Source: Eximiradius sp. (GTDB lineage: Bacteria > Bacteroidota > Ignavibacteria > Kapaibacteriales > UBA2268). From it: a stretch of DNA of 64,000 bases. A model generated the notes under the pieces. It searched no databases. It had not been told where the DNA came from and saw nothing but the letters and a program-made list of their open reading frames with translations. Below, piece by piece: positions 1 through 64,000 of this stretch (positions are counted from its first letter, which is position 1; each line of letters starts with the position of its first letter). The stretch spans positions 1-64,000 of the forward strand of contig CAKZLY010000027.1 of the NCBI GenBank assembly GCA_937127445.1, given 5' to 3'. Made by a program: the position numbers and the translations under genes.

Positions 1-100
1 AGTAAGATTTCATCAAAAATATTTATTTTCTACATATATTTTGAAAAATAATAAATACAAATTGCAAGTTATAGTTTACGGCTAATATCCTTTTATTTTA

Positions 101-924
101 TTATAACAAATCCAACGGACTTTTAATTTCTGTAATTTTTGAGATACTTACTTGTGTATAAATTTGAGTAGTTTTAATAGAATTGTGACCAAGAAGTTGC
201 TGAATTATTCTAATATCTGTTCCTGATTCGAGTAAGTGTGTAGCAAAACTATGCCTTAAAGTGTGAACCGATGCCTTTTTAGTAACCTTTGCTTTTTTTA
301 GTGCTTGTTTCAAGATTGCTTGAATTGAACGAGCTGAGTATTTATCACCTTTTTGCCCTTCAAATAAATAATCTTTCGGTCTATATTCTTTATAATAATC
401 ACGAAGAAGGGATAAAAGTTTATTGGAAAGCATAACATAACGATCTTTTTTACCTTTAGCGGTCGTAATTCTGATCACCATCCGCTTAGAGTCTATGTCC
501 TTTACTTTAAGTTCAATAACCTCCCCAAGTCGTAAACCTGCACTATAGAGATATAATAGATTTATGTTTGATGTTTTCAATAGCATTCAGAAGAAGAAGG
601 ATTTCTGATTTATCTAAAACAATAGGCAATTTCTTTTCGGTTCTGTCAGGATAAAGATAATTAAGCTTAAAATTTTTACGTAATAATTCATTGTAAAATA
701 ATTTGATAGCACCAACAAGAATCTTTTGATAAGCTTGGGAAATATTTTTTTATGAACCAAAGAATTAATATAATTTTCAATTAAAATAGGACTAATATGT
801 TCTCAGCTTTCATATCTGGAAAATATGATAAAAAGTCTTTCAAAGCATTTGAATAAGCTTTGATAGTACTATAGCTATATCTTTTAATAGTTAAAAGTTT
901 TTTAAAATTATCTAAATAATTCAT
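101..924 (-). pseudogene. Frameshifted tyrosine recombinase (XerD/IntI-like)
   Basis: The C-terminal catalytic domain (101-586) is intact. All expected active-site residues are visible: Arg in SAGLRLGE, Lys in AKGKKDR, the HTLRH box, LGH and the Tyr in QIYTQV. It ends in KSPLDLL, resembling the SPLD tail of integron integrases, but I see no IntI-specific extra helix before YLFEG. The N-terminal core-binding domain can be read upstream only by switching frames: an ATG at 922-924 opens MNYLDNFKKLLTIKRYSYST, then stops; further pieces (IENYINSLVHKK, then AYQKILVGAIKLFYNELLRK) lie in other frames, and a last shift falls near 560-590. Several independent shifts make a sequencing error unlikely, so this is called a decayed gene. 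It is transcribed away from the cargo genes that start at 1084, as intI is in integrons. A XerD-like recombinase of another mobile element remains possible. Confidence 0.85.
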
Positions 925-934
925 ATTCAGTTCG

Positions 935-1040
935 ACGCAATTATAGATAATAATATACAAAATTAAGTATTTATACGCAATTAAAACACAATAAAAACAA
1001 TATTTTTTTTAATTTTGCGTATAAAAATATAATTAGTGGC
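935..1040. repeat. Candidate recombinase-binding repeats (attI-like region)
   Basis: Between the recombinase start and the first cargo gene, ACGCAATTA occurs at 935-943 and again at 975-983. An inverted repeat has arms 970-982 (TTTATACGCAATT) and 1011-1025 (AATTTTGCGTATAAA, two extra T). TTAGTGGC at 1033-1040 resembles the attC/attI core downstream of the G^TT cleavage point. The position between integrase and cargo suits an attI site or the integrase promoter. This is inferred from layout and repeats only. Confidence 0.4.
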
Positions 1041-1083
1041 AAGCATAAACGACAGACACGTAAAGAGAAACTAAACAGGAAAA

Positions 1084-1791
1084 ATGAAAATTGACATAAC
1101 ATTTAACGTTTATACAGACGCAAACGGTGGCGACCCGGACAGCACAAGTCCGACACTTCGCTCCTACCATAAAATGTTATGGAGTAAGAAATTGCCAAAC
1201 GGAGAAAAATTAGAGTTAACCGACAAAAAAAGTGGTACGTATTTATATCACAAGTCAAAACTTGGAGAATTCAATTTGGGAAGTGATGCTATAACTCACT
1301 CGTACAGAAACCAGACGAGAAAACAATGGTTGATAAAACAAACTCCAAACGAAGTAAACGAACTCTTTGACATTGGTTCGACAATTGGTGCTTATACACT
1401 TTTTCCGAAAAATAAAATAGATAACAAGTTTACAATCAATCAAGCTCGTGGAGTAAACAGCTTAATTGATGATAGGTTCGACTTGACTTTGGAATGTATC
1501 AGACTTTTTTACGAAGGACAACAAAGCCCACTTTTCGACACTTTTTTAAGATATAAAAACTTCTTCGACTTGTTTGACAGCTTTAAAGGTTACATTGACT
1601 TTTTCTTACTCAACGACCTTGTTGACGAAAACGAGAATGTTAAGTTTTACTTACCGTTTGACAATTTCAAAACAAGACCAACATTTGCGGACGTTGAAGA
1701 ATATTTGACTTACAAAAAAGGAGTAATGAACTTCATAAAAGCACGTAACAAACGAATTGACAATTATGCTAACCAACAGACGACAGAATAG
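1084..1791 (+). CDS. Hypothetical protein, 235 aa (cassette-type cargo)
   Basis: The function is not recognised. The protein is soluble, with no signal peptide or membrane segment. It starts MKIDITFNVYTDANGGDPDS and is rich in aromatic and charged residues, with a conserved-looking segment around HKMLWSKKLPNG (about residues 29-40). From memory it resembles a small family of hypothetical proteins annotated DUF6994; I could not check this. AGGA lies just before the ATG. Codon and base use (many GAC/AAC, less extreme AT) differs from the core genes of the window. The gene lies between a TTAGTGGC (1033) and its complement GCCACTAA (1799), the way a gene cassette is bounded. Confidence 0.7.
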   Translation: MKIDITFNVYTDANGGDPDSTSPTLRSYHKMLWSKKLPNGEKLELTDKKSGTYLYHKSKLGEFNLGSDAITHSYRNQTRKQWLIKQTPNEVNELFDIGSTIGAYTLFPKNKIDNKFTINQARGVNSLIDDRFDLTLECIRLFYEGQQSPLFDTFLRYKNFFDLFDSFKGYIDFFLLNDLVDENENVKFYLPFDNFKTRPTFADVEEYLTYKKGVMNFIKARNKRIDNYANQQTTE

Positions 1792-1798
1792 AATGCCA

Positions 1799-1841
1799 GC
1801 CACTAACACGGGTTTTGCGTCAGGCGGGGTGACGTGCAAAA
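1799..1841. repeat. attC-like half site after the cassette gene
   Basis: GCCACTAA at 1799-1806 is the exact reverse complement of TTAGTGGC at 1033-1040. It is followed by TTTTGCGTCA (1813-1822), which pairs with TGACGTGCAAAA (1830-1841) except for two extrahelical bases. This matches the R''-L''-L' architecture of an integron attC, whose R' box would come from the other end of the excised cassette. The rest of the intergenic stretch to 1994 shows no further clear symmetry. The assignment is inference. Confidence 0.45.
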
Positions 1842-1994
1842 TTGGAGCTTTGGACCTCTATTTAGGTCAAGTGCCTCTTGTTTACTAAAGTTATTTGTTT
1901 TAAAATTTTAGAAAATTTTACGCAATAATTAAAATAAATAATGATAAATTACATATAATTTGATGTTGGATAACAAAATATAAAATGCATATCT

Positions 1995-2807
1995 ATGAAA
2001 TATTTGATAATACTTTTTTTTAGTTTATTGCTCTTGAGTTGTGAAAAAGATGAATCCATAGACTTTCTTAAAGGTCCTTGGGTTGTAAGTACACTTAAGA
2101 ATATTGAACTTTACACACGACCCAATAATTTCTCAACTTCAAAATCTCCAGACTCGACAACAATTAATTCTGTTTTGATTGACCAGAATTCATTTATTGA
2201 TACTATTAATAAAAGATTACATATTAATTGTACAAGTAAGTTTAAAATTTACTTATTTAATAGGGATGAAGCCAAAGATTTAATTGGTACCAACACCGGT
2301 GGATATGCAAATCCAAAGGATGCCTCGATATATTATACCTTTTTTGAGAAGCCTTTTTTTTATCCTGATATGAACCTGTATTCATATTTAGGGCTACATG
2401 AATTGGTACATCTTATTACTTATGATGCATTTGGGCTTCCCAAAAATAGAATGATGATTGAAGGATATGCAGTGGCAATAGAGAATTCTTATGGTGGACA
2501 TTTTGGGAACAATGGTGAGATGATTAGAACAATGAATCGAGATTGGATGAAGATATTTGTTGCAAATAACTCAATATTAACACCTAATGAATTACTTGAG
2601 GGTAATTATATACCTGAAGGGACGTATTATCCACAAGTAGGAACATTTATAAACTGGTTATTTGATAGGTTTGGTGTTGAGCAAATTAATAAGCTCTATA
2701 TGGTAGATAAACAAGATTTTAAAAGGCGATTTAGGGAGTTGTTTAATATTGAATATGATGATATAGAAAAAGATTATTTAGAATTTTGTAAAAAAGAATT
2801 TAAATAA
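1995..2807 (+). CDS. Lipoprotein with HExxH metallopeptidase motif
   Basis: The 270-residue protein begins with a lipoprotein signal peptide (MKYLIILFFSLLLLSCEKDE; lipobox LLSC, Cys16). Around residue 135 it carries LGLHELVHLITYDA, a zinc-binding HExxH, followed about 20 residues later by EGYAVA, whose Glu could be the third zinc ligand as in gluzincins. The C-terminal part (GTFINWLFDRFGVEQINKLY) resembles the helical segment seen downstream of the active site in peptidase MA-like and DUF4157-like proteins. It is probably a membrane-anchored metalloprotease, though its substrate is unknown. There is no Shine-Dalgarno before the ATG. It sits alone among the cargo genes, so a cassette origin is plausible. 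Confidence 0.65.
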   Translation: MKYLIILFFSLLLLSCEKDESIDFLKGPWVVSTLKNIELYTRPNNFSTSKSPDSTTINSVLIDQNSFIDTINKRLHINCTSKFKIYLFNRDEAKDLIGTNTGGYANPKDASIYYTFFEKPFFYPDMNLYSYLGLHELVHLITYDAFGLPKNRMMIEGYAVAIENSYGGHFGNNGEMIRTMNRDWMKIFVANNSILTPNELLEGNYIPEGTYYPQVGTFINWLFDRFGVEQINKLYMVDKQDFKRRFRELFNIEYDDIEKDYLEFCKKEFK

Positions 2808-2824
2808 ATACTATTGCCAGTATA

Positions 2825-2932
2825 TGGTATAAAAAATTGTCGGTACATTGTGTTCTTAAAGGGTTTTTAGCGAGTTTTAATCTCTGTTCAGATTGATAGG
2901 AAATCGTTCGCAATCGGGAATTTTTCATACCA
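2825..2932. repeat. Imperfect palindrome between cargo genes
   Basis: Arms TGGTATAAAAAATT (2825-2838) and AATTTTTCATACCA (2919-2932) pair at 13 of 14 positions across an 80-nt interior, which itself contains a small hairpin (TAATCT...AGATTGA, about 2878-2896). Its place after the stop of one cargo gene and before the next suggests a cassette recombination site, but the RYYYAAC/GTTRRRY boxes are not evident. The surrounding 2808-3009 stretch holds nothing else I can name. Confidence 0.35.
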
Positions 2933-3009
2933 GTGAGAGTCAGATGCAATTTGCAGGAGCATAAAAGCTTATAGATAAATAAGAACTTTGCTTAAAATTT
3001 AATAGAAAA

Positions 3010-3985
3010 ATGACGAAAAAGCTTCCTAATAATTTGATTGAATTACTAGAAAATGACTATCATAATATAGCAGGAATTGTTGTTCAAGACGATAACGAAA
3101 CAATTTTTGAGAGTTATTTTCAGGGATACAATCTGAATGATACGATTCATATAGCATCGGTTACTAAAAGTATAATATCCGTTTTAATTGGTATAGCCAT
3201 AGATAAAGGAGTAATACGTAGTGTTGAGCAGTATGTGTTGGATTTTTTCCCTGATTATAAAATTAAGAAAAGAGAAAGGACAATTCAAAAAGTAACAATT
3301 CAGCATTTGTTGACAATGACCGCTCCATATAAATACAAACATGAACCATATACTAAAGTATATTCAAGTGAAGACTGGACTCAATCAGCATTGGATTTAT
3401 TAGGAGGTAAAACTTTAAGTGGGGATTTCAAATACACAACGATAGGATTACAAATATTATCAGGAATAATTGAAAAATCATCGGGAAAACCAGTACTTGA
3501 TTTTGCAGCAGAAAACCTTTTTCAGCCTCTCAACATTGATAAACCCAAAAATATTAGAATAAACAGCAGGGACGAATACATGTCATTTCTTAAAGATTAA
3601 GTATGTAAATGGATGGATAATTGACCCAAACGGAACAAATACGGCAGGTTGGGGATTGACATTAACTACCAGAGGTTTGGCCAAAGTTGGACAATTATAT
3701 TTGAATAAAGGCAAATGGGCTAATCAACAGATTATATCTCAAAGATGGATTGAAGAAAGCACCAAGATTCATAGCAAATGTGGTAATTTAACATATGGCT
3801 ATTTATGGTGGATAATTGACAACCTGAATAATAATTATTTTGCAGCTATAGGTGATGGAGGTAATATACTTTATGTGGATTCAAAAAAGAAAATCGTAAT
3901 TTCGATTACTTCTCGTTTTTTACCAAGAGCCAAGGACAGAATTGAACTGATTAGAAAACATATTTTACCATTACTTAAGAATTGA
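3010..3985 (+). pseudogene. Serine hydrolase (class C beta-lactamase-like), frameshifted
   Basis: Two adjoining reading frames make one beta-lactamase/penicillin-binding-protein-like hydrolase. The first (3010-3600) has the nucleophile motif SVTKSI (SxxK, about residue 52) and FKYTTIGLQILSG in the place of the usual YSN motif. The second (to 3985) has the C-terminal GDGGN, equivalent to the KTG/HGG triad element, in FAAIGDGGNILYVDS. Removing one T from GATTAAG near 3597 rejoins the frames as SFLKDKYVNGWIIDPNG. There is no signal peptide, so a cytoplasmic esterase or peptidase is more likely than antibiotic resistance. A single shift could also be an assembly error, in which case the gene is intact. 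Confidence 0.8.
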
Positions 3986-4025
3986 TGGCAGTAAAAAATT
4001 ACGCATAATATACGATAGCCGCCAA

Positions 4026-4061
4026 TGTTGTTCTGCTTTGCATACGCCAAACAGAACAACA
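4026..4061. repeat. Perfect 10-bp hairpin between cargo genes
   Basis: TGTTGTTCTG (4026-4035) and CAGAACAACA (4052-4061) are perfect inverted repeats around a 16-nt loop. Weaker outer pairing (AAAAATT about 3994-4000 with AATTTTT 4085-4091) extends it to about 100 bp. It is not followed by a T-tract, so it is not an obvious terminator. By position it may be another cassette-type recombination site. Confidence 0.4.
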
Positions 4062-4127
4062 TAAAACCTTGTACTGCGGTTTACAATTTTTCGTTTTGTA
4101 AATAGTTTGCAAGAATATAGTTTACCA

Positions 4128-4694
4128 ATGAAAGATTATTTTAACAAAATAGACAATTTTATAAAATCCCTTGACAAAGAAACATTAGATTTGTTAGATA
4201 ATATTTCTACTATACGTGAATTTAAGAAAAACGATTACCTATTAAAACATGGTAGCATTTGTCAAAATAGCTTTCTAATTAAACAAGGTACTGTTCGAAA
4301 ATATCATTTATTTAATGGGAAGGAAATTACAACTCAACTATTATTTGAAAATGAAATAGCGGTTGCTTTTAACAGCTATACGCTGCAAGTTCCAAGTAAT
4401 GAGATTATTCAGGCTTTATCAAATACTATTGTTTTACAAACAAATTATACTTTATTTCAAAAAGCAAAAAAAAATAATCCCAAATTATTGCAATTAGATT
4501 TGATGATAACAGAGTATTACACTTTATGGCTTGAAAATAGGTTTATAGAATTTCAAACTTTAAATGCTACGCAAAGATATTTACATCTATTACAAAAGCA
4601 TCATAAAGTGATAAAAACTGTCCCATTAACCATCATTGCATCCTACCTTGGCATATCGCTTGAAACCTTAAGCAGAATTAGAGCCAATATATAA
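4128..4694 (+). CDS. Crp/Fnr-family transcription regulator
   Basis: The protein has about 188 residues from MKDYFNKIDNF. An upstream TTG start at 4107 is possible but less natural. The N-terminal part (to about residue 115) is a cyclic-nucleotide-binding beta-roll (FKKNDYLLKHGSICQNSFLI, then GTVRKYH). The C-terminus is a short winged helix-turn-helix ending VPLTIIASYLGISLETLSRI, the usual Crp/Fnr recognition element. No Fnr-type cysteine cluster is present, so an Fe-S oxygen sensor is unlikely. This compact type is abundant in Bacteroidota. It lies 149 nt upstream of the SMR gene in the same orientation and may regulate it; that is inference. Confidence 0.85.
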   Translation: MKDYFNKIDNFIKSLDKETLDLLDNISTIREFKKNDYLLKHGSICQNSFLIKQGTVRKYHLFNGKEITTQLLFENEIAVAFNSYTLQVPSNEIIQALSNTIVLQTNYTLFQKAKKNNPKLLQLDLMITEYYTLWLENRFIEFQTLNATQRYLHLLQKHHKVIKTVPLTIIASYLGISLETLSRIRANI

Positions 4695-4843
4695 AATATT
4701 TGATGTAAGTCAAATGTTATTAAATTGATATTTAATAATTTTGTTGTATTCAACTTTAAAAATCTTAATATAAATAAGTTTTTAGAGTTGTCTTTTAAGA
4801 ATCAGACGATTTATTAATAAAGATGTAAAAACTTCTAACTAAT

Positions 4844-5161
4844 ATGGGCTGGATTTATTTAATTATTGCAGGGTTACTTGAAATAGGATTTGCATTATCC
4901 TTGAAGTTATTAAACAAGCATAAAGGCCTACTGTGGGCAATAATCTTTCTGGTATGCACATTTGGAAGTTTTTATTTTTCATATAAATCTTTAAGCAACA
5001 TCCCTATTGGTACTGCCTATGCGGTATGGACTGGAATAGAGGTTATAGGAACCGTACTATGTGGAGTTCTTATTTTCAAAAAACTCGTGACACTGATGCA
5101 CATAGCATTTTTATTTCTAATCATTGTTGCTGTAACTGGTTTAAAGCTTTCAACAAACTAA
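4844..5161 (+). CDS. Small multidrug resistance (SMR) exporter, Gdx/SugE-like
   Basis: A 105-residue protein with four predicted transmembrane helices. Glu13 in AGLLEIGFALS is the membrane-embedded proton/substrate-coupling residue of the SMR family. GTAYAVWTGIEVIGT and the C-terminal VTGLKL are closer to the Gdx/SugE guanidinium-exporter branch than to EmrE. SMR proteins act as dual-topology dimers exchanging cations for protons. Only 27 nt separate it from the ferredoxin-nitroreductase gene downstream, so they are probably co-transcribed. No guanidine riboswitch was recognised upstream. SMR genes are frequent integron cargo. The substrate is inferred from family resemblance only. Confidence 0.9.
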   Translation: MGWIYLIIAGLLEIGFALSLKLLNKHKGLLWAIIFLVCTFGSFYFSYKSLSNIPIGTAYAVWTGIEVIGTVLCGVLIFKKLVTLMHIAFLFLIIVAVTGLKLSTN

Positions 5162-5188
5162 ATAATAACAACATAAAAAAAGGTTAAT

Positions 5189-6106
5189 ATGGCTATCCCA
5201 ACATCAAGAACAAAAGCAAATGCACAAATTATAATTACTCCTGACAAATGTACGGGATGCGGGTTGTGCATATCAGTATGTAAAGACAATAGCTTAAGGC
5301 TTGAAAAGAAAAAAGTGAAAGTTAACCCTGAGGCTGTATTTGGCTGCTACGGATGCTGTCATTGCATGGCTATTTGCCCTACCAATGCTATTAAAATTGC
5401 AGGAAGGAAGGTAAATGAAGATGCAATTATTGAATTACCTCATAAATTGAACAATGCAACGTATGAGCAATTATTCTCTTTATTACAGCATCGTCGCAGT
5501 ATTAGAAATTTTGTTAATAAGGAAATAGAATCCGGAGTAATTGAGAAAATATTGAATGCATCTCTAACTGCTCCAATGGGCATCCCCCCCTCAGATGTTC
5601 ATATATTGATTATTAATGGGAGAGAAAAAACAAGAGCCTTCACATCTGATTTTTCGAATTATCTAAAGGGACTACGGTTAATAACTTCAAAGCCTGCATT
5701 GCTATTAATGCGACTTTTTTCGGGTAAAGCAATATATGAACTATTTAATGGCTTCATTGCACCACTGTTTGATGTATATACCTCAGAATTTGATAAAGGA
5801 AAAAATTACATAACGTATGATGCTCCTTTGTTGATGTACTTTTATGGTTCACCTTATTCAGACCCTGCCGATCCTATTATAGCCGCTACGTATGCAATGA
5901 TTGCAGCTGAATCTCTTGGTCTTGGCACTTGCATGTTAGGGGCAATCCATCCATTTATCCAGAATGGGAAAAAAGCTGATGAATTTCGAATTAAACATAA
6001 AATTAAACATAAAAGCAAAGAGGGGTTGTTCTTGGCCATAGGCTATCCGGCTGTAAAGTACAATAAAGGCATCCGTAGAACCTTTGCATCAATAGATTAT
6101 ATTTAA
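5189..6106 (+). CDS. Ferredoxin-nitroreductase fusion
   Basis: The 305-residue protein has an N-terminal ferredoxin domain with two [4Fe-4S] motifs: CTGCGLCISVCKDN (about residues 21-34) and CYGCCHCMAICPTN (about 53-66). A nitroreductase fold follows (HRRSIRNFVNKEIESG from about residue 100; AAESLGLGTCMLGAI; final GYPAVKY), which binds FMN. Such fusions take electrons from the Fe-S clusters to reduce nitro groups, quinones or other small substrates; the substrate here is unknown. It lacks a signal peptide, so it is cytoplasmic. AAAAAAGG precedes the ATG. It sits between the SMR exporter and the acetyltransferase with short gaps, suggesting one transcript. Confidence 0.88.
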   Translation: MAIPTSRTKANAQIIITPDKCTGCGLCISVCKDNSLRLEKKKVKVNPEAVFGCYGCCHCMAICPTNAIKIAGRKVNEDAIIELPHKLNNATYEQLFSLLQHRRSIRNFVNKEIESGVIEKILNASLTAPMGIPPSDVHILIINGREKTRAFTSDFSNYLKGLRLITSKPALLLMRLFSGKAIYELFNGFIAPLFDVYTSEFDKGKNYITYDAPLLMYFYGSPYSDPADPIIAATYAMIAAESLGLGTCMLGAIHPFIQNGKKADEFRIKHKIKHKSKEGLFLAIGYPAVKYNKGIRRTFASIDYI

Positions 6107-6126
6107 TAATATATAATTCAATAAGT

Positions 6127-6723
6127 ATGAACATTTCAATAAGGTTAGGTATTAAACCTGAACATAAAGAGGACGCTGCAAAATTATTTGCATTAGCGTT
6201 TAAAAAAAAGTTAGTCAATATTTTAGGCAATACAGAGCAAGTTATTGCATTATTAAAAGATAATTTTTGTTTAAACCAAGCAATTACAGCTGTAACTGAA
6301 AATGGTGAAATTGTAGGAATTGCAGGTTTTCAAATAAAAAAGGTACCTCTTATCAATCTAAAGTATCACGACTTCGTTAATTATTTCGGTGTAGTAAAAG
6401 GTAGTTATAAGTTTTTGCTCATATATTTGATATTTGACAGAAAACAGGATAATAAGAACCAATTATTATTGAATGGTATAGTTGTAAAAGATGGATTTAG
6501 AGGTCACGGTATTGGTCAAAAACTCATACATGAGCTTCAAGTATATGCAATGAATAAAAATATGGATTCTATAAAACTTGATGTTATCGATGAAAATCCT
6601 AAAGCTAAAAAATTATATGAAAAATTGGGTTTTCGCTCTGTTAAACATATTAAAGTTCCATCATTTATTTCCAGGTTAATAAATGTTACAGGAGTCACAA
6701 CAATGATAAAAAAAATAAAATAA
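6127..6723 (+). CDS. GNAT-family N-acetyltransferase
   Basis: A 198-residue protein whose C-terminal half shows the acetyl-CoA-binding motif A (GIVVKDGFRGHGIGQKLIHE, about residues 118-137) and motif B (ENPKAKKLYEKLGF, about 158-171). These define the GNAT fold. The substrate cannot be told from sequence. It lies 20 nt after the nitroreductase on the same strand. Acetyltransferases of this kind are typical resistance or toxin-type cargo, but nothing here distinguishes that. Confidence 0.88.
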   Translation: MNISIRLGIKPEHKEDAAKLFALAFKKKLVNILGNTEQVIALLKDNFCLNQAITAVTENGEIVGIAGFQIKKVPLINLKYHDFVNYFGVVKGSYKFLLIYLIFDRKQDNKNQLLLNGIVVKDGFRGHGIGQKLIHELQVYAMNKNMDSIKLDVIDENPKAKKLYEKLGFRSVKHIKVPSFISRLINVTGVTTMIKKIK

Positions 6724-6806
6724 TACTATATAGGAAAAATAAAGAAAGCCGTGTTCGATGAAAAAATATTATCAGAAGATAGAGAAATTAACAATATATA
6801 GTATAA
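6721..6806. repeat. Short inverted repeat between GNAT gene and ATPase remnant
   Basis: TAATACTATATA (6721-6732) and TATATAGTATAA (6795-6806) are inverted repeats with one mismatch, 62 nt apart. They mark the junction between the plus-strand cargo and the degraded minus-strand ATPase. They may be a decayed element end or merely AT-rich symmetry. Confidence 0.3.
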
Positions 6807-6821
6807 CTTAGTATAATAAGA

Positions 6822-8424
6822 TTAAATCAGTTTCGTCATCTTTTCGTCATCTGTTGTGTAATTTACAACATGATCAACATCAAACTCTTTAATAGCTACT
6901 ATTAATACTCTTAATCCATCTTCATTTAATTCCCTTGAAATGCTAACAATATTATTTCTGAGTTTTTCATCAAATAGAATAATCTCATCGGTTTCAATTT
7001 GCAAAGCTCTGTCATCTCCTGGGTCGAAAGCAAAAGAACAGACATTCAACATTTCCTCAACTGCTCCTTTACAAATCAATAATTGTTTATCATTACTCTT
7101 TCTAACAATGACAGACATTCTCTTGCGATGGAAATCAAAAGGTATTTTCGTATTGTTCTTCAACTTTAAGAAAATTATGTACTTCTGTATGGTTTAAGAC
7201 AGCAATGTCAAGCAGATTTCTTAAACCAGTTTGATGAAAACTATTTAAATAAGCCCATTTTAAAACTTCAACATCATCCTCACCAAGAACATTTAAATAT
7301 TTTTCAAGGACCACCTTATCCAAAGTTAAAGTACCAGTTTTGTCTGTGCACAGTACGTCAATAGCGCCAATATTTTGTATCGAATTTAACCTTTTGACAA
7401 TAACTTTAAATTTACTCATATTAACTGCCCCTTTTGCCAGATTGGCTGAAACTATCATTGGGAGCATTTCTGGAGTTGATCCAACTGCAACCGCTACTGC
7501 AAATAACAATGAGTCCATCCAGTCATGTTTTACGATACCATTTACTATAAAAACAATAGGAACCATAAACAGCATAAATTTAATTAATAACACACTAACT
7601 TGGTTAATACCCTTATCAAATGCAGTTTGTGGATTATTACCTACAATACTTTTGCTAATGTTTCCAAAATACGTATTGTTACCTGTTGCAATAACAATAG
7701 CTTCTGCTGTCCCTGTGAGAATATTTGTGCCCATAAAACAGATGTTATTTAACTCAGTTACCTGTAATTCACCTGTGTAAGTCATTGCCAAATCTTTTTT
7801 TTCGATTGGCATCGATTCGCCTGTCAGCATTGATTCGCTAACAAATAAATCTTTACATTTAATTATCCTACAATCAGCTGGAAGCATATTTCCTGCTGAT
7901 AGTAAAATAATATCTCCAGGAACTAATTGTTTGAATTCAATTTCTTTCTTATTATCATATTTTCTAATCACAGTGGCTGTGGTTTTCACCATACTTTTGA
8001 GTTTCTGAACAGCCTTGTTATTCCGAAACTCTTGAATAAATCGAAGTAAACCACTTATCAATATCATAGCAGATACTATAATAACTGTCTTGTAATCTTC
8101 TTCACCTACATTTGCTAACAAGACATCAAGAATAAATGAGATTATTCCAATAAATGACAAAATATAAACAAAAGGATTTAAAAATGCCTTGAATAATTGC
8201 TTATACCATGTCATAACTTCTTCATGCGACACTTCATTTAATCCGTATTTCTCAATACGTTTTTCGGCTTCCTCATTTGATAAACCTAAAGGATTGCTGC
8301 TAAAAAAAGAGAAAAGTGTTTCTTCGTCCATTAATGACACCTTATGCATTAATATGTCATCAAATTTTGCATTACCATTATTATGGTTAATGAAAAGTTT
8401 TTTTGGTTTGATAAAATTAACCAT
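6822..8424 (-). pseudogene. Truncated Mg2+-transporting P-type ATPase (MgtA-like)
   Basis: The 5' part (to about 7150) encodes the N-terminal tail, two membrane hairpins, the actuator motif LTGESMP and the phosphorylation motif CTDKTGTLT, all typical of MgtA/MgtB. A frameshift near 7150 separates it from the next piece (KIPFDFHRKRMSVIV...CKGAVEEML, nucleotide-binding domain). That piece runs out at 6822; a further shifted frame would read ETDLILLY before a stop. The hinge region, helices 5-10 and the rest of the P domain are absent, about half of a roughly 900-residue pump, so it cannot transport. The start is MVNFIKPKK at 8424, because AAGGAGG lies just upstream; an in-frame upstream ATG at 8466 is less likely. 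Confidence 0.88.
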
Positions 8425-8461
8425 ATGAACCTCCTTTTTTGAGGCATAATATGAACAACTC

Positions 8462-8501
8462 ATCATATAAAATTTGAAATCTAACTCAAATTTTATATGA
8501 T
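8462..8501. promoter_or_regulatory. Perfect 16-bp inverted repeat upstream of the MgtA remnant
   Basis: Arms 8462-8477 (ATCATATAAAATTTGA) and 8486-8501 (TCAAATTTTATATGAT) are exact complements with an 8-nt spacer. The repeat sits 38 nt upstream of the likely ATPase start codon. It could be an operator, a leader hairpin or the end of a mobile element. A third copy of ATTTGAGTTA follows at about 8517-8526. Confidence 0.55.
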
Positions 8502-8579
8502 AAAGAAAACTACCAGATTTGAGTTAAAGCAAGTTAGTTTGAAATGGTGTGATTAGAAATGGCTGGAGTAAAGAACACT

Positions 8580-8687
8580 CTAACAAGCAGACTGGGATAA
8601 GGGATATTGTTTAATACTTGAAGCCAATCTATCCCCTTCCAAATCAACTTCTACGGTCAGTTCTCTTATACTGCCAGGGTCGTCCAT
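8580..8687 (-). pseudogene. Short gene remnant, 35 codons
   Basis: An open frame from ATG at 8687 reads MDDPGSIRELTVEVDLEGD and goes on to ASSIKQYPLSQSAC before a TAG. Composition and codon use look protein-like and are richer in G+C than the flanks. It is too short to identify and has no clear ribosome-binding site. It is probably a fragment left by deletion, possibly linked to the ATPase neighbourhood. The surrounding 8502-8935 is otherwise very AT-rich, with nothing else recognisable. Confidence 0.35.
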
Positions 8688-8935
8688 ATATTGACTCTAA
8701 TTAATTAAACAATTACCAATTACAATCATACAAATTATAAATTTAATATATTTTTTTTGAAAAAAATATATTGTATAATTCCGATAAAATAATATTTATT
8801 TTTATTGCATATAGCAAAAAACATAGTCAAAATTTTGAATAGTTTATAATTTCAATAATTATAGAAATATCTATATGCTATAAATATTTTTACAGGTTTT
8901 TTATAGTTTTATTAATTTTATAAATTTTACAGTAA

Positions 8936-9107
8936 TCAGTAATTATCTTTTTTCAACTGTTCTTTGATGAAGTATGTTGCAAACAGTTCTACTGGAATAT
9001 CTCGTTCAAACTCTTTAATAACCCTTCTATTTATTTCGCTTCTCTTTGTATTGTGAGTTTGCTATAATAAGATAGTTCTTTCTCTCACCTATGTTAAGAT
9101 TTAATGT
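8936..9107 (-). pseudogene. 3' gene remnant with a frameshift
   Basis: The minus strand reads LNIGERKNYLIIANSQYKEK and, after a one-base shift near 9045, INRRVIKEFERDIPVELFAT followed by YFIKEQLKKDNY and a stop at 8936-8938. The two pieces look like one C-terminus. I do not recognise the family. There is no start codon, so this is a gene tail left by decay at the edge of the accessory region. Confidence 0.4.
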
Positions 9108-9189
9108 TCTTTATACTAATAGCCCATAATAACAATCAAACAATAAATTTTATCAAAAAATTATTTCCAATTGCTTATATGCTAATATG

Positions 9190-11121
9190 CTAAAAGCTAA
9201 TTAATTTATTTTCTAAATTCTCCCATTCAGCATATTTTTGGTTGAGTTGCTGGCGAAGATAGTTGTATTGGTTACGCTTTTCGATAGATAGTTCTTTGTT
9301 TGAAAAGAAATCAGGATCCGCAAAAAGTTGTTCAATTTCGGCAATTTGCTCTTCCAGCGCACTAATTTGAGTTTCGCAATCTGCGATAAGTTTTTTGAGT
9401 TTGTTTTCTTGGCGTTGAATTTCTTTTTTTCTAATTCTATCTAATTGGGTTTGGCTTTGAGAGCTTGACGAGTTTTGATAATTAGGAGTTTTTCTCTCGA
9501 TTTCTTTTAAATTATCGATTTTAATTTTATGCAAATAATCATCGATTGTTCCAAGATATTCTTTGATTGATTTATTTGCAAAATGATATGTCTTTTGAGT
9601 TAAATCTTTGAGGAAATCTCTGTCGTGTGAAACGATAATGAGGCTACCAGAAAAGCTCATCAAAGCATTTTTAAGAATATCTTTGGCAAATATGTCAAGA
9701 TGATTGGTCGGTTCATCTAAAATAAGAAAATTAATTGGTTCAAGAAGAAGTTTTGCAAGAGCGAGACGAGACTTTTCGCCACCGGATAAAACTTTGACTT
9801 TTTTATAAACTGAATCACCACTGAAAAGAAAAGCGCCGAGCAAGCCTCTAACCTTGGTGCGCATATCGCCAGTAGCAGCATTATCAATAATTTCGAACAC
9901 AGTGGCATTTTCATCAAGCATCAGCGAACGATGTTGAGAGTAATATCCAATATAGAGATTATTACCAAAAATCAATTCACCATCATAATCTTCTGTATTT
10001 GCAATTATTTTAGAAAAAGTAGTTTTGCCTTCGCCATTTCTACCAACGAAAGCAACTTTCTCGCCACGTTCAAGAACAAAATTTACATTTTCGAATACAA
10101 TTTTATCATCATATTTTTTGGTAAGATTTTTAGTTTCAACAATAAGACGAGACGGGCGAGGCGGTTCGGGAAATCTAATATTCAAAGTTGCATTATCTTC
10201 ATCTTCAATTTCGATAATGTCAATTTTTTCGAGTGCTTTGATTTTCGATTGCACGCGAGAAGCAAGAGTAGCTTTGGAACGGAAGCGCTCAATAAAACGT
10301 TCAGTTTCAGCAATTTGTTTTTGTTGGGCTTTTGCAGCGGCAATTAGCTCTTCCCTTTGTTTTTTCCTTGTCTCGATAAAATCTGAAAATTTTAATTCTA
10401 AATCGGCCAATTTCCCGCGAGAAAGTTCAAAAGTTCTATTAGTGATATTATCTAAAAATGATTTATCGTGAGAAATAATAACAATCGCACCGTAGTAACT
10501 CGACAAAAACTCTTCGAGCCATTGTACAGAATCGATATCGAGATGGTTTGTAGGTTCGTCTAAAAGGATGCAATTAGGCTTTGTCAGTAGAATTTTCGCG
10601 AGTTCAACTCGCATTTGCCAGCCACCACTGAACGAAGAGACGGGTTTTTGCATATCGAATTGAGAGAAACCCAAACCGAGAAGAACTTTCTCGATTTCAG
10701 CATCAATGGAAAAGGCACCGAGAATTTTTAGCCGTTCATTAGCAGCAGATAGCATTTCAATTTTTTTTAAATATTCAACGGATTGATGGTCCGAATAATC
10801 TGAAATTTGGAGAGTAAGAAAATCAACTAATTTTTCTAATTCTTGGATTTCGTTTAGAGCAGACTTTGTTTCTTCGAAAACTGACATTGAAGAATGAATA
10901 TCCATTTCTTGCGGCAGATATCCAATTCGATAGTCATTAGGTTTAGAAACAGTCCCTTTTTCTGGTTCTTGTAATCCAGCAATAATTTTGAACAAAGTAG
11001 ATTTACCGGTGCCATTGCGACCAATTAATCCAATTTTATCATTGGGTCGAATAATAAAAGAAATATTATCAAATAAATAATTTCCGTTGAATTGAATTGA
11101 GAGATTATTAACTTGTAACAT
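9190..11121 (-). CDS. ABC-F family ATPase (ribosome-associated)
   Basis: A 643-residue soluble protein with two ATP-binding cassettes and no membrane segments, the ABC-F layout. Cassette 1 has Walker A GRNGTGKST, signature SSFSGGWQMR and Walker B CILLDEPTNHLD. Cassette 2 has GRNGEGKTT, VLSGGEKSR and LILDEPTNHLD. A long charged linker (about residues 235-310) holds the P-site tRNA interaction motif region, and the C-terminal 80 residues form a predicted coiled coil, as in Uup/YfmR-type members. Such proteins act on the ribosome to relieve stalled translation rather than export antibiotics. It starts 2 nt after der on the same strand, so the two are probably translationally coupled. Confidence 0.93.
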   Translation of the reverse strand: MLQVNNLSIQFNGNYLFDNISFIIRPNDKIGLIGRNGTGKSTLFKIIAGLQEPEKGTVSKPNDYRIGYLPQEMDIHSSMSVFEETKSALNEIQELEKLVDFLTLQISDYSDHQSVEYLKKIEMLSAANERLKILGAFSIDAEIEKVLLGLGFSQFDMQKPVSSFSGGWQMRVELAKILLTKPNCILLDEPTNHLDIDSVQWLEEFLSSYYGAIVIISHDKSFLDNITNRTFELSRGKLADLELKFSDFIETRKKQREELIAAAKAQQKQIAETERFIERFRSKATLASRVQSKIKALEKIDIIEIEDEDNATLNIRFPEPPRPSRLIVETKNLTKKYDDKIVFENVNFVLERGEKVAFVGRNGEGKTTFSKIIANTEDYDGELIFGNNLYIGYYSQHRSLMLDENATVFEIIDNAATGDMRTKVRGLLGAFLFSGDSVYKKVKVLSGGEKSRLALAKLLLEPINFLILDEPTNHLDIFAKDILKNALMSFSGSLIIVSHDRDFLKDLTQKTYHFANKSIKEYLGTIDDYLHKIKIDNLKEIERKTPNYQNSSSSQSQTQLDRIRKKEIQRQENKLKKLIADCETQISALEEQIAEIEQLFADPDFFSNKELSIEKRNQYNYLRQQLNQKYAEWENLENKLISF

Positions 11122-11123
11122 AT

Positions 11124-12449
11124 TTAGTGTAATTCCTCATAAGGCACATTCTTTCTACGAAAAACAAAAGAGATAGGAGTTCCATCAAAATTGAAGTTTT
11201 CGCGAAGTATTCGTTCCATAAAACGTTTATAACTATCTGGTAATAAATGCGGATGGTTTAAGAAAAATGCAAAAACAGGTGGTTCGGTGCCGACTTGTGT
11301 AACGTAGTTAATTCTCAAATCAAGTCCTTTTACGGCTGGTGGAGGAGTTTTTTCAAAGAATGGCAGCAATATAGCATTAAGTTCAGAAGTTTTAATTCGA
11401 GTTTTTCGACGTAAATCAATTTCTTTGGCAATTTCAATAATTTTAGTAATTCTTTGTTTGGTAAGAGCAGAAATATATACAATTGGGACAAAGTCGAAAG
11501 TTCGTAATTCCTTTCTGATAATGTTAGTAAATTCATCAGCAGTTTTATAGTCTTTTTCGATAAGATCCCATTTATTTACTGCAATAATAATACCCTTTCG
11601 AGCATCATTAACAAGATTTATAATTTTTTTGTCCTGATCTTCCAATCCGCGAGTAGCATCAATTAGAACAACTCCGATATCACAACGTTCGATAGCACGC
11701 AAAGTACGCATAGTACTGTACATTTCAACATTTTCATTAATGTGAGTTTTTTTTCGAAGTCCAGCAGTATCGACCAGAACAATTTCTTCGCCATAATATT
11801 TAACAACGGAATCAATTGAATCTCTTGTTGTACCGGGGATATCGGTTACAATACTTCGATCTTTTCCGAGTAAAGCATTAGAAAGACTTGATTTTCCAAC
11901 ATTAGGTCGGCCTACCAAAGCGATTTTAAGGCGACTATCTGTTTCTTCGATATCTGCTTCCTTCAAGTTTTCTGCAACTATGTCAAGAAAATCACCTGTA
12001 TTGAAACCACTTAACGCAGAAATAGCATAAGGTTCGCCTAAGCCAAGCGAGTAAAATTCGTAGCTATTAGCCATTTGAATAGAATTATCGCATTTATTAA
12101 CAATAAGAACAACTGGCTTATCGGAACTTCTCAAAATATTTGCGATATCCATGTCAAAGGAGGTTACACCATCTCGACCATCGCAAACAAACAAAATCAC
12201 ATCAGCTTCGTCGATAGCAATCATTGCTTGTTCACGAACAGAACGTTCCATAATATCTTCGCTTCCAGGGATAAAGCCACCAGTATCGACAAGCATAAAT
12301 CTTTTGCCATTCCACTCGGAATAGCCGTAAATTCTATCTCGAGTAACTCCGGGAGTATCTTCAACAATCGCTTGCCTTTGTCCCACAAGGCGATTGAAAA
12401 GTGTAGATTTGCCAACATTGGGGCGTCCAACGATTGCTACAAAATTCAT
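11124..12449 (-). CDS. der: Ribosome assembly GTPase Der (EngA)
   Basis: This GTPase needed for 50S subunit maturation has tandem G domains. G1 motifs GRPNVGKS occur near the N-terminus and again at about residue 183; DTPG/DTAG and NKCD/NKWD follow in each domain. A C-terminal KH-like domain (FFEKTPPPAVKGLDLRINY) ends in the expected IRFRRKN-type FVFRRKN. I place the start at 12449 (MNFVAIVGRPN), because GAGGAG lies directly upstream and would fall inside the longer frame from a TTG at 12464. Length (441 aa) is normal. It is followed immediately by the ABC-F gene. Confidence 0.96.
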   Translation of the reverse strand: MNFVAIVGRPNVGKSTLFNRLVGQRQAIVEDTPGVTRDRIYGYSEWNGKRFMLVDTGGFIPGSEDIMERSVREQAMIAIDEADVILFVCDGRDGVTSFDMDIANILRSSDKPVVLIVNKCDNSIQMANSYEFYSLGLGEPYAISALSGFNTGDFLDIVAENLKEADIEETDSRLKIALVGRPNVGKSSLSNALLGKDRSIVTDIPGTTRDSIDSVVKYYGEEIVLVDTAGLRKKTHINENVEMYSTMRTLRAIERCDIGVVLIDATRGLEDQDKKIINLVNDARKGIIIAVNKWDLIEKDYKTADEFTNIIRKELRTFDFVPIVYISALTKQRITKIIEIAKEIDLRRKTRIKTSELNAILLPFFEKTPPPAVKGLDLRINYVTQVGTEPPVFAFFLNHPHLLPDSYKRFMERILRENFNFDGTPISFVFRRKNVPYEELH

Positions 12450-12472
12450 TTTCTCCTCACACAATTAAATTA

Positions 12473-12510
12473 AATCGGGTTCAGTTAGAAATATACAACC
12501 GAACCCGATT
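12473..12510 (-). terminator. Hairpin downstream of serC
   Basis: AATCGGGTTC (12473-12482) and GAACCCGATT (12501-12510) form a perfect 10-bp stem with an 18-nt loop. It lies between the serC stop and der. On the minus strand a short T-rich run follows, so it may terminate serC transcription, perhaps partially. Confidence 0.6.
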
Positions 12511-12532
12511 AATATTTTAGAAATTACAAGTG

Positions 12533-13618
12533 TTATTTATTCTCTTTCATAAATTCTTCCATAAAACGCACTAATGCTTCAACCCATTCGATTGGGCAAG
12601 CATTGTAAATCGAAGCACGAACTCCACCGACGCTTCTGTGACCCTTCAAGTTTGTCATATTATGGCGTTTTTTAGCCTCTTCGATAAATTTTGCTTCTAA
12701 TTCAGGAGTATTGAGATTGAATGTAACATTCATCAAAGAACGATCTTCTTTATCTGAAACAGTCGGCTTATAGAAGTTGTTGTTTGCATCCATAAAATCA
12801 TATAAAAGATTAGCTTTTTTATAGTTATTCTCTTCGATTGCTTCAAGTCCTTGTTTCAAAATCCATTTGAATGTGCGACCGACAACATAAACAGGGAAGC
12901 AAGGAGGAGTATTGAACATAGAAGCTTCTTTAACATGAGTTTCATAATTAATCATAGTTGGAAGTTCTTTTCTTCCTTTTTCGAGCCAAGATTTTTTGAT
13001 AACCACTAATGTAACACCAGCTGGACCGATATTTTTTTGTGCACCAGCATAAATTAAATGATATTTCGAAAAGTCACGTTTTAGGGCAAACAAATCTGAC
13101 GACATATCAGCAACAAGAGGCACATTGCCAGCATTTGGGATATGATTTTCTTTATATTCAGTACCGTAAATAGTGTTGTTGGTAGTTATATGTATGTAGT
13201 CAGCATCTTGTTCAACTTGTATATTTTTAGGAATATAGTTGAAATTTTTATCTTCTGAGCTAGCGATAATGTTTGTATTGCCAACAAACTTAGCTTCTTT
13301 TGCAGCTTTTTTCGCCCACACACCAGTGAGTACATAATTAGATTTGTTGATCAAAAAGTTGGCAGGAACCATATAGAACTGCAAACTTGCCCCACCGCCA
13401 AGGAAGAGAACGCTATATTCTTCTTCTGACAAACTCATAATTTTCAAACAATCCGCTTGCGCTTCTTTAATCACAGCATCATATTCCTTCGAACGATGAC
13501 TCATTTCCATAATTGACATACCTAAACCGTTAAAGTCTAAAGCGGCTTGACTAGCTTCTTGCAAAACTTCATAAGGAAGAACAGCTGGACCTGCACTAAA
13601 ATTAAACGCTCTATTCAT
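12533..13618 (-). CDS. serC: Phosphoserine aminotransferase
   Basis: A PLP enzyme converting 3-phosphohydroxypyruvate and glutamate to phosphoserine and 2-oxoglutarate in serine (and PLP) biosynthesis. MNRAFNFSAGPAVLP is the family's N-terminus; FLGGGASLQF binds phosphate, and the PLP lysine is in YAGAQKNIGPAG. HRSVGGVRASIYNA near the C-terminus is characteristic. GGAG seven nt upstream fixes the start at 13618; a TTG twelve nt earlier overlaps that ribosome-binding site and is not used. Length (361 aa) is typical. No other serine pathway gene is in the window. Confidence 0.96.
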   Translation of the reverse strand: MNRAFNFSAGPAVLPYEVLQEASQAALDFNGLGMSIMEMSHRSKEYDAVIKEAQADCLKIMSLSEEEYSVLFLGGGASLQFYMVPANFLINKSNYVLTGVWAKKAAKEAKFVGNTNIIASSEDKNFNYIPKNIQVEQDADYIHITTNNTIYGTEYKENHIPNAGNVPLVADMSSDLFALKRDFSKYHLIYAGAQKNIGPAGVTLVVIKKSWLEKGRKELPTMINYETHVKEASMFNTPPCFPVYVVGRTFKWILKQGLEAIEENNYKKANLLYDFMDANNNFYKPTVSDKEDRSLMNVTFNLNTPELEAKFIEEAKKRHNMTNLKGHRSVGGVRASIYNACPIEWVEALVRFMEEFMKENK

Positions 13619-13752
13619 AATTTTCTCCAAAAAATAGTCAAAATGTATTCAAAATTAACATAAATAATTGGAATTTCATAATGATTTAAAGGAATTAACT
13701 GCGAAAAAAATACTTAAAACAATAAATTGAATAAAACATTAAAATGAAAAAG

Positions 13753-13837
13753 TGCTCGGAGAGGGACTCGAACCCTCACGGGCTATTCGCCCACAGGATT
13801 TTAAGTCCTGTGCGTCTACCTGTTCCGCCATCCGAGC
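13753..13837 (-). tRNA. tRNA-Leu (anticodon UAA)
   Basis: The minus strand gives a full class II cloverleaf: acceptor GCTCGGA/TCCGAGC, D-arm with GG, anticodon stem CAGGA/TCCTG around TTAAAA (UAA), a long variable arm (GGGCGAATAGCCC) and the T-arm GGTTCGAGTCC. The long variable arm and anticodon assign leucine. The CCA end is not encoded. Confidence 0.95.
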
Positions 13838-13904
13838 ACATTTTAGATTTCAAAAATAAACAGATTTTTTATTATAACCAAATAATTTTAAAAAATATTT
13901 GTAA

Positions 13905-15098
13905 TTAAACAATGCCCTGTGCTTTAAATTCATCTATTTCTTCTTTTGAATATCCAACGCTTTGCAAAATTTCGTAAGTATGCTGTGATAGAGTCGGAGG
14001 TGGTGTTTTGACCAATCCTGGAGTTTTTTCAAACTTGGCAGTTAAATTGAAAAGCTTCACTTTGCCAATTCCTTGGAGTTCAACTTCTGCAAAAGTGTTT
14101 CTATGTTCAATTTGCGGCTGGCTGACCGCTTCATCTAATTTCAAGATCTCACCTGATGGCACACCTGCATCATTTAGTTTCTCAACCCAATATGAAGTAG
14201 TATTTTGCTGCAATTTTTCTTCCAGAAGTGGAGTAAGTTCGAAACGATTCGCCTTTCGTGCATCGCGTTCCTTAAATCTTGGGTCTTCTTTTAATTCTGG
14301 GGCACCAAGAATGTCGGCAACTGCATGCCATTGTTCTTGTTTATTTGCAGCAATATTAATATAACCATCTTTCGTTTTAAAAGTACCAGAAGGAGCGGCA
14401 GTAAAATTGTCATTACCGAGCAGCTGTGGATGTTGCCCGCCAAGCATCAGATTAGCAACGACCCAACCCATAAATGGCATAACAGAATCAAGCAAAGCAA
14501 CATCGATAAATTGCCCCTCCCCTGTTCGTTCACGATGGAAAAGAGCAGCCATTACAGCAAAAGCTCCATTTATTCCCCCAATTGTGTCGCAAACCGGGAA
14601 ACCACAGCGTAATGGATTAAGTTCTGGCGTGCCATTGATTGCCATCACACCGCTTAATCCTTGAATAATCTGGTCGTAAGCTGGTTTGAACGCATCGGGA
14701 CCAGTTTGTCCAAATCCAGAAATGGCAAGGTAAATTATTCGTGGATTAATTTCAGCAAGTTTCTTGTAACCTATTCCTAGTCTGTCCATAACTCCGGGTC
14801 GAAAGTTTTCGACAACAACATCAGCTGTTTTAACTAATTTCAAGAAAATTTCTTTTGCTTTTGGTTCCTTTAAATTGAGTGTAACAGACTTCTTATTAGC
14901 GTTTTGAGCGATAAAACTTGTGCCAAGAAGCTTATTGTTGTAATCCGACACACAACCAAGTTTACGAGCAAGATCCCCGGCATCAGGGTTTTCAATCTTG
15001 ATGACTTCTGCACCTAATAATGCAAGATGTAAAGTTGCAAAAGGTCCAGATAAAACATTTGTTAAATCAAGAACGCGAATACCATTTAAAATTTCCAT
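13905..15098 (-). CDS. CaiB/BaiF family CoA-transferase (class III)
   Basis: The 397-residue protein begins MEILNGIRVLDLTNVLSGPF and has the class III CoA-transferase hallmarks: GAEVIKIENPDAGD, the active-site Asp region AYDQIIQGLSGVM, and NPRIIYLAISGFGQTGP. These enzymes form interlocked dimers and move CoA between carboxylic acids, for example formyl-, succinyl- or carnitinyl-CoA; the substrate here cannot be told. There is no Shine-Dalgarno before the ATG. The gene is divergent from the ATP synthase operon, sharing the 144-nt upstream region, and follows tRNA-Leu on the same strand at a distance. Confidence 0.92.
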   Translation of the reverse strand: MEILNGIRVLDLTNVLSGPFATLHLALLGAEVIKIENPDAGDLARKLGCVSDYNNKLLGTSFIAQNANKKSVTLNLKEPKAKEIFLKLVKTADVVVENFRPGVMDRLGIGYKKLAEINPRIIYLAISGFGQTGPDAFKPAYDQIIQGLSGVMAINGTPELNPLRCGFPVCDTIGGINGAFAVMAALFHRERTGEGQFIDVALLDSVMPFMGWVVANLMLGGQHPQLLGNDNFTAAPSGTFKTKDGYINIAANKQEQWHAVADILGAPELKEDPRFKERDARKANRFELTPLLEEKLQQNTTSYWVEKLNDAGVPSGEILKLDEAVSQPQIEHRNTFAEVELQGIGKVKLFNLTAKFEKTPGLVKTPPPTLSQHTYEILQSVGYSKEEIDEFKAQGIV

Positions 15099-15211
15099 AA
15101 GTATTATTAATTAAGTATGAAACATAAATGAAATCAAATTACAAATTAAATAAAAAAGAAATAACTAAAAAGTAAATTTCATAACAATTATATTAGATAA
15201 AATAACGTCTA

Positions 15212-15225
15212 TTACACTCGTGTAA
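15212..15225. promoter_or_regulatory. Palindrome upstream of the ATP synthase operon
   Basis: TTACAC-TC-GTGTAA is a perfect 6-bp inverted repeat with a 2-nt centre, ending 17 nt before the atpI-like start codon. It could be an operator for a dimeric regulator or a small leader hairpin. No regulator can be assigned. Confidence 0.4.
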
Positions 15226-15242
15226 ATTCAAATAAGCGCGAA

Positions 15243-15515
15243 ATGGGAGTATTATTCGGAATATTGCTTGGAGTAATTGATTTTATTTTGGCAATATATT
15301 TTATCAAAATAGCTTTTTTAAAGCAGTGGAACGCTTTTTACAAAACTATTATTTTTTCTATGTCTATTCGGTTAATCATCATTTTAATTAGTGTTTTTCT
15401 AATAATAAAATACACAAATTTTGAAATTGTTTCGTTTTTGGTATCGTTGTTTTCTGCAATTTTTATTTTAAAAATTATTGAAATTTATTATATTCATAAA
15501 AAAATAAATGCTTGA
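15243..15515 (+). CDS. Small membrane protein, AtpI-like
   Basis: Ninety residues with about three hydrophobic helices (MGVLFGILLGVIDFILAIYF; IIFSMSIRLIIILISVFL; VSFLVSLFSAIFILKI) and a lysine-rich end. Sequence similarity to AtpI cannot be shown by eye, but it is the first gene of the ATP synthase operon, 25 nt before atpB, the position occupied by the Mg2+-linked assembly factor AtpI in most bacteria. The function is inferred from position and topology. Confidence 0.65.
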   Translation: MGVLFGILLGVIDFILAIYFIKIAFLKQWNAFYKTIIFSMSIRLIIILISVFLIIKYTNFEIVSFLVSLFSAIFILKIIEIYYIHKKINA

Positions 15516-15540
15516 ATTGAAATTAACATAAAGGGAATTT

Positions 15541-16551
15541 ATGAACGGTTCAGAAATCGCATCAAAAGACACATTAGAACACGTTAGCCATAGCACTGAG
15601 TCTCAATCCGCTCATAATGAAGAAAATCAAGACGTTTTTACAAGTTTATTAAATGAATTAGGTGATCACGCGGGATTCTACATAGGTCCTCACAAAATTT
15701 CAGAACTTCCGGTAATTTTAATAGATAATGGGTTACATATTTATTCCTCACCATCATCAATGTTGAAAGAAGGTACCTTCACAATTAAAGGCCACGGTGA
15801 AATAGTGCGTGCAAGCGATGGAGGGAAACCTACTTTAGACTTATCGATTACAAATTTAGTTGTATTTCAGTGGATTGCAATTATCTTCCTTACCTTTGTA
15901 TTCGCTAAAGTTGGGAAAAGATTTAAGAAAGAACCTACAAAAGCACCTAAAGGTTTTCAAAATGTTGTAGAAACATTTGTTACATATATCAGAGACGAAG
16001 TAGTTCGCCCGAATATCCCGTCACAAAAAACAGCAGATAAATTACTACCGTATTTTTTAGGTTTATTTTTTTTCATTTTAGTATTGAATCTTATTGGGTT
16101 AATACCTGGGGGACATACTGCAACAGGTGCTATACCAGTAACTCTTGCGCTTGCAATAACCGCATTTTTTGTAATTAACTTAACAGCAATGAAAGTAGCA
16201 GGAGTGGGAAGTTGGTTCAAGCATTTAACAGGCGGTGCTCCCTGGTATTTATGGCCTATTATGATACCAATTGAATTCGTAGGATTGTTCATAAAGCCTT
16301 TTGCTCTTACCATCCGTCTTTTTGCTAATATGAGTGCGGGGCATATTGTATTGTTTTCCTTGCTCGGATTGTTATTCTTTTTCGGAAACATTTTGCTTGC
16401 GCCAGCAATAGTTGGATTTTCAATTTTTATCTATTTCCTTGAATTATTGGTTGCTTTTTTGCAGGCTTATATTTTCACAATGCTAACAGCAATATTTGTT
16501 GGATTGGCAATAGGCGAACACGGACACAATGAGGCTCACGAAACGCATTAA
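15541..16551 (+). CDS. atpB: F1Fo ATP synthase subunit a
   Basis: The stator channel subunit forms the two proton half-channels. The essential Arg is in ALTIRLFANMSAGH (helix aH4), and the C-terminal helices (LELLVAFLQAYIFTMLTAIF) are conserved. At 336 aa it is longer than the E. coli protein (271) because of an N-terminal region of about 110 residues with a predicted periplasmic beta-rich segment (GDHAGFYIGPHKISELPVIL), as seen in Bacteroidota/Chlorobiota subunit a. AAGGGA precedes the ATG. It is the second gene of the operon. Confidence 0.95.
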   Translation: MNGSEIASKDTLEHVSHSTESQSAHNEENQDVFTSLLNELGDHAGFYIGPHKISELPVILIDNGLHIYSSPSSMLKEGTFTIKGHGEIVRASDGGKPTLDLSITNLVVFQWIAIIFLTFVFAKVGKRFKKEPTKAPKGFQNVVETFVTYIRDEVVRPNIPSQKTADKLLPYFLGLFFFILVLNLIGLIPGGHTATGAIPVTLALAITAFFVINLTAMKVAGVGSWFKHLTGGAPWYLWPIMIPIEFVGLFIKPFALTIRLFANMSAGHIVLFSLLGLLFFFGNILLAPAIVGFSIFIYFLELLVAFLQAYIFTMLTAIFVGLAIGEHGHNEAHETH

Positions 16552-16606
16552 TTTATTATAAAGATATTTAAATAAAGTATTTTTATCAACTTTTTTGGAG
16601 ATTATA

Positions 16607-16840
16607 ATGGAATTAGCACAAGCATTTGCATACTTAGCAGCAGGAATTGGAGCTGGTTTTACTGTTTTTGGTGCCGCAAGCGGTATTGGTAAATTGGCTG
16701 CAGCAGCAATGGAAGCAAGTGGTCGCCAACCAGAAGCAGCAGGGGACATTAGAACAAGTATGATAATTGCAGCTGCTCTTATCGAAGGTATTGCATTCTT
16801 TGCTGCAATTATCTGTTTGCTGCTTGTTGTGCTTAAATAA
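16607..16840 (+). CDS. atpE: F1Fo ATP synthase subunit c
   Basis: The rotor-ring subunit is a helical hairpin of 77 residues, with the RQPEA loop contacting gamma/epsilon and the ion-carrying Glu in AALIEGIAFF of helix 2. The Na+-binding signature (Gln in helix 1, Ser/Thr after the Glu) is absent: helix 1 has GIGKL and the Glu is followed by Gly. Proton coupling is therefore expected. The start is at MELAQAF because GGAG lies six nt upstream; a longer frame opens 12 nt earlier. A structured 145-nt gap separates it from atpF. Confidence 0.94.
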   Translation: MELAQAFAYLAAGIGAGFTVFGAASGIGKLAAAAMEASGRQPEAAGDIRTSMIIAAALIEGIAFFAAIICLLLVVLK

Positions 16841-16861
16841 TTTGATAATAATACTTAGGAC

Positions 16862-16922
16862 AATAATTTGTCTTATTTACAAATTATTTTTTTCGTGGGG
16901 GCATATTTATGTCCCTACGAAA
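16862..16922 (+). promoter_or_regulatory. Two stacked hairpins between atpE and atpF
   Basis: Hairpin 1: AATAATTTG (16862-16870) pairs with CAAATTATT (16880-16888) and runs into seven T (16887-16893), like a weak terminator or attenuator. Hairpin 2: 16891-16904 pairs with 16909-16922 over 14 bp, including two G-U pairs, with a 4-nt loop. This could cut or stabilise the transcript after atpE to give excess subunit c. Hairpin 2 (GTAGGGACATAAATATGCCC on the reverse strand) could instead be a dispersed REP-like palindrome. Confidence 0.6.
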
Positions 16923-16985
16923 GTTCCTAATATCAAATGAAAATTATTGTAGTGAAAATAAAATATAATATAAAAAGGTTTGATT

Positions 16986-17480
16986 ATGGATGCTCTATTA
17001 AGTATAAAGCCAGGACTGATTTTTTGGTCGCTTGTAAATTTTGGAATTTTCTTGTTTATTTTAATTAAGTTTGGTGCTAAACCAATCAGCAATGCTTTAA
17101 AAGCAAGAGAAGAAAAAATTCAAAAAGCTCTGGATGAAGCAGCTGAAAAAGAGAAAAAAGCTGAAGAGCTTGTTCGTTTGCGTGAAGAAAAACTTAATGC
17201 CACACAAAACGAAATTGCTCAAATGCTTGTTAACGCACGTCAACAATCCGAATTGCATATTAAGCGAGCATTAGAAGAAGCTGATAAAATCAAGAACCAA
17301 AAAATCGAAGAAGCACAACGTGAAATAAATCGTAGCAAAAATGAAGCAATTTCTGAACTCAGAAAAGAAGTTGCTAATTTAGTAGTATTAGCCACAGAAA
17401 AAATATTAGAAGAAAAAATTGATACTGAAAAAGACTATAAAATTATTGAGAATTATATTCAAAAAATGAATAAAAACTGA
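16986..17480 (+). CDS. atpF: F1Fo ATP synthase subunit b
   Basis: The peripheral stalk subunit has one N-terminal membrane helix (PGLIFWSLVNFGIFLFILIK) followed by a long charged coiled coil (AREEKIQKALDEAAEKEKKA and onward) that dimerises and holds F1. The 164-residue length is normal. The start is MDALLSIKPG at 16986, preceded by AAAAGG; the TTG two codons earlier is not needed. atpH follows after 8 nt. Confidence 0.95.
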   Translation: MDALLSIKPGLIFWSLVNFGIFLFILIKFGAKPISNALKAREEKIQKALDEAAEKEKKAEELVRLREEKLNATQNEIAQMLVNARQQSELHIKRALEEADKIKNQKIEEAQREINRSKNEAISELRKEVANLVVLATEKILEEKIDTEKDYKIIENYIQKMNKN

Positions 17481-17488
17481 GATTTATT

Positions 17489-18031
17489 ATGAATACTGAA
17501 CGTATTGCAATAAGATATGCACGTGCTTTACTTGATGCAGCAAAGCCATTAAATCTTGTGGATACCGCTTTCAACGACTTAAATAAAGTTGAAGCAATAA
17601 TTTTATCTTCGCAAGATTTGCGAAATTTAATTAAAAGTCCAATTATTAAAACACATCATAAAGTTAAAATTTTCAAAGAGATATTTTCTAATAAAGTTAG
17701 CGAAATCGTATTGAATTTTTTAGTTTTGCTCGCTGATAAAAGAAGAGAAGTGTTAATTCCTGATATAATCAAGCGATTTAAAAAGATTTATTATAAAGAA
17801 CAAGGATTAGTTGAAATTGATATTCATACTGCAAATGAATTGAATGATGAAATAAAAAAGAAAATCGAAGGAAATATCTCTCAAAAATTAAATTTGAAAA
17901 TAATTAGTAACTACATTATAGATAAATCACTTAAAGGTGGTATTAAAATAAAAGTAGAAGATGTCATCTATGATGCTTCTATTTCAACAATGTTGAATAA
18001 ATTACATCAAAAATTAATTTCAGAGAATTAA
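17489..18031 (+). CDS. atpH: F1Fo ATP synthase subunit delta
   Basis: The 180-residue stalk subunit joins subunit b to the top of the alpha-beta hexamer. The N-terminal helical bundle begins ERIAIRYARALLDAAKP, and the C-terminal part carries the family's SLKGGIKIKVEDVIYDASIS, equivalent to the GG(I/V)(R/I)x(K/G) signature. It follows atpF by 8 nt and precedes atpA by 24 nt. Confidence 0.95.
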   Translation: MNTERIAIRYARALLDAAKPLNLVDTAFNDLNKVEAIILSSQDLRNLIKSPIIKTHHKVKIFKEIFSNKVSEIVLNFLVLLADKRREVLIPDIIKRFKKIYYKEQGLVEIDIHTANELNDEIKKKIEGNISQKLNLKIISNYIIDKSLKGGIKIKVEDVIYDASISTMLNKLHQKLISEN

Positions 18032-18055
18032 TAACAAATATATAGGTAAGTTTTT

Positions 18056-19612
18056 ATGGTAGTAGAAGTTAGACCAGAAGAAATTTCAGCAATATTGAGA
18101 CGGCAACTTGCTGGCTTTGAAAATGAAGTCGACCTATACGAAGTAGGGACAGTTCTTCAGGTGGGCGACGGAGTTGCCCGCATTTATGGTTTGAACAAAG
18201 TAATGTCCTCGGAATTAGTTGAATTCCCTAATGGTGTAATGGGAATGGTACTCAACCTGGAAGAAGATAATGTAGGTGTTATGCTGTTCGGTGACGACAG
18301 TAAGGTAAAAGAAGGTGATATAGTAAAAAGAACAGGACGTATTGCATCTGTACCTGTTGGGAAAGAGCTTTTAGGACGAGTTGTCAATCCATTGGGTATG
18401 CCAATAGATGGTAAAGGAGAAATTCAAGTAAAGCAGTATCTCCCGATTGAAAGGAAAGCGCCGGGAGTTATTTCGCGTCAACCGGTAAAAGAGCCATTGC
18501 AAACTGGTATTAAGGCAATCGACGCGCTTATTCCAATTGGGCGTGGTCAACGTGAGTTAATCATCGGCGACCGTCAAACAGGTAAAACAACAATTGCTCT
18601 GGATACAATTATTAATCAAAAATACACTCATACAGAAGAAGCAGCTTCGTTAGGAATTCAACCAGTTTATTGTATATATGTTGCTATCGGGCAAAAAGCA
18701 TCAACGGTAGCTAATGTTGTAGCAACTTTGCAAGAATATGGAGCAATGGATTATACAATTGTAGTTGCTGCCAATGCTTCGGATCCTGCACCGATGCAAT
18801 TTATTGCACCTTACTGTGGGTGCTCGATGGGCGAATATTTCCGCGATAACGGTATGCACGCACTAATTATATACGATGATTTAAGTAAGCAAGCAGCTGC
18901 TTATAGACAAGTATCATTGCTGCTAAGACGTCCGCCAGGTCGTGAAGCTTATCCCGGAGATATTTTCTATCTACATAGCCGCTTGCTGGAACGTGCCGCT
19001 AAATATAATCAGGATTATGGCTGGGGTTCTCTTACAGCACTACCTGTAATAGAAACACAAGCTAATGACGTTTCTGCATATATCCCAACAAACGTAATTT
19101 CTATCACTGACGGTCAGATATATCTTGAACCAGGGTTGTTTAATGCCGGTATTCGTCCTGCATTGAATATTGGTATTTCTGTATCACGCGTTGGTGGTAA
19201 TGCACAAAATAAAGCTATGAAGAAAATTGCAGGTCCATTGAAAGTGGAACTTGCTATGTTTCGTGAGCTCGAAGCTTTTGCTCGATTTGGCTCGGATTTG
19301 GACAAAGAAACTCAGGCAAAACTAACACGCGGTGCTCGACTTACTGAAATTTTGAAGCAACCACAATTTAACCCATTGCCAGTAGAAAAGCAAATTGCCT
19401 TGATATTTGTTGCTACTGCTGGTTTTCTTGATGATTTGCCAGTATCTTCTCTAAAACGTCTGGAAAAAGAATTTTACGAGTTTATGGACACAAAATACCC
19501 TAATATTTTAAACGATATTAAGACGAAAAAAGAATTAACAGAAAATATTTCAAATAATTTGAAATCTGCTATTACTGAATTTATTGATAAATTTAAGCAA
19601 TCATTGAAATGA
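18056..19612 (+). CDS. atpA: F1Fo ATP synthase subunit alpha
   Basis: The regulatory nucleotide-binding subunit of F1 has 518 residues. Walker A is GDRQTGKTT, the beta-barrel N-terminus is [14 protein letters not shown], and the alpha-specific [14 protein letters not shown] signature appears as [17 protein letters not shown]. The arginine finger lies in this segment. The stop codon overlaps the next start as ATGA, coupling atpA translation to a sugar epimerase rather than directly to atpG. Confidence 0.97.
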
Positions 19613-20571
19613 TACTATTAACAGGTGGAGCAGGGTTTATTGGCTCTTGCCTTCTGAGAAAGCTCAATGATGAAGGCATAAAAGATATTATTATTGTAGA
19701 CAATCTATCGAAAGAAGATAAATGGAAAAATCTTCGCGGTAAGATTTTTCATACATACGTTGATAAAAATGAATTATTCGATTACCTCGAAAATAATAGT
19801 GTTGATGATATCGAAGCAATAATACATTTAGGTGCGTGTTCAGATACTACAGAAAAAGATGCAAACTATCTGCTGAAAAATAATTATCAGTTTTCACGGC
19901 ATCTTGCGAGCATCGCTTTCGAAAATGATATTCGCTTCATATACGCTTCATCAGCAGCCACTTATGGAGATGGTTCGAAGGGTTATTCTGATAATATTTT
20001 TTATGATCTTAAACCATTAAATTGTTACGGCTTTTCTAAACATATTTTTGATTTGTGGATAATAGAAAACAATCTCGATACTAATTGCGTTGGATTTAAG
20101 TTCTTTAATGTATTCGGACCAAACGAATACCACAAAGGAAATATGGCAAGTATGGTCTTCAAGTCTTTTAACCAAATTTCCTACACGGGTAGAGTGAAGC
20201 TTTTCAAGTCGTATAAACAAGAATTTGCTAATGGGGAACAAAAACGAGATTTCGTTTATGTAAAAGACTGTGTTGATATTATCTATAAAACTCTTGTCAA
20301 TAAGAAAATAAACGGCATTTTCAATTTAGGAACTGGAAGGGCAAATTCGTGGAACACCCTGATAAAAGCAGTTTTTTCTGCGATGGGACGTCATCCAATA
20401 ATTGAATATATTGATATGCCTGACAACCTTAAAAATCAGTACCAATATTATACAGTAGCTGACATCAGTAAATTATTAGAATACTTACCAAGCTATCAGT
20501 TCACAAAATTAGAAGATGCTGTTGCTGACTATGTTCAAAATTACTTATTATCCGAAGATATTTATTTGTAA
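19609..20571 (+). CDS. hldD: ADP-L-glycero-D-manno-heptose 6-epimerase
   Basis: An NAD(P)-dependent short-chain epimerase that makes the heptose of LPS inner core. Rossmann motif TGGAGFIGS is at residues 5-13, the HldD-specific [18 protein letters not shown] at about 75-92, and the catalytic Tyr-x-x-x-Lys is [24 protein letters not shown] is also typical. At 320 aa it is full length. It overlaps atpA by 4 nt and precedes atpG by 15 nt, so it is inside the ATP synthase operon with no functional link obvious. Other heptose genes are not in the window. Confidence 0.92.
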
Positions 20572-20586
20572 TCAAAAGGATTATTT

Positions 20587-21465
20587 ATGGCTACTTTGAG
20601 AGATATTCGCCGTAGAATTGGGGCGGTTCGCAATATTGCTAAAATTACTTCTGCTATGAAGATGGTTTCGGCAGTTAAGATGCGCCGCGCACAAAATGCT
20701 ATTGAAAATGCTCGTCCTTATTTTTCTAAACTTGAAGACACTGTATCAAATTTAATTTTAATTTCTGACGATTATTCTAATCCTTTTATAGAAACAAAAA
20801 CTGAAATAAAAAACATTGCCATTGTGTTGATAGGCTCAGATAGAGGACTTTGCGGAAGTTTTAATACAAATTTATTCAAATCATTGAACGTTCACATTGA
20901 AGATTTAACAAAGCAATATCCAAATGCACATTTCCGCTTTGTCCCTGTTGGGAAAAAGGCTGTTTCTTTTGTTAGACGGTCGAAAATGGACAGCATAACC
21001 GAATTCTCAGATATTTTTAACAAATTACGTTTTGATGATGTCCAGCAAATTGTAGGTTCGTTGATAAGTTTATACTTGAACAACGAGGTTGATAAAATTT
21101 ACTTGTTTTACAATGAATTCATCAATATTCTAAAGCAAGTTCCACGTGTTAAGCAACTGCTCCCAATCGAACCAGCTTCTGAACAAACAGAGATTAAATC
21201 GCTTGATTATATTTTTGAACCGTCAAAAGAACAAATTTTAGATGTATTGGTACCCAAATTAATAGATGCTCGCCTTTGGAAAGCATTGCTCGAATCTAAC
21301 GCAGCTGAACAAGCAGCACGAATGATGGCAATGGATAATGCTACAAGCAACGCAAACGATTTAATTCGTATGTTAGAACTTCAGTACAATAAAGAACGCC
21401 AGGCATCTATAACTAAGGAAATGCTTGAAATTGTTGGTGGAGCAGAAGCTTTGAAGGTTAAGTAA
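20587..21465 (+). CDS. atpG: F1Fo ATP synthase subunit gamma
   Basis: The central rotor shaft of F1 has 292 residues. The N-terminal helix ATLRDIRRRIGAVRNIAKIT and the C-terminal helix (AARMMAMDNATSNANDLIR, then YNKERQASITKEMLEIVGGA) form the coiled coil inside the alpha-beta hexamer, and GSDRGLCGSFN is the conserved core motif. AAAGGA precedes the start. It is the last gene of this operon; a strong terminator follows. atpD and atpC are not adjacent and must lie elsewhere. Confidence 0.96.
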   Translation: MATLRDIRRRIGAVRNIAKITSAMKMVSAVKMRRAQNAIENARPYFSKLEDTVSNLILISDDYSNPFIETKTEIKNIAIVLIGSDRGLCGSFNTNLFKSLNVHIEDLTKQYPNAHFRFVPVGKKAVSFVRRSKMDSITEFSDIFNKLRFDDVQQIVGSLISLYLNNEVDKIYLFYNEFINILKQVPRVKQLLPIEPASEQTEIKSLDYIFEPSKEQILDVLVPKLIDARLWKALLESNAAEQAARMMAMDNATSNANDLIRMLELQYNKERQASITKEMLEIVGGAEALKVK

Positions 21466-21493
21466 TTCTTGTATGTTTTATTTAGGCTTTTAT

Positions 21494-21526
21494 AAAAAAG
21501 GTTTTCATCTACTGAAAACCTTTTTT
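21494..21526 (+). terminator. Rho-independent terminator of the atp operon
   Basis: A perfect 14-bp stem (21494-21507 with 21513-21526, core GGTTTTCA/TGAAAACC) with a 5-nt loop ends in a run of six T, 28 nt after atpG. Confidence 0.93.
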
Positions 21527-21657
21527 ATATGAATAGAAAAGTAAATTACTATTTCGGTTCAGAAAATATTAATAAATATCCAATTTTTATCTAATTGATG
21601 CATTCTTTTTTTATTTCGCTTAATTTTGCTAATTTTGATAAATAGTACTAAATAAAT

Positions 21658-22935
21658 ATGAAAAACAAAAATAAAATATACAAATCGAATAACAACAATA
21701 GCCAAATAAGATTATCTCCCAAGATTACGAGATTGGATAATGGGATTACTGTTATTACCGACGAAATTCCTTATCTTGAATCATTTTCACTTGGAATTGG
21801 AATTGGAGTTGGTTCGAGAGACGATTGGAGTGGTAAGAATGGACTTGCTCATTTTTTGGAGCATTCTGTTTATAGACGAACAGAGAATAGAACTTCTCGC
21901 CAGATTGCAATTCAATTGGATTCTGTTGGTGCATATTCTAATGCATATACCACAAAAGAACTCACATTATTCTATGTAAGAGCAACAAAATTTCACTTTA
22001 ATAAATGTTTTGATATTTTAGCTGATATAATCCTACATCCAATTTTCATAAAAACTGAGATAGACAAAGAGCGTCAAATTATTATTGAAGAAATAAAGTC
22101 ATACGATGATGACCCGGAAGAACATATATTTGATGTCGCAGATGAAGTAATTTTTCCCAATAATCCTATTGGATTGAGCATTGACGGAACAATTAATTCT
22201 CTCAACAGGATAACAACGGAAGATTTGAAAGCATTTCATCAAAGTTTTTATCAGCCACAAAACATTGTAATTGCTGTTTCAGGTAATATCCCCAACGAGA
22301 AAGTATTAGAAATTGTAAAGATGTATTTCGAAGATAAATGTAATTACTGTGAAAAAGTCAAAAGAGTATCACCAAACCCAATTATCCAAGATAAAGTCAT
22401 TAATAAGCCAATACAGCAAGCGCATTTAATTTTTGGCAAACAGATTTTTGGAGCCAACCACCCAGACAAATACACATTATCGCTTCTGAATATTATTTTT
22501 GGAGATGGGCTTTCATCAAGACTTTATCAAAATCTTCGAGAAAAGCAAGGACTTGCTTATTCTGTTTTTTCTCAGCTGAATTTATATTCTGATTGTGGTT
22601 CAGTCTATCATTACATTGCAACAGACAAATCAAAAATTGAAAAAGCAGAAGAATCTATTTATAAAGAATTACTCGAACTTAAAAATAATAAAGTTAAAAA
22701 AACGGAATTTTCCAGAGCTAAGGAACAATTAAAAACTGCAAAAATTCTGGAATTCGAAAGTGTTTCTGCACGAATGCAGAATCTTGTAAAAAATCAAATT
22801 GTTTCAAGTAAAATTGAAACTTTAAATGATATAATACAACGTATCGATCAAATAACAATTGATGACGTTGTTCAGGTAATTGAGAGTCATTACAATGAAA
22901 ATGGATTATCTAAAATATTACTTTTGCCCAAATAA
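21658..22935 (+). CDS. M16-family zinc peptidase
   Basis: A 425-residue pitrilysin-type protease, the one-chain bacterial processing-peptidase form. The inverted zinc motif HxxEH is in GLAHFLEHSVYR (about residues 63-74); the distal Glu is in KERQIIIEEIKSYDDDPEEH. The C-terminal inactive-like domain contains the RLYQNLREKQGLAYSV signature. There is no signal peptide, so it is probably cytoplasmic, degrading peptides. One change from the usual HFLEHMLFKGT is Ser-Val at the Met-Leu/Met-Phe positions. It is followed after 12 nt by the Mrp gene. Confidence 0.92.
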   Translation: MKNKNKIYKSNNNNSQIRLSPKITRLDNGITVITDEIPYLESFSLGIGIGVGSRDDWSGKNGLAHFLEHSVYRRTENRTSRQIAIQLDSVGAYSNAYTTKELTLFYVRATKFHFNKCFDILADIILHPIFIKTEIDKERQIIIEEIKSYDDDPEEHIFDVADEVIFPNNPIGLSIDGTINSLNRITTEDLKAFHQSFYQPQNIVIAVSGNIPNEKVLEIVKMYFEDKCNYCEKVKRVSPNPIIQDKVINKPIQQAHLIFGKQIFGANHPDKYTLSLLNIIFGDGLSSRLYQNLREKQGLAYSVFSQLNLYSDCGSVYHYIATDKSKIEKAEESIYKELLELKNNKVKKTEFSRAKEQLKTAKILEFESVSARMQNLVKNQIVSSKIETLNDIIQRIDQITIDDVVQVIESHYNENGLSKILLLPK

Positions 22936-22947
22936 TAGGAAATAAAA

Positions 22948-24033
22948 ATGGACATTGAACAAATCAACCAAATTATTGGAAAAGTTGAAGACCCTCATTT
23001 GTCTTTATCATTGAGTGCATTAGATGCAATAAAGCACATCGAATTGTCGGAAGGCAGAGTTGTTATCACTGTTGAATTAGTTGGCCCTATAATACATGTT
23101 GCGGATATAATAGATCAACAAATAAAAGAAACATTGTGTGCCGCCGGCTTGTCTGAAAAAATCGAAATTATCTTCAACGAAGTTTGTTTAGACAGAACAA
23201 ACAGACAATTCTTGAAAGAAGTGAAGCATATTATTGCTGTTGCCTCCGGGAAAGGAGGAGTTGGCAAATCAGCAATTGCAGGTAATATTGCAGCGGCTCT
23301 ATCAAAAATGGGTTTAAAAGTTGGATTGCTTGATGCTGATGTTTATGGGCCAAGCCAACCAACAATGTTCGGCTTGAAAGAAGCAAAATTAGAAGCGATA
23401 ACAGACAGTCATGGAAACACAGTTGCAATTCCAATAAAACGTGATAACAATCTGTTTATAGCTTCGATGGGATTTGTATTAAATAGAAACGAAGCAGCAA
23501 TTGTACGAGGTCCGATGCTTGCAAGTTACTTTTCGTTGCTATTTGAACAAATTGAGTGGGGCGAGCTCGACATGCTTGTATTCGACCTGCCTCCTGGAAC
23601 CGGTGATATTCAGCTAACCCTGGTGCAAAAAGTGCCGCTCAATGGTGCTGTTATTGTTACAACGCCACAAGAAATTGCACTTGCTGATGTTCGTAGAAGT
23701 ATCGCTATGTTCAGAAAAGTTAATGTAGATATTTTAGGAATCGTCGAAAATATGAGCTACTTTGTTCCTCCTGATATGCCTGATAAAAAGTATTATATTT
23801 TTGGCAAAGATGGGGGCAAAATTATTGCTTACGAAGAAAATGTCCCGCTATTAGGGCAAATTCCGCTCGATGTAGAAATGAGAGAAGCAAATGATGGCGG
23901 TGAACCCGTTGGATTAACTGAAAAATATCCAAATCAGGCAAGAACAATAAAAGAAACTACATTAGAACTAATCAAAGAATTGAGAAAACATAACTATGAA
24001 AATTTAAATAAATCGATTGAAATTGAGATATAA
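22948..24033 (+). CDS. Mrp/NBP35-family Fe-S cluster carrier ATPase
   Basis: The 361-residue P-loop protein has an N-terminal MIP18/DUF59 domain (IIGKVEDPHLSLSLSALD) and a deviant Walker A, SGKGGVGKSAIAGNIA (about residues 93-108). Switch regions LDADVYGPSQP and FDLPPGTGDIQLTL follow. ApbC/Mrp proteins bind a [4Fe-4S] cluster at a CxxC near the C-terminus; I do not see that CxxC here (GIVENMSYFVPPD lacks the usual Cys pair). Its stop overlaps the start of the NifU-like gene (TAATG), supporting a joint role in Fe-S delivery, useful for the hydrogenase and other Fe-S proteins. Confidence 0.9.
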   Translation: MDIEQINQIIGKVEDPHLSLSLSALDAIKHIELSEGRVVITVELVGPIIHVADIIDQQIKETLCAAGLSEKIEIIFNEVCLDRTNRQFLKEVKHIIAVASGKGGVGKSAIAGNIAAALSKMGLKVGLLDADVYGPSQPTMFGLKEAKLEAITDSHGNTVAIPIKRDNNLFIASMGFVLNRNEAAIVRGPMLASYFSLLFEQIEWGELDMLVFDLPPGTGDIQLTLVQKVPLNGAVIVTTPQEIALADVRRSIAMFRKVNVDILGIVENMSYFVPPDMPDKKYYIFGKDGGKIIAYEENVPLLGQIPLDVEMREANDGGEPVGLTEKYPNQARTIKETTLELIKELRKHNYENLNKSIEIEI

Positions 24034-24272
24034 TGTCTAAAACTGAATTAATTCATAGAGTCGAAGAATTATTGAACAAAGCACGCCCTTATTTAGCAAT
24101 TGATGGTGGTGGAGTTGAATTTGTTGATTTCGAGGAAGACAATGGCGTGCTTGTATTAAAATTATTGGGTAATTGTGCAGATTGCCCACTTTCTATGATG
24201 ACGTTACGAGCAGGAATTGAGCGTTTGATACTCAATAATATTTCAGAAATTAAAAGAGTGGAAAAAATATAG
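24033..24272 (+). CDS. NifU-like C-terminal domain Fe-S scaffold
   Basis: The 79-residue protein corresponds to the NifU C-terminal (Nfu) domain. The cluster-binding CxxC is in GNCADCPLSMMTLRAGIERL, and RPYLAIDGGGVEFVDFEED is the family's other conserved stretch. A homodimer would hold a [4Fe-4S] cluster between subunits. It is translationally coupled to the Mrp gene by a one-base overlap and ends one base before the convergent CBS-domain gene. Confidence 0.92.
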   Translation: MSKTELIHRVEELLNKARPYLAIDGGGVEFVDFEEDNGVLVLKLLGNCADCPLSMMTLRAGIERLILNNISEIKRVEKI

Positions 24273-24273
24273 T

Positions 24274-25320
24274 TTAGTTATTGGTTTCTGGAAAAGCTGA
24301 GATTCGTTTGTCTCTCTTTTGTTTTGCAAGTTGACGCATATCAACAACTTTATCGGCTTCATCAACAATTTCAGTGCCAAGAATTGTCTCCAATACATCT
24401 TCCATCGTAATTAAACCCTCGATACCACCATATTCATCTACAACGATAAATAAATGTTGTTTGCGTTCAAGAAACAAATCTAAAGCTGAATCAAGAGGAG
24501 CATTTTCTGGAATATAATAAACCTCTCTGATAAAATTTTTAAGCGTTAGATGCATTTCACCTTTCAAAGCAGCATAGAGAATATCACGACTCATAACATA
24601 GCCAATCACACCATCATCAATGGTTTCTCCTTCCCACACAGGAAAACGAGAATACATACGAATTTCTGGCAAGAAAACAGTTTGTTCTATTGTATTATTT
24701 GCATTGCAACTGAAAACAACAGTGCGAGGTGTCATGACATCTGAAACAAGTATTTCATTAAATTTGATAATATTTTTCAGTATTCTGTATTCTCCATCGT
24801 CCAAAGAACCTTCGTCACGGGCAGATTCGACAGCATCCTCGATTTCAAGCCAGCTTTCTTCTTCAGTCGTTGCTTGACCCTTAATTGAAGTGGAGAGTTT
24901 TTTCTTAATTAAATACAATAGAAAAACGAGAATTGAAAAAAAATTAATAATTGTTAAATATGAAACAAATGTTTTTAGATTTGTTTTTTTTCCAAAGTAA
25001 TAAAAAAGGTAATCAAAAAATATTATACAAAAGAGTAAAGCGACTGATACAATGATTTTTTCAACTATATCAAATAATGCAAAGGAAAGATAATGACCAA
25101 TTAAGATAGAAAAAATAATATAAATAGAAAATTTGAAAATGATTAATGAATCATCAAATTTGTCGTAATTATTCCAAAAATCAATTATTTTTGTTTTTTT
25201 TTCTGGAGATTCTTGAATTATTTCGTCAATAACATTTTGATTAATTAAGCGTATTAATCCCCTTAGATAAGAAACAAAGAAAGCAGTAATAAGTAAGATA
25301 AAAGCAAAAGATAACTCCAT
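24274..25320 (-). CDS. CNNM/CorC-like membrane protein with CBS pair
   Basis: A 348-residue protein with about four N-terminal membrane helices (residues 5-20, 60-80, 85-105, 122-142, DUF21/CNNM-like). A CBS domain pair follows (VSDVMTPRTVVF; YSRFPVWEGETIDDGVIGYV; LFIVVDEYGGIEGLITMEDV, about residues 195-320). HlyC/CorC relatives act in Mg2+/Co2+ resistance or efflux; related GldE proteins occur in Bacteroidota. The C-terminal CorC_HlyC domain is missing, the protein ending soon after the second CBS. Its 3' end meets the NifU-like gene with a 1-nt gap and no terminator visible. Confidence 0.85.
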   Translation of the reverse strand: MELSFAFILLITAFFVSYLRGLIRLINQNVIDEIIQESPEKKTKIIDFWNNYDKFDDSLIIFKFSIYIIFSILIGHYLSFALFDIVEKIIVSVALLFCIIFFDYLFYYFGKKTNLKTFVSYLTIINFFSILVFLLYLIKKKLSTSIKGQATTEEESWLEIEDAVESARDEGSLDDGEYRILKNIIKFNEILVSDVMTPRTVVFSCNANNTIEQTVFLPEIRMYSRFPVWEGETIDDGVIGYVMSRDILYAALKGEMHLTLKNFIREVYYIPENAPLDSALDLFLERKQHLFIVVDEYGGIEGLITMEDVLETILGTEIVDEADKVVDMRQLAKQKRDKRISAFPETNN

Positions 25321-25356
25321 TAAATATTTAAATTAACTCCTAAGGTATTAAACATA

Positions 25357-25983
25357 CTAATCGCGAAATTCATAATCTACAATTGTAATTCGCCCAGGAT
25401 AAGTTATCGGGAAATTACCAATGCGAATGATTGGTTTTGCATCAAGTTTAATACGAGAGGAACCACCTTCACCAGCAATTGCTAACACCAGATTGATTAC
25501 TCTATCATAACCCGCATTACCGAAAAATTCATATAAATCTAAATTTACTGAAAGTGGAATGACAACGGTTTGACCTTTACCTGGAACACTAACTGGTGAG
25601 GCGATATTTCCATTAACCGTTGGGGTATCATCTATTAGCAATCTCCAATCGAAATTAGTAATTAAAGCAGTAGAATTCGAGCTTTTCTGAGTACTTCCAT
25701 CATTTGGATTTCTTGCATCAACATTTAAAATAAAATCCGAGACTATTTTTTTTGATGAAAATGCATTAGTTAATTTTAATGCTTCGGAGACAGAAAAGTC
25801 AGATATTTTTTTCTTATTAGAAACGTCTATGCCCGCAACACGAAAATTAGTAACACCAGCTATTTTGAATTGAACACGCCTAAGATTTTCCAAAGCATCA
25901 GATAGTTGCTTTACTGCACTACAACCCGCAATTAATACTAAAGTTGCAAGAAAAAATAAAAAAGTATTAATATTCTTTCTCAT
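25357..25983 (-). CDS. Lipoprotein, LEA14-like fold
   Basis: A 208-residue lipoprotein (signal peptide with lipobox LIAGC, Cys21). The body looks beta-rich, with the pattern of LEA14/WHy domains: FKIAGVTNFRVAGIDVSN, then FILNVDARNPN and VNGNIASPVSVPGKGQTVVIPLS. The asparagine-proline in the middle is the WHy hallmark. Such domains are probably binding modules; the role is unknown. The start overlaps the stop of the upstream response regulator by one base (TAATG), so both are made from one transcript. Confidence 0.75.
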   Translation of the reverse strand: MRKNINTFLFFLATLVLIAGCSAVKQLSDALENLRRVQFKIAGVTNFRVAGIDVSNKKKISDFSVSEALKLTNAFSSKKIVSDFILNVDARNPNDGSTQKSSNSTALITNFDWRLLIDDTPTVNGNIASPVSVPGKGQTVVIPLSVNLDLYEFFGNAGYDRVINLVLAIAGEGGSSRIKLDAKPIIRIGNFPITYPGRITIVDYEFRD

Positions 25984-26456
25984 TAAAAATCAATCCCATG
26001 TTGATTAAGCAATTCCTCTAAATTTACACCATTTAAATTTTGTTTGGCAATGGTTTCGAGTGCTTTCGCCTTTGCATTAGCCATATAATAGGACGATAGA
26101 AGCTTAACTTTTGCAATAAGCAATTTTTCTTCTATAGGTTTGCTGAGAAAATCATCTGCACCTGATTCTATGGCTTTTAGTTGGTTCTGAACATCATTTA
26201 AAGCAGTAACAATGACTACAGGAATGTCTTTTGTATGTTCTTGTTCTTTTAAACGACGAGCAGTTTCATATCCATCCATCCTGGGCATCATAACGTCAAG
26301 AACAATTGCATCAGGTTTGCGTTCCTCAACCTTTTCCAGGCAATCGACGCCATCGTATGCTTCTTTTGCTTCGTAGCCATTTGCTTCAAGATAACGTCTA
26401 AGTAATTTTGTGGTAATTTTGTTATCATCTACTACTAAAATGAAAGGTTTTCGCAT
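25983..26456 (-). CDS. Single-domain response regulator
   Basis: A receiver domain of about 120 residues (ILVVDDNKITTKLLRRYL; phospho-acceptor Asp in DAIVLDVMMPRMDGYE; Lys in DDFLSKPIEEKLL), followed by a short helical tail (ALETIAKQNLNGVNLEELLN) without a DNA-binding or enzymatic domain. It probably relays phosphate to protein partners. The start is MRKPFILVVDD at 26456, with GGAG upstream; an earlier in-frame ATG at 26474 lacks one. It is coupled to the LEA14-like lipoprotein. No histidine kinase is adjacent. Confidence 0.9.
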   Translation of the reverse strand: MRKPFILVVDDNKITTKLLRRYLEANGYEAKEAYDGVDCLEKVEERKPDAIVLDVMMPRMDGYETARRLKEQEHTKDIPVVIVTALNDVQNQLKAIESGADDFLSKPIEEKLLIAKVKLLSSYYMANAKAKALETIAKQNLNGVNLEELLNQHGIDF

Positions 26457-26616
26457 TTGAACTCCGTATATCATTTCTCAAAATATCATTATGCAAATAT
26501 ATATTAAAAAAATTATTTATCAAATAATTGTGTAAAAAATTGTCCTAATGGTATATCGAATGAACTATTACTTTATTTTGAAACTATTTATTACCTATTT
26601 CGTTAAATATCTTTGT

Positions 26617-27840
26617 ATGAAAAGAATTATTCTATTAACATTATTCTCAACAATTAATCTTAGCGCTCAGCTTTGTTTCGACTACCAAATCTGGGATGGC
26701 TCAGAAACAGTCAAGCAATACGGTATCGATAGTACTGGAAATTGGTGGATTATTACTGAGCCTTTTTCAAATTACAATCGTCTTATTGTAAATGGTGAGC
26801 AACTCGAAGAGTTCAATCAAATTTCTATCCCTATTTTTTCACAAGACGGTAAGCGTTGGGCTGCTTTTGGAGAATATCAGGGCAGTTGGTACTTGATTAC
26901 AGAAAAAGACATAATTGAGCTTAATGCGACAGGTTCTGGGAATATTGTATTCACCAATAATTCTAATTACCTCGCTTATTCTTATTTTATTGCAAATTTG
27001 GAATATATTATATTGCCTGATAAAACAATTGAAGTATATGGAAAGCAAGGAAGTTTCTACGTAAATCAAGATGCAACAAAGTTTGCTTTCAAAGGCATGA
27101 GAGGCACAAAATATATTCTAAACATTAATGGAAAAGAGAGCAATACATTTGATGAAATAATACCAATAGGCTTTTGGAAAGATGATGGATTTGTCTATTC
27201 TGCGAGAAATGGTCTTAACTGGCAAGTCTATAAGAATTTTGCACCTATAACTCGAACATATGCAAGTATCAAAGAGCCTTTAATAAATCCAGAAGGGACC
27301 GTGCTCGCTTTTATTGCAGGAACATTTTCAAATTATCAAATAGTGGTAACAATCACCGATGATTTCTTTGAACCACTTGAAAGTCGACAATATGATTTAG
27401 TATCTTATTTATCGCTCCATCCTGAATTGCCAATATTATCTTTTTTTGCACAAAAAGATAATTTCCCGTTAATTTGTGTAAATACTGCCGAGTATGCAAC
27501 AAGTAATGAAACAAGTCCACCCTATTTTTCAAGTAACGGTAACGATATTTATTTCATTGGATGCGACTTTGCTTGCTTCATTTCAATTAACGGAATTAGA
27601 TACAATCTTAGACATAACCTTGCTCCACAAACTAAATTAGCAATGAAACCTAATTCTAAAACAATTGCATTTTCCTCGTCGAGTTCTATGAATTTACTAT
27701 TTTTAGAAACAGGCAAAATGCACTCTGGAATGATGGTCGATAGAATACTTCCACCAGTCTACAATTCAAAAACCAAAAGATACGAAACCATTGGTCAAAT
27801 TGGGAATAGGTTGTATCTTTTGACTTGCCGAACTGATTAG
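26617..27840 (+). CDS. Secreted protein, predicted beta-propeller
   Basis: The 407-residue product starts MKRIILLTLFSTINLSAQLC, a clear signal peptide with a cleavage site after LSA, so I prefer this start to the upstream ATG at 26548. The mature part shows repeated strands with recurring patterns (ISIPIFSQDGKRWAAFGEY; VNQDATKFAFKGMRGTKYIL; NPEGTVLAFIAGTFSNYQIV; KPNSKTIAFSSSSSMNLLFL) like PD40/WD40 propeller blades. I recognise no catalytic motif. It is divergent from the response regulator. Confidence 0.7.
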   Translation: MKRIILLTLFSTINLSAQLCFDYQIWDGSETVKQYGIDSTGNWWIITEPFSNYNRLIVNGEQLEEFNQISIPIFSQDGKRWAAFGEYQGSWYLITEKDIIELNATGSGNIVFTNNSNYLAYSYFIANLEYIILPDKTIEVYGKQGSFYVNQDATKFAFKGMRGTKYILNINGKESNTFDEIIPIGFWKDDGFVYSARNGLNWQVYKNFAPITRTYASIKEPLINPEGTVLAFIAGTFSNYQIVVTITDDFFEPLESRQYDLVSYLSLHPELPILSFFAQKDNFPLICVNTAEYATSNETSPPYFSSNGNDIYFIGCDFACFISINGIRYNLRHNLAPQTKLAMKPNSKTIAFSSSSSMNLLFLETGKMHSGMMVDRILPPVYNSKTKRYETIGQIGNRLYLLTCRTD

Positions 27841-27934
27841 TAAAATTATAAGAACTAATACTTATTTTCGTCTATATTTTTATTCTTTTTTTTAATAATT
27901 TTGTTGTTTATGAAAAAATATTTTAGGAAATACA

Positions 27935-29875
27935 ATGAAAATCACTCTACCTGACAACACAATAAGAGAATATCCTGATGGCACAACAGGTATGGAAATT
28001 GCAAAATCTATTTCCGAAGGACTTGCACGTAATGCAGTGGGGATAATTGTCAATGGGAAGACCTATGATTTATCTCGAAAAATTAATGAAAATGCATACA
28101 TACGTATATTAACATTTGATGATGAGGAAGGGAAAGAAATTTTTTGGCACAGTTCCGCACATTTAATGGCAGAAGCAGTATCGAAATTGTTTCCAGGTGC
28201 TAAATTTGGAGTTGGTCCTTCAATTGAAAACGGTTTTTATTATGATATAGATCTCGGGGATAGGAAAATTACCATCGAAGATTTGCCTAAAATCGAACAA
28301 AAGATGGCGGAACTTGCCAAAAGGTCCGCTGATTATGAACGCATTGAAATTGCGTGGGATGAAGCAGTTGAGTTTTGGAAAAAAGCAGGAGATGAATATA
28401 AATTAGAATTGCTCGAAGGATTAAAGGAAGATGGAATCACCTTTTACAAGCAAGGTAATTTTATAGATTTATGCCGAGGCACACATATCCCAAATACTTC
28501 AATGATTAAAGCAATCAAATTATATAGTATTGCTGGTGCATATTGGAAAGGCGATTCTAACCGTAAAATGATGACACGAATTTACGGCATCACTTTTCCC
28601 AAAAAAGCAATGCTTGATGAATGGTTACATCAAAGAGAAGAAGCAGAAAAACGTGATCATAGAAAACTTGGGAAAGAGCTCGAACTGTTTATGATTACTC
28701 CGATGATTGGCGGTGGACTTCCAGTTTGGTTGCCAAAAGGCGCATTTATTCGCAGAAAATTAGAAGCGTTTATTAAAGAAGAACTTGTAAAACGCGGATA
28801 TGTTGAGGTAATTACCCCTCACATAGGGAACCTTGAACTTTACAAGACTTCTGGACATTATCCGTATTATGCTGATTCGCAATTTGCTCCGATTAAAGTA
28901 GAAGAAGAAGAATATATGCTCAAGCCAATGAATTGCCCTCACCATCATCAAATATATCTATTGAAACCACGCTCATATCGAGAGCTTCCATTACGACTTG
29001 CTGAATTCGGTACTGTTTATAGATATGAGCAATCAGGTGAATTAAATGGTTTGTCTCGTGTTCGCGGTTTTACACAAGATGATGCACACATTTACTGCAC
29101 AGAAGAGCAGCTAAAAGATGAAATAAGAAGCTGCATCGAACTTACTCAGCTTGTATTCAAAACTTTTGGTATGAATGTAACAACTCGTCTTTCTTTCAGA
29201 GACGAAACTTCATCAAAATATGCAGGCGATACTTCACTTTGGGAAAAAGCTGAACGCGAGCTCCGAGAAGTTGCAGACGAAATGGGTTTGGATTATTTTA
29301 TCGGAGTTGGTGAAGCATCTTTCTATGGTCCGAAAGTAGATTTCATTGTTAAAGATACAATAGGCAGAAAATGGCAGCTTGGCACGGTTCAAGTCGATTA
29401 TGTAATGCCTGAAAGATTTAACTTAGAATATACAGGTGCTGATAATTCGAAACACAGACCAGTTATTATTCATAGAGCACCCTTTGGTTCTATGGAACGC
29501 TTTTTCTCTATTCTAATTGAACATTATGCAGGAAACTTTCCTTTCTGGTTGTGCCCAACTCAGGTAAGTGTTTTGCCAATTGGTCAAAACCAATATGAGT
29601 ATGCAGAAGAGTTGACCTCAAAATTAAAAGAATTTGGCTTCCGTGCAGTTGCTGATGTTCGTTCAGAAAAAATAAGCAGGAAAATTGCTGAATCCGAACA
29701 ACAAAAAATTCCTTTTGCATTAATTATCGGTCAAAAAGAAATTGAAAATAATACAGTTTCCGTTCGAGTTCATGGCATTGGCGATATTGGGGCAAAAACA
29801 ATTGAGGAAATTGTAGAGATTTTCAATAAATTAGATGTTCCTGGTGCAAAAATAGATGATATTATTAAAAAATAA
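27935..29875 (+). CDS. thrS: Threonyl-tRNA synthetase
   Basis: A 646-residue class II aminoacyl-tRNA synthetase. The order is: N-terminal TGS domain (to about residue 60), editing domain with HSSAHLMAEAVSKLFPGAKF and CRGTHIPNT, and catalytic core with motif 2 (YRYEQSGELNGLSRVRGFTQDDAH) and motif 3 (HRAPFGSMERFFSILIE). Zinc ligands are Cys in MNCPHHHQIY plus the later histidines; an anticodon-binding domain closes the protein. AGGAAA precedes the ATG. The phosphatase gene follows after 8 nt. Confidence 0.97.
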   Translation: MKITLPDNTIREYPDGTTGMEIAKSISEGLARNAVGIIVNGKTYDLSRKINENAYIRILTFDDEEGKEIFWHSSAHLMAEAVSKLFPGAKFGVGPSIENGFYYDIDLGDRKITIEDLPKIEQKMAELAKRSADYERIEIAWDEAVEFWKKAGDEYKLELLEGLKEDGITFYKQGNFIDLCRGTHIPNTSMIKAIKLYSIAGAYWKGDSNRKMMTRIYGITFPKKAMLDEWLHQREEAEKRDHRKLGKELELFMITPMIGGGLPVWLPKGAFIRRKLEAFIKEELVKRGYVEVITPHIGNLELYKTSGHYPYYADSQFAPIKVEEEEYMLKPMNCPHHHQIYLLKPRSYRELPLRLAEFGTVYRYEQSGELNGLSRVRGFTQDDAHIYCTEEQLKDEIRSCIELTQLVFKTFGMNVTTRLSFRDETSSKYAGDTSLWEKAERELREVADEMGLDYFIGVGEASFYGPKVDFIVKDTIGRKWQLGTVQVDYVMPERFNLEYTGADNSKHRPVIIHRAPFGSMERFFSILIEHYAGNFPFWLCPTQVSVLPIGQNQYEYAEELTSKLKEFGFRAVADVRSEKISRKIAESEQQKIPFALIIGQKEIENNTVSVRVHGIGDIGAKTIEEIVEIFNKLDVPGAKIDDIIKK

Positions 29876-29883
29876 CAAACATA

Positions 29884-31149
29884 ATGGAATTATATCAAAC
29901 CCAAAGAGATGTCTATAAGTTAGTGGAAAAGCTTGTTTCGGGTAATTTTCGAAATGAGCTTTCCTTTTTAAAGACATTAGTCAAAGAAATCGTTCGCCAC
30001 GAGGAATTTGAAATAATTGGCGGACGTGTATGGGAATTAAACGCTCAGGAAAAGTGTTATGAATTACGATACCAGTATGGGAAATTGAGTAAAATACCTA
30101 CAAATTATAAACTTGCTATTGAAGATTATCCCGTACTTTCAGAATTATACCACAAAAGAACATCATTACATCAGGAAACTGATCAGTTATTAAAGCAAAA
30201 AGGGATTGATATTTATTCAGTTGCAGCAGTGGGCGATTTAATCAGAATTGGTCAGCATTATTATTTCAAATATGTTCTCGGATTTAATGCGGAACACATT
30301 CTTCAATCATTTTACGAAACCTTGAACGTAATAAGTTCAGTTGCAACTGTTAAACTTCGCGATTTAGCATACAACGAAATACAGAAAAAAATACAACGAG
30401 ATATTAATAAAGCCTCAGAAATTCAACGCAGTTTGCTACCACCGCATAATGTAGAATTTCACGACTTTGATATTTTTGGCGTTTGCATACCTGATAGTGA
30501 AGTAGGTGGAGATTTTTTTGATTATCTTAGAAATAAAAGCGATGAAGAGGACAGAATAGGTATTGTAATTAGTGATGCAGCTAGCAAAGGACTACCTGCT
30601 GCAATTCAAGCGCTGTTTGTCTCGGGTGCAATAAGGATGGCACAGTCTTTTTCTCCCAAAATTTCTTCACTTCTGAGTAGATTAAATACATTAATTTTCG
30701 ATACTTTCCCATATGAGAGATTTGTAACGTTGTTCTATTGTGAACTTACTCTATCATCTAATAGATTGGTATTATATGCAAATGCAGGACATTGTGCTCC
30801 AATTCATTTTAGATATGAAGATGAAAGCTTTAGATTTCTAAAGCCAACAGGAGGATTGCTTGGGTTAATTCGTGAACAATCTTTTAGCGTTGAAAATATT
30901 AGAATGAAACCAAATGATGTTCTTATTCTCTATACTGATGGCATATCAGAAGCTATGGATCAAAATGGTAGTATTTTTGGTGAAAATAGAATTTGCGAAA
31001 TTGTAAAGAAATATAAAGATGAATCAGCAAAACATATTGCTTATATGATAATAGAACACGTTCAAAAATTCAATGTAAATTCCAAATATAATGATGACAA
31101 AACTATCGTCGTCGTAAAAAGACGTTCACTTGACAATTTATCTGATTAG
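29884..31149 (+). CDS. PP2C-type (SpoIIE/RsbU) serine phosphatase
   Basis: The 421 residues divide into an N-terminal sensor-like half (about 1-165, possibly GAF-like, no clear cofactor motif) and a C-terminal SpoIIE domain. Metal-binding motifs are EVGGDFFDYL (about residue 210), ISDAASKGLPAAI, and ILYTDGISEAMDQNG; DDKTIVVVKR near the end is the last Asp. The linker RDINKASEIQRSLLPP is the usual RsbU-type switch helix. It would dephosphorylate an anti-sigma-antagonist or similar partner; none is adjacent. It is in an operon with thrS and the YbaK-like gene, with 8-nt gaps on both sides. Confidence 0.93.
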   Translation: MELYQTQRDVYKLVEKLVSGNFRNELSFLKTLVKEIVRHEEFEIIGGRVWELNAQEKCYELRYQYGKLSKIPTNYKLAIEDYPVLSELYHKRTSLHQETDQLLKQKGIDIYSVAAVGDLIRIGQHYYFKYVLGFNAEHILQSFYETLNVISSVATVKLRDLAYNEIQKKIQRDINKASEIQRSLLPPHNVEFHDFDIFGVCIPDSEVGGDFFDYLRNKSDEEDRIGIVISDAASKGLPAAIQALFVSGAIRMAQSFSPKISSLLSRLNTLIFDTFPYERFVTLFYCELTLSSNRLVLYANAGHCAPIHFRYEDESFRFLKPTGGLLGLIREQSFSVENIRMKPNDVLILYTDGISEAMDQNGSIFGENRICEIVKKYKDESAKHIAYMIIEHVQKFNVNSKYNDDKTIVVVKRRSLDNLSD

Positions 31150-31157
31150 GAGGTATT

Positions 31158-31634
31158 ATGGCTCAAAAAGATTATCCTGTAACTCCTGCAATCCGTTTTT
31201 TACGTGAAAAGAATATTGATTTTGAACCATTTGAATATGAATATCAGGAAAAAGGTGGTACTCGACAAACAGCAGAAGAACTTAAAGTAGATGAACATAA
31301 AGTAATTAAGACATTAATTATGGAAGCTGACGGACAACCAATTGTTGTTTTGATGCACGGAGATAAAGAAGTTTCTACCAAAAATTTAGCAAGGTTATTG
31401 GGTGTGAAAAAAGTTGAACCAGCAAAAGCTGAAAATGCCATAAAATATACTGGATATTTGTTCGGCGGAACAAGTCCATTTGGTACAAAGCGAAAAATGA
31501 AAACTTATATTGAAGAAAGCATAATGCAACTGGATTGCATATATATTAATGGTGGAAAACGCGGATTTATTCTAAAAATCTCTCCTGATATATTAAAATT
31601 GCTTGATTACGAATTGGTTAGTGCTGCAATTTAA
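31158..31634 (+). CDS. Cys-tRNA(Pro) deacylase, YbaK/EbsC family
   Basis: A 158-residue single-domain trans-editing enzyme. The N-terminus TPAIRFLREKNIDFEPFEYE and the later VLMHGDKEVSTKNLARLLG and GYLFGGTSPFGTKRKMKTYI match YbaK proteins, where the conserved Lys and GxxSPFG loop hydrolyse mischarged Cys-tRNA(Pro). AGGAGG precedes the ATG. Being in one transcript with thrS makes a translation-quality role sensible. The gene ends at a shared bidirectional terminator. Confidence 0.92.
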   Translation: MAQKDYPVTPAIRFLREKNIDFEPFEYEYQEKGGTRQTAEELKVDEHKVIKTLIMEADGQPIVVLMHGDKEVSTKNLARLLGVKKVEPAKAENAIKYTGYLFGGTSPFGTKRKMKTYIEESIMQLDCIYINGGKRGFILKISPDILKLLDYELVSAAI

Positions 31635-31656
31635 GATTTAGATAATAAGTATTAAA

Positions 31657-31690
31657 AAAGAGGCTGTATGATTTGCTCATCAGCCTCTTT
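31657..31690. terminator. Bidirectional terminator between ybaK-like gene and hydA
   Basis: AAAGAGGCTG (31657-31666) pairs with CAGCCTCTTT (31681-31690) around a 14-nt loop, with A/T tracts on both sides. It can serve the plus-strand deacylase transcript and the minus-strand hydrogenase transcript. Confidence 0.88.
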
Positions 31691-31721
31691 TATTTTTTAT
31701 TATTAACGTTTTGAAAATCAA

Positions 31722-33509
31722 CTAATACCTGTTTCGTTTTGTATAGTGAGTGTGCAATAATTTGTGTGATTTTTTGCTTAATGGACCATCGGGAATAAAT
31801 TCTTCGTAGAGAAGTTTTATTTCTGGGTTTTCGTGAGATTTGCGAATAGGCATACCTTCATCTTCCGCATAGATAGCAGCGATACGTCTTTTACGAATTT
31901 CATCGTTTGTAGGTATTGGTTGCCCACCGCCACCTATGCACCCACCAGGACAAGCCATAATCTCAATAAAATGATATGGTGATGTTCCTGATTTGACTTG
32001 ATCCATAATTATTCGGGCATTAGTTAAGCCGTGAGCGATTGCAACTTTAAGTTGCACTCCATTAAGAAATGCCCACTCCTCTTTACACTCTTCAAGTGGA
32101 ATCGTTGCCTCTTTGATTTTACCTAAACCACGAGCTGGAGTAAAATTAAGATTTTCAAAAGGTAATTCGCACCCTGTTACAATTTCATAAACAGTTCTCA
32201 AAGCTGCTTCCATAACGCCTCCGGTAGCACCAAAAAGTACAGCAGCACCAGTTGATTTGCCCATAAGTGTGTCAAAGTACCCATCTTCGAGTTCTGCAAA
32301 GTTCAAACCTGATTGCTTTATCATTAGTCCAAGTTCGCGAGTAGTAAGCCCAGCATCAACATCTTGATAGCCGCTATCCTTCATTTCAGGGCGATTTGCT
32401 TCGTATTTTTTGGCAGCACAAGGCATAGCTGCAACACAAACTATATCTTTTGGATCTAATCCCATTTTTTCAGCATAGTAAGTTTTAGCAAGAGCACCAA
32501 ACATTTGCTGTGGAGATTTGCAAGTGGAAAGATGCTCTAAATGATCTGGGTACATATGTTCGATGAATTTTACCCAGCCGGGGGAGCAAGATGTAATCAT
32601 AGGCAAAGCCACCTTTTCTTTTTCGAGCAATGCCTTGCGAAGCCGGTGTAATAGCTCAGTTCCTTCTTCGATAATTGTCAAGTCTGCTGTAAAATTAGTA
32701 TCAAGCACAGAATCGAAACCCATTTTCTTTAGAGCTGTAACCATTTTGCCAGTAACACGAGTACCTGGTGGATACCCTAATGTTTCGCCAATAGCTACGC
32801 GAACAGATGGTGCTGTATTGATAATAACATGCTTTTTCGCGTCCCCGATAGCTTCCCAAATATAATCAAAATAACGACGCTCTGTAAGAGCTGCTGTCGG
32901 ACAGTGAATAACGCATTGTCCACAATTTACGCAAACAACTTCTGCAAGAGGTAACTCCATAAATGTGGAAATTTTCATATGCTCACCACGATGAGCAACA
33001 GTAATTGCATTTACGTGCTGCAATTCTGCACAAGTTCGTACGCATCGTTGACAGCGAACACATTTGCTATCGTCTTTTTCTATCGACCAGGAAGATCTAT
33101 CTATCACTGAGTCAGCGTGAGATAAAGTAATATAACGGTTATTATCAATATTAAACTCGTTCGCCAATGCTTGCAATTCACAGTTAGTGCTTCGATAGCA
33201 AGTAGTACATTGAGTATTATGTTCGGAAACAAGCAAAGCAACTAAATCTTTTCTTGCATTTCGCACTTTCGGTGAATTTGTTTTAATAACCATTCCATTT
33301 GTAACAGGAGTAGCACAAGCCGCAGCAAGAGTTCGTTGACCGACAACTTCTACAACACATATGCGGCAGTTACCCGCTATGCAAAGGTCCTCGTGATAGC
33401 AAAGTGTCGGAATATATATATTTACTTTCTTTGCTGCATCAAGAATCGATGTCCCTTCTTCTACAATGACATCAATACCATCAATATTTACATTAAGAAA
33501 TTTTTCCAT
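31722..33509 (-). CDS. hydA: [FeFe] hydrogenase catalytic subunit HydA
   Basis: The 595-residue catalytic subunit of an NAD-linked [FeFe] hydrogenase. From the N-terminus: a [2Fe-2S] plant-type domain (CYHEDLCIAGNCRICVVEV), a His-Cys3 [4Fe-4S] site (HNTQCTTCYRSTNC), two [4Fe-4S] clusters (CVRCQRCVRTC; CVNCGQCVIHC), then the H-cluster motifs TSCSPGW (L1), MPCAAKKYEANR (L2) and EIMACPGGCIGGGGQP (L3). The L1 motif has Ser where many enzymes have a second Cys thought to pass protons. It is the third gene of a hydCBA-type operon. The maturases HydE, HydF and HydG are not in the window but would be needed. It is cytoplasmic, with no signal peptide. Confidence 0.95.
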   Translation of the reverse strand: MEKFLNVNIDGIDVIVEEGTSILDAAKKVNIYIPTLCYHEDLCIAGNCRICVVEVVGQRTLAAACATPVTNGMVIKTNSPKVRNARKDLVALLVSEHNTQCTTCYRSTNCELQALANEFNIDNNRYITLSHADSVIDRSSWSIEKDDSKCVRCQRCVRTCAELQHVNAITVAHRGEHMKISTFMELPLAEVVCVNCGQCVIHCPTAALTERRYFDYIWEAIGDAKKHVIINTAPSVRVAIGETLGYPPGTRVTGKMVTALKKMGFDSVLDTNFTADLTIIEEGTELLHRLRKALLEKEKVALPMITSCSPGWVKFIEHMYPDHLEHLSTCKSPQQMFGALAKTYYAEKMGLDPKDIVCVAAMPCAAKKYEANRPEMKDSGYQDVDAGLTTRELGLMIKQSGLNFAELEDGYFDTLMGKSTGAAVLFGATGGVMEAALRTVYEIVTGCELPFENLNFTPARGLGKIKEATIPLEECKEEWAFLNGVQLKVAIAHGLTNARIIMDQVKSGTSPYHFIEIMACPGGCIGGGGQPIPTNDEIRKRRIAAIYAEDEGMPIRKSHENPEIKLLYEEFIPDGPLSKKSHKLLHTHYTKRNRY

Positions 33510-33524
33510 ATTTTTTCCCTGATT

Positions 33525-34706
33525 TTAATAAATCATTTCTTCAATAAAATTAGTTACAATCGATGAGAAAGAATTTGCAACTGATTGACCAAGACCGCAT
33601 TTAGCAGTTATTTTCATTGTATCTGTAAGCTTCAGCAATTGATCGAGATATTCTGGAGGCTTAATTCCACGCTTGACAGCATCAATACCAATTTTTAGCT
33701 GCTGGCAACCAATACGGCATGGAGTGCACTGTCCACAAGATTCTTCTGCAAAGAAGTCTAAATAATTTTTTAAAACATTATACATAGAGCGTGAACTGTT
33801 AAACAACATCATCGAGCCACCTGTAGGAAGTGAATCGCCAACAAGTCCACCCTGAAAACCAATAGTTGTTTCTGCAAACTTTTTACGGGGAACACAAAAA
33901 CCAGAAGCTCCACCAACTTGCACCGCTTTCGTATCGCCGTCGCCAAATTCTTCTACAAACTCCGCAAGCGAAAGACCAAATTCAAGATCATAAATACCAG
34001 GCTTAGGTGTATCCCCTGAAACGGAAAACAATTTGGAACCATGCGAATCTTGAATACCAAGCTTCTTGAATTCTTCGGGGCCAATTTTGAAAACCATCAG
34101 TGCCGAGGCAAGAGTTTCTACATTATTTACAACAGTTGGCATATTTTTGAAGCCAGATTGGGTTGGGAATGGCGGCTTATTTCGAGGTTCACCACGTTTT
34201 CCTTCCATTGATTGAATTAATGCTGTTTCTTCACCACATACATAAGCTCCACTACCAAGGAAAATTTCAATTCTAAAATCAAGATTAAATTGTTTTGCAA
34301 CTTGATGAAATAAATCAATTTCAGCTTGAAGTTTTGGAACTAAAAATTTATATTCACCACGAAGATAAATATATCCTTTTTTGGCACCTACGACTCTACC
34401 GCAAATAGCCATAGCAGAAAGCACCTTGCGAGGGACACAATCCAAGATTTCACGATCCTTGAATGTCCCGGGTTCTCCTTCGTCGGCATTGCAAATTACA
34501 TATTTTTCGTCACCAGGAGCAGCAGCAGCCAATCTCCATTTTAGTCCCGTTGGGAAACCAGCGCCACCACGACCTTTAAGTCCCGAATCGATTAAATCTT
34601 TAATAATTTCTTCATTGCTCCTTTTCAGTGTTTTTTCGAGTACTTTATATTTTTCAGTTGTGTAGGAGCCAAGAATCATATCGAGTTTTCTTAATCTGTC
34701 TGGCAT
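33525..34706 (-). CDS. hydB: NuoF-like subunit of NAD-linked hydrogenase (HydB)
   Basis: The 393-residue flavoprotein carries FMN and the NAD(H) site: GRGGAGFPTGLKWRLA and YVICNADEGEPGTFKDR, then a [4Fe-4S] cluster site ESCGQCTPCRIGC with a distal Cys in ITAKCGLGQS. It is the core NuoF module, without the extra N-terminal thioredoxin-like and C-terminal ferredoxin domains found in some bifurcating HydB proteins (about 600 aa). GAGGTAATT lies before the ATG. It would pass electrons between NADH and HydA. Whether the complex also uses ferredoxin (bifurcation) cannot be decided from sequence alone. Confidence 0.93.
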   Translation of the reverse strand: MPDRLRKLDMILGSYTTEKYKVLEKTLKRSNEEIIKDLIDSGLKGRGGAGFPTGLKWRLAAAAPGDEKYVICNADEGEPGTFKDREILDCVPRKVLSAMAICGRVVGAKKGYIYLRGEYKFLVPKLQAEIDLFHQVAKQFNLDFRIEIFLGSGAYVCGEETALIQSMEGKRGEPRNKPPFPTQSGFKNMPTVVNNVETLASALMVFKIGPEEFKKLGIQDSHGSKLFSVSGDTPKPGIYDLEFGLSLAEFVEEFGDGDTKAVQVGGASGFCVPRKKFAETTIGFQGGLVGDSLPTGGSMMLFNSSRSMYNVLKNYLDFFAEESCGQCTPCRIGCQQLKIGIDAVKRGIKPPEYLDQLLKLTDTMKITAKCGLGQSVANSFSSIVTNFIEEMIY

Positions 34707-34714
34707 AATTACCT

Positions 34715-35179
34715 CTATTTATTTTTATACATTGTTATTATATCACGAACTTTATCAGGGGTAAGCTCTGTATAAACGTCGTCATTAACGAGCATAGCTG
34801 GAGCTTTGTGGCACCAACCAAGACAATTAGTATATAGCAAGGAAAACTTGCGATTGTTGGTGGTCTCCCCCATCTTGATTTTCAATAAATTTTCGAGTGT
34901 CGCTACAATTTCTTTCTTGTTCTTCATATCACAAACAATTGTTTTACACACTCTGATTACATATTTTCCGAGTGGTTTGGTTGAGAGAAAATGATAGAAT
35001 GTTGCTTTGCCATATACTTCTGCACTTGAAATATCAAGATGACGTGCAATTTCTACCATCGCCTCGTCAGAAACATAACGTTGCTCATCGAATATACCTT
35101 GCAAAATCGGCAATAGACTCTCTCGTTTATTGCCATACCGAGCAACAAGTTCACTTACCAACAAAGAAGTATCTTTCAT
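34715..35179 (-). CDS. hydC: NuoE-like subunit of NAD-linked hydrogenase (HydC)
   Basis: The 154-residue thioredoxin-like [2Fe-2S] protein has ligands in VCKTIVC (Cx4C) and CLGWC (Cx3C). An N-terminal helical bundle (LLPILQGIFDEQRYVSDEAM) matches NuoE. The start is MKDTSLLVSELV at 35179, set by AGGAG four nt upstream; the longer frame to 35206 has none. It is the first gene of the hydCBA operon, 8 nt before hydB. Confidence 0.93.
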   Translation of the reverse strand: MKDTSLLVSELVARYGNKRESLLPILQGIFDEQRYVSDEAMVEIARHLDISSAEVYGKATFYHFLSTKPLGKYVIRVCKTIVCDMKNKKEIVATLENLLKIKMGETTNNRKFSLLYTNCLGWCHKAPAMLVNDDVYTELTPDKVRDIITMYKNK

Positions 35180-35717
35180 AAAACTCCTAAATAAAAAGTG
35201 GTACAATTAAGTAAAATCTTCATTTTTTATTCATATATAGTTAATTAAAGAATTTTGTATTTATTTTAGGAACTTTCATAAAATCGATAAATAATTCTCA
35301 ATTATTTTACGACTTTTTATGATATTTTCCAAATATTTTTTTCATTTTAGATTAAAATTTTTCAATAATTAATTAGTTCCATCTAACAATCAAATTGTTG
35401 TATCTTAATAACTTAATTTATATCTAATAAAAAAATTTAATATTATTAATTAATGATTTATTTTTAATCAAACATATAGGTTGTAGTTTATTTTTTTGAA
35501 ACATCATTATTTTTCTTAACAATCAGTTAAAAGTTATTCATTTTTCAGGTTAATCGAACTTTTGATTTTAAATGACTTAACATGACTTGAACCATTCTTT
35601 GATATTAAAGAATTGATAACACAATATATTTCTTAAAAAATTCCCTCAATTTTTTTTAGTTTATTACGATAATATTATTTAGATTACATTTTATTCCAAC
35701 ATTTTTTGAGGCTATTT
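35180..35717. other. AT-rich divergent intergenic region
   Basis: About 540 nt between the hydrogenase operon and cheW, going opposite ways. It must contain both promoters. I see poly-A/T runs and many short symmetries but no clear sigma-54, sigma-28 or riboswitch motif, and no open frame with protein-like composition. Confidence 0.6.
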
Positions 35718-36218
35718 ATGGAGTTGAAAAAAGACGCTGTTTCCGATACTTCGCAATCCCAACTTCTTCAATTAGTTTCTTTTCATATTGAGGAAGAAGA
35801 GTTTGCGGTCGATATTCTGAATATTCAGGGAATCAACCGTATGATGAATATTACACGTGTGCCTAACACGCCTGCATTTGTCGAAGGAATTATTAACCTT
35901 CGTGGGCAAGTAATACCTGTTGTTAATTTAAGGAAAAGATTAGGCTTTCCTCCTAAAGAACCTGATAAAGCTACTCGAATAATTGTTGTAGAAATTGGGA
36001 AACGTGTGATAGGTTTCATTGTTGACAGTGTTAATGAAGTTCTTCGTATCAGTAGTTCTATTACCGAACCACCTCCTCCAATGGTTGCTGGTATCGATTC
36101 TGAATATATAACAGCAGTTGGAAAGCTTGACGATCGCCTCCTTATCTTGCTTGATTTAGAAAAAGTTCTCTCGGGCGATGATTTAAATGTTTTAGAAAAC
36201 ATTTCTAATAATAGTTAA
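35718..36218 (+). CDS. cheW: CheW chemotaxis coupling protein
   Basis: A 166-residue adaptor linking chemoreceptors to the kinase CheA. The SH3-like double barrel is recognisable from LVSFHIEEEEFAVDILNIQG, RVPNTPAFVEGIINLRGQVI and IGFIVDSVNEVLRI. GAGG upstream supports the ATG at 35718, rather than a GTG/ATG further out. The chemoreceptor gene follows after 15 nt, so the two are co-expressed. cheA and cheY are not nearby. Confidence 0.94.
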   Translation: MELKKDAVSDTSQSQLLQLVSFHIEEEEFAVDILNIQGINRMMNITRVPNTPAFVEGIINLRGQVIPVVNLRKRLGFPPKEPDKATRIIVVEIGKRVIGFIVDSVNEVLRISSSITEPPPPMVAGIDSEYITAVGKLDDRLLILLDLEKVLSGDDLNVLENISNNS

Positions 36219-36233
36219 TATAGGAGTTATGTT

Positions 36234-38738
36234 ATGAAAATTGGTATGAAATTAGGTATTGCGTTCGCTATACTTACTGGTATTATGATTATTGTTATTT
36301 ATATGGGAATTAATGCAACCTCAACATTAAATCAATCTATCCAAGATTTAGCTAAAGACAGATTCCCTAAGACCGTATGGGCTAATAATATAATAGATGC
36401 ACTCAATGAAAACGCACGAGCATTTAGAGATGCGATGCTTACAAACGATCCAAAAGAAAAAGAGAAGCAAATTGAAAGAGCAAAAGGAGTTGCTTCTATT
36501 GTAATATCTAATATGGATTCTCTTAGAATCAATGCAAAAACTGAACAAGAAAGAAAAATGATTGAAGAATTAAAAGAAATTAGATCTCAATATATAAAAG
36601 GAAGAGAAAAGTTGTTCGAACTCATTAACTCCGAAAAAAAACAAGAAGCAGTTGATTATTTATTTGGTGAATTTAGACAATATCAAACTGAATATATGGA
36701 TAAAATAACTGAAATAATAACATACTATACAGATATGTTTAATAAATCCTCAACTGAAGCAGCAGAAACATACAACTCCCAATTTACCATGCTGATTGTT
36801 TTGGGAATAATCGCAGTAATATTGGCAATTGTTTTAGCTGTGGTTGTTACTCGTGGTATTACAAAGCCACTTAATGTTGGTGTTAAAGTAGCCGAAGAAA
36901 TTGCACGAGGTAATACAAATGTACATATAGAAGTAAAAGGCAAAGACGAAACAGCTGTTCTTTTGACTGCAATGAAAGGAATGGCTGGTACAATTAAGAC
37001 TATTATTAATGAAATAAACAATTCAGTGAAAATGGCAAAGGACGGCAAGCTTGATTATCGTGCTGATGCTATGAAATATCAAGGCGATTTTAAAGAACTT
37101 GTTTTGGGGTTCAATTCAACGCTGGACGCAATAATTGGGCCGCTCAATGTTGCTGCTGAATATGTTGACCGTATCTCCAAAGGTGATATTCCTCCTAAAA
37201 TCACTGATGAATACAAAGGTGATTTCAATGAAATTAAGAATAATTTGAATACTTGTATTGATGCTGTCAATCTTCTTGTTTCTGACGCTAATATGTTAGT
37301 TCTTGCAGCGATTGAAGGCAAATTAGATACTCGTGCTGATGCATCTAAACATCAAGGTGATTTTCGTAAAATTGTTCAAGGTGTAAACGACACTCTTAAT
37401 GCAGTTATTGGACCTCTCAATGTTGCTGCTGAATACGTTGACCGTATCTCCAAAGGTGATATTCCTCCTAAAATCACTGATGAATACAAAGGTGATTTCA
37501 ATGAAATTAAAATTAATCTAAACACCTGCATAGATGCTATTAATTTATTAATTTCAGATGCTATGATGCTCTCAAAAGCAGCGGTTGAAGGGCGTCTCGA
37601 CACTCGAGCAGATGCATCCAAGCATCAAGGTGATTTTTGTAAAATTGTGCAAGGTGTAAACGATACTCTGGATGCTGTAATAGAACCAATAAAAGAAGCA
37701 AGCCAAGTGCTTGGGATAATGGCAACAGGAGATTTGACTGTTCGAATGCTTGGTGATTATCGTGGCGACCTTGCAAAGCTAAAACAAGATATCAATATGC
37801 TGGCTGATTCGTTAAGTGGACTAATCCAACAAGTGAATGAACTGGTTGATAATACAGCAAGTTCAGCAACCGAAATTTCTGCAACAGCTGAAGGTTTGGC
37901 AGCAGCATCACAAGAACAAAGTGCTCAAGCAGACGAAGTAGCGTCGGCAGTAGAACAAATGTCTCGAACTATCACAGAAAATGCAATGGCAGCGAACAAA
38001 ACAGCAGAAGTAGCAAAAGAAAATGGCCGGATTGCTTCGGAAGGTGGACAAGTTGTAAGTCAAACAGTCAACAAAATGAGAGATATTGCAAAGGTGGTTA
38101 AAAACTCAGCTGAAAATATTGAAAAGTTAGGAGAATCAAGCAAACAAATTGGTGAAATTATCTCTGTAATAGACGACATTGCGGATCAGACGAACCTACT
38201 TGCTTTGAACGCTGCAATCGAAGCAGCACGAGCTGGAGAGCAAGGACGTGGGTTTGCAGTAGTTGCTGATGAAGTTCGCAAACTTGCCGAACGCACAACT
38301 GAAGCCACAAAACAAATTGCAATAATGATAAAGGGAATTCAAAGCGAAACAGAATCAGCTGTACTTGCAATGAATAAAGGAACGGTTGAAGTTTCAAGTG
38401 GAATAGAGCTTGCAGACAAGGCTGGACAATCCCTGCAGCAAATACTTAATTCTACGCAAGAAGTAATTGATATGATTAACCAAATAGCAGCTGCAAGTGA
38501 AGAACAATCGGCAACAAGCGAACAGATTTCGAAGAATGTTACTTCTATTTCTCAGGTTACTTCTGAATCGGCTAAACGTGTAGAGGATGTTGCACATACA
38601 GCCGAGGAGCTCGCTAAGATGACCAACCAATTGGCAGATTTGATGAGACAATTCAAAGTGGACGAATACAGTTCTAATATGCCTATGAGACAACTATCAA
38701 GGAATCGAGCAAAGCAATTGGGAAGCAAGTTAGGATAA
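36234..38738 (+). CDS. Methyl-accepting chemoreceptor with repeated HAMP modules
   Basis: The 834-residue protein has membrane helix 1 (residues 5-25), a periplasmic four-helix bundle (to about 187) and membrane helix 2 ([19 protein letters not shown]). A canonical HAMP comes next, then from about residue 265 to 545 at least six HAMP-like modules of about 45 residues, alternating [19 protein letters not shown] and [20 protein letters not shown] types. The signalling hairpin is [20 protein letters not shown] and the flanking methylation helices are rich in Gln/Glu. No C-terminal CheR-binding pentapeptide is seen. It lies directly after cheW. Poly-HAMP stretches may transmit or invert signals between membrane and tip. 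Confidence 0.94.
37137..37511 (+). repeat. Near-identical 270-nt-period repeat inside the chemoreceptor gene
   Basis: About 105 nt at 37137-37241 and 37407-37511 are almost the same at DNA level, differing in only a few third positions, and code for [20 protein letters not shown] and onward. The next module pair repeats the [14 protein letters not shown] segment. Low synonymous divergence shows recent duplication or gene conversion of a two-HAMP unit (90 codons). Confidence 0.85.
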
Positions 38739-38755
38739 AAACACTAATAGAAAAG

Positions 38756-38789
38756 AAAAGGGACGCGCATTTTCGATAGCGTCCCTTTT
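38756..38789. terminator. Bidirectional terminator between chemoreceptor and MATE genes
   Basis: AAAAGGGACGC pairs with GCGTCCCTTTT around a 12-nt loop, with T-tracts available in both directions. It lies 18 nt after the chemoreceptor stop and touches the MATE stop codon. Confidence 0.9.
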
Positions 38790-40150
38790 TACTTATTAAT
38801 AATTAGAAGCGATTTATTTTTAAGATTGTTAAGCTCATAAATAAGGAAAATTAGAGCAAGCACAGCTGCAAGGTAATCAGCGAATGGTGCGAATGCCCAA
38901 AGTCCATCCAACCCTAAAAAATGCGGCAAAATAAGCACAAGAGGTATGATAAAAATAATTTGCCTTGTTAATGTAAGTATAATAGATTTCAACGGCTTAC
39001 CAATAGCTTGGAAGTATGCACCTAAAATCACCTGAAATCCAATAATAGGCAGCGATAAAACATAAATTGTAAGCCCATGCCTCCCAACTTCCAATAATTT
39101 CAAATCATTAGAAGAAAAAAGTTTAATCACATCATTTGGAAATGAAATTAACAAAACAAATCCAGCAAAGCAAACAATAGAAGCATACATAATTCCACGT
39201 GAAAGTAGTTTCTTAACTCTTGTAAATTGCTTAGCACCGTAATTATAGCCAATTATTGGTTGAATACCTTGATTTAAGCCAAATACTGGCATTAAAATAA
39301 ACATAACGGTACTATTGATAATTCCCATAGCTGCAACAGCAGTAGAACCACCATAATAGAGAAAACTACTATTTAACAAAATAAATATTCCACTTGAAGC
39401 AATGTGCATAATAAAAGGAGAAAAACCAATCCCGACTATTTGTTTAGAAATAGTTTTATCAAGATGAATATTTTTAAAGTAGAGTTTTAGATAGCTCTTT
39501 TGGTTCAAGAAATAAACCAATACCCAAATCGCAGAAATAATTTGAGCAAGAACAGTCGCAAAAGCCGCGCCTTTTATTCCCCAGCGAAACCCAAAAATAA
39601 AAATTGGATCTAAAATCATATTGCCGATCGCTCCAATAATCATCGTAAACATTGCTATTCTTGGATTCCCTTCTCCGCGAATAATTGCATTTAAGACAAA
39701 AGCCACTATTTGGAATATTATCCCCCAAATTACAATTCGAAGATAGTCTGCTGAAAGCGTAAGAATTTCTCCCTTAGCCCCCAGAAATCGCATAATTAGT
39801 TCAAGGAAGAAATAATATAGAAATGATAATACTAACGAAGTCGAAATACTTAAAAAAACAGCATTTCCCAAAGCTTTTTCTGCCATATTTTTCTGCTTTT
39901 CACCAAGCTTTAGAGAAACAACAGCACCTGCTCCAATCCCAAATAACATAGCAAAAGAAAAAGTGAACATTAGCAATGGAAATGTCATTGTAATTGCAGA
40001 AATAGCGTTAGAACCAACCCCTTGACCAACAAAAATCCTATCGACAACATTATATGAAGCATTAGCAACCATTCCAACAATTGCAGGGAGTGAGAACTTC
40101 CAAATCAGTGAATCAATGTTTTCAGTTTCCAATCTATTAATATTATTCAT
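38789..40150 (-). CDS. MATE-family efflux transporter
   Basis: The 453-residue protein has about 12 hydrophobic helices in two halves. MATE features include the N-terminal IWKFSLPAIVGMVANASYNVVDRIFVG, the LGLNQGIQPIIGYNYGA segment at the start of the second half (GLNQG appears as VFGLNQGIQPIIG) and ALGNAVFLSIS. These export cationic or other compounds with Na+ or H+ exchange. It is similar to the NorM/MepA-type branch, substrate unknown. It has no operon partners: it is divergent from the TonB receptor and convergent with the chemoreceptor. Confidence 0.92.
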   Translation of the reverse strand: MNNINRLETENIDSLIWKFSLPAIVGMVANASYNVVDRIFVGQGVGSNAISAITMTFPLLMFTFSFAMLFGIGAGAVVSLKLGEKQKNMAEKALGNAVFLSISTSLVLSFLYYFFLELIMRFLGAKGEILTLSADYLRIVIWGIIFQIVAFVLNAIIRGEGNPRIAMFTMIIGAIGNMILDPIFIFGFRWGIKGAAFATVLAQIISAIWVLVYFLNQKSYLKLYFKNIHLDKTISKQIVGIGFSPFIMHIASSGIFILLNSSFLYYGGSTAVAAMGIINSTVMFILMPVFGLNQGIQPIIGYNYGAKQFTRVKKLLSRGIMYASIVCFAGFVLLISFPNDVIKLFSSNDLKLLEVGRHGLTIYVLSLPIIGFQVILGAYFQAIGKPLKSIILTLTRQIIFIIPLVLILPHFLGLDGLWAFAPFADYLAAVLALIFLIYELNNLKNKSLLIINK

Positions 40151-40326
40151 TTATTTACCGTATCAACAATAAATCAACGCAAAATTAAGCAATATAAAGC
40201 AACCCCAAAAATTATTTATTAATTTAGTGATGCTAAATATTTTTTTAGATGCGATTAAAATTTTCGTATTTTTCATTCGTCACCATTAAACAATTAAATA
40301 AATGTCTAACATTAAATTGTATTTTT

Positions 40327-42612
40327 ATGAAAAACATAATTTTATTTCTTGCGCTAACTCTCTTCATTTTAACTAATAATACATCAGCAAACCAGCAGCC
40401 AACAGGAACACTTTCAGGACGAGTATTATCACGAATGAATGAAAAACCTCTTGTTGGAGTAACTGTTAGGGTTCTTGGAACAAATTTAGGAGCAATAACT
40501 CGTGGAAATGGCACATTTACAATTAGTAATATACCACCTGGTATTTATGCACTACAGTTTAGTTACGTTGGATATGAAACTTATGTAAATGCTAATACAA
40601 GCATTACCTCTGGTAAAATAGTAAATTTAGAAATCTACCTAACTGAAAGTGTCATTCGACTCGAGGGTGCAGAAGTACGTTCGAGCTACTTTATAAAAAA
40701 AGCAGAAACAGTTACAAGCACGCAGACACTAAATTCGGAAGATATTCGGCGAGCACCGGGTGTTCAGGAAGATGTTTTGCGGGCAACTCAATTATTGCCT
40801 GGTGTGGCAATTACTTCAGCAGGTAGAAATGATTTAATAGTGCGTGGCGGAGCACCATTCGAAAATCTTTATGTTGTTGATAATATTGAAGTTCCGAATA
40901 TAAATCATTTTGGTTCGCAAGGAACTGGCGGGGGGCCATTATCAATAATAAATATTGATTTTATTCGAGAAGTATCATTTTCTGCTGGTGCATTTGGTGC
41001 AAAATATGGCGACAAAGTATCGTCGATAACTAACATTAGTTTAAGAAATGGAAATGAAAATCAATTTGGAGGAAAGGCAACATTATCTGCGACAGGATTT
41101 GGATTAAATTTAGAAGGGCCAACAAACGAAAACGGGTCATTTCTATTTAGTGCGAGGCGTTCATATCTTGATTTCATATTTGAGGCAGCTGGCTTTGCAT
41201 TCATTCCAGAATATTGGGATTTTCACGCTAAATTTAATCAAAGGTTAAATAGTTCTAATACTCTATCTTTTTTAACAATTGGTGCAATTGGATCTGTAAA
41301 ATTGAATAACGATGATGAAGAAAATAGATTTGAAAATAGTCGTGTTGCAGTTCCTACTCAAAAACAGTATTTTTCTGGTCTTACTTGGAAACACTTATTT
41401 GAAAATGGATTTTCCACTGTAACATTGGGACAAACTTTGACTGATTATTCAACGTTTCAAAATGATATAAATTTGAACAAAATTTTACAAAATGATTCGC
41501 GCGAAGCTGAAACATCATTAAGAACGGACGTTGATTTAATGGTAACAAATACCGGACAGATTACTTTTGGAAATCAACTTAAATGGGCAACAAAATTGAA
41601 ATATGACGTCTTTGTTGCTGGATTTTTCAGAACAGATGAAAATGGAATTCCACAAGAATTATCAATTGACACAACTTTCAAAACTTACCAAAATTCTTCT
41701 TATTTTAGCTACACACAAGGAATTGGACAGCACAAATTAACATTAGGCGGACGATTAGAATATATTAATTATGTAGAAAAAAAATGGCTGTTTTCTCCTC
41801 GAATTTCTGTCTTTTATCAGATAAATCCTGTCTCAGCAATAAGTGTAAGCGGTGGTAGATATTTCCAATCCCCATCTAAAATTTGGCTTATTGGAGCACC
41901 GCAAAACGGGCAACTTAAAGCTATACAATCAGACCAAGTAGTTCTTGCTTACGACCATACACCGCTTGAAGATGTAAAAGTACAAGTTGAAGTCTATCAC
42001 AAATGGTATTCCAATTATCCGGCACGTTTGTGGAGGCCTTATGCTGTTCTTGCACCAACAGGATTTGATGATATTAGCAATGATATTCCATTCGGTCTCG
42101 AACCTTTGGTTAGTCAAGGCAAAGGATATTCAAGAGGCTTTGAAATTTTTATCCAGAAAAAATTAAGTGAACTTCCACTATATGGATTGCTAAGCTTCAC
42201 TTTGAGTGAGAGTAAATTCAAGTCTCTCAAAGGTGGATACCGTCCAAGCAACTACGATAGCAGAGTGATTTTAAATGTTGCAGCAGGATATAGAATAAAT
42301 CAAGAATGGGAATTAAGTTCTAAGTTTCGAATAGCATCAGGACAACCAACCACCGCATTTTTACCAAGCGGTCTAAGAGATTGGGAGAATTATAATTTAG
42401 GAAAGCGTTTGTCTATATTCCATGCTTTAGATTTCCGCGCTGATAAACGTTGGAATTTCACAAAATATACATTAATTACTTATTTAGATATCCAAAACAT
42501 CTATGGAAGAAAAAATGTTTCTAATATGCGTTGGAATAGTAAAGAAAATAAAGTAGAATATGGTCGTTCGATAGGAGTGCTGCCAAGCATTGGAGTTAGT
42601 TTTGAATTTTAG
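40327..42612 (+). CDS. TonB-dependent receptor with CarboxypepD_reg-like domain
   Basis: The 761-residue outer-membrane receptor starts at MKNIILFLALTLFILTNNTS (signal peptide); an upstream ATG at 40249 would bury it. A regulatory-like beta domain follows (GRVLSRMNEKPLVGVTVRVL...FTISNIPPGIYALQFSYVGY, to about residue 110). Next come the plug (SEDIRRAPGVQEDVLRATQL) and a 22-strand type barrel ending in FEF, the C-terminal aromatic of outer-membrane proteins. No SusD partner is adjacent, so a siderophore, cobalamin or metal ligand is as likely as a glycan. It is closed by a terminator at 42643. Confidence 0.92.
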   Translation: MKNIILFLALTLFILTNNTSANQQPTGTLSGRVLSRMNEKPLVGVTVRVLGTNLGAITRGNGTFTISNIPPGIYALQFSYVGYETYVNANTSITSGKIVNLEIYLTESVIRLEGAEVRSSYFIKKAETVTSTQTLNSEDIRRAPGVQEDVLRATQLLPGVAITSAGRNDLIVRGGAPFENLYVVDNIEVPNINHFGSQGTGGGPLSIINIDFIREVSFSAGAFGAKYGDKVSSITNISLRNGNENQFGGKATLSATGFGLNLEGPTNENGSFLFSARRSYLDFIFEAAGFAFIPEYWDFHAKFNQRLNSSNTLSFLTIGAIGSVKLNNDDEENRFENSRVAVPTQKQYFSGLTWKHLFENGFSTVTLGQTLTDYSTFQNDINLNKILQNDSREAETSLRTDVDLMVTNTGQITFGNQLKWATKLKYDVFVAGFFRTDENGIPQELSIDTTFKTYQNSSYFSYTQGIGQHKLTLGGRLEYINYVEKKWLFSPRISVFYQINPVSAISVSGGRYFQSPSKIWLIGAPQNGQLKAIQSDQVVLAYDHTPLEDVKVQVEVYHKWYSNYPARLWRPYAVLAPTGFDDISNDIPFGLEPLVSQGKGYSRGFEIFIQKKLSELPLYGLLSFTLSESKFKSLKGGYRPSNYDSRVILNVAAGYRINQEWELSSKFRIASGQPTTAFLPSGLRDWENYNLGKRLSIFHALDFRADKRWNFTKYTLITYLDIQNIYGRKNVSNMRWNSKENKVEYGRSIGVLPSIGVSFEF

Positions 42613-42634
42613 GCACTAATTTTCAAAATATTAA

Positions 42635-42664
42635 CAAAAAAACGTCTTTAAAGACGCTTTTTTT
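42635..42664 (+). terminator. Terminator after the TonB receptor gene
   Basis: CGTCT-TTAA-AGACG (42643-42656), flanked by A-rich and T7 tracts, makes a compact Rho-independent terminator 30 nt after the stop. It directly abuts the tRNA-Leu gene on the opposite strand. Confidence 0.85.
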
Positions 42665-42665
42665 G

Positions 42666-42748
42666 TGCGGAAGAGGGGACTTGAACCCCTACGCTCGTGG
42701 AGCACCACCCCCTCAAGATGGCGTGTCTACCAATTTCACCACTTCCGC
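42666..42748 (-). tRNA. tRNA-Leu (anticodon GAG)
   Basis: Minus-strand class II tRNA: acceptor GCGGAAG/CTTCCGC, D-loop with TTGGTAGA, anticodon loop containing CTTGAGG (GAG), long variable arm (GTGGTGCTCCAC) and T-arm GGTTCAAGTCC. CCA is not encoded. Confidence 0.95.
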
Positions 42749-42799
42749 AATAAATGGAGTACAAAAATAAAACATTTCTTATAAAAAACAAAGTGAAAA

Positions 42800-43297
42800 T
42801 TATTCCGGAGCTTCCATTCCAAATTGTTTCCATTCTTCTTTTGATGGTCCATAAATACCGGTTACAGGTAGCCCAGCTTGCCGCATCAATACTGTAAGTT
42901 GCCCACGATGATGTATTTGATGATATACTAAGCCTTTCAATAATTCTTTAAACTTCCAATTTTCACCATAAACATTATATTCTTCATTTAATTTACTATT
43001 ATCAAAATTCTTAATTGTTTCGATTAATGAATCTGAGTACTTCTTGTATTTGTCAATCATAGCATTAATGTTGGAAGGTATTTTTTCTTGCAAGTCAAAA
43101 TCTGGAAGTTGAATTCCCGCAGCACTCATCATTTCTCCAACTGTAAAAACAATGTGCCACACAATTGTGCCAAGAGTACGCCCTTCATGATATACCTTTT
43201 GATTTAAAGATTTGTCTGTTATCAATTGAAAAAGTTTAATAGTTGCAGAGCTTTCTTGTGTCCAGTCGGCTATAAATTCATTAATTGTTGAGTACAT
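42800..43297 (-). CDS. DinB/YfiT-family metalloprotein
   Basis: A 165-residue four-helix protein of the DinB-like superfamily. The three metal-binding histidines appear as IVWHIVFTVGEM (about residue 48) and LVYHQIHHRGQLTVLMRQAG (about 130-149). Members include thiol-dependent transferases (bacillithiol or mycothiol) and DNA-damage-induced proteins of unknown role. It lies 19 nt after the cytochrome b gene on the same strand, so it may be part of that transcript, though a functional link is not obvious. Confidence 0.9.
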   Translation of the reverse strand: MYSTINEFIADWTQESSATIKLFQLITDKSLNQKVYHEGRTLGTIVWHIVFTVGEMMSAAGIQLPDFDLQEKIPSNINAMIDKYKKYSDSLIETIKNFDNSKLNEEYNVYGENWKFKELLKGLVYHQIHHRGQLTVLMRQAGLPVTGIYGPSKEEWKQFGMEAPE

Positions 43298-43316
43298 AAA
43301 AACATCCCTTTTGTTG

Positions 43317-44087
43317 TTATTTTAAGTTGTTATTTATTACTTCAATTTTATTTTCATTGTTATTCGATTCTTGCTTGGAAATATCAACCGATGAATTACC
43401 CGATTGTTCAGGTGCATCTTCATCAGAAATTTCAGAATTAGAAACATTATATTGATTATTATGCTCGATATGCAAATGCCAGCCATTTATCATAGATTTG
43501 AAATTTGCAGTAACAGTATCACCGTGTGTGGCAAGGTAAATATGCCCAATAAAAAACAAATTCAAAAAGAAACCAATTGTAATGTGGAGCAGTGCCATTG
43601 GCCAAACACCACCCATACCCATAATTTGTTCAGGAGCAAGTTCTGGAAACATAAGTAGCCAGCCAGAGATAATAATTCCCGGGACAGCTAAAAACATAAT
43701 CAAAAAATAAGTAAGTTTTTGAAGAGGATTAAATTTATTTTCTGGAGTGGTTTCGAAAGGATGAGGTTCACCCTTGAAAACACCCACTAAATAATAACGC
43801 ATTTGTTTTAAATACATCTCTTTAGCACCACGTAATTGTGGTATATATTGCTTATAATTTCTTGTTTTAATATTAAAAAATAAATAGTAAAGAAAAACAG
43901 CCGAAAGCAATATACCGCAAACATTATGAGTAACAATTGCGTATTCGAATGGCATCAGTAGTGAACTTGTATCGGAATACTGCATACTGACACCAGATAA
44001 TATCAGTAGAAAGAACAAAATTGCATTTATCCAATGCCAAAAACGCAACCAACGTGGGTACATATATACTTTTCGAACATTACTCAT
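43317..44087 (-). CDS. Membrane cytochrome b (quinone-linked)
   Basis: A 256-residue protein with four membrane helices and histidines placed for two b hemes: LRFWHWINAILFFLLILSG (about residues 14-32), IVTHNVCGILLSAVFLYYL, PMALLHITIGFFLN and FFIGHIYLATHGD. This resembles the gamma subunit of formate dehydrogenase and thiosulfate-reductase cytochrome b. After about residue 205 comes a polar, Asn/Ser/Glu-rich tail with no counterpart in the family. It overlaps the 13-heme gene by four bases (ATGA), so the two form a membrane module exchanging electrons with the quinone pool. Confidence 0.9.
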   Translation of the reverse strand: MSNVRKVYMYPRWLRFWHWINAILFFLLILSGVSMQYSDTSSLLMPFEYAIVTHNVCGILLSAVFLYYLFFNIKTRNYKQYIPQLRGAKEMYLKQMRYYLVGVFKGEPHPFETTPENKFNPLQKLTYFLIMFLAVPGIIISGWLLMFPELAPEQIMGMGGVWPMALLHITIGFFLNLFFIGHIYLATHGDTVTANFKSMINGWHLHIEHNNQYNVSNSEISDEDAPEQSGNSSVDISKQESNNNENKIEVINNNLK

Positions 44088-45556
44088 ACTTTTTTCTCCG
44101 TAATTTGTTTTCGTTTTATACTAAAATAAGCTCGAAGTGAAGCGTGAATAATAATTCCCAATAAAGTAAGCACAAAAATAGCAATACTTACCATATTTAG
44201 ATATAAGTTTCTTGTAACACCAATTACGTATGCATCAGAAAGAATAGTTCCATTGATAAAACCGTATTTCTCACGTGAAAGAGATTTCTGATGGCGATAT
44301 AATGTGTTCATAAGCATTGAATTCATAGAATGGCAAGTTTCACATCTCTTGACTGTTTTTTCTGGTGGCAAAATATCGTGAGAACGGTTAGGCGGTTCAA
44401 TTGAAGAATGACAGTCAATACAACGAACTCTATCCCAATGAGAACTGATACGTGGTAACCAACGATGAGCTTTATCAACTGTAGCAATACCATATTTGCT
44501 CATCATTTCTTCGTTAGCGTGACAAGCAACACAATAAACCATTTTATTATTGACTACAACATTGAATTTCATACCTGATTTTGTAAAAACTGCACTTGGG
44601 ATATCTGGAACGTGCTGAATATTATGTTCACCGTGGCAATAAGTACAGTTTGGCGCATCTGAATTTCGACTTAATAGAGATTTGCCATGAACACTTTCAA
44701 TATACTCAGTTGAAACTTCACTATGACAGGAATTACATACATTATGAATATTAAAATGGTTTATTCGAGATTCTGGATTAGAAGCTTTTTGAAGTTTATG
44801 GGTACCGTGACAGTCAACACACATAGCAGCCTTCGTATTCCCAGCTAATAAAGCAGAACCGTGAACACTTTTTTCATAATTAATTAGTGAGTTTGCATAT
44901 TGGCTCGATATAGAAGTAATGTGAAGGTGACAAGATAAACATAATTTTTCTTGATTTAATTTTTTTTCTAATTCAGAAATTTGATTTCCTTTTGTTATTG
45001 GTTGTTTGTGGCAATAGATGCAAGTTGGAGCATTAGGATTGTGAGCAACATACTGGATTGAGTGTTCAGATCGCAAATGGTCTTTTTTTATGTCGGAATG
45101 ACATTTACCACAAAATTCAGTAGAATTAGTAAAATGTAAAGGAGAATTAGGATCGCTGGGACTCTGAATATTGTGAGAGCCATGGCAACCTACGCAATTA
45201 ATATCTGCACCGCCCTTGCTTCCAGTTGCTTTTGCCATAGATGGATGCCAAGGATGCTTTCCTTTTAAATTCGAGTGGCAATTTGCACAATTGACACTCA
45301 AATCACCTTCTTTGTGAGGAATATCATCTGCTTTAAAACCAACGTGGCAATTTATACATAGCATTTTTGAGTGTACAGAACGAGCAATCTCGAATTTTCT
45401 TACGTGCAGTTTAACCTTACGGCCATTTTTTTCCATATAAATATCGGGATCGCTATGACAGCTCAAACAGTCATCGTTAGACTGAGAATTAGAATTTTGT
45501 ACACTAAAAGATACTATGTAGAAAAAAACTAATAATAGCGGCAAATATCTGTACAT
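44084..45556 (-). CDS. 13-heme c-type cytochrome with C-terminal membrane anchor
   Basis: The 490-residue exported protein begins with a signal peptide (MYRYLPLLLVFFYIVSFSVQ). I count 13 CXXCH heme-binding motifs: CLSCH, CINCH, CANCH, CVGCH, CGKCH, CIYCH, CLSCH, CVDCH, CNSCH, CTYCH, CVACH, CIDCH and CETCH. Many free histidines (such as EHSIQ, SVHGSALL, SVHGKSLL) can act as distal ligands. A single helix (MVSIAIFVLTLLGIIIHASL) near residue 460 anchors the C-terminus in the inner membrane, leaving hemes in the periplasm. It resembles large periplasmic cytochrome c3/c7-like wires. Its stop overlaps the start of the cytochrome b gene, its probable quinone-side partner. Confidence 0.93.
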   Translation of the reverse strand: MYRYLPLLLVFFYIVSFSVQNSNSQSNDDCLSCHSDPDIYMEKNGRKVKLHVRKFEIARSVHSKMLCINCHVGFKADDIPHKEGDLSVNCANCHSNLKGKHPWHPSMAKATGSKGGADINCVGCHGSHNIQSPSDPNSPLHFTNSTEFCGKCHSDIKKDHLRSEHSIQYVAHNPNAPTCIYCHKQPITKGNQISELEKKLNQEKLCLSCHLHITSISSQYANSLINYEKSVHGSALLAGNTKAAMCVDCHGTHKLQKASNPESRINHFNIHNVCNSCHSEVSTEYIESVHGKSLLSRNSDAPNCTYCHGEHNIQHVPDIPSAVFTKSGMKFNVVVNNKMVYCVACHANEEMMSKYGIATVDKAHRWLPRISSHWDRVRCIDCHSSIEPPNRSHDILPPEKTVKRCETCHSMNSMLMNTLYRHQKSLSREKYGFINGTILSDAYVIGVTRNLYLNMVSIAIFVLTLLGIIIHASLRAYFSIKRKQITEKKV

Positions 45557-45590
45557 AATTTTATCATAAGAAGTTTTACATATTGAAAAA

Positions 45591-45618
45591 AGTAGGTAGC
45601 AATAAATTGCTACCTACT
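45591..45618 (-). terminator. Strong terminator after the monoheme cytochrome gene
   Basis: AGTAGGTAGCA (45591-45601) and TGCTACCTACT (45608-45618) form a perfect 11-bp stem with a 6-nt loop, followed on the minus strand by TTTTTT. It lies between the monoheme cytochrome and the 13-heme gene, dividing the cluster into two transcripts, unless read through. Confidence 0.92.
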
Positions 45619-45626
45619 AGATAAAA

Positions 45627-45974
45627 TTATTCAGTTTTTAGAGTAGTCAACCACTCACTTATAATATTTAATTCTTCATCGCTGCCTTTGAACTGAGCAG
45701 GATGCTTTTTACCTTTTAAATCAGTTTCTTTTTTCAAATATTTTGCAAAGAATTCTGCATTGCCTTCAACAGAAGCATTTGACAAGTCAATTGCTCCTGA
45801 TTTTTTCTTGGAAGCAATTCCAAGAGAATTGATCGAATGACACATATCGCATTTTTGTTCGGTAAAAATTGTTTTGCCATCTTTTGCTTCTTCTGCATTT
45901 ACCGATGCATTGAAAGATGCAGCTGCAATAAAGGCAATTGCTACAACTGCTAAAAATAAATGCTTGATCTTCAT
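45627..45974 (-). CDS. Small monoheme cytochrome c without a Met ligand
   Basis: A 115-residue protein with a signal peptide (cleavage near NASVNAEE). The single heme motif is CDMCH in GKTIFTEQKCDMCHSINS (about residues 33-50), and the C-terminal helix is DEELNIISEWLTTLK. After the heme motif there is no methionine at all, so the usual His-Met ligation is impossible; a His in KKHPAQFKG is the likely distal ligand, predicting a low redox potential. AAGGAGG precedes the start. It is the third gene of the porin-Rieske-cytochrome transcript. Confidence 0.92.
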   Translation of the reverse strand: MKIKHLFLAVVAIAFIAAASFNASVNAEEAKDGKTIFTEQKCDMCHSINSLGIASKKKSGAIDLSNASVEGNAEFFAKYLKKETDLKGKKHPAQFKGSDEELNIISEWLTTLKTE

Positions 45975-46041
45975 AAAACCTCCTTATGAAAAAATATTCT
46001 ATATACAAAAGTAACGAATATATTATAAATTAGTTTCATCT

Positions 46042-46551
46042 TTATATTGCAATAGTTAAAGTATTATTAACAGGATCAAACACAGAATTATATTTTAATA
46101 ATGGAGGAACATCACCCGAAGCAGTCCCTTTATCTTTTAACAGTCCGTCTGAAGAAGAAAATTTAGCACTATGAGCAGGGCAATATATGTCTCCACCAGG
46201 AGAACTTGGTAGAAGTACTTGCGCACCAGCATGTCTACAAATTGAATCAAGAACAACAAATTTATTTTGTTCAATCCTGAAAATAATTAAAGGATTACCA
46301 TTATTTACTGGTTTATTGTTTTTGTCTCGCACGATTGTCATTATTATTCCACCAACACTACTTAATGCAGGATAATCGGATATTTTCAGAAGTGGATAAT
46401 TTTCTGGTTTGGGTTGTTCTGGTGGAGCTACAGTTTCGCCATCATTGTCGCAAGCAGTAAAAATCGAGCTTAGAACACAACCGCATAAGCCAATCCCAGC
46501 AATTTTTGCTGATTTAATCAAAAATTCTCTTCTATCATTATTTATTTCCAT
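46042..46551 (-). CDS. Rieske [2Fe-2S] lipoprotein
   Basis: The 169-residue protein has the Rieske pair CRHAG and CPAHS, separated by the expected 16 residues between His and Cys (about residues 108-130). The N-terminus carries a twin-arginine motif (DRREFLIKSAK) and a lipobox (IFTAC, about Cys34), implying Tat export of the folded protein and a lipid anchor. No cytochrome bc1/b6 gene is nearby, so it is either a partner of the local cytochrome b or an independent electron carrier. GGAGG precedes the ATG. It lies 12 nt after the heme-porin gene and 67 nt before the monoheme cytochrome. Confidence 0.93.
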   Translation of the reverse strand: MEINNDRREFLIKSAKIAGIGLCGCVLSSIFTACDNDGETVAPPEQPKPENYPLLKISDYPALSSVGGIIMTIVRDKNNKPVNNGNPLIIFRIEQNKFVVLDSICRHAGAQVLLPSSPGGDIYCPAHSAKFSSSDGLLKDKGTASGDVPPLLKYNSVFDPVNNTLTIAI

Positions 46552-46563
46552 TTCGCTTGCCTC

Positions 46564-47838
46564 CTAATAGAATATATGTAATTGAAATGCAAACTGAGAA
46601 TTGAATTTATCAACATGTTCACGGTCAAAAATCTTATATTCAGGGATCAAAGCTACATAAGGCAACAGAAATATTTTGGCTCCTAATGTATATCTATTAG
46701 CATGATATTTTGGATTGCCAGATGTTTGCATTTCTGTATTACCACGTTCAAAACGCAAATAAGCATAAGCAGGTTCAATCACTTGATAATTAAATTCAAG
46801 AGTAAAATTACTAGTAATTCTCCGCTGAGATAATTCTGTTCTCATATATTCTGTCATTACGGCAAATTTGCCTGGCATTCCAAAATGGAAGAAAATACTT
46901 GATGCAGTTAAGTAACGATTGCCAAAGTATATTCCATCATCTGTTTTGAGTGTGCTATTGAAAAAATGTGTTGCACCAAGGAATGAAGTCAGTCCAGTGC
47001 CAAAATCAGGTGGATGCAAAGTAATTTTTGCAAGTCCGGATAAAGTATTATCTTTTACAAATCCGTTTGTCATTTCCGATAAATTTTTCGAATCGAATAC
47101 ACCTAATGAAATGTCTGCCCATTCAAATGGTTCATAATCAAGAATTGCCCCTAATTCAAAATAATCACAAGGAATTGTTGGAGGGGTGAGCGTCTTAGTA
47201 ACAACTTGACGGGTCATTACTGTGTGGTCGTCCCAATCAGTTCCAATTGTTGCCTGCACCATTCCAATCCGCAGGGAAGGAAGTTTCTCAAATGGATGCA
47301 GGATTATGCTTGCGGTATAAGGTGTCTGTCCCGGATACCGCTTTTTATTTTCAATTTCGTAAGCTAAATTGTAAGATCCCTCTATAATCACTCCTTCAAT
47401 CGGTGTAATTGTAAGATATGGTGTTAATATCATCAACATATTGTCTCTTTTAGTTCCGTAAGGGTCAGTATAAGGAATAGTATCTTTAATATTTGGATCA
47501 AACAAGTTGTTATAAACAACAATTTTATTTTTAGTTGTGGGCCATCTAGCTGATTGATAGCGAAAATCAAGCCCGAATGTTACTTCGTCAGTAAATAAAG
47601 CGTTACTTTCTCTAATTGCATCGTAAGCTGGACTTATTCCCAAATCCTCCGGTTTAATCAAAGCAACATCACTGAAGGACATCCATCCAGACATATTACG
47701 TTGCAAGCCTATATTCGGTGCAACGTGGCAATTTTGACATTTTGTGCCGAACGATTGCAATATTGAATATTGCGGTCGGGCATTTGTTACATCAAATATT
47801 ATCAACAACATTAGACATGTTATCAGAATTTTCTTCAT
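46564..47838 (-). CDS. Predicted outer-membrane barrel with one CXXCH heme site
   Basis: The 424-residue product from MKKILITCLMLLIIF has a signal peptide, and soon after the cleavage site a heme-binding motif CQNCH (residues 34-38, in SFGTKCQNCHVAPNIG). The rest is made of amphipathic beta strands with polar turns (VTFGLDFRYQSARWP, MLMILTPYLTITPIEGVIIE, ANRYTLGAKIFLLPYVALIP) and ends FAFQLHIFY with an aromatic terminus, as in outer-membrane barrels. A barrel with its own heme could hold a cytochrome in the pore, similar in logic to MtrB/MtrA porin-cytochrome complexes but with no visible homology. It is the first gene before the Rieske and monoheme genes. Confidence 0.75.
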   Translation of the reverse strand: MKKILITCLMLLIIFDVTNARPQYSILQSFGTKCQNCHVAPNIGLQRNMSGWMSFSDVALIKPEDLGISPAYDAIRESNALFTDEVTFGLDFRYQSARWPTTKNKIVVYNNLFDPNIKDTIPYTDPYGTKRDNMLMILTPYLTITPIEGVIIEGSYNLAYEIENKKRYPGQTPYTASIILHPFEKLPSLRIGMVQATIGTDWDDHTVMTRQVVTKTLTPPTIPCDYFELGAILDYEPFEWADISLGVFDSKNLSEMTNGFVKDNTLSGLAKITLHPPDFGTGLTSFLGATHFFNSTLKTDDGIYFGNRYLTASSIFFHFGMPGKFAVMTEYMRTELSQRRITSNFTLEFNYQVIEPAYAYLRFERGNTEMQTSGNPKYHANRYTLGAKIFLLPYVALIPEYKIFDREHVDKFNSQFAFQLHIFY

Positions 47839-47924
47839 AAACTTCTCATAAAATTGCACAAAATGTGAAATGAAAAATAATTTAAAATATAACTATGGTT
47901 AACATTTACTTTATTAAAAATTAA

Positions 47925-47949
47925 AGGCTGCAAAATAATTTTGCAGCCT
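47925..47949 (-). terminator. Terminator after the hexaheme lipoprotein gene
   Basis: AGGCTGCAAAA (47925-47935) and TTTTGCAGCCT (47939-47949) form a perfect 11-bp stem with a 3-nt loop and a T-rich run on the minus strand. It separates the hexaheme gene from the porin transcript. Confidence 0.92.
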
Positions 47950-47967
47950 CATCCATCAAATAATAAA

Positions 47968-49056
47968 CTAATTCTTCAAATAAGCTAACCCATTTTTCAA
48001 AATTGCAAGTGTTAATCCAGGATTATGAGCACCATTGGAGCGATCTCTTGCAATGTATAGATAATTCAACAATACATCACCATCGGAACGAGGAATAACT
48101 CTTCTTTTGCCTGCTTCTTCGAGTTTAGCGTATTCTCCAAGAACATTATAGTCTGGATCGCCAGGATTTCCAGCAGTAGCAATCAACAAACCTTTGTCGA
48201 TGAGTAATTGACGGTATTCTGCAAGTAAAGTTTTGATCTCATTAGTCTTAGTTGTTGGAATACCCGATGGGTGGCAACTCCTGCAGGATTCAATAGTACT
48301 CATTTGAGCAACTGTCATCTTAAATGAATGCCCACCAGCTGCAGGTGCAGTCGGATTGCTACCCATATGGCAGCTTACACAACCTTTCGCAAGAACACTA
48401 TGAGGATTGCCTGTTGGATATGTTTCAGAACCTTCGATAAAATTCAAGCCTTTGCCTGCAAATACATTGGCAACTGTTCCATAGTGTGGTCCAAATCTTG
48501 AATACATTGCAGTAGAGCTTGCAGCTGTCAAAGTATCAAAATTTGGACTATTTCTTGCATACGAGCGAGCCTGATGGCAGGTAGCACACAAATTTCCTGT
48601 TTTGAAATCTACATTCCCATCAGCAGCAGAACCCTTGTAAATTAATGTAAATGGCTGAGTAATTCTTAATGCATAATCTGTTTCATCAAGATTTTTGTGA
48701 ATGTTGTGACAAGTTTTGCAATCAAGCGCTGTAATACCAGCTTGTCCCCAAGTATTTGTTGATGCCATCTTACGGAAACCATCTCCATTGTGGCAATCAC
48801 CACAGCCAGCACGACCAGCTGTGTAGGCATAAGTCTCGCCTGTTTTGTGTAGCGAGTAGTTAAATTGAGCAAATGCAAGATTCGTTGCAGTAGCATTGTC
48901 AGAGTGGCAAACGGCACAAGCGACGCTTGCGTCTTTGCCGTCTTTACCGTCTTTGCCTGCCGGCCCCTGTGGTCCTGCTGGTCCTTCAGGACCTTCGCAA
49001 GCAGTCATAAATAGAACAAATGCTACTACTGAAAGAATTGAAAACAATTTTTTCAT
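47968..49056 (-). CDS. Hexaheme c-type cytochrome lipoprotein with collagen-like spacer
   Basis: The 362-residue lipoprotein (lipobox FMTAC, Cys20) is followed at once by about seven Gly-X-Y triplets (GPEGPAGPQGPAGKDGKDG), a collagen-like stalk. Six CXXCH motifs come next: CAVCH, CGDCH, CKTCH, CATCH, CVSCH and CRSCH, with extra histidines (SLHKTG, IHKNLDE, GPHYGT, GGHSFKM) as possible distal ligands. No known catalytic motif is seen. A lipid anchor and stalk would hold the heme domain away from the membrane, probably the outer one. It stands alone between a strong promoter-side region and its own terminator, just upstream of the porin-Rieske operon. Confidence 0.9.
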   Translation of the reverse strand: MKKLFSILSVVAFVLFMTACEGPEGPAGPQGPAGKDGKDGKDASVACAVCHSDNATATNLAFAQFNYSLHKTGETYAYTAGRAGCGDCHNGDGFRKMASTNTWGQAGITALDCKTCHNIHKNLDETDYALRITQPFTLIYKGSAADGNVDFKTGNLCATCHQARSYARNSPNFDTLTAASSTAMYSRFGPHYGTVANVFAGKGLNFIEGSETYPTGNPHSVLAKGCVSCHMGSNPTAPAAGGHSFKMTVAQMSTIESCRSCHPSGIPTTKTNEIKTLLAEYRQLLIDKGLLIATAGNPGDPDYNVLGEYAKLEEAGKRRVIPRSDGDVLLNYLYIARDRSNGAHNPGLTLAILKNGLAYLKN

Positions 49057-49392
49057 AAAAACTCCATAATAGTGAATGGAAAATCTTTTCTTACTTCAAA
49101 TATAAAAATTTATAAAATATTAAACAAAATAAATATTAAAAAAAATTAATCAATTATTATATCGCTACGACAAATATTTCACGAATCATTATATTTTAAG
49201 ACTATTTAATTCTATACATATTTTGATTATTTAATTAATTTAAAATTAATTATTTTTCATTGTTTTTAATTATATCTAATTCATAAGGTAATTTTGAAAA
49301 TTAAAATGAAATTATTGCTTTGAAACAATTTCTGTTAATTCTCGTAAAGATTTATGAAGAATTGTTACTTGAAATAACAAAGGGTAAAATCT
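49057..49392. other. AT-rich divergent intergenic region
   Basis: About 336 nt between the hexaheme gene and the plus-strand outer-membrane gene. It has A/T runs only; no hairpin, ORF or motif that I can support. Both promoters are expected here. Confidence 0.55.
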
Positions 49393-50370
49393 ATGAAAAG
49401 AAAACTACTATTGATTATCTTGATTTTAATGAGTTGTTACTCATCTGTATTAGCATATCAAACAGAAAATTTGCCTACTAATGACACTTCAAATGTATCT
49501 GAAGAAAATGACTTTTTTGAAGATGACGACGTCAATAATCCATTGTTAGATATATTTACATCTGCACTTAGATTCAAACAATACAAGCCATCGAAAAAAT
49601 TACGATTAGATTTCTATAAAAATTCACCTACAATATATTTAGGTTACGGTGTAACAAATCATTTTTATGAAAGAAATACTTTCACTTCTAAAATTAACAA
49701 TAATGGAATAATTGACATCAAACTTGGTTCTACTGATTTATACCGTGCCACTTCAAATGTTGTTGAATATGATAATGATTATTTGTCATTCAGTTATGCT
49801 GAAAATAAAATAAATTATGAAGAAAACGGTTATAGTAATAATCATATGGGCTTGCGACACTTTAAGCTAAGCTTGAATAATTCAGATGGTTATGGATGGA
49901 ATTTAGGTGGCAACTCACATATAGTGCTATTCCATAGTTCAGGAATAAATTGGAATAACCTATCATTTGACTATGATAATGCTGATAGTGCCTCAATTAA
50001 ATCGGCTAAAATATTTGGTAAACAATTAAGATATGGTCGCGGTTTTGCAGGCGGAGTAAAGATATTCTTAGTCAATGGTGTTGCAATTTCAGCTGAATAT
50101 GAACAAACTATGACTTTTCCACGTCATTTGTTCTGGAAGGATCTTGGAGCATTTATTATTGAGGCTGTTGCTCAGGGATTATCTACCAATTTTGTTGATG
50201 AAGTGCTGGATAGTTCTCCTAAATTTGCTCCAGTAATTCATTTTCTACTTAAAAATGGAATTTCTTATGGTTTTTATGAACTTTATAGAGACAAGATGAA
50301 TTGGCCATTCAAAACTACACCACCATTAATGAACAAAACTTACAAAATTGGCATAGATTTTATTTTTTAA
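49393..50370 (+). CDS. Hypothetical outer-membrane protein
   Basis: A 325-residue protein with signal peptide MKRKLLLIILILMSCYSSVL and an acidic stretch (EENDFFEDDDVNN) after cleavage. The rest alternates beta-strand patterns (PTIYLGYGVTNHFYER; YGWNLGGNSHIVLFHSSGIN; GVAISAEYEQTMTFP) and ends KIGIDFIF, a terminal aromatic. No family is recognised. It is divergent from the hexaheme gene and convergent with clpX. An outer-membrane barrel is inferred. Confidence 0.65.
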   Translation: MKRKLLLIILILMSCYSSVLAYQTENLPTNDTSNVSEENDFFEDDDVNNPLLDIFTSALRFKQYKPSKKLRLDFYKNSPTIYLGYGVTNHFYERNTFTSKINNNGIIDIKLGSTDLYRATSNVVEYDNDYLSFSYAENKINYEENGYSNNHMGLRHFKLSLNNSDGYGWNLGGNSHIVLFHSSGINWNNLSFDYDNADSASIKSAKIFGKQLRYGRGFAGGVKIFLVNGVAISAEYEQTMTFPRHLFWKDLGAFIIEAVAQGLSTNFVDEVLDSSPKFAPVIHFLLKNGISYGFYELYRDKMNWPFKTTPPLMNKTYKIGIDFIF

Positions 50371-50386
50371 ACATATTTTTATCTGC

Positions 50387-50434
50387 ATACAAAATAAGGA
50401 TTTGCTTGACGCCAGGCAAACCCTTGTTTTGTAT
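50387..50434. terminator. Bidirectional terminator between the OM protein and clpX
   Basis: A long imperfect stem pairs 50387-50405 (ATACAAAATAAGGATTTGC) with 50416-50434 (GCAAACCCTTGTTTTGTAT), flanked by A/T tracts. It can stop both convergent transcripts. Confidence 0.8.
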
Positions 50435-50447
50435 AAAAATCATAATA

Positions 50448-51695
50448 TTAAGCAATTTTGGACTTCTTTGAAATTATTTCAGCAACAGATTTATTTAGTA
50501 CGACTTGCTCATTTATTATAACTTTTTTAACATTCTTTTGGTTTGGTATTTCGAACATAATTGGCAACATTATCTCTTCGATAATACCTCGCAAAGCGCG
50601 AGCACCAGTTTTTCTTTCGCGAGCAAGTTTTACGATACTTTTTAAAGCATCATCTGTAAATTCAAGTTCAACATTATCCATTCCAAGAAGCTTTTTGTAT
50701 TGCTTAATTATAGCATTTTTCGGTTCAGTTAATATGCTCATCATTGCTTCATCCAATAATTCTTCAAGAGGAGCAATGATTGGCAATCTTCCAGTTAGCT
50801 CAGGAATAAATCCAAATTTCACTAAATCTTCTGGTTCGGTATGCTTTATCAGGTCAAGTTTTTCTTCGACTTTTTCGGTTGCTTCTGCTAAGAAACCAAG
50901 TGTCTGCTTTTGCATTCTGCGAGCAATAATTTTCTCAATTCCTTCAAAAGCACCGCCACAAATAAACAAGATATTTCGAGTATCAAGATATATCAATGAT
51001 TGTTCAGGGTGCTTGCGACCACCTTTCGGAGGAATCCCGGCGCGAGTGCCTTCAAGAATTTTTAACAAAGCTTGCTGCACTCCCTCCCCACTCACATCAC
51101 GAGTAATACTTGTTGATTCACTTTTGCGAGCAATTTTATCAATTTCATCAATATAGATAATACCTCTTTCAGCTGCCTTTATGTTATAGTCAGCATTTTG
51201 GACTAAATTTAGAAGAACTGTTTCAACATCATCACCAACGTATCCAGCTTCGGTTATCGTTGTAGCATCTGCCATAGCAAACGGAACATTTAGTATCTTT
51301 GCTAATGTGCGGGCAAGCAAAGTTTTGCCTGTCCCAGTAGGACCAATAAGAAGAATATTACTTTTTTCGAGTTCAACATCACTATCAAATTCATCTAAAT
51401 TTATTTTAAGCCTTTTGTAATGATTATAAACGGCGACAGAGAGAACACGTTTCGCATATTCTTGTCCAATAACATATTCGTCAAGTTTTGATTTAATTTC
51501 TGATGGCTTTGGTAATTCTTGTGCATTTGTGGAAAAGAATTCTACTTCGTTTTTACGAACGATTTGAATAGATGTTCGAACGCAATCATCGCAAATAAAC
51601 ACACCATCCTGCCCTTCGATAATAGTTTTGACTAAATAGGCTGGTGTCCCACAAAAAGAACAATGTATATTATTTTTCTGCTTGTTATTGGACAT
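50448..51695 (-). CDS. clpX: ATP-dependent protease unfoldase ClpX
   Basis: The 415-residue AAA+ unfoldase feeds ClpP. N-terminal C4 zinc finger: [11 protein letters not shown] and FICDDC (residues 12-37). Walker A is GPTGTGKT, Walker [11 protein letters not shown], the substrate-gripping pore loop GYVGDD, and the ClpP-docking loop carries TLGF in the IGF position. The arginine finger lies near ARRMQKQTL. Length is standard. clpP is not adjacent, unlike many genomes; the upstream neighbour is a DUF389 gene. Confidence 0.96.
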
Positions 51696-51773
51696 TTTTA
51701 TTCTTTTATAAAATACATAAAATACAAAATTAATAAATTATACATTCTTATCATAATATTATTAAATCAAATA

Positions 51774-53084
51774 TCAATTACTAAGTACAATAACCGATAT
51801 ACTGTCTTTTTGCATTCGAACTTTTATCCATTTTTCAATATTTTGAAGTTCACTTTTAGTTTTTCGTTCATTATTTGATCTAACAATGAAAACATTATGT
51901 TTAGACTTCGAGCCATCAATGTTGTAGAAGTATTGTTGAGAATAAGAAATTGTATTGATTTCTGGGAACAAAACGCTTATTTCATTAATAATATTAGAGC
52001 TAATTTCATTTATTTTCAAAAGAGAATCAATATTTTTTTCTTTTTCCGAAAGCAGTGATTTGAGTTTATTAATTTCAACTTGATATTTATTCATTTCATT
52101 ATAACTTGAACTAATTTCATCGAAAGAAAAACCTTGCTTTATTTCAATCTTGGCTTTTTCAAGTTCAAAATTTTTCGAATTTTTACTAATTATCTCTTTT
52201 TTTTCTTCAGTCACAGTGCTTCCGCCATAAGTAAGTTCAATAGTTTTATTTGAAACATCAACTTTGCTTCGGAGCAAGTAGCTACCATCTAATATGCTAA
52301 TGCTGCTAATAAATTTTGAGGCATTTTGGGAAAAATTTTCATTTTCAACTAAATTATAGCCAAAATAAATACTTGGCAAAATAGTAATAGAAATTATAGC
52401 CCAGATAGCATGATTAATTTTTTTCTTCTGTTCTTCGTTAACTATTGTGCGGATGGGAAATTTTAAAATTTGGGATACTAGTACAGATGAAATTGCAATA
52501 AAAACAGTATTAATTGTAAAAAGATAGATAGCACCAAAAAAGAATTTAGGTTGAAAAGTTGCCAAACCATAACCTGCCGTGCAAAGTGGTGGCATCAATG
52601 CAGTAGCAATAGCAACACCAGGAATAACATTGCCTTTCTTTTTACTGCTTGCAGCAATAATTCCCGCCATTCCTCCAAAAAGAGCAATAAATACATCATA
52701 TATTGTTGGGCTCGTTCTTGCTAATAGTTCTGATTGTGGAGATGACACCGGACTTATTGCGAAATACGTAGTTGAAGTAACAAGACTAACAATAACAGCA
52801 AAAGTAAAATGCTTAACTGACTTCCTCAACAATTCAAAGTTATAAGTTGCAACGCTATATCCCATTCCGTTAATGGGTCCCATCAAAGGTGAAATCAACA
52901 TTGCACCTATGATGACTGCAGTAGAATTCATATTCAGACCAACAGAAGCAACAAGAATGGCAAACATCAATATCCAAAGATTAGTGCCTCGGAAAATACT
53001 ATCGGCTTCAATGTTTTTATGTAAAGTATCAAAATCATCTAATTCGTGCTCTAAATTGAAATATTGTAGAATTTTAGCGAACAT
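51774..53084 (-). CDS. DUF389 membrane protein with coiled-coil extension
   Basis: The first 260 residues hold the DUF389 membrane core of about six helices (LWILMFAILVASVGLNMNST; VIIGAMLISPLMGPINGMGY; IPGVAIATALMPPLCTAGYG), a family of unknown function. After residue 250 there is a soluble, lysine-rich extension with a predicted coiled coil (about residues 315-360, YQVEINKLKSLLSEKEKNID) and a C-terminal alpha-beta part (ISYSQQYFYNIDG). It follows the flippase gene by 20 nt and is probably the last gene of a rarA-flippase-DUF389 operon. Confidence 0.88.
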   Translation of the reverse strand: MFAKILQYFNLEHELDDFDTLHKNIEADSIFRGTNLWILMFAILVASVGLNMNSTAVIIGAMLISPLMGPINGMGYSVATYNFELLRKSVKHFTFAVIVSLVTSTTYFAISPVSSPQSELLARTSPTIYDVFIALFGGMAGIIAASSKKKGNVIPGVAIATALMPPLCTAGYGLATFQPKFFFGAIYLFTINTVFIAISSVLVSQILKFPIRTIVNEEQKKKINHAIWAIISITILPSIYFGYNLVENENFSQNASKFISSISILDGSYLLRSKVDVSNKTIELTYGGSTVTEEKKEIISKNSKNFELEKAKIEIKQGFSFDEISSSYNEMNKYQVEINKLKSLLSEKEKNIDSLLKINEISSNIINEISVLFPEINTISYSQQYFYNIDGSKSKHNVFIVRSNNERKTKSELQNIEKWIKVRMQKDSISVIVLSN

Positions 53085-53104
53085 ATTTACCTCTATTTTG
53101 GTAA

Positions 53105-54412
53105 TTATTTTCGGGTTCTAAAAAAGTTTTTTATCATATTACTAAAATCTGGAATAAATCTTAAAATATCTTTCAATCTTATATTAATATGTTTGTTAGT
53201 TTCTAAATGTAACAATAAGGATAAAATGAAAAAATATAATATATGAGGTAAAGGTATTAACAACGGTTGATTAATAATACCCACTATAATGAAACCAATT
53301 AGCCATAAAAAAAGAGAAATAGACATAATCTTCATTGTTTTAGTAGGCTGATTGAAAGCAATCAGCACCGAACCTAATATTGTAAAAGGCAAACCAATTG
53401 CTACCATCGAAAGCAAATTAAAAAATGGAATAGCCAAATAGTATTTTTCAGGCAAAAACCATTTAATAAATAGTTCAGTTAAACCTAAATTCAAAGATAT
53501 GATAACAAATATATTGAAAAATAAAATATACGACAGAGCTTTTGTAGTCATATCAAATAAAGAATTAAAATCATTTTTAACGATTTGGCGAACAGCAGCT
53601 GGATATATTAGCCCATTTGCTGCATTTACAATTTCTTCGAACGCTCTAAATAAGTTTTTAGCAAGAAAATATATGCCTACAATTTTTGTTTGAAAAAAAT
53701 ATTGAATAATATATACATCTAATTGACGTGGAGCTAAATGAATAGCACTTGCTAAAGTATATGGAATAGAAAAGTTAATTATTTCTTTCAATTTAGTTTC
53801 ACCTTTGAATCTGAAAAATAGTTCATTCTTAATGTTAAGCAACGCTACCAATGAACTGAAGAAAGTCCCCGCCATATAGATGTAAACAAGTTCCTTGAAG
53901 GTAAGAAAATGTTTTAAAAAAACAATAGACAATGTTGCAAAAGTCATTACTCCAAAATACACAGAATTTGTAAGAAAAAGTCGGTTCATTTTCGTATCGC
54001 GATAGAAAATTTTAATTGCGTATGTCCGAGGTATATTGATAAGTGTCAGTATGATTAAAAATTCAAACACTTCGCTTAATCTTGGTTCATTGAAAAATAC
54101 ACTCAAAGGCTTTCCGAAAAGCAGCAACAATAACGAGGAACCTAATGTAATAGTTAAGTGGAATGAGCTTGCAATGAAATTAACAAATCCTCTATCGTGT
54201 TTTCTTTGACCAAATTGTATCAAATTTTGAAGAGCGAATGAATCACTGATGATAAAAATCCAATTAAGTATTGTAATTAGCAATGCAAATAGCCCCATTT
54301 CTTCGGGCTTCATTGCATTAAATTGCACAATAGTAATAATACCATAACCTACAAATAATAATTTATCAGCAACTGACCAGCTAACTTTATCAATATGTTC
54401 TTTTAATCTCAT
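53105..54412 (-). CDS. Polysaccharide/oligosaccharide flippase (Wzx-like)
   Basis: The 435-residue protein has about 12 hydrophobic helices and no soluble domain. Its N-terminus [20 protein letters not shown] and [23 protein letters not shown] match the MOP-superfamily flippases that move lipid-linked glycans across the inner membrane. No glycosyltransferases are adjacent, so the glycan is unknown. Its start overlaps the rarA stop by four bases. Confidence 0.85.
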
Positions 54413-55719
54413 TTTTTATAGCGATTTTTCCATAATTTTTCGAGACGTTCTTTGATTAATTTTTCTCGCCCTTGTTCAGTAGGATAATAAAATACTTGAA
54501 ATGTATTTTTGTCAGGGAAATAATTTTCCTCGACAAAATGATTTTCGTAACTGTGAGGATATTTATAATTAATAGCATACCCTTCTTGCTTCATCAACTT
54601 CGTAGGTGCATTTCGCAGATGAAGAGGAACAGATAAATTCTCCACACTTTTAATTGCTTGTAAAGCTTTGTTAATAGCCAAATATGAAGCGTTAGATTTT
54701 GGAGCTGATGCAAGATAAGTAACACCCTGCGCTAAATTTATCCTGCACTCAGGCAAGCCAATAAGATTAACAGCTTCGAAAACACTAACGGCAAGTGTTA
54801 GAGCAAATGGATCAGCATTACCAATATCCTCGCTTGCAAAAACAACCATCCGCCTAGCGATAAACTTTGGGTCCTCCCCTGCATCAAGCATTTTTGCCAA
54901 CCAAAAAATTGCAGCATCTGGATCAGAGCCCCGTAATGACTTGATAAATGCAGAAATAGTATCGTAGTGACTTTCTCCTTTCTTGTCGTACTTAGGTATT
55001 TTTTTATTGATTATTTGTTCAATGCTTGATTTATCAACTACAATGGTTTTATTATTTTTATTAGATTTTACTATTAATTCTAATACATTTAGTAAATTTC
55101 GAGCATCTCCACCAGCAATTCTAAAAAGAAGATTTTCATCTAAAATTTTAAAACGATACTGTTTTAAAATTTCATCTTCGGTTATTGCTCTTTCTAACAT
55201 CCTTTCCAAGGCTTCATCGTCGAGTTCTTTCAAATGGTATACATTACAGCGACTGAGCAAAGCAGAATTTACTTCGAAAGATGGATTTTCTGTTGTTGCA
55301 CCAATGAGAATAACTAATCCTGTTTCTACTGCATGAAGTAAAGCATCTTGCTGACTCTTATCAAATCTATGAATTTCGTCAATGAATAAAACAGTTTGTT
55401 TCCCGTGTTTGTAGTTTATTTTTGCTTTTTCTATAACAGCACGAATATCTTTAACACCTGCTTCAACCGCGGAAATTCTAATAAAGTCTGCTTCGTAATA
55501 TTGCGCTACAATGCGAGCAAGAGTTGTTTTTCCGCTCCCTGGTGGTCCCCAGAAAATCATTGAAGCAATTTCTTTATTTTCAATTAACTTTCTCAAGCTC
55601 CCAGAATTCCCAATAATATGCTCCTGCCCAAAGAAATGTTCAATGGATTTTGGACGCATACGCTCAGCTAACGGTGGTACAATTCTCTGCTCATTCTGTT
55701 TTTCAAACAACTCGCTCAT
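54409..55719 (-). CDS. rarA: Replication-associated recombination protein A (RarA/MgsA)
   Basis: The 436-residue AAA+ ATPase related to clamp loaders acts at stalled forks. Walker A is [13 protein letters not shown], Walker [19 protein letters not shown], sensor 1 [13 protein letters not shown], and the C-terminal region [20 protein letters not shown] followed by [15 protein letters not shown] is specific to RarA/WRNIP1. Length is normal. It is the first gene of a three-gene operon. Confidence 0.95.
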
Positions 55720-55882
55720 ATATTATCATAATTTTGAATAATACAAAAGTAAAATTAACAATTAATCTTTAACTTGTAAAACAAAAACAAAAAATGTTTG
55801 CAATTATAACAAAGTAAACAATCATTTTTGATTATTTTTATTGAATAAAGTAACTTGCGTTTTTTTAAATCGCAAAAATAAA

Positions 55883-57253
55883 ATGGAAAAAAATTATAGC
55901 ATTAAATTTTGGCTTTTAAATGCCGTTCAAATGATAGAGCGGCTCGCCTACTGGATAACAATTATTCAAATACCCATCTACATTGCTCAAAAAGATGTGC
56001 CTGGTGGGCTTCACTTTGCCCAAACAACAAAAGGGTTAATTTTTTTCTGGTGGGCATTAGTCCAAAATTTGACACCAGTATTTTGGGGTGCTGTTTCAGA
56101 TAAAATTGGACAAAAACGATCCCTTTTTATTTCTTCGATTGTAATAATAATCGGTTATTGTCTATTAGCAACTCAAAGAGAGTTTATTCCATTTTTATTG
56201 GGAACACTTGTTTTAGGTTTCGGGCTTGGGTCTTATAAACCTGCAATACAAGGTTGGATAGCCAAAGAAATCGAGGGCAGAAATACATCATTAGGATGGG
56301 GAATATACATATTTCTGGTAAATTTATCTGTATTCGCAGGACCGATATTATCAATATACCTGAAAAATATATCCTGGGAAGCAGTTTTCTTCGGCTCTGG
56401 GATAATTTTTTCCTTGAATCTGATACTATTATCTATTGTTAAATATGATTATTTGAAAATCAAAAGCAATGGCAATATATTCAAAGAATTGTTTCGAGCA
56501 ATAATAACGCCTAAAATTATATTTTTCATTCTAATTATGTCTGGCTTTACAATTACTTATATGCAGTTCTATGAAACATTGCCAAATTTTATTTTCGATT
56601 GGTCGGATACTTCTTCAATAGCCAAACACTTGCCAGATTTTATGACTTCGGAAACTGTTCGTGGACGCATGATTGCATATGAATGGGTATATAACTTAAA
56701 TTCAGGCCTCGTTGTGCTATTAGTACTATTTATGGCAAAATTCACAGACAAAATAAAAATCACAAGAACTTTAACTGTTGGAATACTACTTGCTGGATTG
56801 GGACTGTTTATTGTCGGATATTCTCAAAGTGGAATCTTTTTAGTGTTTGGCGTTGTTTGCTACACATTTGGGGAATTAACAGTTAATCCAAAATTTCCTG
56901 AATATATTGCAAACATTGCACCTAAAACTAATAAATCATTATACTTAGGAATAATGAACATTTCGTGGGCAATTGGACTGGCTGGAGGCGGGCTTATTGG
57001 CGGTTGGCTATATAAACATTATGCAGAAAAGGCGTATTTCGCTAAAATACTGTTGGAGAATAAAGGAATAACAGGTGTTCAATTGCAAAATGCTTTTGTC
57101 AAAGCACAAGAAGCGACTGGTATGAGTGCAACAGAGCTCACGACATATTTATGGCAAGCTCACAATCCAAGTATAATTTGGTATCCTTTTTTAATACTTA
57201 GTATTTTATCAGTTATCGGAATGAACTATTATTCAAACAAGTACGATAAATAA
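55883..57253 (+). CDS. MFS transporter (peptide-transporter-like)
   Basis: About 456 residues with 12 predicted helices. The start is MEKNYSIKFWLLNAVQMIER; a TTG 42 nt earlier has no support. The loop after helix 2 (WGAVSDKIGQKRSLFISS) is the MFS motif A (GxxxDxxGxR-like), and GFGLGSYKPAIQGWIAKEI resembles the PTR/POT group. The substrate is unknown. A long loop in the second half (about residues 380-430) separates the last helices. It is divergent from rarA and followed by the DUF2723 gene. Confidence 0.85.
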   Translation: MEKNYSIKFWLLNAVQMIERLAYWITIIQIPIYIAQKDVPGGLHFAQTTKGLIFFWWALVQNLTPVFWGAVSDKIGQKRSLFISSIVIIIGYCLLATQREFIPFLLGTLVLGFGLGSYKPAIQGWIAKEIEGRNTSLGWGIYIFLVNLSVFAGPILSIYLKNISWEAVFFGSGIIFSLNLILLSIVKYDYLKIKSNGNIFKELFRAIITPKIIFFILIMSGFTITYMQFYETLPNFIFDWSDTSSIAKHLPDFMTSETVRGRMIAYEWVYNLNSGLVVLLVLFMAKFTDKIKITRTLTVGILLAGLGLFIVGYSQSGIFLVFGVVCYTFGELTVNPKFPEYIANIAPKTNKSLYLGIMNISWAIGLAGGGLIGGWLYKHYAEKAYFAKILLENKGITGVQLQNAFVKAQEATGMSATELTTYLWQAHNPSIIWYPFLILSILSVIGMNYYSNKYDK

Positions 57254-57338
57254 AAGTTTTCTAAATCACTTTGTAATAAGAAAGTATTTTTATAAATTGT
57301 AAATTTACATTTACTGCAATTTATTTGTTTATAAATAT

Positions 57339-60300
57339 ATGGCAAGAGAAATGAATTACAAGCATCTGAATCGTGTTTTTGCGGGATTATCCTTTGCTTT
57401 AGCATTCATAACGTATGTACTTACTGTTCAGCCAAGTGTCCCGTTTTGGGACTGTGGAGAATTTTCTGCAGCATCGGTATGGCAACAAGTCCCACACCCA
57501 CCAGGCGCGCCACTTTTCTTAATGATTGGGAAAGTATTTCATACGCTTATCCCATTTGGAGATGAAGGATGGCGAATTAATATGGTATCTGTTGTTGCAA
57601 GTGCTTTGACGGTGTGGCTTTTATATTTAATCACAGTAATGGCAATTCGAAACTTTTATAAAAAAGAGAATGATAATTTTGCAAGTGCCTTTGCTATTTA
57701 TGGTTCAGCTTTCGTTGCAGCGGCTGCTTATACTTTTAGCGATACATTTTGGTTTAATGCTGTTGAATCAGAAGTATATGCCTCTTCTTCGTTGTTTGTA
57801 GCTATCGTAATATATTTGATGATGCGATGGAACGAAGAAGCAGACAATCCGGGAAATGAAAAATACCTGCTTGTCATTGCATATTTAATTGGTTTATCAA
57901 CAGGTGTACATTTATTGAGCATACTTGCAATCTTCTCGATAGTTCTACTTGTTTACTTCCGTAAATACACTTTTAAATTCACAACTTTTATTCTGGCAGG
58001 TATAGTATCAATTGTAGCTTTCTTCATTATTTATAATCTAATTGTTCAATCTATACCGGCTTTTTTGGCAGGACATACACCTGGACGCAATGAAGCGATG
58101 GAATATAGTATTAATAATTCTGTGGCTCTTCAAGTATTTGCAATCATTGCAATATTAGCAATAATTTATGGTTTTTATTATTCAATGAAAAATGGCAAGC
58201 AAATATTGAGATTGATTACTTCAAGCATTCTTTTGATGTTGATTGGATATACAACTTATACGCATATTTTACTGCGTGCAAATGCTAACCCTCCAATGAA
58301 TGAAAACGAACCCAAAACATTCACCCAGCTTTCTTCCTACATAGGTCGTGAACAATATGGACAGGCTCCATTTTGGCCAAGACGCTATCAAAGAGAAGAG
58401 AGATTTATATATAGATACGAATTGCGAGATGAAGCCGGTAACTATGTATATGGGAAATGGGAACCTCCAACATACGAAACAGTTATCCGTTCCGATGGTA
58501 CTATGATGAGTGTGCCTAAATTCACAAAAATCAATACTGCCGGTGAATTAGCATATCTTTGGAAATATCAAATTAATCATATGTATATTAGATATTTCTT
58601 CTGGAATTTTGTAGGTCGTATGAGTGATGTGCAAGATGCCGGAGTGGCTTGGTTCAACTATGACAAGAAAGATTACGAGACATTGAATTATAAATCTGGT
58701 TATAAAGATGAATTCCCTGTTAGATTTTTCGCTTTACCGTTATTATTTGGATTAATCGGGCTATATTTCCATTACGCAAAAGACAAAAAAATGGCATTTA
58801 TTTATATTATTATGTTCTTAATGATGGGAGTACTTGCTGCAATACAGCAAAATCAGCAGGACCCACAACCACGAGAACGTGATTATTTCTACGCCGGTTC
58901 ATTTATGGTTTTTGCGATGTGGATTGGTTTTGGTGCATTTGCTTTGATTGATTGGATTTCGAAAGATAAAATAAAGAATGCTTTTGTAATTCCTATAATT
59001 ATAGTGAGCTTGCTGCTTGTGCCTTTTAATATGGCAGTTGGTGGTTGGAAAATACATTCGCGCGCTGGTAATTATTTACCTTTTGATTATGCATACAATA
59101 TTCTGCAATCATCAGAAAAAGATGCGATTATTTTTACAAATGGAGACAATGATACATTTCCTGTCTGGTATTTGCAAGATGTTGCAGGTGTTAGACGTGA
59201 TGTCCGAATAGTAAATCTCTCACTTGCAAATACACTCTGGTATATTGACCAACTGAAGAATAGAGAACCTTGGGGTGCAAAGAAAATTCCGTTATCTTTC
59301 CCTGATAGCCAAATTCAAGGAAAAGATGAAGACGATGAAGATGCGCTTTCTTATGAGTTTGGTGAAGCTCGGCAGGTAAACATCCCTGTCAAAAAAGAGA
59401 TTTTAGCTAAATTTACTGACAAGAGCGATATAATTGAATCTAGGAAAATGAGTTATACGTTCGTTGGTTTACCTCAACAAGGTCGAGACGGAAAAACAAA
59501 CTATATCTTTAGAGTTCAGGACTTAGTAATAAATGATATTTTGAAACAAACACGTTTCGAAAGACCTGTATACTTTTCAACTACTGTTGGAGGTGGAGAC
59601 GTGTTTGTCGGTCTTGATGATTTTCTTCGCTTAGAGGGAATGCTGTGGCGGATTTGCCCTGTTAGGAAAAGTGATATGAAAACTGGCGATATTGAAGTTG
59701 ATATTACTGAAAAATGTTTATTAAATTACGACAACTCTAATAATTATCACAAAGAACCAAATTACGGATTTAAGTTCCGCAATCTTAATAATCCATCTGT
59801 GTATTATGATGAAGTTCATAGAAGACTGATGGAAAGCTACCGAATTCTTTTCTATCAAGTAGCTGATAAATTAATTGAACGAAATGAAAAAGAACGGGCT
59901 AAAAAACTTTTAGATAAGATAAACGAACTTATTTCACCAGTTCAATTCCCGATGGTTCTCGAATCCGAAAGCAGATTGATTAGAACCTACGAAAAATTAG
60001 GTGATAATGAAAATTTACGCAAATATGCCCAAAACTGCTTGAACACCTGTTTAGAATTAATTGACAAAGAATATTTGAAACCTGAATATGTGCGTTGGGA
60101 AATTATGGGTAGGCTTTATGGTCCATATAAAATTGCTGCCGATATGTATGAAATACTTGAAAATATTGATGGTGCAAAGGCAATATTAACTCGTTTTGAA
60201 AAGCAGGTAGAATCCTACAAGAATTCTATGATTAATATGGGCTATCCTCAAAGCGAAACTAACATTTTGGACCAAAATCTTGCTGATACAAAAGTCCGTA

Positions 60301-60524
60301 TAGATTATATGCAGATTAATATTTTGGTAAAACAAAATAAGCTCAAGGAAGCATACGAAGAAGCCAACAAATTGCTTGATAATTACAGGAGCAAAGAATC
60401 GATTGTCTATAAATATGCAGCTATGTATTTAACAAACAAAATTAATGAAATAGCAGCTAAAATGGGATTAGTTGCAGATACAACCAATTCTAATATTATA
60501 ATGAAAAACCCGAGTGTTCAATAA
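57339..60524 (+). CDS. DUF2723 (TMEM260-like) membrane protein
   Basis: A 1061-residue protein whose N-terminal half has about 12 membrane helices, with the conserved DUF2723 start VQPSVPFWDCGEFSAASVWQ and HPPGAPLFLMIG (about residues 28-60), and EPKTFTQLSSYIGREQYGQA further on. From about residue 590 a soluble part carries NGDNDTFPVWYLQDVAGVRR, and the C-terminus is helical and repeat-like. The human relative TMEM260 is a protein O-mannosyltransferase, so a lipid-linked glycosyltransferase role is plausible for this GT-C-like protein. The family is prominent in Bacteroidota and relatives. valS follows after 27 nt. Confidence 0.9.
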   Translation: MAREMNYKHLNRVFAGLSFALAFITYVLTVQPSVPFWDCGEFSAASVWQQVPHPPGAPLFLMIGKVFHTLIPFGDEGWRINMVSVVASALTVWLLYLITVMAIRNFYKKENDNFASAFAIYGSAFVAAAAYTFSDTFWFNAVESEVYASSSLFVAIVIYLMMRWNEEADNPGNEKYLLVIAYLIGLSTGVHLLSILAIFSIVLLVYFRKYTFKFTTFILAGIVSIVAFFIIYNLIVQSIPAFLAGHTPGRNEAMEYSINNSVALQVFAIIAILAIIYGFYYSMKNGKQILRLITSSILLMLIGYTTYTHILLRANANPPMNENEPKTFTQLSSYIGREQYGQAPFWPRRYQREERFIYRYELRDEAGNYVYGKWEPPTYETVIRSDGTMMSVPKFTKINTAGELAYLWKYQINHMYIRYFFWNFVGRMSDVQDAGVAWFNYDKKDYETLNYKSGYKDEFPVRFFALPLLFGLIGLYFHYAKDKKMAFIYIIMFLMMGVLAAIQQNQQDPQPRERDYFYAGSFMVFAMWIGFGAFALIDWISKDKIKNAFVIPIIIVSLLLVPFNMAVGGWKIHSRAGNYLPFDYAYNILQSSEKDAIIFTNGDNDTFPVWYLQDVAGVRRDVRIVNLSLANTLWYIDQLKNREPWGAKKIPLSFPDSQIQGKDEDDEDALSYEFGEARQVNIPVKKEILAKFTDKSDIIESRKMSYTFVGLPQQGRDGKTNYIFRVQDLVINDILKQTRFERPVYFSTTVGGGDVFVGLDDFLRLEGMLWRICPVRKSDMKTGDIEVDITEKCLLNYDNSNNYHKEPNYGFKFRNLNNPSVYYDEVHRRLMESYRILFYQVADKLIERNEKERAKKLLDKINELISPVQFPMVLESESRLIRTYEKLGDNENLRKYAQNCLNTCLELIDKEYLKPEYVRWEIMGRLYGPYKIAADMYEILENIDGAKAILTRFEKQVESYKNSMINMGYPQSETNILDQNLADTKVRIDYMQINILVKQNKLKEAYEEANKLLDNYRSKESIVYKYAAMYLTNKINEIAAKMGLVADTTNSNIIMKNPSVQ

Positions 60525-60551
60525 TTTGTTAAACTGAAATAATATTGAAAT

Positions 60552-63248
60552 ATGAAAAAAGAATTCTCAAAGGCTTATAATCCAAAAGATGTTGAAAGCA
60601 AGTGGTATAATAAATGGATTGAAAACGAAATTTTTAATGCCTATGAAAATACTGAAAAAAAGCCATATAGCATACTGATGCCACCTCCAAATGTTACAGG
60701 AATACTACATTTTGGACATGTTCTTAATATCACTTTGCAAGATTTATTTATTCGCTTGAAACGAATGAACGGATTTGAAGCTTGCTGGTTCCCTGGCACA
60801 GACCACGCTGGAATAGCAACACAATCTAAAGTCGAAGCTGAATTACGCAAAGAAGGATTAACCCGTTATGACTTAGGTCGTGAAAAATTTGTCCAAAGAG
60901 TGTGGGAATGGAAAGAAAAATATGGTGGTATTATTCTTAAACAAATTCGGAAACTCGGTGCATCCTGCGATTGGAATAGAACACTGTTCACAATGGATGA
61001 AAGTGCTTCTGATGCTGTGAAAGAAGTGTTTGTGCGTTTATTCGATGATGGTTTGATTTATAAAGGTAAAAGAATTATAAACTGGTCACCTCTTGCTCAG
61101 ACCGCACTAAGCGATGAGGAAGTAGAATTTCGCGAAGTGAAAGAGTATCTATATACTCTTAGGTATTATTTCCCTGATAACAAGAATTACTTGAAAGTAG
61201 CGACTGTAAGACCTGAGACTATTTTTGGTGACACAGCTGTTGCCGTAAACCCAAACGACGCGCGATATAAGCACTTAATTGGGAAAAAGGTTCGCGTTCC
61301 GCTAACCGACAGATATGTGGAAATCATTCCTGATGAATATGCCGACCCTACATTTGGAACAGGGTGCGTAAAAATTACTCCAGCACACGACCCAAATGAT
61401 TTTTTAGTTGGCGAACGCCATAATTTAGAAATCATTAATTCAATTAATGCTGATGGGACTTTGAACGTAGCGGCTGGGGAGTTTGCTGGTCTTGAACGAT
61501 TTGAAGCCCGAAGAAAAATTGTTGATAAGTTGGAAGAAAATGACTTAATTGAAAAAATCGAAGATTATACACACAATGTGGGATTTTCCCAACGTGGAGG
61601 CGAACCGATTGAACCCTATCTCAGTGACCAGTGGTTTGTCCGGATGAAGCCGCTTGCAGAAATTGCTTTGAAACCTGTATTAGATGGACAAATCAAATTT
61701 CACCCAAATCATTGGGTAAAGACTTATGAACATTGGATGAATAATATTCGTGATTGGTGTATTTCCCGTCAATTGTGGTGGGGGCATCGCATCCCAGTTT
61801 ATTATGCTCCTGATGGACGATATACAGCTGCTCGCAACGAAAAAGAAGCCCGTCAAAAGTTAGGAATTGCTGATGATATTCCATTGGTTCAAGACGAAGA
61901 TGTACTTGATACCTGGTTTTCATCTTGGCTTTGGCCGCTAACTACTATGCGATGGCTTGTTGATGGAAAAGAAGATAATCAAACTTTGAAGAAATTTCTG
62001 CCTACTGATTTGCTAGTAACTGCTCCTGATATTATCTTTTTCTGGGTTGCAAGAATGATTATGGCAACAATGTACTTCAAAAATACCATTCCTTTTAAAA
62101 ATGTATATTTTACAAGCACAATTCGAGACGGTAAAGGTAGAAAACTTTCAAAATCTCTTGGAAATTCACCTGATCCACTTGAGATAATTGATAAATATGG
62201 TGCTGATGCTGTTCGATTCACCATGCTTTATCTTGCCCCACTCGGTCAAGATGTTCGACTTGATGTAGATGTTGAGCATCAGGATATACCATCTTGCGAA
62301 CTTGGACGCAATTTTGCCAATAAAATTTGGAATGCAGGACGTTTCTTAATGATGAAATTAGAAGAAAATGAAGTAAAACTCGAGGGTGAAATTCTAAATG
62401 AGAATGAAATGACAATTTCAGATCGCTGGATACTTTCTCGTTTCTACTCTACTTTGGAAAAAACTATTGATTCACTTGATAATTTCAAGGTAACTGATTA
62501 TTCAAAGTTACTATATGATTTTATTTGGCGTGATTTCTGCGACTGGTATATAGAAATCTTAAAAGTCAATATTAATAATACAAAAAACGTCGAAAGTAAA
62601 CAAAAATTAATACGTTTTGCAGTTAATTTATATCTCGACATATTGAAAATACTGCATCCTGTTATGCCATATATAACTGAAGAAATTCATAGTATTATTC
62701 TTAATTCTGATACTATCAGTATAAGCACCGAACAATATCCACAATTAATAAAAGACAGAATAAACGATGGAATAGAGCAAGATTTCGAACTTGTTCAGAT
62801 GATTGTTGAAGAAATTAGAAGGCTTCGTTCATCTACCAATATTTCTCCATCACAAAAAGTTCCAGCTAAAATATCAATTAATAACGATGAATTGTTGAGC
62901 ACTTTCAATGAACTATCAAATGTAATAGCTAATTTAGCAAAAACATCCCCACTGGAAATTGGTAAAAACCTCGAAAAGCCTCAAGGTGCAATTAGTTCTG
63001 TTGTTAGAGAAATTGAAATTATTCTTGAAGTTGCCACTTCGATTGATATTGAAAAGGAAAAAGAACGCCTAAATAAGGAGATTGAACGGCTCGAAAGAAA
63101 TATCAAAGGTAGTCAGAGCAAATTATCAAATGAAAAATTTGTTCAAAATGCACCTGCTGATATAGTTCAATATGAAAAAGAAAAACTGGTAAGTATGCAA
63201 GAATCTTTGGCAAAAACAAAGGAAAATTTAAGAAATTTAGGTTTATAA
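60552..63248 (+). CDS. valS: Valyl-tRNA synthetase
   Basis: The 898-residue class I synthetase. The HIGH motif appears as PPPNVTGILHFGHVLN (about residues 44-59) and KMSKS as GRKLSKSLGNSPDP. The editing domain lies between (VRPETIFGDTAVAVNP; GCVKITPAHDPNDF), and the C-terminus is the coiled coil that binds tRNA (KEKERLNKEIERLERNIKG). Length is standard. It is followed by a strong terminator. Confidence 0.97.
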   Translation: MKKEFSKAYNPKDVESKWYNKWIENEIFNAYENTEKKPYSILMPPPNVTGILHFGHVLNITLQDLFIRLKRMNGFEACWFPGTDHAGIATQSKVEAELRKEGLTRYDLGREKFVQRVWEWKEKYGGIILKQIRKLGASCDWNRTLFTMDESASDAVKEVFVRLFDDGLIYKGKRIINWSPLAQTALSDEEVEFREVKEYLYTLRYYFPDNKNYLKVATVRPETIFGDTAVAVNPNDARYKHLIGKKVRVPLTDRYVEIIPDEYADPTFGTGCVKITPAHDPNDFLVGERHNLEIINSINADGTLNVAAGEFAGLERFEARRKIVDKLEENDLIEKIEDYTHNVGFSQRGGEPIEPYLSDQWFVRMKPLAEIALKPVLDGQIKFHPNHWVKTYEHWMNNIRDWCISRQLWWGHRIPVYYAPDGRYTAARNEKEARQKLGIADDIPLVQDEDVLDTWFSSWLWPLTTMRWLVDGKEDNQTLKKFLPTDLLVTAPDIIFFWVARMIMATMYFKNTIPFKNVYFTSTIRDGKGRKLSKSLGNSPDPLEIIDKYGADAVRFTMLYLAPLGQDVRLDVDVEHQDIPSCELGRNFANKIWNAGRFLMMKLEENEVKLEGEILNENEMTISDRWILSRFYSTLEKTIDSLDNFKVTDYSKLLYDFIWRDFCDWYIEILKVNINNTKNVESKQKLIRFAVNLYLDILKILHPVMPYITEEIHSIILNSDTISISTEQYPQLIKDRINDGIEQDFELVQMIVEEIRRLRSSTNISPSQKVPAKISINNDELLSTFNELSNVIANLAKTSPLEIGKNLEKPQGAISSVVREIEIILEVATSIDIEKEKERLNKEIERLERNIKGSQSKLSNEKFVQNAPADIVQYEKEKLVSMQESLAKTKENLRNLGL

Positions 63249-63276
63249 TCGCTTAATTAAATATTATACAATAATG

Positions 63277-63308
63277 AAAAAGGGCTGTCGTTATCTGACA
63301 GCCCTTTT
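63277..63308. terminator. Bidirectional terminator between valS and aldehyde dehydrogenase
   Basis: AAAAGGGCTGTC pairs with GACAGCCCTTTT around a 7-nt loop, with A/T tracts on both flanks, serving the two convergent genes. Confidence 0.93.
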
Positions 63309-63326
63309 GTTTTAGATTTGGTTCTT

Positions 63327-64000
63327 TTAGTAATTATCAATTTGTGCTCTTTGAAGTCTGTCGGAATAGTCAACATAAACTGTTTTCCATTCGGTAAAAA
63401 TATCGAATACGGTCCAACCACCTTCGCGATGACCGTTGCCAGTTCCTTTTATGCCACCGAAAGGCATATGGGCTTCTGCACCAATAGTAGGAGCATTGAT
63501 GTATGTAATACCGGCTTCGATATCACGAATTGCTTTAAATGCATGATTAACATTTCTGGTATAGATAGACGAAGATAAGCCATAATCACAATTATTTTGC
63601 AATTCGATTGCATGATCAAGCGATTCAGCTTTTGTAACAGCCAAAACTGGGCCGAAAATTTCTTCTTTAAAGATAGTATGGTGAGGTTCAACATCAGCAA
63701 TAATAGTAGGTTTATAAAAAGAGCCTTTTGCTAAGTCACCTTCGGTTGCTCGCTCTCCACCACAAATTAAACGTCCCCCTTCTTGCAAAGCTTTAAGAAC
63801 GTAGTTGTGTATGCTTTCGAGTGCTTTATTGTGAATAACCGGACCAACATCTGTTCCCTCCTTCAATCCATCACCAAGTTTTAATTTTTCAGCACGGTCT
63901 TTGAGTAATTGTAGCACTTGTTCGTAAACATCATTATGAACGATTAATCTTGAAGTAGCAGTGCAACGCTGTCCAGTTGTTCCGAATGCCCCCCAAAGAG
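63327..64000 (-). CDS. Aldehyde dehydrogenase, partial (C-terminal part)
   Basis: The gene runs off the right edge; only about 224 C-terminal residues are present. The catalytic cysteine is in FGTTGQRCTATSRLIVHNDV, followed by IFKEEIFGPVLAVT and the C-terminal MPFGGIKGTGNGHREGG. The GTTGQRC and TGNGHREGG forms resemble the ALDH7/AmaB group (L-2-aminoadipate semialdehyde dehydrogenase), but a call at family level is safer. The open frame continues without a stop to the edge, so the apparent start at 63917 is only an internal Met. Confidence 0.93.
   Translation of the reverse strand, partial: LWGAFGTTGQRCTATSRLIVHNDVYEQVLQLLKDRAEKLKLGDGLKEGTDVGPVIHNKALESIHNYVLKALQEGGRLICGGERATEGDLAKGSFYKPTIIADVEPHHTIFKEEIFGPVLAVTKAESLDHAIELQNNCDYGLSSSIYTRNVNHAFKAIRDIEAGITYINAPTIGAEAHMPFGGIKGTGNGHREGGWTVFDIFTEWKTVYVDYSDRLQRAQIDNY

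Follow-up and report, generated by a model that had tools for sequence, protein, structure and literature searches.

A six-gene redox cluster of Kapabacteria as a probable modular trans-envelope electron conduit around a heme-fused porin

Six adjacent redox genes on the minus strand of the window, the 64 kb stretch of DNA analysed in this study, probably (about 60%) encode a modular trans-envelope conduit that is used mainly to export respiratory electrons. A dedicated trans-envelope route had been proposed in the original prediction, and it is supported by a conserved gene order, the co-occurrence of modules, the exchange of partners at both ends, and conserved His that equal or exceed the hemes in the c-type wires. 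Protein classes, clustering, co-occurrence, the porin fold and the swapping of end modules were established by computation.

Gene calls, family matches and CXXCH counts placed all six genes where they had been predicted. In order of transcription, they encode a stalked hexaheme c-type surface lipoprotein (47968..49056, 362 aa), a heme-fused outer-membrane porin (46564..47838, about 424 aa from the ATG at 47838), a Rieske [2Fe-2S] lipoprotein with a Tat signal (46042..46551; PF00355, E=1.5e-8), a periplasmic monoheme class I-like cytochrome c (45627..45974; PF00034), a periplasmic 13-heme c-type cytochrome with a C-terminal membrane anchor (44084..45556), and a four-helix di-heme cytochrome b of the b561 type as the quinone-facing subunit (43317..44087; PF01292, E=1.5e-27). 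CXXCH motifs occurred six times in the hexaheme protein, once each in the barrel and the monoheme protein, and 13 times in the 13-heme protein, with none in the Rieske protein or cytochrome b and no further ones in stop-to-stop frames above 60 aa across the whole 64 kb window. The c-hemes sum to 21 (13 + 1 + 1 + 6) rather than the at least 22 expected beforehand, while the expected b-hemes and [2Fe-2S] centre stand, probably as two b-hemes and one [2Fe-2S] cluster. Terminator-like hairpins on the minus strand lie in the gap between the hexaheme and heme-porin genes (47924..47950) and in that between the monoheme and 13-heme genes (45591..45618). Since these two hairpins split the six genes, the predicted division into three transcripts is plausible; nine terminator-like sites were found in the region against an expected 3.9 ± 1.6. 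A DinB-family gene (42800-43297) falls inside the interval originally outlined and was rejected as a member of the system, as only the closest relative retains it at this place.

The gene set and its order were sought in 60 genomes, 36 from the same family and 24 from other families of the order. All six genes were contiguous and in the same order in nine of these 60, belonging to seven genera. The 13-heme gene occurred in 24 of the 36 family genomes and in none of the 24 genomes surveyed from other families. The hexaheme-type barrel was present in 21 of the 24 family genomes with the 13-heme gene and absent from all 12 without it, so that each of the 21 surveyed genomes with this barrel also carries the 13-heme gene (Fisher p=3.6e-7 over the 36 family genomes, uncorrected for kinship). 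One of these (G033) was counted on a barrel fragment at a contig end, approximately 1 kb from the 13-heme gene, and in the three genomes without the barrel the 13-heme gene lies on short contigs. A hexaheme-type barrel without a hexaheme gene was found in G034. In some relatives, the hexaheme, barrel, Rieske and monoheme genes (outer set) lie at a distance from the 13-heme and cytochrome b genes (inner set), which indicates two modules, each cohesive and as a rule next to the other; the genes are shared across genera and are not scattered. With the 13-heme alignment as query, the six-gene set was also found in 14 named records, among them CP058732.1, which is a closed chromosome, and MS-B_bin-24; in one of the 14 the contig ends within cytochrome b.

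The partners of the heme-porin vary between lineages. One relative (G030, L049) keeps the heme-porin, the Rieske and the monoheme protein, while its inner partner combines an 11-heme cytochrome with a bc-type cytochrome b that has a Rieske of its own, and a lipoprotein of the EB_dh heme-binding type fills the hexaheme slot. This is a non-orthologous swap of the quinol-side and surface modules around a heme-porin/Rieske/monoheme core. Outside the family but within the order, the neighbours of the heme-porin are a small membrane protein together with a YceI and a Rieske protein, sometimes joined by a protein that combines a single CXXCH with a T9SS sorting domain. In Ignavibacteriia, the heme-porin adjoins a monoheme protein that is Temptin-like and carries a T9SS sorting domain. 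The heme-porin is the element constant across lineages, and it is accompanied by redox proteins located on one or the other side of the outer membrane.

The heme-porin consists of an N-terminal CXXCH followed by a 16-strand-type barrel, and it had no match among Pfam and NCBIfam families or Protein Data Bank sequences. Its AlphaFold2 model forms a barrel with a mean pLDDT of 79 and poor confidence in the heme segment (residues ~18-55). Structure comparison returned OprO (4rjx, Z 24.7) and OprP (2o4v, Z 24.5) as the nearest solved folds, and the predicted heme-bearing barrel is thereby corroborated as a porin closest to 16-strand proteins at Z ~24.5. For Cyc2, the motif AXPXFAR[Q/K][T/Y] has been given as the definition, and OprO/OprP with 16 strands have served as fold templates (PMC8406198). 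The window barrel (ARPQYSILQSFGTKCQNCHVAPNIGLQRN) satisfies neither Cyc2-defining motif, with ARPQYSILQSFGTKCQNCH instead of AXPXFAR[Q/K][T/Y] five residues before the CXXCH and CQNCHVAPNIGLQRN instead of PXL four residues after it. Full-length hhalign comparisons gave 95-96% (95.1%) for the window barrel directly against Cyc2-motif proteins and 98% (98.3%) for Ignavibacteriia barrels against the same proteins, the Cyc2 side being made up of Cyc2-motif proteins of this genome (L123) and of relatives in the order, not of characterised Cyc2. The window barrel against Ignavibacteriia barrels gave 100%. With the barrel part alone, values of 72, 44 and 92% were obtained for the three sets, compared to 0.1-0.4% for the reversed-sequence control, and the E-values apply to single pairs. 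Residues invariant in 52 barrels from Kapabacteria and Ignavibacteriia are the CXXCH, R48, G52, M137, D205 and H206, numbered on a 425-residue model that starts one codon upstream of the ATG at 47838. The signature of this branch is C-x-x-C-H, then a Gly-rich R(N) motif, an invariant DDHT that contains D205 and H206, and an invariant Met. H206 and M137 are the candidate distal ligands of the porin heme.

Judged from its sequence profile, the window barrel belongs, as a distant relative, to the fused cytochrome-porin superfamily and shares ancestry with Cyc2 at that level. It resembles Cyc2 in the single N-terminal c-heme fused to a porin, in OprO/OprP as nearest fold, and in the similarity of full-length profiles, but differs in the absence of both motifs, in the Gly-rich R(N), DDHT and Met that it has, and in its place within a set of multiheme, Rieske and cytochrome b genes. 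The claim that the system matches neither Mtr, Omc nor Cyc2 holds for Mtr, given a barrel that is heme-bearing and 16-strand-like, and needs correcting for Cyc2, which belongs to the same superfamily although the diagnostic motif is absent here.

The hexaheme protein carries a lipobox (Cys20) and a collagen-like stalk (GPEGPAGPQG..), in agreement with the stalked lipoprotein that was predicted. Among 20 homologues, its six CXXCH are accompanied by six invariant other His, which leave no obvious open heme site; in some homologues the last motif is CX4CH or has one Cys. Its C-terminal half resembles NrfA and the structure 6i5b, which we take to be OcwA. The CXXCK of the NrfA active-site heme is absent, all six motifs being CXXCH. 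The entry 6i5b is mentioned in the OcwA paper (PMC6703420). In the 13-heme protein, 13 invariant CXXCH are joined by 13 or more near-invariant other His, and a further one, His471, lies within the hydrophobic segment 450-480 that forms the C-terminal anchor. A fold search of the Protein Data Bank returned nothing at E<=0.001 for this protein, the top match being HAO at E 0.027 and TM 0.10. The monoheme protein has no conserved Met ligand, as had been noted, and H91, invariant in 16 of 16 homologues, occupies the place usual for Met, so that His/His ligation is predicted. The 13-heme, hexaheme and monoheme proteins each have at least as many conserved His as hemes, which fits low-potential wires with bis-His hemes throughout and no catalytic heme. 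Membership of the 13-heme or hexaheme protein in a known soluble reductase family, an outcome that would have spoken against the original prediction, is unsupported, with no significant fold match for the former and no CXXCK in the latter.

Four His (H18, H54, H168, H182) are conserved in the cytochrome b and fit two b-hemes. In many relatives, this protein is a fusion of ~735 aa with a hexaheme domain of the NapC/NirT type, which is typical of quinol-oxidising modules. A PF03264 search of the window genome for this NapC-like fusion domain returned only the NrfH-like gene and a c554-like gene (at C4), and the lack of a domain that the cytochrome b of relatives carries can be noted against export. 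The cytochrome b belongs to PF01292 and not to the bc-type PF00033, and the Rieske protein is a Tat lipoprotein, so the two do not qualify as parts of a bc/b6f complex. Cytochromes of PF01292 also act in quinone-reducing enzymes.

The predicted Rieske lipoprotein was confirmed by its C-x-H ... C-x-x-H ligands, Tat RR motif and lipobox, all of which are conserved in homologues, and a genome-wide family search found it to be the sole Rieske match in the window genome. It is missing the extra disulfide Cys pair, and the residues after the second Cys-x-x-His are without the Ser and Tyr of high-potential clusters; by established Rieske chemistry, its potential may be lowered. A link between the loss of this disulfide and multiheme clusters was rejected, as a large minority of cluster-type Rieskes keep both Cys. 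Many homologues have acidic residues after the lipobox Cys (C-E-[KQR]-D-E), which may act as a surface-export signal in Bacteroidota, and the Rieske protein is assigned to neither side of the membrane here.

The route that we infer, with its direction, order of hand-over, Rieske position and acceptor, would begin with quinol oxidation by the b561-type cytochrome b. Judging from the protein family and gene pairing, electrons would pass to the 13-heme cytochrome anchored alongside, which would bridge the periplasm and reduce the His/His monoheme protein. The latter may dock on the heme plugged in the 16-strand porin, and this heme, probably ligated by His206 or Met137, would provide the step across the outer membrane, with the Rieske and/or hexaheme lipoprotein receiving the electrons. 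From the outward-facing hexaheme protein, they would reach an extracellular acceptor, be it an Fe(III)/Mn(IV) mineral, a partner cell or a shuttle. Outward flow is favoured because the quinol-side modules of relatives are of NapC/NirT and bc type and the wires are His-ligated. A Rieske protein in a reductive outer-membrane route is unusual. Against export, it can also be observed that Cyc2, the closest characterised relatives of the barrel, run inward.

The window genome (2.45 Mb, 99% complete) is that of a Kapabacterium and encodes a heme-copper oxidase. It also appears to encode other electron outlets, namely a separate NrfHA-like pair, an octaheme cytochrome, and an alternative complex III with a caa3-type oxidase, with names taken from family searches or else from inspection of the sequences. 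A separate protein with the true Cyc2 motif (L123, 1275-2486, minus strand, AIPAFARQYRLSCQTCHAPAPRL) is encoded beside a multiheme cytochrome.

Electrons could also run through the conduit inward, from Fe(II), a mineral, an electrode or a partner cell via the hexaheme protein and heme-porin to the monoheme and 13-heme proteins and on to the quinone pool or the caa3-type oxidase, as in Cyc2, Mto and Pio. Such a flow is conceivable because Cyc2, to which the heme-porin is remotely related, is an iron oxidase (PMC8406198) and because the genome has a heme-copper oxidase, joined on inspection by the alternative complex III. The Cyc2-motif protein next to its multiheme cytochrome makes inward transfer plausible for the host organism, but it also means that a distinct gene is already there for that role. 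Low potentials, as suggested by the conserved His of the monoheme, 13-heme and hexaheme proteins, and the NapC/NirT-fused or bc-type quinol side of relatives argue for the opposite direction, and the inward reading is considered rather unlikely.

It is clearly improbable that the set feeds an enzyme, with the hexaheme protein reducing a small molecule (nitrite, a sulfur or a selenium oxyanion) without long-range transfer and the porin acting as its channel or anchor. The C-terminal half of the hexaheme protein is akin to NrfA and OcwA, OcwA reduces nitrite weakly (PMC6703420), and selenite and tellurite reduction are affected by the Geobacter extI (PMC5877670). However, the protein is without a CXXCK heme, its six hemes are matched by six invariant other His with no obvious open site, the porin has its own conserved heme, and a separate NrfHA-like pair exists in the genome. 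Chance neighbours without a joint function would be in keeping with three transcripts separated by two terminator-like sites and with the two modules lying apart in some relatives; with order and co-occurrence conserved across genera, this is very unlikely.

Compared by gene content, the nearest known gene set to this probable export conduit is extHIJKLMNOPQS of Geobacter sulfurreducens (PMC5877670, PMC6148476), in which a porin, a Rieske, a cytochrome b and 4- to 12-heme cytochromes occur together (PMC5877670). Because ext joins the same kinds of parts, the combination has a precedent (PMC5877670), contrary to the view that it was without a known match. Both sets unite a porin, a Rieske and a cytochrome b with several multiheme cytochromes in a conserved cluster, and in both a non-cytochrome lipoprotein is a predicted exposed part. 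ExtI, in contrast, is heme-free, ExtO/ExtP are reported as bc-complex homologues, and gene numbers, heme counts and order are unlike those of the window set. What sets it apart from ext is the heme-fused, Cyc2-related barrel together with the conserved heme-porin/Rieske/monoheme core. The inner module is like CbcBA and CbcL, inner-membrane quinol oxidases of extracellular respiration in Geobacter (PMC12307469), by type, in that a membrane cytochrome b unit is paired with a multiheme c-type cytochrome for the oxidation of quinol, but the 13 hemes of the window are on a separate anchored protein. An outer-membrane barrel plus a surface multiheme lipoprotein is shared with Mtr/Pcc, whereas MtrAB/MtoAB barrels have 26 strands (PMC8406198), are heme-free and take a separate multiheme plug. 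Compared with Mtr/Pcc/Mto, the window barrel is small; it includes a CXXCH and can be aligned along its length with 16-strand porins. The C-terminal heme region of the hexaheme protein aligns with both OcwA and NrfA, from which the protein differs by its six hemes, collagen-like stalk and absence of CXXCK. Overall, the six-gene set appears undescribed, yet made of recognisable kinds of parts.

More tentatively, and with somewhat less than even confidence, the barrels of Kapabacteria and Ignavibacteriia may form a separate fused cytochrome-porin branch that serves as a general outer-membrane gate, passing electrons outward to surface redox proteins that can replace one another, a Rieske relay in the outer membrane among them. 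Cyc2-like barrels are known as iron oxidases, and to our knowledge this would be the first in a reductive pathway. The swapping of parts at both ends in relatives suggests that single-heme barrels may be general bidirectional outer-membrane gates, and Kapabacteria, to which the papers found assign no extracellular electron transfer, would gain a route to minerals or partner cells. In Geobacter conduits, surface lipoproteins are swapped between species, and it has been suggested that an Fe-S protein can serve as the exposed lipoprotein of a conduit (PMC6148476), a suggestion that the set with the Rieske lipoprotein would make testable.

A search of the literature for extracellular electron transfer or multiheme cytochromes in Kapabacteria found nothing relevant. 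CP058732.1 (Ch6) represents a sulfate-reducing, oxidase-bearing Kapabacterium, probably of the same species as Ca. Thermonerobacter thiotrophicus, and the words "multiheme" and "extracellular electron" are absent from the paper on it (PMC7509429). Among named records, the closest relatives of the 13-heme protein belong to Kapabacteria, with the label Ignavibacteria or Bacteroidetes on some of them, and the record titles mention, among others, reactors, groundwater, Lake Pavin and Chocolate Pots.

The heme-porin/Rieske/monoheme core of the six-gene set also occurs in the relative genome G030 (stretch L049, positions 4526-10943). Both end modules are naturally swapped there: the core is joined to a bc complex with an 11-heme cytochrome, and an EB_dh lipoprotein takes the place of the hexaheme protein. 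Beside the hexaheme gene in the window, a divergent gene (49393-50370) encodes a predicted outer-membrane protein of 325 aa, for which no family match was found. Two close relatives have retained this neighbour of the hexaheme gene, with identities of 80% and 44%.

In Ignavibacteriia, the heme-porin is adjoined by a one-heme protein of ~230 aa (stretches L167, L168, L169, L170, L172, and L180) with a common motif of the CHVNPNGGG.RN type. Temptin and T9SS sorting domains were identified in the protein of L167, the sole one scanned. These neighbours are possible surface redox partners of the heme-porin.

The window's own genome carries a second fused cytochrome-porin on contig C4 (L123, 1275-3813), which has the true Cyc2 motif AIPAFARQY..CQTCH..PRL and is adjoined by a tetraheme c554-like cytochrome; this pair may serve Fe(II) oxidation or uptake in the same organism as the six-gene set. 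On contig C28, eight CXXCH hemes are fused to a polytopic membrane part in an 896-aa protein (L127, 7940-10627), of which Pfam recognised only the cytochrome c parts. The same contig encodes a 13-heme class III-type cytochrome (L128, 1857-5197), whose neighbours, from a look at the sequence, appear to be NrfD-like and Fe-S proteins (Hmc/Qrc-like). An octaheme cytochrome (PF11783) occurs with a small cytochrome b-like protein on contig C15 (L125, 8286-11042) and, judging by sequence inspection, is probably accompanied by YeeE/YedE-like membrane genes; this locus possibly has a role in sulfur oxyanion metabolism.

CbcL-like fusions of cytochrome b to 18-19 hemes were found in L038 (2-2221), L041 (1835-4693), L077, L080, and L097, often with the 13-heme/cytochrome b pair of the set directly upstream.
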